From assembly GCA_034439735.1 (NCBI GenBank), contig JAWXAX010000216.1, forward strand, positions 1 through 37,364: DNA of 37,364 nt, read 5' to 3'. Source of the stretch: Rhodothermales bacterium. Lineage in GTDB: Bacteria > Bacteroidota > Rhodothermia > Rhodothermales > JAHQVL01. Shown in pieces: positions 1 through 37,364 of this stretch. The position numbers and the translations under genes were made by a program. Under the pieces are notes generated by a model. It was not told the origin of the DNA and did not search any database. It saw only the letters and a list, made by a program, of their open reading frames with translations. Positions within the stretch are counted from its first letter, which is position 1. Each line of letters begins with the position of its first letter.

Positions 1-60
1 CCCTCCTGCTGTTCGCCCTCCTGCTGTTCGCCCTCCTGCTGTTCGCCCTCCTGCTGTTCG
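1..60. repeat. 15-bp tandem repeat, four perfect copies
   Basis: Four identical copies of ccctcctgctgttcg fill positions 1-60 and may continue left of the window. On the minus strand they encode EGEQQ pentapeptides within the coiled-coil tail of the DUF4175-like protein. Because the unit is 15 bp, gain or loss of copies keeps the reading frame. Confidence 0.95.
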
Positions 61-2228
61 CCTTCGTTTTCCTTGGGCGTCTCACCCGTTTCGGGCTCGT
101 CGGAGAGTTCTTCCGTCTTTTCGCGGATCTGCTCCTGCTGTTCGGCCAGGTCTTCAGCGCGGCGGGCGGCCTCCTCGAGGTCCTGCTGCACACGGAGTTG
201 TTTAAAGAGATCGAGGGTTCGTTCGAGACGCTCCTGATACTGCTCTTCGTTAAACTCGAATTCCTGCAAGGCCTCTTGCATCTGCTGGAGATCGAGTTCC
301 TGCATGGCTTCCTGGAGCTGGCTGAGGGCTTCCATCAACTCGGGCGAGTTGATTTCTTCGATCACCTTCTGCATTTCCTGGTACATTTCCAGGGTACGTT
401 CCGAGGCCAGGTCGTTTTCCTCCATGCGTTCGATCATCTCGTCGAACGCCTGGTTGAGTTCGTCGGCGCGTTGTTCGATGGCGGATTGTTTCTCTCGGAC
501 CTGTTCGAGTTGGCGCTGATCTTCCCAATCGCTCTCCTGCTTATTGCGTAGTTCGTCGCGGAGTTCTTCGAACTGCTCGCGGATCTGGCGCGCCTCGTCC
601 AGGATTTCCTCCATCTCCTCTTCGGCGGCGTCCTCCGTGGCGTCGAGTTGTTCGTATTGTTCGGCTATCGAGGGGAGGCGGAGCAGGTGGGTAGCGCTGC
701 GGGCGTCTTTGAAGCCGGCGAAGGCGTCGTTATCCCACACCTGTACAAAAAACTCGATGACATCACCCGGCACGGGGTCCAGCGGCGTGTCGCGGCGGAG
801 GTCCCAGGCGTGGAGCACTTCCTGATCGAGTTCAAACGGGGCCAGCGTGGTGAGGGGGATGGTGCTGAAGGCGGCATCAGGCGTGCCGAAGCGGGACTCG
901 GCGAGACGGTAGTTGAGCGCGAGCCGGCTGAATCCGAAGTCGTCCGTCAGCCGGATGCGCAGCGCCGTCGCCAGGGCGTCGTTGAGTTCGGACACCGGCT
1001 CGGGCTCGACGACAAGCACCTGAGGCCGAGCATCCTGGACGACGCGGACGGTATATTCGATCGGGTCGCTGTTGGCGATGCCGCGTTCATCGACGAAGAG
1101 AAGGTGATATGTGCCTTCCTGGCGCACGATAAACGATCCTTCCGCCGTGGCTCGGCTCAGGGTGAGGGTGTCGCGCCGGCCCTCATCATGGACGATGAAG
1201 CCGGCGGCGGCATCCGGGCCGCTCAGGTCGATCGCCAGCTGAACGGAGGTGCCGGCGAGGGCCTGGATATCGCCGACGTTCGGATCCAGCCGCTGGGGTG
1301 GAATACGTGCGTAACGGGGAAAATTCAGCGCCACGCGTAACGACCGGATGAGCGGCCGCTCGGCGATTTCAGCGGTGAACCAGGGGGTGGCGTATGCGCC
1401 GGCGCGGACGCGGTAACGAAAGGAGTGACGAACGTTGAGGAGATGGTGCACAAAACGATGGGCGGAGTCCGCCCGCATGTCCTCCGTGGTGATCAGTTCT
1501 TCCTCCAGATGCTGCATCTCGAGTGTCGCCGTAGCCGGCGTCGCGGACCCCGAGGCCAGGGTGCGAATCGTCAGGGAATCTCCCCGAATTAATGCGATGT
1601 CGCCAGGTTCGACGCTGAGTTGAAATGGGGAGGGGCGATTGAAGTGTGTACTCGGGGCGAGAAGCCGATGAGAAGCGCCCAGAAACGCTCCGGGAGCCGC
1701 GAGGAGGAATATGAGGACGCCAACTAGCGGGATGAGCGCGAGGCGCGAGGCGTGCCGGACCCGATCGAACGAGACCACGTTCTCAAACGGCACCGGATCG
1801 ATGGTGCGGCCGAGCGAGGCGACGGCATGATCGATGATCCCCGGCGAAGACGGACTCGTCCTGCCTTCGATCAATTGAAGCATCGTGGTGAATCGATCCG
1901 AGATCTCCGGGAAACGCTGCCCGATTTGCCGGGCGAGTTGTGCTTCGGAGGGGCCGCTCAACCAGCCGCCCATGCGGAGCAGGGGGCGGACGACCACCCA
2001 GTAGGCGAGCGCAAGCGCCGAGAGGAGGACCGACCAGAATAGAAAGGTGCGAAAGGCAGAATCCAGCCACAGACTGGCCTCGACGGCCGTGGCGAGGAGC
2101 CAGATGGCCGCTATACTGCCCAGGAAGAAAACTCCGCCCCATGCACACTCGGCGAGTTGCTGCCGGCGACCGACGGCTTGCAGGCGCTGGCGAAGCGAAG
2201 AAATAAAAGCCTGGGTCTTTTCGCTCAT
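1..2228 (-). CDS. DUF4175-like membrane protein with Glu/Gln-rich coiled coil, partial
   Basis: Open frame reading leftwards from an ATG at 2228 and still open at the window's left edge, so the C-terminus is missing (about 742 residues visible). An in-frame stop lies four codons upstream of this ATG, which fixes the start. The N-terminus has two hydrophobic segments (about residues 30-75) and a third near residues 165-185 (LIPLVGVLIFLLAAPGAF). A middle region of beta-rich, Ig-like sequence follows, then from about residue 520 a long charged Glu/Gln coiled coil ending in tandem EGEQQ pentapeptides. This architecture fits the DUF4175 family of Bacteroidota; the family name is from recall, not a search. 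Function is unknown. The membrane anchors plus long helix suggest an envelope scaffold, but that is inference. It is divergent from glgC across about 230 bp. Confidence 0.72.
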   Translation of the reverse strand, partial: MSEKTQAFISSLRQRLQAVGRRQQLAECAWGGVFFLGSIAAIWLLATAVEASLWLDSAFRTFLFWSVLLSALALAYWVVVRPLLRMGGWLSGPSEAQLARQIGQRFPEISDRFTTMLQLIEGRTSPSSPGIIDHAVASLGRTIDPVPFENVVSFDRVRHASRLALIPLVGVLIFLLAAPGAFLGASHRLLAPSTHFNRPSPFQLSVEPGDIALIRGDSLTIRTLASGSATPATATLEMQHLEEELITTEDMRADSAHRFVHHLLNVRHSFRYRVRAGAYATPWFTAEIAERPLIRSLRVALNFPRYARIPPQRLDPNVGDIQALAGTSVQLAIDLSGPDAAAGFIVHDEGRRDTLTLSRATAEGSFIVRQEGTYHLLFVDERGIANSDPIEYTVRVVQDARPQVLVVEPEPVSELNDALATALRIRLTDDFGFSRLALNYRLAESRFGTPDAAFSTIPLTTLAPFELDQEVLHAWDLRRDTPLDPVPGDVIEFFVQVWDNDAFAGFKDARSATHLLRLPSIAEQYEQLDATEDAAEEEMEEILDEARQIREQFEELRDELRNKQESDWEDQRQLEQVREKQSAIEQRADELNQAFDEMIERMEENDLASERTLEMYQEMQKVIEEINSPELMEALSQLQEAMQELDLQQMQEALQEFEFNEEQYQERLERTLDLFKQLRVQQDLEEAARRAEDLAEQQEQIREKTEELSDEPETGETPKENEGEQQEGEQQEGEQQEGEQQE

Positions 2229-2382
2229 GGGCGGGAGTTATCGAGACAGGGGTACAAAAACGCGGGGGTATATGCTCTACCGCAGCGACCGTCTTCGGGT
2301 TTCAGGAGGGGTCGCGCCTCGGAGGTGCGTTGGTTTATCTAACGCCGAAAACAAACGCCGTTCCTGAGGCGGTTACGGGAGG

Positions 2383-2410
2383 TTGTGTTACGTGGAACTT
2401 TGCCTATATT
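2383..2410 (+). promoter_or_regulatory. possible glgC promoter
   Basis: TTGTGT at 2383-2388 and TATATT at 2405-2410 are separated by 16 bases and lie about 50 bp before the glgC ATG. The boxes resemble a sigma-70 type promoter. Bacteroidota often use a different consensus (TTTG and TAnnTTTG), which is not clearly present, so this is a weak call. Confidence 0.3.
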
Positions 2411-2459
2411 CCACTTCTCACCAGAGGCGCGTTGTGACCTGTTAAGCGGAGATTACCTC

Positions 2460-3731
2460 ATGAACGAAATCATTGCCGTCATTCTCGGAGGAGGCGCGGG
2501 CAGCCGGCTGCACCCTCTTACGTACCGGAGATCCAAACCAGCCGTGCCCCTCGCCGGCCGTTTTCGTCTCATCGACATCCCCATCTCGAACTGCATCAAC
2601 TCCGACATCAACCGGATTTTTGTGTTGACGCAGTTCAACTCGGCCAGTTTGCACAGCCACATCCAGAACGCCTACCGGTTCGACCGATTCGATCGCGGCT
2701 TTGTCACGATCCAGGCGGCCGAGCAGACGCCGGCGTCGAGTTCGTGGTTTCAGGGCACCGCGGACGCGGTGCGACGCATCCAGATGCACACACGCGTGTC
2801 GCGGCACTCGCACGTACTCATCCTGTCGGGCGACCAGCTCTACACGATGAACTACCAGGAGATGTTCAAGCATCACGTGGATCTGAAGGCCGACATCACG
2901 ATCGCCACGATCCCCGTGCACGCCAACGATGCGTCGGGGTTTGGCATCCTGAAAACCGACGACACGCATACGATCACCGAGTTCTACGAGAAGCCCCAGC
3001 CATACGATCTTGCCGGCAAGGAGAGCCCTGTCGACGACGAAATGCGTGCCCAGCAGCGTATCTACCTCGCGTCGATGGGTATCTACATTTTTAACAAGGA
3101 CGTATTGCGGGACCTTTTGGCGGAAGACAAAAGCTGGCACGACTTCGGGAAGGAGGTCATCCCGGCCGCCATCGAGAAGAAGAAGGTCGTCAGCTTTCCC
3201 TTTACCGGGTATTGGAGCGATATCGGGACGATCCGGTCCTTCTACGACGCCAACATTATGTTGACGACGCCGAAGCCCGAGTTTAACGTCTACGACCCGA
3301 ACGCACCGCTTTACACCGAGGTGCGCACGCTGCCCCACGCCAAGATCACTAATGCCGTCATTCGAAATTCCATTATTGCAGAAGCCAGTGTGGTGGTCGA
3401 CAGCGATATTTCGGACTCGGTGATCGGCATTCGCTCATTCATCGGGAGGGGCACGACGATCCGCCGATCGGTGATCATGGGTGCGGATTACTTCCACTGG
3501 CACGATTCTAGTGAACGCGAGCATCTCGAAGGCCCGGATCGGCCGGGCATCGGCGAGGAATCGTTTATCGAAGGCGCGATCGTCGATAAAAACGTCAGCA
3601 TCGGCAATCGATGCGTGATCGCCAACAAGGCCGGCATCCAGGAAGGCGGCGACGATAAGACATTCTACATCCGGGATGGCATTGTCGTAATCCCTAAAAA
3701 TGTGCGGATCGAAGACGGGACCGTGATTTAG
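2460..3731 (+). CDS. glgC: glucose-1-phosphate adenylyltransferase (ADP-glucose pyrophosphorylase)
   Basis: Makes ADP-glucose from ATP and glucose-1-phosphate, the committed step of bacterial glycogen synthesis, in the cytosol. The 423-residue length is normal for GlgC. The nucleotide-binding signature GGGAGSRLHPLT is at residues 10-21, followed by RRSKPAVPLAGRFRLIDIP. The C-terminal third has the left-handed beta-helix hexapeptide pattern (IRNSIIAEASVVVDSDISDSVIG). The conserved tail ending in VRIEDGTVI is of the plant/cyanobacterial type. The frame is open further upstream to 2385, but ATG 2460 gives the family-typical N-terminus and the upstream stretch overlaps a candidate promoter. No other glycogen gene is adjacent; it stands alone between a divergent DUF4175-like gene and a lipoprotein gene. 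Confidence 0.96.
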   Translation: MNEIIAVILGGGAGSRLHPLTYRRSKPAVPLAGRFRLIDIPISNCINSDINRIFVLTQFNSASLHSHIQNAYRFDRFDRGFVTIQAAEQTPASSSWFQGTADAVRRIQMHTRVSRHSHVLILSGDQLYTMNYQEMFKHHVDLKADITIATIPVHANDASGFGILKTDDTHTITEFYEKPQPYDLAGKESPVDDEMRAQQRIYLASMGIYIFNKDVLRDLLAEDKSWHDFGKEVIPAAIEKKKVVSFPFTGYWSDIGTIRSFYDANIMLTTPKPEFNVYDPNAPLYTEVRTLPHAKITNAVIRNSIIAEASVVVDSDISDSVIGIRSFIGRGTTIRRSVIMGADYFHWHDSSEREHLEGPDRPGIGEESFIEGAIVDKNVSIGNRCVIANKAGIQEGGDDKTFYIRDGIVVIPKNVRIEDGTVI

Positions 3732-3853
3732 TCTCCAGTCGGCCGATATTGAAAATAAACCGAACTCGCGGGGAGATCCGAAACGATGTAGGCCGTGGGG
3801 AATACCACAGGCTCGGATTACCGCATCACCCAGCACACACATCTCGGATTCGT

Positions 3854-4420
3854 ATGTACACGAAACGTACCCATAGCCCCATGGTCGGGGCGCTGATAGT
3901 AGCGACGTTTATGCTGGCTTCGTGCCGGACGTACGGTGGTCATGGAACGGAGCAGGCTACGTATGACGAGGTGGCCCAGGTTGTCGCGACATTTGAGGCG
4001 GAGCTTGCCAGCGCTCGGAACGAGTTGCCGGCCCTGCAACAGGCTGCCGGGTCGAATGCCGCCATCCAGCCGTTTATCGGCCAGTTCGAGGCGATGATGG
4101 CGACTCACGCCGCCATGGTGGACGATCACAAGGAGCGTCTGGCCCATCTGGACGTCCGGACTGGCCCTATGGGTCGTCTTTCTCGTTCGTATCGCGACCT
4201 CAATCAGGCCCTCGGCGCGCTGGTGTCCGAGCGGCAGGAGGTAAAGATCGGCTACGAGGCCATTGCGATTGATGTACGTAGCGCTATGTTTGGCCAGGCC
4301 TTCCAGATCGAAACGCCGGCGGAGATCGGCCGCTATCAGATCGTGCCGCCATATTACGAGAAGCTCCGGTATGCGCTCGAGCGCGCCCGGTTGGACCTGG
4401 AACCGACGCTTGCGGGGTGA
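3854..4420 (+). CDS. putative lipoprotein, helical, unknown function
   Basis: 188 residues from ATG 3854. The N-terminus has two basic residues, a hydrophobic stretch and a lipobox (MLASC, Cys at about residue 24), so it should be a lipidated envelope protein. The mature part is almost entirely predicted alpha-helix with heptad-like Ala/Leu/Glu spacing (EAELASARNELPALQQAAG), suggesting a coiled-coil bundle. I recognise no named family. The frame is open to an upstream start at 3749, but that would bury the signal sequence, so the shorter start is chosen. The TonB-dependent receptor starts 40 bp downstream on the same strand, so co-transcription and a shared envelope role are plausible. Confidence 0.7.
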   Translation: MYTKRTHSPMVGALIVATFMLASCRTYGGHGTEQATYDEVAQVVATFEAELASARNELPALQQAAGSNAAIQPFIGQFEAMMATHAAMVDDHKERLAHLDVRTGPMGRLSRSYRDLNQALGALVSERQEVKIGYEAIAIDVRSAMFGQAFQIETPAEIGRYQIVPPYYEKLRYALERARLDLEPTLAG

Positions 4421-4460
4421 TCGTTTCCTTTCGAGCTCGCTCCCCTTCTCTCAAATCTCC

Positions 4461-6512
4461 ATGAATTACCATGTCAAGGCCGCCATATGGGGTATGGTGA
4501 TCGGTGGGTTGTTTCCTCTCGCATTTCTGGCGCAGGCGCAGATTGCGCCCGTTAAAGACAATACAGTAAAGCCCGATAGCATGCGGCATTACGATCTCGA
4601 GGAGATCGTGGTCAGCACCCCTGGCTCGCTGCCTCAAGAAACGTATACCGTGCAGCGGATAGCCCTACGCGAGTTAGAACGGCAGAACGCCGTCGTCGTA
4701 TCCGATTTCGTGCGCAGCATCCCGGCGGCATTTATCCAGACGAACTCGCGGGGCGAGTCGCTGATTTACCTGCGTAATGCCGGCGAGCGCCAGGTGGCGC
4801 TTTTTTTTAACGGCGCATCGATGAATGTGCCCTGGGATAATCGGCTGCATCTGGATATGATTCCGGCGGCTATGGTCGGGGGCATTACTATCGCCAAAGG
4901 GGTCCCGTCGATTCTCTATGGCACGAACGTGCTCGGCGGGGCGATCAACATGACCTCGCGCCGACTTGACGGCGAGGGCGACGAGACCCATGTCAACGCC
5001 CAGTACGGGAGTCTGGAAGATATCCGGATCGGAGTCGGCCATCTGTACCACAAGGGTCCCCTGCATGTGGGCGTGTCCGCCGGCTACACATCGCGGAGCG
5101 GCATTCCGCTGGCCGATCGATCGAGTGTCCCCTTCAGCCAGCCGGATGAGCGGCTGCGTACCAATACGGACCGCGAGCTGATCAATCTCTTTGGTCATGC
5201 GGACTACCGGTTCAAGAACGGCATACAGACCGGCCTCTCGCTCATGCACATCGAAGGTCAGTTCGGCGTGGCGCCCGAGAGCCACCTCGATCCAACCTCT
5301 GCGACCGTACGTTTCTGGCGTTATCCGGTATGGAATAATACGATGGCGATCGTGAATTCGACCGTGCCGATAGGCGTCGCGACCGTCCTCAAGGGCGCCT
5401 TCTGGGCGGGACAATTCGGGCAGACGATCGATCAGTTCGACTCGGTCGATTACCGACAAGTGGAGGCGCAGCAGGCGGATGTGGACCAAACGGCCGGGAT
5501 GAGACTGTCGATGCTGCGGAGTTTCGGCGCTCACCAGTTGACGCTGGCGGCCAATGGCCTCACCTCTACGCACGAGGAAATCACCTCTGAACGTGACGAA
5601 ACGGGGCGTTTTGTCTCCGAGAATGGGACCCAGCTGTATCGGCAACACGTTTTCAGCGCCGGCGCCGAATGGTCGTTTCGGCTTGCCGATCCGCTGATGC
5701 TGATTGCCGGCGGGAGCGTGGACGGCATCGCGACACCGCTCACGGGCGACAAGCCGGGCCGCGATCCTCTGGTGGATTACGCGATGAATGCCGGCCTCTC
5801 CTACACCTTGACTCCCTCGTGGGTGCTGCGTGCATCGGCCGGCCGGAAGGTGCGTTTCCCGACGATGCGCGAGCTCTTTGGCGAGTCACTGAACCGGTTT
5901 CTGCTCAACCCGAACTTGCGTCCGGAGTCGTCGATTGTCAGCGAGCTGGGCCTGGCAACGCAGCAGGGGGCGTTTCATGGGGAGTTTGCGGCCTTTTATT
6001 ACCGTGTCCACGACACCATCGATCAACAGACGGTGGACGTAGACGGCCGGCGACTGCGGCAGCGCATCAATCTAGACGGGAGCCGTGTTGGTGGGGTAGA
6101 GGTGGCTGCCCGGTATGCGTTGAACACGTTTTGGACGATCGAGGGGCACTCCGCTCTCCTGCGCACTCGCGGCATTCAAGACGGGGAAACGACCCGGCTG
6201 ACCGAAAAACCGGATGTGCTGTCAGCCCTTTCTCTAGAGTACGATACGGAGCGGGGCATCGCGTTTATGATGCAGGGCGAATACACGGGCCGGGCGTACG
6301 GTCGGAATGAAGACAACACCCTCGAGGCCTTGCCGCGGGTGCTGGCCATCGATGCTCGTGCGAGTTACGGCTTTGTCCTCCCCGGCGTCACCGGCAGGCG
6401 CGGCGAGGTGTTCATCCGGGGCGACAACCTTACCGATGCAAGCGTCCTGCCCCAACTCGGTCTTCCGGCGCCAGGTCGAACCGTTTCGGCCGGCGTGTCG
6501 CTTACGCTCTGA
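4461..6512 (+). CDS. TonB-dependent outer-membrane receptor
   Basis: 683 residues from ATG 4461, with a signal peptide ending near AQAQ (about residue 27). A TonB-box-like stretch (LEEIVVST) follows, then a plug domain with the typical QVALFFNGASMNVP and PSILYGTNVLGGAINMTS segments (about residues 100-170). The rest is a beta-barrel with alternating aromatic strands, an EFAAFYYRVHDTI segment and a final strand ending VSAGVSLTL. Such receptors take up siderophores, cobalamin, sugars or metals using energy from TonB-ExbBD; the substrate cannot be told here. It lacks the N-terminal carboxypeptidase-like domain of SusC-type receptors, and no SusD partner is present. The frame is open upstream to 4263, but that would overlap the lipoprotein gene and hide the signal peptide. 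Confidence 0.93.
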   Translation: MNYHVKAAIWGMVIGGLFPLAFLAQAQIAPVKDNTVKPDSMRHYDLEEIVVSTPGSLPQETYTVQRIALRELERQNAVVVSDFVRSIPAAFIQTNSRGESLIYLRNAGERQVALFFNGASMNVPWDNRLHLDMIPAAMVGGITIAKGVPSILYGTNVLGGAINMTSRRLDGEGDETHVNAQYGSLEDIRIGVGHLYHKGPLHVGVSAGYTSRSGIPLADRSSVPFSQPDERLRTNTDRELINLFGHADYRFKNGIQTGLSLMHIEGQFGVAPESHLDPTSATVRFWRYPVWNNTMAIVNSTVPIGVATVLKGAFWAGQFGQTIDQFDSVDYRQVEAQQADVDQTAGMRLSMLRSFGAHQLTLAANGLTSTHEEITSERDETGRFVSENGTQLYRQHVFSAGAEWSFRLADPLMLIAGGSVDGIATPLTGDKPGRDPLVDYAMNAGLSYTLTPSWVLRASAGRKVRFPTMRELFGESLNRFLLNPNLRPESSIVSELGLATQQGAFHGEFAAFYYRVHDTIDQQTVDVDGRRLRQRINLDGSRVGGVEVAARYALNTFWTIEGHSALLRTRGIQDGETTRLTEKPDVLSALSLEYDTERGIAFMMQGEYTGRAYGRNEDNTLEALPRVLAIDARASYGFVLPGVTGRRGEVFIRGDNLTDASVLPQLGLPAPGRTVSAGVSLTL

Positions 6513-6528
6513 CGGCGGGCGGCGTCCC

Positions 6529-7623
6529 TTACTGCGTCATGCTCTCGATGTACTGGAAGGCGTCCTGCTGATTCGAGGCGATCAGCAACTCCAGATCTTT
6601 CGCCTCCATCCCACAGGCCTGCGCCAGAACGGCCACCTCCGGAATATAGGTGAAGGCAAAATCCGGCTTGATGAGGTCCGTGGTTTCACCGGCGCGAACC
6701 AGACCCTCTCGGTACGCGCACAGCTGCTCGGACACGCCCACGCTCACCTTCAGGCTGAGCGCCAGATTGCGGAGGGCGACGTCTTCGATGTGCCCGGGGT
6801 TCAGGTAGGACTCGATCAATTCGCTAATCGGAGACGGAAGCCGCCAGTGCGTCGCTGCGATGGCGCCCAACCGGGCGTGGTCGATCCCCAGATACTTCCG
6901 CTCCATCTCCGCCGGCGGCGCAAATCCCTGTGTGTTCGATCGCCAGAGTTCGACATAGACATCCGGGTTATTGTAGAGCAACATCAGGCGGCCCACGCTG
7001 TGCAACAGGCCCGTCGTGTAGGCCGTCGCGGTGTATTGCACCTGGATCCGGCTCGCGATGAGACGCATATAGAAGCCCGTGCCCACGCTCGCCCGGATCA
7101 TGTTCTCCAGCACGGCCGACTGGGCTTTCGAGGTGATGCTTTTCCGGATGCCGATGTAGCCCGAGGTCAGCACGATATTGCTCACCTCGAGAAATCCGAT
7201 CATCACGATTGCCTTGCTGATGTCGTCGAAATGGCGTTGCAGGCCATAATAGGCAGAATTAATGCGCCGCAGGACAGAGGACACCACGACCGGGTCCATC
7301 TTAACGATTTCGATCAGGCGCTCGGTACTGGGCGCCTCGCTCTTGTTGGAGAGCAGGGCCGAGATCGCGGAGACCGTGCGGGACAAGGGCGGGAAGCGGA
7401 GCTCGAGGTCGTAAAGCAACTGCTCCCGCTGGTCGGCATCGTGAGGTCCAGCGTGTATCATGGGCGGGAATGGGGATACGGATGATTGGGCCGTTGGCAG
7501 GTAGGCGGATCCCGACATCTGTCTTGGAGGCCCACCCTGCTCGAATTCCAGGTATCGGTGCAAGATGGGGCGGGTTAAATGCCATTCCCGAAACAGGCGT
7601 ATCCGTCTGCCGGCGCGGGTCAC
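6529..7623 (-). CDS. HDOD domain protein
   Basis: An HDOD domain covers most of the protein after about residue 60. The characteristic features are RFPPLSRTVSAI, VKMDPVVVSSVLRRINSAYYG and ISKAIVMIGFLEVSNIV, then an HD-like stretch with LLHSVGRLMLLYNN and LGAIAATHWRLP. HDOD proteins are non-catalytic relatives of HD phosphohydrolases and act in signalling; the partner is unknown. The longest frame (364 residues) begins with GTG at 7623 and overlaps the upstream ABM gene's stop by four bases (GTGA), which suggests translational coupling. ATG starts at 7518 and 7461 (310 residues) are alternatives, and the first 54 residues have no recognisable domain. The gene converges on the TonB receptor with a 16-bp gap. 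Confidence 0.85.
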   Translation of the reverse strand: MTRAGRRIRLFREWHLTRPILHRYLEFEQGGPPRQMSGSAYLPTAQSSVSPFPPMIHAGPHDADQREQLLYDLELRFPPLSRTVSAISALLSNKSEAPSTERLIEIVKMDPVVVSSVLRRINSAYYGLQRHFDDISKAIVMIGFLEVSNIVLTSGYIGIRKSITSKAQSAVLENMIRASVGTGFYMRLIASRIQVQYTATAYTTGLLHSVGRLMLLYNNPDVYVELWRSNTQGFAPPAEMERKYLGIDHARLGAIAATHWRLPSPISELIESYLNPGHIEDVALRNLALSLKVSVGVSEQLCAYREGLVRAGETTDLIKPDFAFTYIPEVAVLAQACGMEAKDLELLIASNQQDAFQYIESMTQ

Positions 7624-7913
7624 ACCGCAATCACTGGACGATAGCTGTGCGCCACGGCCGGCGCGGCGAACATCGGCTTTGTTTGTCGCCAGACCGATTT
7701 GAAGTACGCGCTCTGGCGATAGGCATCGAGGGCTTCGACGCTTTCCCAGAGCGAATAGGTCGTGCGCACAGCCGGCGCCTCGACATCCTCGAGTAATTCA
7801 AGGCGCATACACCCTGGAAACTGGCGAATGGTGTCGCACGAAGCGGCAAACAACTCCTGAAACGCTTCCAGCGCATCAGGGCGAAGGGACAATCGAACCA
7901 GGCGAACGATCAC
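7620..7913 (-). CDS. ABM-fold (antibiotic biosynthesis monooxygenase-like) small protein
   Basis: 97 residues with the dimeric alpha/beta-barrel pattern of the ABM superfamily. An N-terminal strand IVRLVRLSLRP is followed by a helix with FQELFAAS, the segment FPGCMRLELLED, and YSLWESVEALDAYRQSAYF near the C-terminus. Family members include quinol monooxygenases (YgiN) and heme-degrading enzymes; heme or substrate specificity cannot be assigned. The start is GTG at 7913, as no earlier ATG fits the domain edge. It sits between the DUF2851 gene (66 bp upstream) and the HDOD gene (4-bp GTGA overlap), so the three genes are likely one transcript. Confidence 0.8.
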   Translation of the reverse strand: MIVRLVRLSLRPDALEAFQELFAASCDTIRQFPGCMRLELLEDVEAPAVRTTYSLWESVEALDAYRQSAYFKSVWRQTKPMFAAPAVAHSYRPVIAV

Positions 7914-7979
7914 GGAGGGCAGGGATTGGTTGAGGTAACTGGGCCACCAGAAACCGCCCGGCGTGCAGGCAGGATCCCA

Positions 7980-9449
7980 TCAGCCACCCGGCGTCGCGCC
8001 CAGAATGCGTTGTCCGATAGCGCATTCGAGGCACCGTGCGTGCCGGCAATAGCCGCGGTAGAGCGCATGCATTCCCTGCGTGGCGAGGGCGTGTTTCGGC
8101 GTCCCCAGGGCTTCGAAGAGGGCCGTCACCCGATCGCGCTCGGGCTTGCATCGTCGAAGCAAGGCCATGCCGGCTTCCTCGAGCACGGGGTCGTCCTGCT
8201 GTTCTGCCACCAGCAGCACGGCCGGCGCGAGGGCATTGACGACGAGGCTCTCCAACCGAGGCCGGCCGATGCGCGCCGAACGCTCCCCTCGGCTCCGTTT
8301 GCCGAATCTGAAATGGGTGGTCCAGTAGGCAGACGGCGTAGACTCGAATAGCTCGGTCAGTGCCTCCATCGCCTGCGCGGACCGTGCGGCCGTCGTCAGG
8401 CGTCCAATGGGATCATGGTAGAGCCATCCATTCGGCGCCGTGAGCGCCGCGGCCTGGGCGATGCGCAGTGTGGGGAAGTTGGCGGGTCGCAACCGGAAAA
8501 ACTGCCACCGGGAGCGCGCCATTGGCGCGAGATGCAGCCGGGCGTTGATCCGCTCGAAACGCTGTTCGAGGTCGACGATGGCGTCCGACGACGGGCGGTC
8601 GGACCGCGCCAGTTCGTCGGCGGCGACGGGGAGAAAGCCGGCCACGCCCAGATGTAACGCTTCCGCATCGAGGGGGGTGTCGAGCGAACGCAGGAGCGGT
8701 AGAGGCAGCCGTGAGGCCAGTTCCTCCATCGCTTCGCCGTTGGGTTCGGCGCCGAGGGCATGAAAGAGGCGGCGGTGCAGGAGCGCCTCGGTTTCAGGGC
8801 GGGTCAGGTAGGCGTTGGCGAGTTCGCTCTTGCGTTCGGTGAGGCGGTTTCGGCCCAGGCCGGCGATCCAGTCGATCGTCTCGTACGCATCGATCCGACC
8901 CCACATCGGCGCACACGGCAGCCCTCCACTTTCCAAACGGTGGAAGTCGTACAGTAGGCCCCGGAGGGAGGTCTGGAGGAGTGGAAATACTACGAGTTCA
9001 GGGAGTAGGATGCCGTCGGCCCGGCGTAGCCGGCCGGTAAACACATCCGGAAAAAGCGTGACGTGTAGGATTGTGCGATTGTAGGCCGGATCTTCCTGGT
9101 GGCCGTGCGCCTGCCAGTCGCCCGAGAATACGTGGATTTCGACGTCTCCCCGGTAGGCCTCCTCACCGAGATCGATCCGGGCATCCCTGAAATCCGGCCC
9201 GCCGTGCCCGTTGAGGAGGCCTGGGTGGAGCACCGACAGGCGCCGGCCGTCGCCGACAGCGCAGGCGCTTCTATCGAACCGTTGCTGCGCCCAGATGTCG
9301 TGCACGAGGCGTTCGGGGACACGGGCCGGCGTGCGCGGTTCATGCAAGTGCACTTCCAGGAGACGGTCGGCGTCGTGGTAGACGTAAAACGGAGTGTCGG
9401 GGCCGGTCGGATACGGGGCGTCGGCCTGGTGGGTTCGGGATTGACACAT
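7980..9449 (-). CDS. DUF2851 family protein
   Basis: 489 residues from ATG 9449. The N-terminal half carries the DUF2851 hallmark: LNGHGGPDFRDARIDL, then YRGDVEIHVFSGDWQAHGH and NRTILHVTLF (about residues 75-130). The C-terminus has the family's clustered cysteines in YRGYCRHARCLECAIG, a possible metal site. The function of DUF2851 is unknown; conserved acidic and His residues give it a nuclease-like look, but that is inference. The family is common in Bacteroidota. The 90-bp space before its start codon folds into a long hairpin (see 9451-9527). pyrF lies upstream and the ABM and HDOD genes downstream. Confidence 0.88.
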   Translation of the reverse strand: MCQSRTHQADAPYPTGPDTPFYVYHDADRLLEVHLHEPRTPARVPERLVHDIWAQQRFDRSACAVGDGRRLSVLHPGLLNGHGGPDFRDARIDLGEEAYRGDVEIHVFSGDWQAHGHQEDPAYNRTILHVTLFPDVFTGRLRRADGILLPELVVFPLLQTSLRGLLYDFHRLESGGLPCAPMWGRIDAYETIDWIAGLGRNRLTERKSELANAYLTRPETEALLHRRLFHALGAEPNGEAMEELASRLPLPLLRSLDTPLDAEALHLGVAGFLPVAADELARSDRPSSDAIVDLEQRFERINARLHLAPMARSRWQFFRLRPANFPTLRIAQAAALTAPNGWLYHDPIGRLTTAARSAQAMEALTELFESTPSAYWTTHFRFGKRSRGERSARIGRPRLESLVVNALAPAVLLVAEQQDDPVLEEAGMALLRRCKPERDRVTALFEALGTPKHALATQGMHALYRGYCRHARCLECAIGQRILGATPGG

Positions 9450-9450
9450 G

Positions 9451-9527
9451 GCGCACGAGGGCTGGGGGTGTATTCCTACTAGACAGGAAAGCCGGCCCCA
9501 GCATACCCTCGGCGTGCGGATTTTTTT
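9451..9527. other. nested hairpin between pyrF and the DUF2851 gene, with T7 tract
   Basis: The arms at 9451-9467 (gcgcacgagggctgggg) and 9496-9518 are imperfectly complementary. An inner perfect TTCCT / AGGAA stem lies at 9473-9477 / 9485-9489. A run of seven T follows on the plus strand at 9521-9527. The shape is that of a plus-strand terminator, but no plus-strand gene ends here. In the minus-strand message it would sit directly before the DUF2851 start codon. Confidence 0.55.
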
Positions 9528-9539
9528 AACGACCAGGGG

Positions 9540-10364
9540 TCAGGGGGATTGGATCTCGCGGAGGTGGTCGCGCAGGGCCGCGGCCTCGCGCGCGGCGGCG
9601 TCGGCGAAGTCGGGTCCCGACGAGGCGTAGAGGATCTGCCGGCTGCTGTTGATCAGGTTCAGCCCATACGCGTGTCCCGCGGCGTCGAGGATTTTGCGCG
9701 GGTCGCCGCCCTGGGTGCCGACGCCGGGGATCAAGAAGGGGAGTGTGGGGCAGGCGGACCGTATCGCGTGTACGGGCACGGCATTCGTGGCGCCCACGAC
9801 GAGGCCGGCTTCACCGGGCAGGTCTTCGGCCCATTGCCGGGCGAGGAGCGCTGTGTGGAGGTAGATTTTTTTGCCCTCCGCCTCGAGCTCCTGGAGGTCG
9901 GCCCCGCCGGCATTCGAGGTGCGGGCGAGGATGATGGCCGCCTTTCCCGGGTAGGCGAGGAACGGCGCCACCGAGTCCCGCCCCATGTAGGGCGACACGG
10001 TGCAGGCGTCGAAGTCCATGGTTTCGAACACCGATCGGGCGTAAAATTGAGCGGAATTGCCGATGTCGCCCCGTTTGGCGTCGGCGATGGCTAGGGTGTC
10101 GGGAGGCAGGAGGGCACGGGTTTGCTGGAGGGCTTCCCAGCCGGCGGCGCCGTGGGCCTCGAAGAAGGCGAAGTTGATCTTGTAGGCGCAGGCATACGGG
10201 GCCGTCGCGGCGATGAGGGCGGCGTGGAAGGCCACGATGGCGTCGGCGGATGAGCGGCCGTCGCGTATGGAGGCCGGCAGACGGTCGATGTCGGGATCGA
10301 GCCCGATGCAGAGGAGGGAACGCTTGTTTTCCTGAATCTGGGTCAGTCTTTCCGAAAACGTCAT
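9540..10364 (-). CDS. pyrF: orotidine-5'-phosphate decarboxylase
   Basis: Decarboxylates OMP to UMP, the last step of de novo pyrimidine synthesis, in the cytosol. The 274-residue length and sequence match the type 2 (mycobacterial/Bacteroidota) PyrF group. The catalytic motif DAKRGD is at residues 95-100 (Lys97), with CIGLDPD near the N-terminus, YKINFAFFEAHG forming the substrate region, and the phosphate-binding segment FLIPGVGTQGGD toward the C-terminus. ATG at 10364 gives the usual N-terminus. DUF2851 follows 90 bp downstream in the same orientation. Confidence 0.97.
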   Translation of the reverse strand: MTFSERLTQIQENKRSLLCIGLDPDIDRLPASIRDGRSSADAIVAFHAALIAATAPYACAYKINFAFFEAHGAAGWEALQQTRALLPPDTLAIADAKRGDIGNSAQFYARSVFETMDFDACTVSPYMGRDSVAPFLAYPGKAAIILARTSNAGGADLQELEAEGKKIYLHTALLARQWAEDLPGEAGLVVGATNAVPVHAIRSACPTLPFLIPGVGTQGGDPRKILDAAGHAYGLNLINSSRQILYASSGPDFADAAAREAAALRDHLREIQSP

Positions 10365-10467
10365 GCGGTCGAAGCGTAGGTGGAGCCAGGATGAGGTGGG
10401 GCCGAATATACGGCGCAGGGCATCATCTTTGTCCTATCCCCGGGCGACATCGTCAGGAACCGGAGTC

Positions 10468-10497
10468 GAACTACCGGTGTAGTTCACGGGCCCGTGA
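10468..10497. promoter_or_regulatory. two adjacent dyads upstream of the acyl-CoA dehydrogenase
   Basis: GAACTACCGGTGTAGTTC (10468-10485) has two perfect 7-bp arms around a 4-base loop. It overlaps TCACGGGCCCGTGA (10484-10497), a perfect 14-bp palindrome. Both lie 50-80 bp before the start codon and upstream of no other gene on this strand. They could be operators for a dimeric repressor, as is common for fatty-acid degradation genes, or a structured leader. No regulator gene is adjacent. Confidence 0.45.
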
Positions 10498-10546
10498 GCC
10501 GGGTCACCCATTCGATACCCGCACATCCGACTGCATCTACAATTGT

Positions 10547-12571
10547 ATGGCAACTCCCAGTTTAAGCTCCATGAAACATGTTTCGGCAAAAGACCGGAAG
10601 ATGATTCAGGACATAGAGTCGATGATTGGCCCTGATCCTCGTGAGCTGGGCTTTGTAAAGAACCTGTTTGCCGGCCGGTTTCGTGAGGATCTCATTTTCC
10701 CGTACCCCCGTGAGAGCCGCGGCGAGCGCGAGAAGTGTGATCGCCTTCTGATCGAGCTGGAGGCGTACCTCAAAAACGAACACCCGGCTATCCTGATCGA
10801 TCAGGAGGAGTACGTGCCCGACTGGTGCTTCGAGCGGCTCTTTGCCCTGGGAGTAATGGGGATGACGGTGCCGGAAGTATACGGCGGGCTCGGGCTTGGG
10901 GTCACGAGCTACAACCGCGTGCTGGAGTTGATCGGCAGCTACTGTGGCTCGACAGCCGTTATTGTTTCGGCGCATCAATCGATCGGTTGCAAGGCGATCA
11001 TGTTGTTCGGGACGGAGGAGCAGAAGACCCGCTGGCTACCGCTCGTTTCGCGCACGTTCTTGTCGGCCTTCTGTTTGTCGGAGCCGGACGTAGGGTCGGA
11101 CGCCGCCGGCCAGCGCACGCGGTGCGAGCTGAGCGCGGACGGGGAGTACTACATCTTGAGCGGAGAGAAGAAGTGGAGCACATCTGGCGCCCTGGCCGGC
11201 GTGTTCACCGTGATGGCGCAGCAGGAGTATGTGGAGCCGGCCACCGGTAAGAAGCGCGAGGGGGTTACGGCGCTCATCTGCACGCCGGACATGGCGGGGA
11301 TCGACATCATCCAAAACAACCGGAGCAAGACGGGCATTCGCGGCACCTGGCAGGCGCGCATCCGCTTCCAGGACGTACGCGTTCCGCGCGAGAACCTGTT
11401 GCACCTGGAAGGCAAGGGCCTGAACGTGGCGTTGACATGCCTTAACTTCGGACGCTGCACGCTCAGCGCCGGCGTCATCGGGGCCGCTCGCCGCGCGATG
11501 AACCAGAGCGTGAAGTGGGCCCAGACGCGGTACCAGTTCGAGCGACCGCTGGCCGAGTTCGAACTCGTCCAGCAGAAAATCGCCCGGATGAGCGCGCTCA
11601 CCTACACGATGGAGTCGCTGCTTTACATGATGACGGGCATGCTCGATCGGCAGGACCGCGACATCATGGTGGAAACGGCGATCACAAAGGTGTTTTCGTC
11701 CCACATGGGCTGGGAAGTGATCGACGACGCCATGCAGATCATGGGCGGCGAGGGGTACATGACGGAAAACGAACTGGATCGGATCTGGCGCGACAACCGC
11801 ATTCACCGCATTGTCGAAGGTTCGAACGAGGTGATGCAATCCTTCATCTTCGCCTACGGCGGCAAGCAGATCGCCGAGCAGATGATGGGCATCCAGCAGG
11901 CGTTGGCCTGGGATAAGGAGGATTCCGTGATGGAGAACGTGGCCCGGATCCTGGGCAACAGCATGAAGGGGTACCTGATGCGCAAGGCGATTCCGCTGGG
12001 GGCCGAACTCTTCCTCGGCATCCGGTCCGCTCGGCCGGCGTTGCGTAGCGTGCATCCGTTGCTCGCCGCCTACGCGGATCGGCTCGCGACGATGACGCAG
12101 CGGCATGCCTACTATTTCAAAATGGCCAGCAAGTGGAATCGCGAGGAGATCGTCAAGCGCCAGGCCGTCCAGGCCCGGTTGGCGGACAACGCGATCTACC
12201 TGTTTGCCCTCTCCGCGGCGCTGTCGCGTATGGATAGCCAGATCCGGGGCGGAGACTACGGCCTCGGCTACGAACGCGACAAGGCGGCGCTGGCCCACGC
12301 GTTTGATCTCTTCGAGCAGACGTTCTACCGTAACATCGGCGAACTCCGCCACAACACGGACGTCAGCATGCGGAAGGCATCCGATGCGGCCCGCCGGTAT
12401 AACGATAGCCTGCCCAACAGCGACTTCTACATCCCCGAGTCGTCCCCGACAGCCGCCGGCACGGGCAAGACGCCCCCGGTCGAACACGTCAAACAGTTCC
12501 CGGGAGGTACAGACGCCACAGGTGGTGACGGAGCCCTGGGCGAGGCGCCGGCGAAAGAGTTTAAGGTTTAA
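10547..12571 (+). CDS. acyl-CoA dehydrogenase, large VLCAD/ACAD9-like form
   Basis: FAD-dependent first step of fatty-acid beta-oxidation, forming trans-2-enoyl-CoA and passing electrons to ETF. 674 residues, longer than the usual 380-400 because of a C-terminal helical extension, as in very-long-chain acyl-CoA dehydrogenases. Domains in order: N-terminal helical (about 65-180, with GVMGMTVPEVYGGLGLG), middle beta (about 185-290, with AFCLSEPDVGSDAAG), C-terminal helical (about 300-450), then the extension to about 640. The catalytic glutamate is present as Glu424 in HRIVEGSNEVMQ. The QIMGGEGYM motif that binds FAD is also present. The start is ATG 10547; the upstream extension has no domain and contains the dyads. 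Its last codons (FKV then stop) lie inside the heptamer repeat at 12563. The substrate range is inferred only. Confidence 0.93.
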   Translation: MATPSLSSMKHVSAKDRKMIQDIESMIGPDPRELGFVKNLFAGRFREDLIFPYPRESRGEREKCDRLLIELEAYLKNEHPAILIDQEEYVPDWCFERLFALGVMGMTVPEVYGGLGLGVTSYNRVLELIGSYCGSTAVIVSAHQSIGCKAIMLFGTEEQKTRWLPLVSRTFLSAFCLSEPDVGSDAAGQRTRCELSADGEYYILSGEKKWSTSGALAGVFTVMAQQEYVEPATGKKREGVTALICTPDMAGIDIIQNNRSKTGIRGTWQARIRFQDVRVPRENLLHLEGKGLNVALTCLNFGRCTLSAGVIGAARRAMNQSVKWAQTRYQFERPLAEFELVQQKIARMSALTYTMESLLYMMTGMLDRQDRDIMVETAITKVFSSHMGWEVIDDAMQIMGGEGYMTENELDRIWRDNRIHRIVEGSNEVMQSFIFAYGGKQIAEQMMGIQQALAWDKEDSVMENVARILGNSMKGYLMRKAIPLGAELFLGIRSARPALRSVHPLLAAYADRLATMTQRHAYYFKMASKWNREEIVKRQAVQARLADNAIYLFALSAALSRMDSQIRGGDYGLGYERDKAALAHAFDLFEQTFYRNIGELRHNTDVSMRKASDAARRYNDSLPNSDFYIPESSPTAAGTGKTPPVEHVKQFPGGTDATGGDGALGEAPAKEFKV

Positions 12572-12866
12572 GGTTCGAGGTTTAAGGGAGGCACCTTATA
12601 CCTTGAGAAACTGTTGGGAAATGCACTCAAAGATTAAAAGCCAGTCATTGTGCCTGCACTGAGCGAAGCCGAAGTGAGCCGATGGGGTGTTACATCCCAC
12701 CGTGTCGAACAACCCTTCAGAACGACCGCTCTGCGAATATACAAGGGTGCGGTCGGCTGTGAGGTCCTTCGACACGGCCCGATTACCATCGGACCGGCTC
12801 AGGATGACCCCCTTCGAGTGACTCAGGCGAATTTCATCAGTTTCTGAACCTTAACCCTTGAACCCC
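12563..12866. repeat. 304-bp nested foldback element with heptamer repeats at both ends
   Basis: The left end has heptamers aaggttt, aaggttc, gaggttt (12563-12583). The right end has gaacctt, aaccctt, gaacccc (12846-12866), the same RAGGKTY-type unit in inverse orientation. Between them, inverted pairs nest in order: AGAAACTG 12606-12613 with 12838-12845; TGAGCC 12675-12680 with 12796-12801; CCGATGG 12679-12685 with 12786-12792; CCGTGTCGAA 12700-12709 with 12768-12777; CGACCGC 12723-12729 with 12749-12755. It fills the gap between convergent genes exactly, contains the stop codon of the acyl-CoA dehydrogenase, and ends one base before the stop of the WG gene. No plausible gene lies inside. 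It could be a MITE-like or REP-like dispersed element, or a structured bidirectional terminator. Confidence 0.8.
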
Positions 12867-12867
12867 C

Positions 12868-13944
12868 TCATCTCGTCGGATACCAGACGTACTTGCCGTC
12901 TCGGCCGAGGTACCCGATGTTGGTGATGATGTTATTCTCGTTATTCGGGTCGCGGAGCTCGATGGTGACCTGGGCGAGGCCTTTTTGGAAAGGCAGCGCT
13001 TCGTCGAAGTCGGGCTGGGCGATGACATTGCCAGACTTGTCGATGTATCCCCAGAACCCGTCGATCAGCACCGCGGCACGGCCTTCCGAGAAGGGGCGGG
13101 CATTTTCGAACTGGGGTTCGATAACCATCCGGCCGGACTTATCCGCGTAGCCCCACGTGTTGGTATTTTCGCGTGCGGCGACGAGGCCTTCGCTGAAATT
13201 GCCGGCTTCGATATACTTAGGCGGTATCTTCGCGCTGTTGCTCGGGTCGATGAAGCCCCAGCTGTCGCTGATCTTGATAGCCGCGAGGCCGTCCGAAAAG
13301 CTGCGGGCTTCGCTGTACTGGAAGTCGACTGCCATGTTGCCGTTTTCATCGATAAACCCGTACTGGTTGGTATTGAAGTCGATCACCAGGGCGCGGCCAT
13401 CTTGAAAGTCGTTGCTGGCCGACTCGAATTCCGTCAGATCGGGGGTTTCGAGGGTGCGAATCACGTTGCCCCGAGTGTCGATGTATTCCCACTGAAACTC
13501 CGCGTCGCGCACGAAGGCGCGGCCGTTTTCAAAGCTGTACGCGGCCGTGTACTGGGGATTGATGGCGAAGGCGCCGGAGCGGTTCACGAAGCCCCAACGG
13601 CCATCTACCTGTACGGCGGCAAAGCCTTCCGTAAACGGACGCCCGTCCTGGAAGCGGGGTTCGATGACGTATTTGCCTTCCGGATCGATGTAGCCGACGT
13701 TGCCTTCGCGGATTCGCGCCAGCCCATCTTCGAATTCACGCGCGGCATCGAACGTGGGTTCGATGATGATCCGGCCGTTTTCGTTGATATACCCCCAGCT
13801 GCCGTCGATGCGGACCGGGAAAAGGTTGACGCCGTCGTTTTGTTCGGACTCGTCGTCGGAAGTGAGGCCGCCGATGAAGTCGCAGCCCGAAAGGGTGGCC
13901 GAGAAGGCTGCGAGGGCGAGGAGGGTACACAGGAAAGATTTCAT
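12868..13944 (-). CDS. WG-repeat lipoprotein (copy 1)
   Basis: 358 residues from ATG 13944. A signal sequence ends in lipobox LSGC (Cys about residue 21), followed by an acidic linker (DDESEQND). The rest is eight or nine WG repeats of about 35-40 residues with the pattern WGYIN..G...I.P.F..A..F..GLA, for example at VRIDGSWGYINENG and DGRWGFVNRSG. It ends GKYVWYPTR. WG repeats form beta-rich domains thought to mediate binding; no catalytic function is known. It is the last gene of the minus-strand block and 39 bp after its paralogue. The acidic residues after the Cys resemble Bacteroidota lipoprotein surface-export signals, which is inference. Confidence 0.88.
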   Translation of the reverse strand: MKSFLCTLLALAAFSATLSGCDFIGGLTSDDESEQNDGVNLFPVRIDGSWGYINENGRIIIEPTFDAAREFEDGLARIREGNVGYIDPEGKYVIEPRFQDGRPFTEGFAAVQVDGRWGFVNRSGAFAINPQYTAAYSFENGRAFVRDAEFQWEYIDTRGNVIRTLETPDLTEFESASNDFQDGRALVIDFNTNQYGFIDENGNMAVDFQYSEARSFSDGLAAIKISDSWGFIDPSNSAKIPPKYIEAGNFSEGLVAARENTNTWGYADKSGRMVIEPQFENARPFSEGRAAVLIDGFWGYIDKSGNVIAQPDFDEALPFQKGLAQVTIELRDPNNENNIITNIGYLGRDGKYVWYPTR

Positions 13945-13983
13945 ACGATTCTGCTAAATAGTGCCGCGAGCCAGACGCTGCGA

Positions 13984-15051
13984 TTAATTCATCGGGTACC
14001 AGACGTACTTGCCGGCCCGATCGATATAGCCAACACGCGGATCAACATTCACGTCGCCAAGCAGGACCCGCGCGAGGCCCCCCTTGAAGGGCTCCGCGGC
14101 GTCGAAATTCCGCTCCATGGCCACACGGCCTGTCGCCTTGCTGACATACGTCCAGTCGCTATTGATACGGACGGCCGCCATGCCCTCGGAGAATGGCTGA
14201 GCTTCGCTAAACTCGCCGAAGACGACGACTTCCCCTCGTTTGTTGATGAACTCGAAGCCGTCGTTGATCTCGACTACCGCCAGTCCTTCGGAAAACGCCT
14301 CGGCGCTGCCAAAACGGGGCGAGATGATCGGATTGCCGCGGGTATCGAGATATCCCCAGCCTTCACCGGTTTCGAACGGCGCGTAGCCATCGACGAAGTC
14401 GCCGAGCACCTGGACGGTCAGATCGGGGCTGATGGCCGTATCACCGTTTTTGCTGATATAGATCCAGCCGCTCAGGCCTTCCACGGCGGAGAGCCCATCC
14501 GAAAACGGCCGGGCATCGCTGTAGCTGGGGTCGATAACCATCTCCCCTGAACGATTGATGAATCCCCAGCGGGTGTCGGTACGGACGGCGGCGAGGCCTT
14601 CGGCGAACGGTTGCGAAAGCTCGTACGTGGGCGGGATGACCGTCGTGCCTTCCTTATTGATGAACCCGTAGAGATCATCAAGCGCGGTCCCGCGGACAAA
14701 CGCGAGCCCTTCAGAGAAGCGGCCGGCAACCTGGTATTGCGGTTGCACCACCAAGGTGCCGTTGCGGTTGACGTACCCCCATACACTGCCCAACTGGACG
14801 GCGGCCATGTCCTCCGAAAAGTCGCGGGCGTTATCGTACGCCGGCAGGATGACGATCCGGCCGAGTCCGTTGATGTATCCCCACAACCCGTCGATACGGA
14901 CCGGGTACAGTTCATTCGGATTGCCTTCGAGGGAAGCCTCGTCTGATTCTTCAAACAGATCGCACCCGCTGAAAGCGAGGCTGCCGAGGCAGAGGAACGT
15001 GGTGACGAGCACCGCGCTCGTCACCACGTTTTTCGTGATTCCTGATTTCAT
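13984..15051 (-). CDS. WG-repeat lipoprotein (copy 2)
   Basis: 355 residues from ATG 15051. The signal sequence ends in lipobox FSGC (Cys about residue 30), then an acidic linker (EESDEASLEGN). About nine WG repeats follow, starting VRIDGLWGYINGLG and including TRWGFINRSG and EGWGYLDTRG, and ending VGYIDRAGKYVWYPMN. Its start and end closely resemble copy 1, so the pair is a tandem duplication, but the middle repeats have diverged: several Trp-Gly positions became WI, FE or WT. It lies 41 bp downstream of the DUF1501 gene on the same strand. Likely envelope-anchored; role unknown. Confidence 0.88.
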   Translation of the reverse strand: MKSGITKNVVTSAVLVTTFLCLGSLAFSGCDLFEESDEASLEGNPNELYPVRIDGLWGYINGLGRIVILPAYDNARDFSEDMAAVQLGSVWGYVNRNGTLVVQPQYQVAGRFSEGLAFVRGTALDDLYGFINKEGTTVIPPTYELSQPFAEGLAAVRTDTRWGFINRSGEMVIDPSYSDARPFSDGLSAVEGLSGWIYISKNGDTAISPDLTVQVLGDFVDGYAPFETGEGWGYLDTRGNPIISPRFGSAEAFSEGLAVVEINDGFEFINKRGEVVVFGEFSEAQPFSEGMAAVRINSDWTYVSKATGRVAMERNFDAAEPFKGGLARVLLGDVNVDPRVGYIDRAGKYVWYPMN

Positions 15052-15092
15052 GATTACAGCTAGATGGAACGTAGGAACAGACCTCTGGGTCG

Positions 15093-16781
15093 TTATTTCA
15101 TGAAGACCATCGACCGTGATTGCGCACCGTCGGGGGTTTTAAGCGTGTAGAAATAGGTCCCGCTCGGCATGCGCCCGCCTTCGAAGTCGATCTGATGCGT
15201 GCCTGCAGCCTGGTAGGCGTCCACGAGGGTGCGGACGAGCCGTCCTTGAGCGTCGAATACCTGCAGCGTGACGCGGCTCGGTTGGTTGAGGGTGTAGCCG
15301 ATATTCGTCGTCGGGTTGAATGGGTTGGGATAGTTCTGGGAGAGCTGGAACGCGGCCGGCACCGGCGTCGGCTCGTTGCTCACCTGGACCTTGCTTCCGA
15401 TGATGTCCATGCGGGGCACAGCCATGCCGAGCATAGCGTCCACATCCGCAGGAGGCATGCCGAACCAGTCCTGGAGGATGGAGGCATACACCGAGCGGAA
15501 ATCGGTCGTGGGCTCGGGGTCGCCGCCGTAGAGCTGGGTGACGAGGTCGGATTGCGAACCGTAGACGCCGCGTTTCAGGCCGGGGCCGAACATGAGCATC
15601 GAGGCGCCGGCGCCATGGTCGGTGCCGCGCGATCCGTTTTCGCCGAGCGTGCGGCCAAACTCGGAATAGGTCATCGTCAGGACTTTCTGGTCGAGACCGT
15701 CCACCGCGAGGTCCTGGTAGAAGGCCGCCACGGAGTCCGCGATGGACCGCCAGCGATCGGCGTATTGGCCGGTGGCGCCGCCCTGGTTCGAGTGCGTGTC
15801 GAATCCGCCGATGGAGACGGAGATGACCTTGGCGCCCAGTCCGCCGCGGATGAGGCGGGCGGCGGCGGACATGTTGTCGCCGAAGCCGTTCGGGTAGGTG
15901 CCGGCCAGGTTGGTGCCGGCGTTAGCGGCGCGCTGGATGGACGACACATAACTCAACGCGGCGTTGGCGACGGCGCGTGCGTACTTGAGCGGCCGGCCGT
16001 AGGCCACGTTGTCGACTCGGGCATCGGTGGCGTCGTAGAGGCCGCGTCGGGCGATCTCTTCGATGAACTGGGCGTCGCCCAGGCTCACACCGAGGTTGCC
16101 GAGGTTGCTCTGGAACAGCGATACCGGTCCGCCGATGAGGACGGCCAGCGGGTGGTCGAGCGGCTGTCCGATGGTATCGAGCACATCCTCGACATACCGG
16201 CCCCATACGCCGGACGTGTAATTGACGTTGCCGCTGCCGATGATGCTGCCGCTGCCCGTGGCCCAGTTGACGGTGCCTTCGAAGTGCGACCGGGTCGAGC
16301 TGCGGTAGCCGGTGTTCAGTACGGCCGCGAGGCGGTTGTTATTCCACAGGTTCGTCAGGCTCGCCATGGCCGGGTGCAGGCCGTGGTCATTCTCCAGCGG
16401 CAAAACCTGGCTTCGTGGGATCGCTATCGTCGGGCGAACGCGATAATATTCGTCGATCTCGTAGGGGACGACCGTGTTGAGGGCGTCGTTGCCGCCGTTG
16501 AGCTGGATGAGCACCAGGATGCGGTCCACATCCGCGCTCTGGATGGCCTGGAGGATGGGTGCATGCCCGAAGGCCGTGACCGGGCTTCCGTTAAGCATGA
16601 CCGAGGCGCCGGCGACGCCCATCCCGAGGCGGGTGAGGAAGTCGCGACGCGACCACTTGAGGTGGTCCTGCGTGTGGGCGGCGCCATCCTCGAGCCGGGC
16701 GCCGCGGCGGCCCCCTTCGGCTTCGGTATGGCCGTGGCCTTCGTGCCCCTGGTGATCGTGGTGATTGCAATGCTCGTGCAT
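15093..16781 (-). CDS. DUF1501 secreted protein with His-rich leader, Tat motif and T9SS sorting domain
   Basis: 562 residues from ATG 16781. Residues 1-18 contain eight His and one Cys (MHEHCNHHDHQGHEGHGH). SRRDFL at 44-49 and a short hydrophobic stretch (LGMGVAGASVML) form a twin-arginine-like signal. The DUF1501 domain (sulfatase/alkaline-phosphatase-like fold) follows, with LIQLNGGNDALNTVVPY, DFRSVYASILQDWFG and an FGRTLGENGSRGTDHGAG segment holding conserved Asp/His. The last 80 or so residues are a type IX secretion sorting domain beginning SQNYPNPFNPTT and ending FMK. The frame is open far upstream (to 17225), but that would overlap the DUF1800 gene. It lies 59 bp after DUF1800, with which DUF1501 proteins are commonly paired. 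Enzymatic activity is unproven. Confidence 0.92.
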   Translation of the reverse strand: MHEHCNHHDHQGHEGHGHTEAEGGRRGARLEDGAAHTQDHLKWSRRDFLTRLGMGVAGASVMLNGSPVTAFGHAPILQAIQSADVDRILVLIQLNGGNDALNTVVPYEIDEYYRVRPTIAIPRSQVLPLENDHGLHPAMASLTNLWNNNRLAAVLNTGYRSSTRSHFEGTVNWATGSGSIIGSGNVNYTSGVWGRYVEDVLDTIGQPLDHPLAVLIGGPVSLFQSNLGNLGVSLGDAQFIEEIARRGLYDATDARVDNVAYGRPLKYARAVANAALSYVSSIQRAANAGTNLAGTYPNGFGDNMSAAARLIRGGLGAKVISVSIGGFDTHSNQGGATGQYADRWRSIADSVAAFYQDLAVDGLDQKVLTMTYSEFGRTLGENGSRGTDHGAGASMLMFGPGLKRGVYGSQSDLVTQLYGGDPEPTTDFRSVYASILQDWFGMPPADVDAMLGMAVPRMDIIGSKVQVSNEPTPVPAAFQLSQNYPNPFNPTTNIGYTLNQPSRVTLQVFDAQGRLVRTLVDAYQAAGTHQIDFEGGRMPSGTYFYTLKTPDGAQSRSMVFMK

Positions 16782-16840
16782 GGGTATACCTGAAAAATGA
16801 ATTCCGTTTCTTGAGGCGAAGAAAGGGGGCCCAGGCAACG

Positions 16841-18463
<1,623 letters not shown>

Positions 18464-19070
18464 GGTTGTCCCAAAAGGTGCTTTCAAACCGAGCGGAGTG
18501 TGCGAAAGCCTCTGCGCGAGCGGGGAGGGACTCACCTGGGGGAGAGAGGCGTCTGAGGGCTATATCGTCTCTTCCACGTACTGTGCCAAACACAATCGGG
18601 CCCGGCATAACGCGTCCAGCCACCCCGGCGGGGCCAGCCTCCCGTTACCCGATAAAATACATCCGTTTCGTTTCTACCTGAAAGGGCCTGGAAACGCCTG
18701 CAAGTGGCAAAATCGTAGGCTTTCTCCCGGTTTTGAGCGGATAGCCGCGTTGGTGTTACCCCCCGTAGGACGCCTTTTTTGTCACTTCGCCGAGCCTTAC
18801 ATCCGCTGGTCTGTCGCCTGCGCAAGGTGAGTAATGGCGCGACGTGGGGTTATTTTGTGCGTGATCCCGGAAGGATCGAGGAGGCCGCAATCCCGGGTCC
18901 CAGAGTGAGCACGGGAATGATACATGGCAATTCGCTTGCCGAAACCCCCCAAAAACAGCCCGATCGTATCACGGGCGCTCGATAGGCGTGTGCGTTTTAG
19001 ACTGGCCCGGCATCAACTCGTCGATGTCGGGACGGGGAGGAGTGTCCCGGACGGCTGTGTGTGCGTGAAA
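18464..19070. other. 607-bp non-coding interval
   Basis: No open frame here resembles a protein; the longer frames on both strands look like chance frames in GC-rich DNA. The interval carries the serS terminator (18951-18976) and a second small hairpin, CGGGAC 19028-19033 with GTCCCG 19044-19049, just after the serS stop. The leftmost 300 bp should hold the promoter of the DUF1800-DUF1501-WG block, but I see no convincing -35/-10 or TAnnTTTG box. No tRNA or riboswitch was recognised. Confidence 0.5.
18951..18976 (-). terminator. rho-independent terminator after serS
   Basis: On the minus strand GCCCG, a 9-base loop and CGGGC (18976-18958) are followed by TG and five T (18955-18951). It lies about 95 bp after the serS stop codon in the right orientation. 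Confidence 0.6.
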
Positions 19071-20351
19071 TCAACCGATGGTAGGGAATCCCGTGTAAGG
19101 CTGGAGGGCGTCCGGGATGACGATCGAGCCGTCCACCCGCTGCCCGTTCTCGAGTAGCGCCGCGACGATGCGAGGGAGCGCCAGGCCACTGCCGTTGAGG
19201 GTATGGACGAACGAGGGCTTCTTTTCACTTTCCTTGCGATAACGCATCGCGAGCCGGCGCGCCTGAAAGGCCTCGAAATTCGAGGTGGAAGACACCTCCA
19301 GCCAGCGTTGCTGGCCAGCGCTCCACACCTCGAGGTCGTATTTCTTCGACTGCGTGAAGCCCATGTCGGCCGTGCACATCAAGAGCCGGCGGTAGCGCAA
19401 CCCGAGCCGCACCAGCGGGCGCTCGGCGTCTTCGCGGAGTGCTTCGAGGGCCTGATAACTCTGGTCTTCCGCTACGATCTGCACAAGTTCCACTTTATCG
19501 AACTGGTGCAGCCGGTTCAGACCGCGTACATCTTTTCCGTAGGAACCGGCCTCGCGTCGGAAGCACGGGGTGTAGGCGGCGTATTTGATCGGAAGATCGG
19601 CCTCCTGCAGCACCTCCTGACGGTGGAAGTTGGTTACGGGGACCTCCGCGGTCGGGATGGCATACAGCCCGTCGCGGGTCATTTCGTACATCTGATCTTC
19701 CTTGTCGGGTAGCTGCCCCGTGCCGCGCGCGCTGTCGGCGTTGACCAGTATCGGGGGCTGGATCTCCGTATACCCGCCTTCATCGACGGCGAGATCGAGG
19801 AAAAACGCAACGAGCGCTCGCTGCAAACGGGCTCCTTTGCCGATATAAAACGGGAAGCCGGCGCCGGTGACCTTGGCCCCCCGCTCGAAGTCCAGCAGGC
19901 CATGGCGTGCGGCGAGCTCCCAGTGGGGCAACGGAGCGAAGTCGAATGCCGGCGCTTCGCCCCACTCATAGGCCACTACGTTGTCCTCGGGAGAGGCGCC
20001 CAGGGGCACGCTCGGATGAGGGATGTTAGGCACCTCGAGAAGGAGCGCATCCATTTCAATTTCTTGCGCGCGCGCCTCTTCCTCCAGCCCTTTTAGCAGG
20101 CCCTTCATCTCGGAGCTTTCGGCTTTGATGCGATCGGCTTCCTCCCGTTTCCCCTCACGCATCAGGATGCCCACTTCGCGGGAACGTTCGTTCGATTGCG
20201 CCTGAAGATCTTGGAGCCGCGTGAGCACATCGCGTCGCGCTGAGTCGCGGTCTAGGATACGATCGACGAGGCCGGCTGCGTCGATGCGTTTGTCGATGAT
20301 GGCTTGGCGCACACGATCGGGTTCGGTGCGGATCAGGTTGATATCGATCAT
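19071..20351 (-). CDS. serS: seryl-tRNA synthetase
   Basis: Charges tRNA-Ser (and tRNA-Sec) with serine, in the cytosol. 426 residues, standard bacterial length, from ATG 20351. The N-terminal coiled-coil arm that contacts the tRNA spans about residues 1-110 (MIDINLIRTEPDRVRQAI). The class II core has TAEVPVT at 234-240, motif 2 at about 264-288 (FRREAGSYGKDVRGL and HQFDKVE) and motif 3 at about 388-400 (SGLALPRIVAALLEN). All key residues look intact. Its 5' leader is almost wholly made of a 14-bp tandem repeat (20355-20452), which ends three bases from the start codon. Confidence 0.98.
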   Translation of the reverse strand: MIDINLIRTEPDRVRQAIIDKRIDAAGLVDRILDRDSARRDVLTRLQDLQAQSNERSREVGILMREGKREEADRIKAESSEMKGLLKGLEEEARAQEIEMDALLLEVPNIPHPSVPLGASPEDNVVAYEWGEAPAFDFAPLPHWELAARHGLLDFERGAKVTGAGFPFYIGKGARLQRALVAFFLDLAVDEGGYTEIQPPILVNADSARGTGQLPDKEDQMYEMTRDGLYAIPTAEVPVTNFHRQEVLQEADLPIKYAAYTPCFRREAGSYGKDVRGLNRLHQFDKVELVQIVAEDQSYQALEALREDAERPLVRLGLRYRRLLMCTADMGFTQSKKYDLEVWSAGQQRWLEVSSTSNFEAFQARRLAMRYRKESEKKPSFVHTLNGSGLALPRIVAALLENGQRVDGSIVIPDALQPYTGFPTIG

Positions 20352-20354
20352 GCT

Positions 20355-20452
20355 CGGTTACTATCGAACGGTTACTATCGAACGGATACTATCGAACGGA
20401 TACTAGCGAACGGTTACTGTCGAACGGTTACTAGCGAACGGTTACTAGCGAA
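20355..20452. repeat. 14-bp tandem repeat array, seven copies, before serS
   Basis: Seven units of exactly 14 bp, consensus cggttactatcgaa, run head to tail: 20355, 20369, 20383, 20397, 20411, 20425, 20439. Variation is limited to positions 4 (t/a) and 9-10 (at, ag or gt). The array occupies nearly the whole gap between the RmlD-like gene and serS, so it is transcribed as the serS leader or lies across its promoter. It is more AT-rich than its surroundings. Confidence 0.95.
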
Positions 20453-20463
20453 CACAGAAGCGA

Positions 20464-21390
20464 TCACGAAGTCGAAACGGGCAACCCGAGCCGCGCGCCG
20501 AGGTGCGCGAGGTTTTGCTCGATCGTATGTGGCTTGTACCCGAATTCGGTTTCTGCTTTCAAGATGATAAAGCCCGTGGTGAGCGGACGAAGCGCCCTTT
20601 GACTGAATGAGGCGCTGTTTGTTCTTTTGATGAGCGAGGCGTCCAGGTCGAAGGTGGCGGCAATCTTCAGGGCGAAGTCGTACACGCTCAGGTACTCGCG
20701 TCCGGAGAGGTGGTAGAGGCCCGTTTTGTCGAACTTCACGAGGCGGAGGATGCCCTGGGCGAGGTCGGGCGCATAGGTAGGGGTGCGCCACTGGTCGTCC
20801 ACTACCTGAATTTCTTCGCCCTTGCTCAGTTTGTCGATCACCCACAACACGAAGTTGCCGCGGCTAAGGCGTTCGCCGGCGCCGTACACGAGCACCGTCC
20901 GAACGATCGCCCAGCGCCCGAGACCGGATTTGATGATCGCATTTTCGGCGGCGAGCTTGGACTTCCCGTAGAAGTTCACGGGATCCGGACGCTGGCTTTC
21001 GATGTACGGCCCCCCTTTGCCGTCGAACACAAAATCGGTGGATAGATGGACCATCTTGACGCTGAAGTTGAGGCAGCTGCGGGTCATCTGTTCAACGGCC
21101 TCTACATTGACCCTCCAGCAGGCGTCGCGCTCATCCTCACACTGGTCAACGGCGGTCATGGCGGCGCAATTGATGACCACGTCCGGCGTGAAAATGTTGA
21201 ATAGGTGGCGGACTTCGGCGGTGTTCGTGAGGTCGAGCCGGGTGTAGCCGCACGACCCATTGCTGAAGCGGGGCTCGACATCCTTGCCTGTGGCCAGAAT
21301 ATCGAATTCCGGGTACGGACTGAGCGCCGTTACAAGTTCCTGGCCCAGCAGGCCGTTGGCGCCTGTGATGAGTATACGTTGGTAGAGCAT
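20464..21390 (-). CDS. RmlD-like NAD(P)-dependent sugar reductase (SDR family)
   Basis: 308 residues from ATG 21390. Extended short-chain dehydrogenase of the dTDP-4-dehydrorhamnose reductase (RmlD) type: nucleotide-binding ITGANGLLGQ at residues 8-17, STDFVFDG at 117-124, and catalytic Tyr141/Lys145 in FYGKSK. RmlD reduces dTDP-4-keto-rhamnose to dTDP-rhamnose for cell-surface polysaccharides, but no rmlA/B/C genes are nearby, so the true substrate may be another nucleotide sugar. The frame is open to 21519, touching the next gene, but residues before the ATG are low-complexity. It is followed by the 14-bp repeat array and serS. Confidence 0.87.
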   Translation of the reverse strand: MLYQRILITGANGLLGQELVTALSPYPEFDILATGKDVEPRFSNGSCGYTRLDLTNTAEVRHLFNIFTPDVVINCAAMTAVDQCEDERDACWRVNVEAVEQMTRSCLNFSVKMVHLSTDFVFDGKGGPYIESQRPDPVNFYGKSKLAAENAIIKSGLGRWAIVRTVLVYGAGERLSRGNFVLWVIDKLSKGEEIQVVDDQWRTPTYAPDLAQGILRLVKFDKTGLYHLSGREYLSVYDFALKIAATFDLDASLIKRTNSASFSQRALRPLTTGFIILKAETEFGYKPHTIEQNLAHLGARLGLPVSTS

Positions 21391-21518
21391 GATGCAATGA
21401 GTGGGGCCGTGGGGGCCGCGTTGAGCGCCACAAGATACGGCACGGCGAGGCGGTTGGAAACGGGGGCCCTGGCGCGATGTCCTGCTCGGTCGACGCCTGG
21501 CGGCAGCCGAGATCATCA

Positions 21519-22019
21519 TTAGCGGAAAAAGTACCGCATGCCGGCGGCTCCGCCAATGCGGACGTGCGAATCGGGCAGGATCTCGAAATTGGGACGCGCC
21601 TGGAGAAATATCTCGAAGCGTTGGGTGAAGTAATTGAGACCGACCAGGGCCGAGAGGCCGAAGCGGGTCGATGGGCGGTTGCGGGGTGACAACCGGCCGG
21701 CGTGCAGACCGGGGCCCAGGAAAAAGCCGAGGGGCGATTCAGGAATCGCGTACTCGTACGAAGCATGGAAGGTGGCGAACACGGAACGGTCGAACCCCCA
21801 GGCGGCCAGCAGGTCCACCGCGATATCCGGCTGGAGATAATACTTTGCCGTGATGCCCGTCGGTTGGCCCACCTGCGCACCGACGCCGAACCGGCCCGGG
21901 GGGGCCGTACGCTGGGCGTTCGCCGGCGGCGCCAGCGTACCCAGCAGGGCGCTCAGGATCAAACCCTGGATCAAACCAGGCATCCAGCCCGACATCCAAC
22001 CCGGCTCGACGGTCGTCAT
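21519..22019 (-). CDS. small outer-membrane beta-barrel-like protein
   Basis: 166 residues from ATG 22019, which overlaps the thioesterase stop by four bases (ATGA), implying translational coupling. The N-terminal signal peptide ends in PPANAQ (about residue 36). The mature part alternates hydrophobic and polar residues with many Gly/Phe/Tyr (FGVGAQVGQPTGITAKYYL, FGLSALVGLNYF) and ends GMRYFFR, a beta-barrel-like aromatic C-terminus. I recognise no named family. The signal-peptide coding region is built from four 12-bp near repeats. An internal ATG (codon 9 or 13) would give a more normal signal length. Confidence 0.75.
   Translation of the reverse strand: MTTVEPGWMSGWMPGLIQGLILSALLGTLAPPANAQRTAPPGRFGVGAQVGQPTGITAKYYLQPDIAVDLLAAWGFDRSVFATFHASYEYAIPESPLGFFLGPGLHAGRLSPRNRPSTRFGLSALVGLNYFTQRFEIFLQARPNFEILPDSHVRIGGAAGMRYFFR
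21954..22001. repeat. 12-bp imperfect tandem repeat inside a signal-peptide region
   Basis: Read on the minus strand, four units follow each other: GGTTGGATGTCG, GGCTGGATGCCT, GGTTTGATCCAG, GGTTTGATCCTG. They encode GWMS, GWMP, GLIQ and GLIL at residues 7-22 of the small outer-membrane protein. Confidence 0.85.
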
Positions 22020-22558
22020 TCGTCCCGATGCTGGTGCGTCAGTGTGCCGATGATGTCCTCTTTGATGAGGCGCGCATCCTTCAGCGGCAGCCTTCCGGCA
22101 ATCACCAGGCGGAGCTCGCGCCGCCGCGCCGCCGCCTCGTAACTGGCTATTTCCTGTTCACTTTCCGGGACGATCGGCGGCACCTGGACGGGCCGGCGCT
22201 CTTCATTGATCGCCACGAACGTGTAATACGCGCGGTTGCATTTCCGGCGAGTCCGCGCGATGGCGTTTTCAGCCCACACATTCAGTTCGATTTCCAGCGA
22301 GGTGCGGAACGTCCGGTTCACCTGCCCTTCGATCACCACGATTTCCCCGTGGTGGATCGGCGACTCGAACTCGACGGAGTCAACGGCAGCGGTGACACAC
22401 ACCTGGTTGGTATGGCGCTGGGCCGAGATCGCCGCGCAGATATCCATGAGGTACATCAGCCGGCCGCCCATCATGTTGCCGAGGTTGTTGGTGTCGTTCG
22501 GCAATACCATTTCGGTCATGATACAACGGGAGGCGGCGACGGTTTTTTGTTCGTGCAT
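22016..22558 (-). CDS. acyl-CoA thioesterase, hotdog fold
   Basis: 180 residues from ATG 22558. Matches the YciA/BFIT hotdog thioesterase group: LPNDTNNLGNMMGGRLMYLMD at about residues 19-39 holds the conserved catalytic/dimer loop (pieces LPNDTN, GGRLM), followed by VTAAVDSVEFESPIHHGEIV and the strand RTSLEIELNVWAEN. These enzymes hydrolyse acyl-CoA to free acid and CoA, in the cytosol. Chain-length preference is not visible. It starts 23 bp after the secreted YRGGSF protein's stop and overlaps the outer-membrane protein gene by ATGA. Confidence 0.9.
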   Translation of the reverse strand: MHEQKTVAASRCIMTEMVLPNDTNNLGNMMGGRLMYLMDICAAISAQRHTNQVCVTAAVDSVEFESPIHHGEIVVIEGQVNRTFRTSLEIELNVWAENAIARTRRKCNRAYYTFVAINEERRPVQVPPIVPESEQEIASYEAAARRRELRLVIAGRLPLKDARLIKEDIIGTLTHQHRDE

Positions 22559-22581
22559 GGGGGAATCTCGCGGGCGATCGC

Positions 22582-23853
22582 TCAGGTCTTTTGTTTCTTC
22601 TTCTTCGCGGCGGGGAATAGGACATTGTTCAGGATGAGTCGGTATCCGGGTGAGTTCTTGTGGAGGCTCAACTCGGTAGGGGGGTCTCCGACGAAGTGCT
22701 GATAGTCTTCGGGGTCGTGGCCGGCATAAAACGTAAATGTACCCTCACCGCTCGCTCCGTGCACGTAGCGTACCTCATCCCGGCCCGGTGCTTCGGCAAG
22801 GATAACGACACTGGGTTTGATCAGATCCTTGCGAAAGCTGGTGGTCTGCCCGATGAACCCCTTGACGGTAGAGACATGATTCTGGGTGAGCATCGTCGGG
22901 ACGGGATCCCACTTGGCGCTGAACTCGAAGAGGGTAAAATAATCGAGCGCCGGATTTCTGAGCTGGGGCGGCGGTGCGCCGGTGTCGATGTTGGCGTGTT
23001 CGTATTGTTGGGCGTTGAAGTTGGGGCGGAAGTTCTCGAAGGCGAACGTCTGCGCGAAGTCCAGTTTGCTCAGCGCATCCGGGTCGATCGGGTCGCCATC
23101 GTATTCGGCGGGGACGATGTCCGTCGCGTGGGCCGCGAGCGCAAGGTCGAACGTATCCGAGCCGGAGCACATGGCAAAGAGGAAACCGCCTTGGGTGACG
23201 TAATCGCGGATCAGATGGGTGACCGCCAGCTTGAGCTGGCTCACTTTTCGGAAGCCATGCCGGCGGGCAGCGGTTTCGGCCTGGCGCTGCTGCTCGATGT
23301 ACCAGGGCATGGACCGGTACTGAAGGAACTTGCCGTATTGCCCGGTGAAGTCCTCGTGGTGTAGATGCAGCCAGTCGTACTCGCTCAGCTTGCCCTCCAT
23401 GATCTCGTCATCATAGATCATGTCGTACGGGACTTCGGCGTAATTCAGGGCGAGCAACACCGCGTCGTCCCAGGGAAGCGTTTGCTGCGGGGCATAGACG
23501 GCCACACGCGGCGCCTTTTCAAGCCGCATCAGCGCCGTATTGTTGGCCTCACTTTCCACTTCGGCAACGATGGCGGCCGTCTGGGCGCCGCTCGCGCGCT
23601 CGTAGGTGACGCCGCGGACGCGCAGTTCGGCCTCGAGTTCATCGAAGGTAGCGATCAGGAAGGATCCACCGCGGTAGTTCAGCAGCCAGTCCACACTTAC
23701 GCCCTGATTGAGCGCCCAGAAGGCGAGGCCGTAGGCTTTCAAGTGGTCGGACTGGCCGGCGTCCATCGGGATGAGGAGGTCCTGGGCGTGCAGCCGAACA
23801 GGCGGCGCGAAGCACAGCGCGAAAACAAGCAGGATCGAGGAATATCGGATCAT
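22582..23853 (-). CDS. secreted protein of unknown function, YRGGSF family
   Basis: 423 residues from ATG 23853, with a signal peptide ending in RLHAQ (about residue 24). The mature start LLIPMDAGQSDHLKAYGLAFW, then VDWLLNYRGGSFLI, is a pattern I recall from Bacteroidota proteins carried in databases as asparagine synthetase B; no AsnB glutaminase or synthetase motif is visible, so that name would be wrong. The middle resembles a class I glutamine-amidotransferase-like fold (WLHLHHEDFTGQ, then GGFLFAMCSGSDTFDLAL). The C-terminus is basic (AAKKKKQKT). It follows the TPR gene by 43 bp. A GTG at 23910 would overlap the TPR gene and lose the signal peptide. Confidence 0.8.
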   Translation of the reverse strand: MIRYSSILLVFALCFAPPVRLHAQDLLIPMDAGQSDHLKAYGLAFWALNQGVSVDWLLNYRGGSFLIATFDELEAELRVRGVTYERASGAQTAAIVAEVESEANNTALMRLEKAPRVAVYAPQQTLPWDDAVLLALNYAEVPYDMIYDDEIMEGKLSEYDWLHLHHEDFTGQYGKFLQYRSMPWYIEQQRQAETAARRHGFRKVSQLKLAVTHLIRDYVTQGGFLFAMCSGSDTFDLALAAHATDIVPAEYDGDPIDPDALSKLDFAQTFAFENFRPNFNAQQYEHANIDTGAPPPQLRNPALDYFTLFEFSAKWDPVPTMLTQNHVSTVKGFIGQTTSFRKDLIKPSVVILAEAPGRDEVRYVHGASGEGTFTFYAGHDPEDYQHFVGDPPTELSLHKNSPGYRLILNNVLFPAAKKKKQKT

Positions 23854-23896
23854 GGGGTGTGGATCGTGTGCCTGAAACAGAAGGAAACGCCGGCGA

Positions 23897-25759
23897 TCAG
23901 AGCTCGTCACCGCGTAGGAATCGGATCCGTTCCCGGGCGCGGGGCACGAGCAACGAGCCTGGATAGTCGGTCAGCAGGCGGGTGTAGGCCGCGGCGGCGA
24001 GGTCGGACTGGCCGAGTTCTAATTCGTAGATGTCGGCGGCCTCGAACAGGCTGCGGTCGGTCAGGTGACTCGTGGGATGGATGAGTGGGAATTCGAGCAG
24101 CGCGGCGAGTGCGTCGTTCGCTCGGCCGGCCTGGCGAAGCGCCTGTGCGCGCCCGAAGCGGGCCTCATCGGCCAGGGGGTGGGAGCCGAAGTTCTGCAGG
24201 AGTGAGTCGAGCGCGGCCAGAGCGACGTCGAAGTGCCGCTGGCGGAGGGCCAGGGCGGAACGGGCATACAGCCGAAGCGGCGCGTTGAGTGAATCCGGGC
24301 CCTTGTTTTCGATCAGGACCACTTTTAATTCGATGGCGTCGTTAGCGATATCGGTCGACGTGTTTTCATTCATCGGCGCCGAAATGGTCAGGGCCGATTC
24401 AAACTCGCCCTGGTAGAAGTGCAGCATCGCCAGCTCGTACCGGGCCAGCTCGGCGAGTTCACCGATGCGAAGGCGTTCCACGAGTTTGGCGAAGACGAGG
24501 CGGGCCTGGTCGAGGTCGCCCCGCATGAGGGCGATGCGCCCGATATCGAAGGCGGCCTGATCGGCCACCTCCGTATTGGCATAGATGGCGGTTACCTCCG
24601 CGTAGGCCTGTTCGGCGGCCGGCAGATCGAAGAAGACATCGAGTTGGAGCCGTCCAAGGCGGCCGAGCACCTCTGGATAATAGGGGTGCGTGGGATAGGT
24701 CTTTAGAAAGTGCTGGTAGGCGGCCAGGGCTTCGTCGTAGTGAGGCGCAGGCCGGCGACTGCCTGCATCGTCCACCGCGCGTTCGCCAAGGTCTTCCGCC
24801 TGCTTCTGTAACATGTCGCCCAGGCCGAACTGGGCATCGGCCGCAGCGGGTGAATCTGGATGGCGCTTGAGGACTTCGCGGTAGGCTTCGGAGGCAACGC
24901 CAAAGGCGCCGGCATCGGCGGCTTGCTGGGCGAAGCTAAAAAGGACGTTGCCGTTTTCCTGTTCCAACCGGTCGATGGCGCGGTAGGTCGTGAGCGCATC
25001 ATCGTACCGGTCGGCCTCGAGGTAGAGCCAGCCCAGGAGATCACGAAACGACCGGTTTAGGGGCGTCTTGCGAACGGCTTCTTCGACGACGGGGAGGCTG
25101 GTCTGGAGCACCCCATCCTGGTCCAGAAACCGGCCCAGCCGACTGCGGACAAAGCTGAGCTGCCGATCGCTTTCTTCTATCAACCCGAGGTACTCGGTCA
25201 TCGCCTCCGCGTGGCGGCCGGTCAGGTTAAATAAATACGCCAGATCCATACGGAAGAGCGCCGGATCGTTCAGCGCGGTACGCCCTTTTTCAAGCACCTC
25301 GACGGCGTGTTCAAAGAGACGCACCTCGACGAGGGTCTGGTAGACGACACGGTAGGCGGTGGCCTTATCCGGCTCGAGAGCAATGGCTTCATCCCACGTA
25401 GCAAGCGCGCGGGGCTCATCGCCCATTAGAAAATAGAGTCGGGCCTTCTGCGAGACGAGGACGACGGGAAGTTGCTCGGTGGCGATGCGCTCGTCGATGA
25501 GGCGGATCGCATCGTCATACCGTTTGACGTTTTCGTAGGCCTCCCTCAACTTCTCGTAGACGACGTAGGTCGAAGGGCTGACGGCGTACAGGTCCTCGAG
25601 CAGCGAAATGGCCCGATCGAACTGGCCGGCCCGCAGATAGGTATCGGCCAGCTGGAACCGCGCCGCGAGCGTACTATCGATGTCCTGCGCACGTACAGCC
25701 GGCGCCGCGGCGAGGAGCATCAGCCCGAAGAAAACCCTGAGGAGGGTACACATTCGCAT
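23897..25759 (-). CDS. secreted TPR-repeat protein
   Basis: 620 residues from ATG 25759, with signal peptide MRMCTLLRVFFGLMLL to AVRAQ (about residue 25). The rest is a long array of tetratricopeptide-like helical repeats, for example ADTYLRAGQFDRAISLLEDL near the start, YREVLKRHPDSPAAADAQFGLGD in the middle, and YTRLLTDYPGSLLVPRARERI at the end. Such proteins act as periplasmic or envelope scaffolds, resembling BamD/YbgF-type repeats; the partner is unknown. A short divergent gap separates it from dxr. It is the first gene of the minus-strand run ending at serS. Confidence 0.87.
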   Translation of the reverse strand: MRMCTLLRVFFGLMLLAAAPAVRAQDIDSTLAARFQLADTYLRAGQFDRAISLLEDLYAVSPSTYVVYEKLREAYENVKRYDDAIRLIDERIATEQLPVVLVSQKARLYFLMGDEPRALATWDEAIALEPDKATAYRVVYQTLVEVRLFEHAVEVLEKGRTALNDPALFRMDLAYLFNLTGRHAEAMTEYLGLIEESDRQLSFVRSRLGRFLDQDGVLQTSLPVVEEAVRKTPLNRSFRDLLGWLYLEADRYDDALTTYRAIDRLEQENGNVLFSFAQQAADAGAFGVASEAYREVLKRHPDSPAAADAQFGLGDMLQKQAEDLGERAVDDAGSRRPAPHYDEALAAYQHFLKTYPTHPYYPEVLGRLGRLQLDVFFDLPAAEQAYAEVTAIYANTEVADQAAFDIGRIALMRGDLDQARLVFAKLVERLRIGELAELARYELAMLHFYQGEFESALTISAPMNENTSTDIANDAIELKVVLIENKGPDSLNAPLRLYARSALALRQRHFDVALAALDSLLQNFGSHPLADEARFGRAQALRQAGRANDALAALLEFPLIHPTSHLTDRSLFEAADIYELELGQSDLAAAAYTRLLTDYPGSLLVPRARERIRFLRGDEL

Positions 25760-25883
25760 AGGAGTCAGTACATTTCGGCGGCCTCGCAACCGGTAGGTAG
25801 TGCAGGGCGTCGCCGGTTAGTTGCCATGATCACCCGGCGCCGCGCCGAGTGTACGCCCCGATGGAGGTACGCAAAACCCGAAG

Positions 25884-27104
25884 ATGATGAATCGTCCTGA
25901 CGCGCGACCTGCTCCAACACGACGTGATGCAAATAAAGGGCCTGTTCAACGGCTTGCCGTACTGGGGGCGACCGGCTCGATCGGTACGCAAACGCTAGAC
26001 GTTGTACGGCTATTCCCGGAAAAGTTCAAGGTTGTCGCCCTCGCGGCGTATCGTAATATTGATCGATTGTATGACCAGGCGATCGAGTTCCGGCCGGCCT
26101 GTGTGGCCGTCGGGGATGCCGCCTGCGCGGCGGTATTGCAGCAGCGATTGGCGGGAACAGGGATCGTGGTGGTGCACGGGAGGGAAGGCCTGCGCGAGGC
26201 GGCGTGCTGGCCGGAGGTGGACGTCGTGATGGCGGCGATCGTGGGGTTCGCCGGGCTGGAATCCGTCATCGCCGGCATCGAAGCCGGCCGGACGATCGCA
26301 CTGGCGAACAAAGAGACGCTGGTGGTGGCCGGTGCGCGCGTTAATGCTCTTTTGGCCGCTCGGGGAGGACGGATGGTGCCTGTGGATAGCGAGCATTCGG
26401 CGATTTTTCAATGTCTGGTCGGCGAGCCGGCGCTGGCCGTGGAATCCATCACGCTGACGGCTTCCGGCGGGCCGTTTCGGACACGGCCGGCAGGCACATT
26501 CGCCGGCATCACGCGTGAGGAAGCGCTCCAGCATCCAAACTGGGCGATGGGAAGTAAGATCACCATCGATTCCGCTACGATGATGAACAAGGGGCTGGAA
26601 GTGATCGAGGCGCACTGGCTCTTTCATCTGGCTCCGGATCGGATCGACGTTCTCGTTCACCCGCAATCGATCGTCCATTCGATGGTGACCTTCGCGGACG
26701 GGAGCACGAAGGCGCAGATGGGGCAGCCGGACATGAAGGTGCCCATCCAGTACGCGTTAAGTTACCCGGACCGGTGGCCGGCGCCGCATCCTCGGATCGA
26801 TTGGGGCCGGGCCGGACGGCTCGATTTTGAGCGACCGGATCGGCTCAAATTCCCCTGCCTGGATCTGGCATATGAGGCCCTGCGGCGTGGCGGCGCCGCG
26901 CCGGCGGTGCTGAATGCCGCCAACGAGGCGGCCGTCGGGCTCTTCCTCCAGGAGCGCATCCGCTTTATCGATATCCCGAACGCGATCGAAAAGGCGCTTG
27001 CCGTCTTCGAGACCCCGGCAGACCCCTCCATCGAGGATCTGGTGGCGATCGACCAGGCGGTGCGTGCGCGCATCGAGGAACTCTACGGCGCTCCCGCCTA
27101 TTGA
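25884..27104 (+). CDS. dxr: 1-deoxy-D-xylulose-5-phosphate reductoisomerase
   Basis: Second step of the MEP isoprenoid pathway: DXP to 2-C-methyl-D-erythritol 4-phosphate with NADPH and a divalent metal, in the cytosol. 406 residues from ATG 25884, with a second ATG right after. NADPH-binding LGATGSIGTQ at about 27-36, ANKETLV at 141-147, metal-binding DSEHSAIFQ at 168-176, and GSKITIDSATMMNKGLEVIEA with HPQSIVHSMV further on. All are typical. About 20 extra N-terminal residues precede the fold. It heads the envelope cluster, 85 bp before rseP, with a hairpin between. Confidence 0.97.
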   Translation: MMNRPDARPAPTRRDANKGPVQRLAVLGATGSIGTQTLDVVRLFPEKFKVVALAAYRNIDRLYDQAIEFRPACVAVGDAACAAVLQQRLAGTGIVVVHGREGLREAACWPEVDVVMAAIVGFAGLESVIAGIEAGRTIALANKETLVVAGARVNALLAARGGRMVPVDSEHSAIFQCLVGEPALAVESITLTASGGPFRTRPAGTFAGITREEALQHPNWAMGSKITIDSATMMNKGLEVIEAHWLFHLAPDRIDVLVHPQSIVHSMVTFADGSTKAQMGQPDMKVPIQYALSYPDRWPAPHPRIDWGRAGRLDFERPDRLKFPCLDLAYEALRRGGAAPAVLNAANEAAVGLFLQERIRFIDIPNAIEKALAVFETPADPSIEDLVAIDQAVRARIEELYGAPAY

Positions 27105-27112
27105 ATAGCCGT

Positions 27113-27148
27113 CTGCCGGGCGCGCGACCATCACGCGTGGCTCGGCAG
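27113..27148. other. hairpin between dxr and rseP
   Basis: CTGCCG (27113-27118) pairs with CGGCAG (27143-27148), and further GC/CGCG pairing is possible inside. Pyrimidine-rich sequence with six T follows about 15 bp later, before the rseP start. It could be an mRNA processing site or weak attenuator inside the operon. Confidence 0.45.
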
Positions 27149-27189
27149 AACCTATGGTTACCCTTTTTTCTCCCTTTTCGGAAGGAAGT

Positions 27190-28614
27190 ATGGAAGTTGT
27201 ACTCAGCATTCTTTCGTCCATTTTCTGGGTGTTGATCGCCATCACCATCCTCGTGTTTGTCCACGAGATGGGGCATTTCCTCACCGCGAAATGGTTCAAG
27301 ATGCGGGTGGATAAGTTCTCCGTGGGCTTTCCGCCCAAAATTTTTAGCCGGCAGATCGGGGAGACAGAGTACGTGTTGGGTGCTACCCCGCTCGGGGGTT
27401 ATGTGAAGATCGCGGGCATGGTGGACGAGAGCATGGATACCGAGTTCGCCAACTCGGAGCCGCAGCCCTGGGAGTTTCGTTCGAAACCCGTGTGGCAGCG
27501 CATCATTGTGATCACGGCCGGCGTCTTCTTTAATGTCGTCCTGGCGGTCATCATATTTTCGTGCCTCAAATTCTTTTACGGGGAGCCTTACATTCCCGCC
27601 GACCGGGTAGAACAGGTCCATGTGGCAACCGGGTCGCCGGCCCACGTTATGGGGTTGCGTACCGGCGATCGCGTGGTGAGCGTCAGCGGCAAGAAGCTGG
27701 AGCGGTTTCATGATCTCGACGCGATAGAGTCGATCCTGGCCGACCCGATGACGGTCACGGTGCTCCGTGAGGGCCAGGAGCTGACGTTTCAGGGCCCCGA
27801 TGACATCATGACCCAGCTGGGTCGTGCCAGGCCGGCCGGTTTTGGGGTCACATTTACGCCGTCCATCATCGGGGGAGTCTCCTCGGGCTGGTCCGCCGCT
27901 GAAGCGGGTTTACAGCCGTTTGACCGGGTTGTGGGGATGGGGGATGAGCCGGTAAATTTCTGGGCACAGATGACCGAATTAATTCAAAGCTCGCAGGGAG
28001 ACTCCGTCTTGCTGCGCTGGTCGCGTCCCGATTCGTTGTTCGATGCAAGCGTCGACATGCCGGCGACTACGGCATTGCTTCGCCATGAGAACGGGTTTCG
28101 CTTGTACGAGGCCAAGATCGCACCTCGCCTGGACGACGGCGACAGTAAGTATAAGCTCGGCGTTTTTGCGCCTTCGTACGATGTGATTGCCGCGGCGTAT
28201 GGGCGGGTGTATGAGCACTTCGGGCTCTTCGGCGCTATCAACGCCGGCATGCGCGAGACCTGGATCAACGCCAGCGCCATCGTGACCAGCCTGCAACGGG
28301 TATTCTCCGGCCGGGAGGATCTGCGAGAGAATCTTGGAGGTCCGGTGATGGTCGCGAAAGTGACGCGCCAGGCCGCCGAGGCCGGGGCGTATTATTTCTG
28401 GCAGATCGTCGCGGTGCTTTCGATCACTCTGGCGATCATGAACATCCTGCCCATACCCGTGCTCGATGGCGGCCATTTGGTGTTCCTGATTTACGAGGGC
28501 ATCACGCGCCGCGAGCCGTCGCTTAAAGTACGGATGTGGCTACAACAGATCGGGATGATCCTGTTGTTGCTGTTCATGACATTCCTTGTGTTTAACGACA
28601 TCCTGCGCCTTTGA
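27190..28614 (+). CDS. rseP: site-2 zinc metalloprotease, RseP family
   Basis: Inner-membrane intramembrane protease; in E. coli it cleaves anti-sigma RseA to release sigma-E. 474 residues from ATG 27190, preceded by a purine-rich ggaaggaa. Zinc motif HEMGH at 25-29 in the first transmembrane helix, PLGGYVKIAG after it, two PDZ domains (about 120-290; SPAHVMGLRTGDRVVSV and AAEAGLQPFDRVVGMG), and the C-terminal NILPIPVLDGGH that supplies the third zinc ligand, followed by two membrane helices. ATG 27154 is an alternative start, but the T-rich stretch and hairpin before 27190 favour the shorter one. Its anti-sigma substrate is not in the window. Confidence 0.95.
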   Translation: MEVVLSILSSIFWVLIAITILVFVHEMGHFLTAKWFKMRVDKFSVGFPPKIFSRQIGETEYVLGATPLGGYVKIAGMVDESMDTEFANSEPQPWEFRSKPVWQRIIVITAGVFFNVVLAVIIFSCLKFFYGEPYIPADRVEQVHVATGSPAHVMGLRTGDRVVSVSGKKLERFHDLDAIESILADPMTVTVLREGQELTFQGPDDIMTQLGRARPAGFGVTFTPSIIGGVSSGWSAAEAGLQPFDRVVGMGDEPVNFWAQMTELIQSSQGDSVLLRWSRPDSLFDASVDMPATTALLRHENGFRLYEAKIAPRLDDGDSKYKLGVFAPSYDVIAAAYGRVYEHFGLFGAINAGMRETWINASAIVTSLQRVFSGREDLRENLGGPVMVAKVTRQAAEAGAYYFWQIVAVLSITLAIMNILPIPVLDGGHLVFLIYEGITRREPSLKVRMWLQQIGMILLLLFMTFLVFNDILRL

Positions 28615-28722
28615 CGGCGGAACGATTGGCGCCGGCGTCCGCCGTCCAGTCGCTGACCGGTATCCTTGCCAGAGCCGAGTCTTTTTGCAGAACAGGGCTT
28701 TACCAGAATCGGTTACGGCGTC

Positions 28723-29502
28723 GTGCACGTTCCATCCCCCAGTGTTGAAGGCATTCCCGCCAGTGATGCTGCCCTGCAGGCGTCGCTGAAGGCCCAGGGA
28801 GCCATCCCTCGCCACGTGGCGATCATCATGGACGGCAATGGACGCTGGGCGAAAAGCCGGGGCAAGATGCGCGTGACAGGGCACTACGAGGGTGTGGAGT
28901 CCGTGCGAGATGTTACAGAAGCCTGTGCGCAGCTGGGCGTGCAATACCTCACTCTGTACGCATTCAGCACCGAAAACTGGAACCGCCCGCCCAGCGAAGT
29001 CGACGCCTTGATGACGCTCCTGATCCATACGATCCGGCGGGAGAAAAAAACGTTGATCGACAACAAAGTACTGTTACGCGCGATTGGCGATATCGAGGCC
29101 CTGCCGGCGGCCTGCGTAAACGTCTTGGAGGAGTCTCAGGCCGAGAATCCGGCCGATTACCGGATGATCCTCACGCTGGCCCTGTCGTACAGCGGTCGGT
29201 GGGACATCCTGCATGCCGTACGCGAGTTAGCCCGCCAGGCGCGCGACGGCGAGATCGATCCCGAGGCCATCGACGATGCCTTATTCAGCCGGCGCCTGAG
29301 CACGGGCGCGTATCCGGATCCCGACCTGCTCATTCGCACCGGGGGAGAGCTTCGTGTGTCTAACTTCCTGCTCTGGCAGATTGCCTACGCCGAGATGTAT
29401 CTCACCGAGGCCTTCTGGCCGGATTTCCGTCGTCGCCAGTTGTACGAGGCCATTGCGAGCTACCAGCAGCGCGACCGACGATTCGGGCGGGTAGACCTGT
29501 AA
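28723..29502 (+). CDS. uppS: undecaprenyl diphosphate synthase (cis-prenyltransferase)
   Basis: Condenses isopentenyl diphosphate onto farnesyl diphosphate to make the C55 lipid carrier for peptidoglycan and O-antigen, at the inner membrane. 259 residues from GTG 28723. Catalytic Asp37 in HVAIIMDGNGRWAK, YAFSTENWNRP, and the C-terminal LIRTGGELRVSNFLLWQIAYAE. The frame opens at TTG 28666 and there is no upstream ATG; the GTG gives the usual family length. It lies about 110 bp after rseP and 150 bp before bamA, same strand. Confidence 0.95.
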   Translation: MHVPSPSVEGIPASDAALQASLKAQGAIPRHVAIIMDGNGRWAKSRGKMRVTGHYEGVESVRDVTEACAQLGVQYLTLYAFSTENWNRPPSEVDALMTLLIHTIRREKKTLIDNKVLLRAIGDIEALPAACVNVLEESQAENPADYRMILTLALSYSGRWDILHAVRELARQARDGEIDPEAIDDALFSRRLSTGAYPDPDLLIRTGGELRVSNFLLWQIAYAEMYLTEAFWPDFRRRQLYEAIASYQQRDRRFGRVDL

Positions 29503-29654
29503 GGCGCTCCGATTACTTGCCCCGAAGCGATATCCCGCACGATCCGCAATAAAGCATCCGCCGTTTGCGTTCACAGGTCAACAGGTGGCCTGGCCGCGTC
29601 GAAACCAAGCCGGCAGACCGCTAGTCTAATAGCCCCACCCTTTTGGCCCGCCTC

Positions 29655-32174
29655 ATGAGTTTGTCCAGGTTCTTGCCCACCATGCATGTAGTCTCCGTAG
29701 CGGGCGCGTTTGCTCTCTGTTTATTCGCCCTGCCCGTAGCCGCTCAGGTTGCCGGTGGGGAATTGCCGGCCGGTAGCAGCGAGTTGTTCGCACAGGCGCC
29801 GACCGAAATTAAAATCGCTGGCGTCGAGGTCGATGGCGTGGAGGGCGAAAACATCGCGGCCTTTATCGTGCAGACGAGCGGCCTCCAGGTGGGCGAGATG
29901 ATCACGCTGCCGCTGGACCCGGGTTTTGGCGACGCGATCCGGTCCGTCTTTCGGCTTGGAAACTATAGTGACGTCAAGATCCTCGAATCGCGTCGGGCTG
30001 AAGAGGGGGTCTACCTGACGATCAAAGTCACCTCCATCCCCCGTCTGGGCGAGTACACGTTTGCCGGCGTGCGCAAGAGCCACCGGAGCGACCTGAAGGA
30101 GAAGGCGCCGCTCCTGAGCCGGACCCCGCTGCGTCAGGGGGACATCGAGCGAACGATCCAGGTGATCAAAGAATTTTACCGCGAGCAGGGCCGGCCGACC
30201 ACCGAGGTGGAAGTCGAGCGCATCGAGCAAGCAGACAACACAGTCGACGTCACGTTCAACGTCAAGCGCGGTCCGGTGGTAGAGGTGGAGGAAATCCGGC
30301 TGAGTGGTATCGAGCAGGTCGATACCAAGAAGCTGATTAAATCCCTCGAGACGAAGGAAAATAAATGGTGGCGGTTCTGGAAGAAGTCGAAGTTCGATCC
30401 GAAGAAGTACGACGAGGATTTGCAGAAGGCCGTCGCGTTTATGAACGAGAAGGGCCATTTCGACGCCCGCGTCGTGAGCGATTCGGTCTATTTGATCGAG
30501 GAAGGGGGAAAGCCGGGGATGATCATTGAACTCGATCTACACGAGGGACCCCGGTACCACATCCGGAATATCTCGTGGGAAGGGAATACCGTCTACCCCG
30601 ACGACGTATTGTCGCAGTCGCTGGGCGTTTTGGAGGGCGACATGTACAATAGCAAGAAACTCGAGCAGAACCTCTACGCGAACAAGCAGAGTTCGGACGT
30701 ATCCAGTATCTACATGAACCGGGGGTACATGACCTTCCGCGTAGATCCGGCGATCCGTGTCGTCGAGGGTGATTCGCTCGATATGAGTTTCGACATCTCG
30801 GAGGGCGACATCTTCGAATTCGGGCAGGTAGAGATCGCCGGCAACGACAAAACGAAGGACCACGTCATCCGGCGGGAGCTGTATACGATTCCCGGGCAGA
30901 CCTTCAGCCGCGATGCGATTCAGGAGTCGATCCGGCGCCTGATGCAGCTCAACTACTTCAGCCAGGAGTCGCTTGGCGGCGGGCCCGGCATCGCGGTGGA
31001 CGAGCAGAATAAGGTGGTCGATCTCACGTATTCGCTCGAGGAGACGGGCAGCGACCAGCTACAGCTTTCGGGCACCTGGGGCAGCTTTGGCCTGGTGCTC
31101 AGCCTGGGGTTCGAGTTTAACAACTTCTCTGCCCAGAACTTCTTCAAGAAAGGCGCGTGGCGCCCGTTGCCGAGCGGCGATGGCCAGCGGCTTTCACTTG
31201 GCATCCAGACGAACGGGCGGTACTATCAGAATTACTCGATCGGCTATACAGAGCCGTGGTTCCGCGGTAAGCCAACGCCGGTCGGGTTCTCGGTGTCTTA
31301 TTCCCGTATCGGCCAGAATCCCTTCTTTTCCGTTTCGAATGGCGCGCTCACCACGGGGACGGGGCGTGTCTTTTATGAGAAGCGCCTCAAATGGCCGGAT
31401 GACAAGTTCAGCTACCTGAGCGGTGTTCAGTTCCAGTACACCAACAACGACAGTTTGTATGCGTCGCTTCCACAGGGTATCAGCCGCGAAGTATCGCTTC
31501 AACAGGTAATCTCGCGCAACTCGACGGACAATCCCATGTTTCCGTCGCGGGGTTCGAACGTGCGGTTCTCGCTGGAGGTCGCCCCGCCGGTCGGCAACTT
31601 TATCCAGTACCATAAATGGCGCTTCCAGAATAGCTGGCACGTGCCCATTCTGCCCAAGATCACGTTGAGCGTAACGAGCGACTTCGGCTACGTAGGCTCG
31701 TTGACCGGCGAAGACGTCCGCTTCCAGCGCTTTGTAGTGGGCGGATCACCCTTCGACACACAGGGCACGTTTAACCGGTTCTTTTTCGCGACGGATATCG
31801 TGTACATGCGCGGGTATCCGTCCGGGGCGCTCGGGCCTCGCGAGAACAACGAACCGGTTGGCGGCCGTATCCTGAACAAGTATACCTCCGAGTTGCGATG
31901 GATGGCCATCCAGTCTGAGCAGCTGCAGGCCGCGCCGTACCTCTTTATGGACGGGGCAAACACCTGGAACAACTTCAATGCCTATAACCCCGCAGAACTC
32001 TACCGGTCCGCCGGCGTAGGTATGCGGTTCTTCCTACCGATTCTTGGGATGCTGGAGCTGGCCTACGGGTACAGTTTCGATGAGTTCGAGCCGACGGCGC
32101 TTTCGCGGACGAGCCACGACGGCACCCGGCAGTGGCTGTTCCAGTTCACAATCGGTCAGGGCTTTAACCAATAG
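29655..32174 (+). CDS. bamA: outer-membrane protein assembly factor BamA (Omp85)
   Basis: Inserts beta-barrel proteins into the outer membrane. 839 residues from ATG 29655, with a signal peptide ending PVAAQ (about residue 31). Five POTRA domains follow (about 50-450), starting at IKIAGVEVDGVEG, PRLGEYTFAGV, VEVEEIRLSGIE, YHIRNISWEGNTVYPDD and FEFGQVEIAGNDKT. The third carries a Trp/Lys-rich insertion (KWWRFWKKSK) I recall as usual in Bacteroidota. The C-terminal barrel runs from about 460 and includes SIGYTEPWFRGKPTPVGF and VGMRFFLPILGMLELAYGYSFD. A TTG at 29643 would add four residues. Two Skp chaperone genes follow, as in many genomes. Confidence 0.97.
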   Translation: MSLSRFLPTMHVVSVAGAFALCLFALPVAAQVAGGELPAGSSELFAQAPTEIKIAGVEVDGVEGENIAAFIVQTSGLQVGEMITLPLDPGFGDAIRSVFRLGNYSDVKILESRRAEEGVYLTIKVTSIPRLGEYTFAGVRKSHRSDLKEKAPLLSRTPLRQGDIERTIQVIKEFYREQGRPTTEVEVERIEQADNTVDVTFNVKRGPVVEVEEIRLSGIEQVDTKKLIKSLETKENKWWRFWKKSKFDPKKYDEDLQKAVAFMNEKGHFDARVVSDSVYLIEEGGKPGMIIELDLHEGPRYHIRNISWEGNTVYPDDVLSQSLGVLEGDMYNSKKLEQNLYANKQSSDVSSIYMNRGYMTFRVDPAIRVVEGDSLDMSFDISEGDIFEFGQVEIAGNDKTKDHVIRRELYTIPGQTFSRDAIQESIRRLMQLNYFSQESLGGGPGIAVDEQNKVVDLTYSLEETGSDQLQLSGTWGSFGLVLSLGFEFNNFSAQNFFKKGAWRPLPSGDGQRLSLGIQTNGRYYQNYSIGYTEPWFRGKPTPVGFSVSYSRIGQNPFFSVSNGALTTGTGRVFYEKRLKWPDDKFSYLSGVQFQYTNNDSLYASLPQGISREVSLQQVISRNSTDNPMFPSRGSNVRFSLEVAPPVGNFIQYHKWRFQNSWHVPILPKITLSVTSDFGYVGSLTGEDVRFQRFVVGGSPFDTQGTFNRFFFATDIVYMRGYPSGALGPRENNEPVGGRILNKYTSELRWMAIQSEQLQAAPYLFMDGANTWNNFNAYNPAELYRSAGVGMRFFLPILGMLELAYGYSFDEFEPTALSRTSHDGTRQWLFQFTIGQGFNQ

Positions 32175-32217
32175 GCGATTTACTCCGTAGCATTATCCAG
32201 TAATCCGCGATTTCCGC

Positions 32218-32814
32218 ATGCGCGATCTCATAACATCCCGAGGGACCCCCCAGTCCATACGCCCGGCCCTTCGTCGGCTGGTTGGTGCGTGCGTGTTTGC
32301 CCTGGCTGCGGCCCTAGCGCCTGCGGTGGAGGCGCAACAGCGTATCGGGTACGTGGATTCTGACTACATCCTTGAAAAGGTGCCCGAGTTTGCGACGATC
32401 CAGCAAAACATCGATCGGCAGACGCAGGAGTGGGAAAAGGAGCTAGAGACGAGTCAGACGGCCGTCGATGAACTATTCCGTGAATACCAGGCCCGCGAGC
32501 TGCTGTACACGAACGAAGAGCGGAAGCGGAAGCGGGAAGAGATCATGCAGGCCGAGCAGGACATGGAGCGCCTCCGGATGCGGTATTTTGGACCGGATGG
32601 CGAACTGTATACCCAGCAGGATAATCTGATGCGGCCGCTGCAAGAGCGTGTGCTCGAAGCGATCGAGAAGGTGGCGGCTGAGGATGGATTCGATTATATC
32701 TTCGACAAAAGCGGAGACTTTCTCTTTCTGTTCGCACGTGAGCAGCACAACGTGAGCGATCGCGTTCTGGAGGAACTCGGCATCGACCTCGAAGCCCCGG
32801 GCGCCCGCCGTTGA
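32218..32814 (+). CDS. Skp/OmpH family periplasmic chaperone (first copy)
   Basis: 198 residues from ATG 32218. An N-terminal signal sequence ends near AVEAQQ (about residue 41), then RIGYVDSDYILEKVPEF, the OmpH/Skp start motif. Long helical tentacle sequence rich in Glu/Gln/Arg (EKELETSQTAVDELF) and the C-terminal ADGFDYIFDKSG-like strand (EDGFDYIFDKSG) complete the family pattern. It carries unfolded outer-membrane proteins to BamA. It sits 43 bp after bamA and 65 bp before a second Skp gene. The signal sequence has an unusually long n-region. Confidence 0.92.
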   Translation: MRDLITSRGTPQSIRPALRRLVGACVFALAAALAPAVEAQQRIGYVDSDYILEKVPEFATIQQNIDRQTQEWEKELETSQTAVDELFREYQARELLYTNEERKRKREEIMQAEQDMERLRMRYFGPDGELYTQQDNLMRPLQERVLEAIEKVAAEDGFDYIFDKSGDFLFLFAREQHNVSDRVLEELGIDLEAPGARR

Positions 32815-32879
32815 GGCCGGCTCCCTTACGTTTCACCCGCGACCCCTTACCGGAAACCACCCATAAACCCTGTTTCAGA

Positions 32880-33455
32880 ATGCGTAGCTTGTTTCTTTCA
32901 GCGTCCCTCTTTCTCCTGGTAGCCCTTACGCTCGTCGCCACCCCGCAGGCGGCGCACGCACAGATGCTGAAGGTCGGATATACGGACCACGAGGTGATCA
33001 TCGTCAATATGCCGGCGTACACCCAGGTTCAAAACCGCCTTCGGGCCGAATACGAGGGAGGCCAGCAGGCGCTGCAGTCGCTCGCGGCAGACTTCCAGGC
33101 CGAAGTCGAGACGTATCAGAAGCAGCAGCCGCTGCTCTCCGCCGAGCGTCGTACGGAGAAGGAAACCGAACTCGCCAAGCGCCAGACGGAAATTCAGGAG
33201 GCCGCCGGCCGCAAAGATCAGGAGATCGGCATGCTTGAAGCCGAACTGATGAAGCCACTCCTCGAGCAGGTTCAAACAGCGATCGACGCCGTGGCGAAGG
33301 AAAAGTCGCTGGACCTCGTCCTCCGTTATCAGGTCGGTGGCGGCCAGCCGGTGCTGCTGTATGCCAATCCGGAAAAGGTGGTGGACATCACTATCGATGT
33401 CGCCAAAAAGCTCGGCATTGAAGTTGACGAAACCGCGGCCGACGCGGCCAACTGA
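32880..33455 (+). CDS. Skp/OmpH family periplasmic chaperone (second copy)
   Basis: 191 residues from ATG 32880. Signal peptide ends in AAHAQ (about residue 28). LKVGYTDHEVIIVNMPAY replaces the usual VGYVD motif, with Thr for Val. A coiled-coil helical arm (LAADFQAEVETYQKQQ, RRTEKETELAKRQTEIQ) and the C-terminal KSLDLVLRYQVGG strand match Skp. The frame opens at 32811, inside the first copy's last codons, but the signal peptide supports ATG 32880. The strong terminator at 33473 closes the operon. Confidence 0.92.
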   Translation: MRSLFLSASLFLLVALTLVATPQAAHAQMLKVGYTDHEVIIVNMPAYTQVQNRLRAEYEGGQQALQSLAADFQAEVETYQKQQPLLSAERRTEKETELAKRQTEIQEAAGRKDQEIGMLEAELMKPLLEQVQTAIDAVAKEKSLDLVLRYQVGGGQPVLLYANPEKVVDITIDVAKKLGIEVDETAADAAN

Positions 33456-33472
33456 GCGTATCGTTCGTTCTG

Positions 33473-33507
33473 AAAAGGGCGCCGGCCATGGAGGCTGGCG
33501 CCCTTTT
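33473..33507 (+). terminator. rho-independent terminator of the envelope operon
   Basis: AAAAGGGCGCCGGCC (33473-33487) pairs with GGCTGGCGCCCTTTT (33493-33507) over 15 positions with one G-T pair and a 5-base loop. It lies 17 bp after the second skp stop, and the 3' arm ends in four T. The A/T ends make it work in both directions. Confidence 0.85.
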
Positions 33508-33602
33508 CCCATTGATGGCAATTCGTAGCCCGGTGGTGAGGCTGTATATTGCCGCGTCCAGATCACCCACGCCGGCTCCGTGCCGCCGTAGTCCTTTCGC
33601 CG

Positions 33603-34436
33603 ATGAGCACCGAGACCGCTACCCTCCAGAACCTGCAATCGCGCCGGGTTACGACCCAGACGCTCCAGGAAATGCGTGTCCAGAACATCCCGATCGCGAT
33701 GCTCACGGCGTACGACTTCACGTTCGCCCGCATCCTGGATCAGGCCGGCGTGGATGTGCTGCTGGTCGGGGACTCGGCTTCCAATGTGATGGCCGGCCAC
33801 GAAACTACGCTGCCGATCACACTGGATCAGATGATCTATCATGCCCAGTGTGTCGTGCGTGGTGTTGAACGGGTGCTGGTGGTGGTCGATCTACCGTTTG
33901 GCTCCTATCAGGGCAATACAAAAGTCGCCCTCCAATCCGCGATCCGGGTGATGAAGGAGTCCGGCGGCCACGCGATCAAGCTGGAGGGCGGCGCCCCTGT
34001 CGCCTCGATGATTCGTCGCATCATCAACGCCGGCATCCCGGTGATGGGCCATCTGGGGCTCACCCCGCAGAGTATCTACCAGTTTGGCACCTACAAGGCA
34101 CGCGCTCGGGACAACGAGGAAGCAGACCGGTTGCGTGACGACGCCCTGCTCCTACAAGATGCCGGCTGCTTCGCCATCGTGCTCGAAAAAATCCCGGCCG
34201 GCCTTGCCGCCGAAGTCACGGAATCCCTGCGCATCCCGACGATCGGCATCGGCGCCGGCGCCCGGTGCAGCGGCCAGGTGCTGGTAATGCACGACATGCT
34301 GGGCCTGTCTACCGACTTTAACCCACGCTTCGTCCGCCGCTATGCGGAGCTGGGCGGGGTGGTCACCGACGCGGTTCGGGCCTATGTGGATGACGTCCGC
34401 GGCCGGCAGTTTCCGGATGCGTCGGAGAGTTATTGA
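33603..34436 (+). CDS. panB: 3-methyl-2-oxobutanoate hydroxymethyltransferase
   Basis: Transfers a hydroxymethyl group from methylene-tetrahydrofolate to 2-oxoisovalerate, giving ketopantoate for pantothenate and CoA, in the cytosol. 277 residues from ATG 33603. Metal and substrate residues are seen in [61 protein letters not shown] and [16 protein letters not shown], all standard. The frame opens at 33549, but the added residues are not family-like. The operon terminator lies upstream, so it likely has its own promoter. surE follows 56 bp later. No panC or panD is nearby. Confidence 0.97.
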
Positions 34437-34437
34437 T

Positions 34438-34467
34438 TGGTTGTCAAGGTGCTGGTTGGCAAGTTGC
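34438..34467. repeat. 15-bp direct repeat between panB and surE
   Basis: TGGTTGTCAAGGTGC (34438-34452) is followed at once by TGGTTGGCAAGTTGC (34453-34467), 13 of 15 bases identical. A third, weaker unit (aggattgcatgttagc) may follow. It fills most of the gap before surE. Confidence 0.65.
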
Positions 34468-34492
34468 AGGATTGCATGTTAGCAGGGAAGCG

Positions 34493-35266
34493 ATGAAGAA
34501 TGAGCCACTGATATTAATCACGAACGATGACGGGATCGATGCGCATGGGATCCGGATGTTGGCTGGCGCCATGCGGGGGCTCGGGACGTTGTACGTGGTG
34601 GCGCCGCGGGAGGAGCAGAGTGGGGTGTCGCACGCGATCACGATCCGGCAGCCGGTGCGTATCATCAAGCGGGACTATGTGATCGAGGGCGAGACGATCG
34701 AGGCGTATGCCGTGACGGGGACGCCGGCGGATTGTGTCAAGATGGCCATCGATCACATCCTGCCCCGGAGGCCAGACCTCGTCGTGAGCGGCATCAACCA
34801 GGGGCCTAACGCGGCGGTCAACATTCTGTACTCCGGCACGGTGAGCGCAGCCCTCGAGGCGTCGGTCCTCGGATTGGATGCGATTGCGTTTTCGCTTAAT
34901 GCGTGGACGGGCGGTCGTTTCGAGCCGGCTGCCCGATATGCCCGCCGCATCGCTGAAACGACGCTGCTCAAGAAGCTGCCGCCGGGCATCCTGCTAAATG
35001 TCAACGTCCCGGATCTGCCGTACGACGAGATCAAAGGCATCACGATCACCTCTCAGGCAAAATCGCGCTGGGAGGCGTCGTTTGTGGAGCACCGCGACCC
35101 GTTCGACCGCCCGTATTACTGGATTGCCGGCAACTTCGTCAACCTAGACACCGGCGATCACACGGACCTCGCGGCGCTCGAAGCCGGCTACGTGTCCGTC
35201 ACGCCTGTCCATTCGGACCTCACCGCCCACGCCTTTGTCGAACACATGAAGGCGTGGAAACTGTAG
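34493..35266 (+). CDS. surE: 5'/3'-nucleotidase SurE
   Basis: Metal-dependent nucleotidase that removes phosphate from nucleoside monophosphates, linked to stationary-phase survival, in the cytosol. 257 residues from ATG 34493. The family start ILITNDDGIDAHGI is at about residues 7-20, with metal ligands Asp12/Asp13. VVAPREEQSGVSHAITI follows, then TPADCVKMAI and VVSGINQGPNAAVNILYSGTVSAALEA. The frame is open to 34433 and overlaps panB, but ATG 34493 matches the family N-terminus; a gggaag sequence precedes it. A small hairpin with six T follows the stop. Confidence 0.97.
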   Translation: MKNEPLILITNDDGIDAHGIRMLAGAMRGLGTLYVVAPREEQSGVSHAITIRQPVRIIKRDYVIEGETIEAYAVTGTPADCVKMAIDHILPRRPDLVVSGINQGPNAAVNILYSGTVSAALEASVLGLDAIAFSLNAWTGGRFEPAARYARRIAETTLLKKLPPGILLNVNVPDLPYDEIKGITITSQAKSRWEASFVEHRDPFDRPYYWIAGNFVNLDTGDHTDLAALEAGYVSVTPVHSDLTAHAFVEHMKAWKL

Positions 35267-35270
35267 CGAA

Positions 35271-35290
35271 GCGCCTCATGCGCGTTTTTT
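35271..35290 (+). terminator. possible weak terminator after surE
   Basis: GCGC (35271-35274), a 5-base loop and GCGC (35280-35283) are followed closely by six T (35285-35290), four bases after the surE stop. The stem is short, so termination may be partial. Confidence 0.4.
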
Positions 35291-35316
35291 AATCCCGAAC
35301 ATCAACTCCAATCGTC

Positions 35317-36237
35317 ATGATTCCACGGTTTACGGCGCTGCTCGGCTGCATTTTCCTTTTTGGATCGCTGACGGCCCTGGCGCAGGACACCAGTAGCCAC
35401 AAACAGGCCGCGATCGAGTTGCTGGAGGTAAGCCGGGCCGAGCAGAACATCCTCGACACGATCGACATGATGCTGCAAGTTCAGCTCGAACAAAACCCGA
35501 TGATGGCGCAATTCGAGGACATCCTGCGCGATTACATCTCGACCCACATGGCCTGGTCCGGACTGGAGGACGAATACGCGCAGATCTACATGGACGCGTT
35601 TTCGGAGCAGGAGTTGAGAGACATTACTACCTATTATCGCACGGAAACTGGACAGAAAGCGGCCAGCTTGATGCCGTCGCTGATGCAGCAGGGGGCGATG
35701 ATCGGGCAGCGGAAGATGATGGAGAATGAGGCCGAGCTGGAAGAGCGTATCATGGCTCGGTTTGATGAACTGAGCGCCGCCAATGGCGACGATGGTTTGG
35801 AGGGTGGGATGGACGAATTTGCCCCTGCGCAGATGCTCGAGCCCGACTCGACAGGCGCCATCTTCCGGTCAGCCAATCTCTGGCCGGAGGACTCGATCGG
35901 GTTGGGACAGGCGATTTCGGAGGTTGCGCCACTGGTCTTCCGCCTGACGGACGGCATCTACCAGGTCTTCCCGGAAAATTTCGGCGAAGCACAGGCCATT
36001 ACGCTGTTTACCGACGAAGCTGGCCTCATCCGCGAAATGCGGTTCGACTACGACGCGAGTTATGTAATCGACGAGATGAAGGGGACCTACGACACGATGT
36101 TCGGCCGGCCGGCGATCTACCTCGAAGGCGCGGACGCCGATCGGTTTTACTGGGAGGATGGGGCGACGCGGTTCGAGCTGGTCCTCGACAAGTCGCTCGG
36201 AGCCGGGTCGATCTATGCGTTGATCAGGAATCGGTAG
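35317..36237 (+). CDS. DUF2059 domain secreted protein
   Basis: 306 residues from ATG 35317. Signal peptide ends in LTALAQ (about residue 23). The DUF2059 domain fills about residues 55-130, with AWSGLEDEYAQIYMDAFSEQELRDITTYYRTETGQKAASLMPSLMQQG as its core (pieces YMDAFSEQELRDI and YYRTETGQKA). DUF2059 has no known function. A C-terminal part (about 170-306) with FGEAQAITLFTDEAGLIREMRFDY and GATRFELVLDKS looks like a separate beta-rich domain I do not recognise. Its stop lies 22 bp from the converging argH. It may share the panB-surE transcript or have its own promoter. Confidence 0.85.
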   Translation: MIPRFTALLGCIFLFGSLTALAQDTSSHKQAAIELLEVSRAEQNILDTIDMMLQVQLEQNPMMAQFEDILRDYISTHMAWSGLEDEYAQIYMDAFSEQELRDITTYYRTETGQKAASLMPSLMQQGAMIGQRKMMENEAELEERIMARFDELSAANGDDGLEGGMDEFAPAQMLEPDSTGAIFRSANLWPEDSIGLGQAISEVAPLVFRLTDGIYQVFPENFGEAQAITLFTDEAGLIREMRFDYDASYVIDEMKGTYDTMFGRPAIYLEGADADRFYWEDGATRFELVLDKSLGAGSIYALIRNR

Positions 36238-36259
36238 GCCAGTGCCGCGGGTCTGGCAC

Positions 36260-37364
36260 CTATCCGGCGACCCAGCTCGTAAACTGGTTGATCTGCGTAC
36301 GGACGGCCTCGGTGGCCAGCCGGCCGGGGAAGCCGGCGGTGCGGTAGGCGTCGAGCGCGCGGTCCAGGTCGATGTCGCGGAGCTGGCTGACCTCTTTCGC
36401 GGCCTCGCGGTACGCGTCGCGGAAGGGCATGCCGGCGGCCACCTTTTCGAGCGCGGCGGCCGTCGCGAAAAGTTCGCTTGACGTGGCGCGGCGCATGGCG
36501 TCGACGTCGAACTCGACTCCGGGAAGCAGCTGACGCATGGCGTCGAGCGCGTCGGCGGTGACGGCCTCGCTGCGCATGGTGGCCTCCTTGGTGAGTTGGA
36601 GGTCGCGGTGGTACCCCGAGGGCATGTTGGCCGGCAGGGTGAGCAGCACCTGCATTTCAGCAATTATCCGGTGGTAGCTGGCGCGGATGAGTTCGAGCAC
36701 GTCGGGGTTTTGCTTCTGGGGCATGATGCTGGAGCCCGTACAAAAAGCGGCCGGCAGTTTCACAAACGCAAACTCGGCCGTGTTATACAGCACAAGATCA
36801 CTGGCCATCCGGTTGAGCGTGGCGGCGAGTTGGACGAAGGCGTGCACGACGTGGAGTTCGAGCTTGCCGCGCGAGAGCTGCACGGCGGTGACGTGGGTCT
36901 GGATGGTTGAAAACCCCATGGCCTCGGCGGTGAATGCGCGGGGAAGGTCCAGGTACGGTACCCCGTAGCCGGCGGCGCTGCCGAGGGGGGAGGTGTCGAT
37001 CTGGTCGAACCCGGATTTCAAGGCCGCGAGGTCGGATACAAGCAGCTCCGCATATCCCATCGCCCAGAGGCCGGCCGTGGTGGGCATGGCGCGCTGTAGG
37101 TGGGTGTAGCCCGGCATGATAGAGCGGGCGTGGCGATCGCCGAGGTCGCAAAGAGACAGCGCGAGGTCGGCTGCGCCGGAGGCGACCTCCCGTACGCGGT
37201 CTTTTATGTAGAGCCGCAGGGCCGTGAGCACCTGGTCGTTGCGGGAGCGTCCGGTGTGGATGCGTTTGCCGGTGTCGCCGAGGCGTTTGACGAGTTCGCC
37301 TTCGAGGACCGTGTGGCAGTCCTCATCCTCCAGGCGGACGACCAGCTCGCCGTCGACGGCGAGC
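36260..37364 (-). CDS. argH: argininosuccinate lyase, partial (5' end beyond right edge)
   Basis: Splits argininosuccinate into arginine and fumarate, the last step of arginine synthesis, in the cytosol. The frame runs to the right edge without a start, so the N-terminus (about 90-100 residues) is missing. Visible from the edge: LEDEDCHTVLEGELVKRLGD then TGKRIHTGRSRNDQV, the ArgH substrate region. Next come GYTHLQRAMPTTAG and the fumarate-lyase signature GSSIMPQKQNPDVLEL with the flexible catalytic loop. The C-terminus ends FTSWVAG. The sequence looks intact and functional. It converges on the DUF2059 gene. Confidence 0.97.
   Translation of the reverse strand, partial: LAVDGELVVRLEDEDCHTVLEGELVKRLGDTGKRIHTGRSRNDQVLTALRLYIKDRVREVASGAADLALSLCDLGDRHARSIMPGYTHLQRAMPTTAGLWAMGYAELLVSDLAALKSGFDQIDTSPLGSAAGYGVPYLDLPRAFTAEAMGFSTIQTHVTAVQLSRGKLELHVVHAFVQLAATLNRMASDLVLYNTAEFAFVKLPAAFCTGSSIMPQKQNPDVLELIRASYHRIIAEMQVLLTLPANMPSGYHRDLQLTKEATMRSEAVTADALDAMRQLLPGVEFDVDAMRRATSSELFATAAALEKVAAGMPFRDAYREAAKEVSQLRDIDLDRALDAYRTAGFPGRLATEAVRTQINQFTSWVAG

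Follow-up and report, generated by a model that had tools for sequence, protein, structure and literature searches.

REP elements are found near stop codons. Among the other described systems closest to the locus analyzed here, the IS1031 subgroup of the IS5 family is characterized by a TNA target, a duplication that is exclusively of 3 bp and an end that starts with GAACCTGT (PMC12016507), and the TAACTGA arrays of Beggiatoaceae, Cyanobacteria and Bacteroidetes comprise 169 sets, formed by direct repeats that in most cases precede start codons, along with one indirect repeat (PMC4679880). The present locus is a foldback composed of three dispersed repeat families, one inside another: a heptamer hairpin (family A), a MITE (family B) and a palindrome (family C). 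The reading to which we assign a probability of roughly 85% is that a heptamer hairpin was later split by an IS5/IS1031-type MITE carrying a REP-like palindrome, and it is favored because of the target duplications, the dispersed copies of the parts and the restoration of the hairpin when the MITE is removed.

The window is the whole stretch of 37,364 nucleotides that was analyzed, one of the 304 contigs of a draft genome of 5.1 Mb (G000), an assembly that breaks at repeats. Judged by the dehydrogenase next to the structure, its closest named relatives belong to the Rhodothermales-type Bacteroidota. In the window, the gene of an acyl-CoA dehydrogenase (10250-12571, + strand), whose product ends in AKEFKV within a heptamer array, converged with that of a WG-repeat protein (12868-13944, − strand). 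The nested foldback occupied the gap between their stops, and the stop of the WG-repeat gene (12868-12870) adjoined the far end of the heptamer hairpin. Folding of the strand across this structure yielded −127 kcal/mol, with z = −5.9 relative to dinucleotide shuffles, and none of the 100 shuffles folded as well. Every inverted pair named in the initial annotation was found at its place and in nested order, including the perfect 10-bp pair formed by CCGTGTCGAA (12700-12709) with TTCGACACGG, in the arms 12700-12714/12763-12777, and the pair AGAAACTG/CAGTTTCT, in the arms 12603-12616/12835-12848. Equally confirmed were the arrays of a 7-bp unit in opposite orientation at both ends of the foldback (12559-12576/12846-12863) and the position of the dehydrogenase stop, TAA at 12569-12571, within the left array. 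On the − strand, the region 12868-18535 contained a pair of WG-repeat genes in tandem, after which came genes for DUF1501 (with a Por secretion tail) and DUF1800 proteins.

A whole-genome search with the region, in which separate parts matched separate places, was the basis for distinguishing GGTTYRA heptamer arrays (A), elements with the ends TTNAGAAACTGTTGRGATTT (B) and palindromes of the form GTCAT...ATGAC (C). The outer repeat was an inverted GGTTYRA array, located at 12559-12606 and 12848-12864. Its left, G-rich arm, GTTTAAGGTTTAAGGTTCGAGGTTTAAGG (12559-12587, + strand), contained the F-K-V codons and the stop of the dehydrogenase. In the fold of the empty site, this arm was followed by the original loop, GAGGCA (12588-12593), and by the two halves of the right arm on the − strand, the loop-proximal CCTTATACCTTGA (12594-12606) and the loop-distal ACCTTAACCCTTGAACC (12848-12864). 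Both halves were separated by an insertion of 241 bp, that is, 238 bp plus a 3-bp duplication. The inserted MITE (12607-12844) lacked a transposase, had IS5/IS1031-type ends (GAAACTGTTGGG.../...CATCAGTTTC) and was bounded by terminal inverted repeats, GAAACTGTTGGGAAAT on the left (12607-12622, + strand) and the reverse complement GAAACTGATGAAATTC on the right (12829-12844, − strand). The target, T/TGA/A, was duplicated as TGA at 12604-12606 and TGA at 12845-12847. When 12607-12844 and one TGA were deleted in silico, the heptamer hairpin became continuous again (−39.0 kcal/mol), and removal of the MITE from a second locus (L099/L016) likewise restored an uninterrupted heptamer hairpin, of −50.1 kcal/mol. 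All of the inverted pairs nest, therefore, because the MITE interrupts the right arm of a heptamer hairpin older than itself.

These results bear on the initial description of the region as a single foldback, whose geometry was correct; its coherence as one element was not, since three separate repeat families nest in it. Moreover, the left array is the partner of the split right arm (12594-12606 and 12848-12864). A single mobile foldback spanning 12563-12866, with the heptamer arrays as terminal repeats, would explain the arrays on both sides and the identical arrangement of locus L099. Against it, many loci had a heptamer hairpin with no MITE and many others a MITE with no arrays, the boundary of the TNA duplication lay inside the arrays, and removal of the insertion rejoined the arm in register. 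The reading as one element was refuted by the independent copies and the target duplications, and we consider it highly improbable. As for the composite reading, the heptamer hairpin would have formed or inserted between the convergent genes after the split from the sister genera, and would have taken over the final codons and the stop of the acyl-CoA dehydrogenase. An IS5/IS1031-type MITE with a REP-like interior would then have jumped into the right arm at TTGAA, duplicating TGA. The MITE part is ordinary, yet it accounts for the puzzling nested geometry.

The 20-base end of family B gave 82 matches in the genome with up to three mismatches and none with the reversed control, and about 45 or more copies of the family were present in G000. 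The census of families A and B was carried out on a sample of 766 kb of this genome, enriched for places with these repeats. It contained 26 paired B copies of 79 to 440 bp, the commonest size being 150. Outside GAAACTG...CAGTTTC, TNA was found on both sides in 24 of the 26, and the two flanking trinucleotides were identical in 21 of these 24, a number never reached in 100,000 shuffles (expected, 6.9). The context T/TNA/A was observed for 21/26 paired copies. It was not necessary to suppose that the MITE seeks out heptamer arrays, since these contained 211 of the 666 intergenic TTNAA sites of the array-enriched sample. Separately, about ten contigs of G000 (L008, L010-L013, L015, L018, L020, L021, L025) ended inside another multicopy repeat, starting with (C)TAAGTATCATCACGGTAAATCC, in which a decayed heptamer stretch was followed by a family-B left end; this composite has seemingly spread as a unit.

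Related elements were detected elsewhere in the order. At least six other genomes contained MITEs bearing GAGACTGTTTTGATTT or GAACCTGTTTTGATTT at their ends and flanked by TNA duplications, most of them perfect. In addition, three intact insertion sequences were found there: one (L224) with a 275-aa transposase, a TGA duplication and ends nearly those of family B (GAAACCGTTGAGGAATT/GAAACTGTTGAGGAATT), a second (L233) of 922 bp with a TCA duplication and B-like ends, and a third (L248) with B-like ends and a TAA duplication. The transposases of L224 and L233 matched the IS5 model NF033580 far over its cut-off. The proposal of a MITE-like mobile repeat thus stands for 12607-12844, whose status as a MITE is supported by shared terminal inverted repeats, the 3-bp TNA duplication, its multiple copies and ends like those of related autonomous IS5 elements; it does not extend to the whole foldback, the heptamers being a separate and commoner family. 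The MITE is a further member of a familiar type. Like members of the IS1031 subgroup such as ISLrh (PMC12016507), it has a TNA target, a 3-bp duplication and ends starting GAAC/GAGAC/GAAAC-CTGT, and the likeness extends to its relatives, which include autonomous elements of the same size class (~0.9 kb) with an IS5 transposase. Unlike them, the copy in the window lacks a transposase and carries an apparently swappable REP-like palindrome as its interior, and no autonomous partner with matching ends was found for it in G000. Only one PF01609 transposase was detected in G000, a draft of 304 contigs broken at repeats, and its ends differed (GAGCCTATCCGAAAACC, TTA duplication); no autonomous insertion sequence with GAAACTGTTGAG ends was found in this draft assembly. 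The autonomous partner of family B is either absent from G000 or was lost in the assembly, and B would most likely have been mobilized in trans by an IS5-family transposase.

The interior of the MITE in the window consisted of a REP-like palindrome, GTCATTG...GGATGAC, with side hairpins (12644-12808), which included the 10-bp pair and a CGATGG/CCATCGG pair. In most other paired B copies of the sample, the palindrome at that junction was not the one of the window, and the family-B interior appears to be swappable, as judged from the sequences compared. Between the constant ends, interiors joined at GTCAT...ATGAC were seen as GTCATCCCCGCG..., GTCATCCCCCGG..., GTCGTCTTCC... and the type of the window. 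The region 12644-12808 had weak dispersed relatives in G000, both as single halves (L004, L005, L007) and as inverted pairs (L017, L019), and the GTCATCC foot was about seven times commoner in the sample than its reversed control (318 matches versus 47). The GTCAT...ATGAC palindromes, which the initial annotation likened to dispersed palindromes of other genomes, thus proved to be dispersed in G000.

In comparison with REP/BIME and REPIN sequences (PMC3116915), the locus shares dispersed extragenic palindromes near gene 3′ ends and the occurrence of GTCAT...ATGAC as single and inverted halves. It differs in that heptamers make up the outer hairpin, which has no conserved foot, and in that no REP-associated transposase was found linked to either palindrome. 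No matching inverted pair of palindromes was seen around either of the two Y1_Tnp genes of G000, and nothing convincing in favor of a RAYT link of the inner palindrome lay beside these genes. At L062 (C229:3109-3468 of G000), the 3′ end of a RAYT-like Y1-type transposase gene ran into short direct repeats encoding CRRHMPASHAGVT.

Family A was by far not confined to the window. GGTTYRA arrays were found genome-wide in G000 as hairpins of ~60-70 bp, and an 18-base array pattern gave 285 matches in this genome, versus 3 for the reversed-pattern control. The number of units and the loop varied freely, no fixed ends were present, and the mean stability was −29.6 kcal/mol. In G000 the G-rich arm came first in 36 pairs, the reverse order being observed in 2. 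When a cluster was counted as lying at a stop if a long reading frame ended between −25 and +10 nt from its edge, this applied to 26 of the 30 clusters of G000 and to 11 of the 13 of G001, a genome from a second genus (random positions, 13% and 6%, respectively). Random placement within the same gaps of G000 would put 13.0 of 33 near a stop, and 25 of 33 were observed there. The gene contexts, assigned with a crude gene caller (n = 35), were 22 tandem, 11 convergent and 2 divergent. A repeat that lies genome-wide at exact gene ends and fills convergent gaps from stop to stop is unusual. Covariation between the arms beyond the heptamer consensus was weak (0.853 versus 0.834 ± 0.009 with shuffled partners), and the claim that it proves structural selection was dropped.

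Within the order, G000 and G001 alone had abundant arrays, and a few matches were obtained in G002, of the same family. Across the phylum, 36 of the 395 Bacteroidota genomes sampled had at least one GGTTYRA array, in some cases in the form of long tandem arrays; a restriction to one family was discarded on account of these sporadic occurrences, and uniqueness is not claimed. The same distribution, together with the GGARYTT-type heptamer arrays found in two further genomes of the order, would fit a neutral origin, in which simple repeats expand by slippage and give rise to hairpins through template switching at replication forks. Such growth does not predict the seating at stops (26/30 and 11/13) or the 36-to-2 arm order, and we regard this explanation as doubtful. 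The described heptamers nearest to family A, the TAACTGA arrays (PMC4679880), are likewise intergenic, similar in number and sporadic across lineages, and some of them overlap stops. The GGTTYRA arrays are unlike them in being inverted, hairpin-forming, seated at stop codons and variable in unit, and did not show the tandem, direct arrangement at start codons.

The stop codon of several genes lay inside the array, at distances of −7, −14 and −21. Four of 516 proteins ended in FKV, against an expectation of 0.04, and all four endings were encoded by heptamers. These were the acyl-CoA dehydrogenase of the window, two convergent neighbors in L098 and one protein in L156, so that C-termini of unrelated proteins were overwritten with identical residues. 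At L098 15610-17437 (contig C220 of G000), one heptamer hairpin supplied the stops of two unrelated convergent genes, whose products both ended in RFKV. The homologues in sister genera, those of the dehydrogenase included, had unrelated tails. The proposed rewriting of the last residues of the dehydrogenase was upheld by its heptamer-encoded FKV and stop, by the same ending in three unrelated proteins and by the differing tails of its homologues, with one correction: the agent was the heptamer hairpin and not the MITE. The functional effect of the new tail is probably small, because the tails of this protein vary anyway.

None of the 22 orthologous gene ends compared in the sister genera, G001 and G002, bore a heptamer hairpin, and the two dehydrogenase orthologues likewise lacked one. 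A simple detector called a hairpin with a U-tract, the canonical intrinsic terminator, at 10 of the 24 orthologous ends examined. The hairpins at these genes therefore arose in the G000 lineage, at positions often held by terminators. The G+C content was 63% in G000, 48% in G001 and 51% in G002, a difference that may matter for the type of terminator. In G000 itself, array-bearing and array-free genes showed no clear difference in canonical terminators, of which the detector calls few in this genome.

The possibility that the hairpins are a transposable element specific for stop codons, with no host function, was also weighed. Their dispersal, at different loci in two genera, and the takeover of stops and final codons agree with it. 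It is nevertheless considered unlikely, given the lack of fixed ends, the variable unit number and loop, the absence of any identified enzyme or target duplication, and a preference for the stop side over the start side (2/35 divergent) that is equally expected from a function at the 3′ end. It is conceivable, though less likely than not, that the heptamer hairpins are lineage-specific, recurrently acquired gene-end elements which would provide the stop and the last residues and replace U-tract terminators, the heptamer differing by Rhodothermales lineage.

Regarding the function of these hairpins, which are best read as recurrently acquired, a role at the 3′ end of the transcript, as a terminator or a 3′ stabilizer, is the most likely one, with about even odds. 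Four features favor it: the placement, the strength of the fold, the symmetrical arrangement in convergent gaps and the fact that the hairpins take positions which terminators occupy. A strong RNA hairpin, formed from either strand, would end transcription or protect both convergent mRNAs. As in intrinsic (Rho-independent) terminators, stable hairpins were located directly past stops and filled convergent gaps; unlike these, they begin at or before the stop codon and are built of heptamers. They also lack a U-tract, TTTT occurring within 10 nt in only 7 of 72 hairpin flanks, and so are not canonical intrinsic terminators. The alternative proposal of a structured RNA or terminator thus found no Rfam family matching the window above the gathering score and no U-tract, and retained plausibility as a 3′-end role from a position where relatives often have intrinsic terminators. 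If the hairpins do end transcription with no U-tract, they would be a repeat-derived class of terminators whose birth can be dated through comparison of the sister genera; otherwise, they would be a repeat with a striking affinity for stop codons, also unexplained.

No inverted, hairpin-forming, stop-seated version of a heptamer repeat, nor any match to the heptamer strings, was found in the literature searched, which left out most subscription journals, and papers containing GTCATCCTGAGC were seemingly unrelated according to their titles and abstracts. The stop-codon heptamer hairpin family thus appears to be undescribed so far. In two genomes from other families of the order, G007 and G063 (L281, L287, L288, L291), inverted heptamer hairpins with the unit GGARYTT/TTCCAAG were observed. 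Their arm order was the opposite and at least one of them lay beside a stop codon, a possible parallel to the GGTTYRA class.
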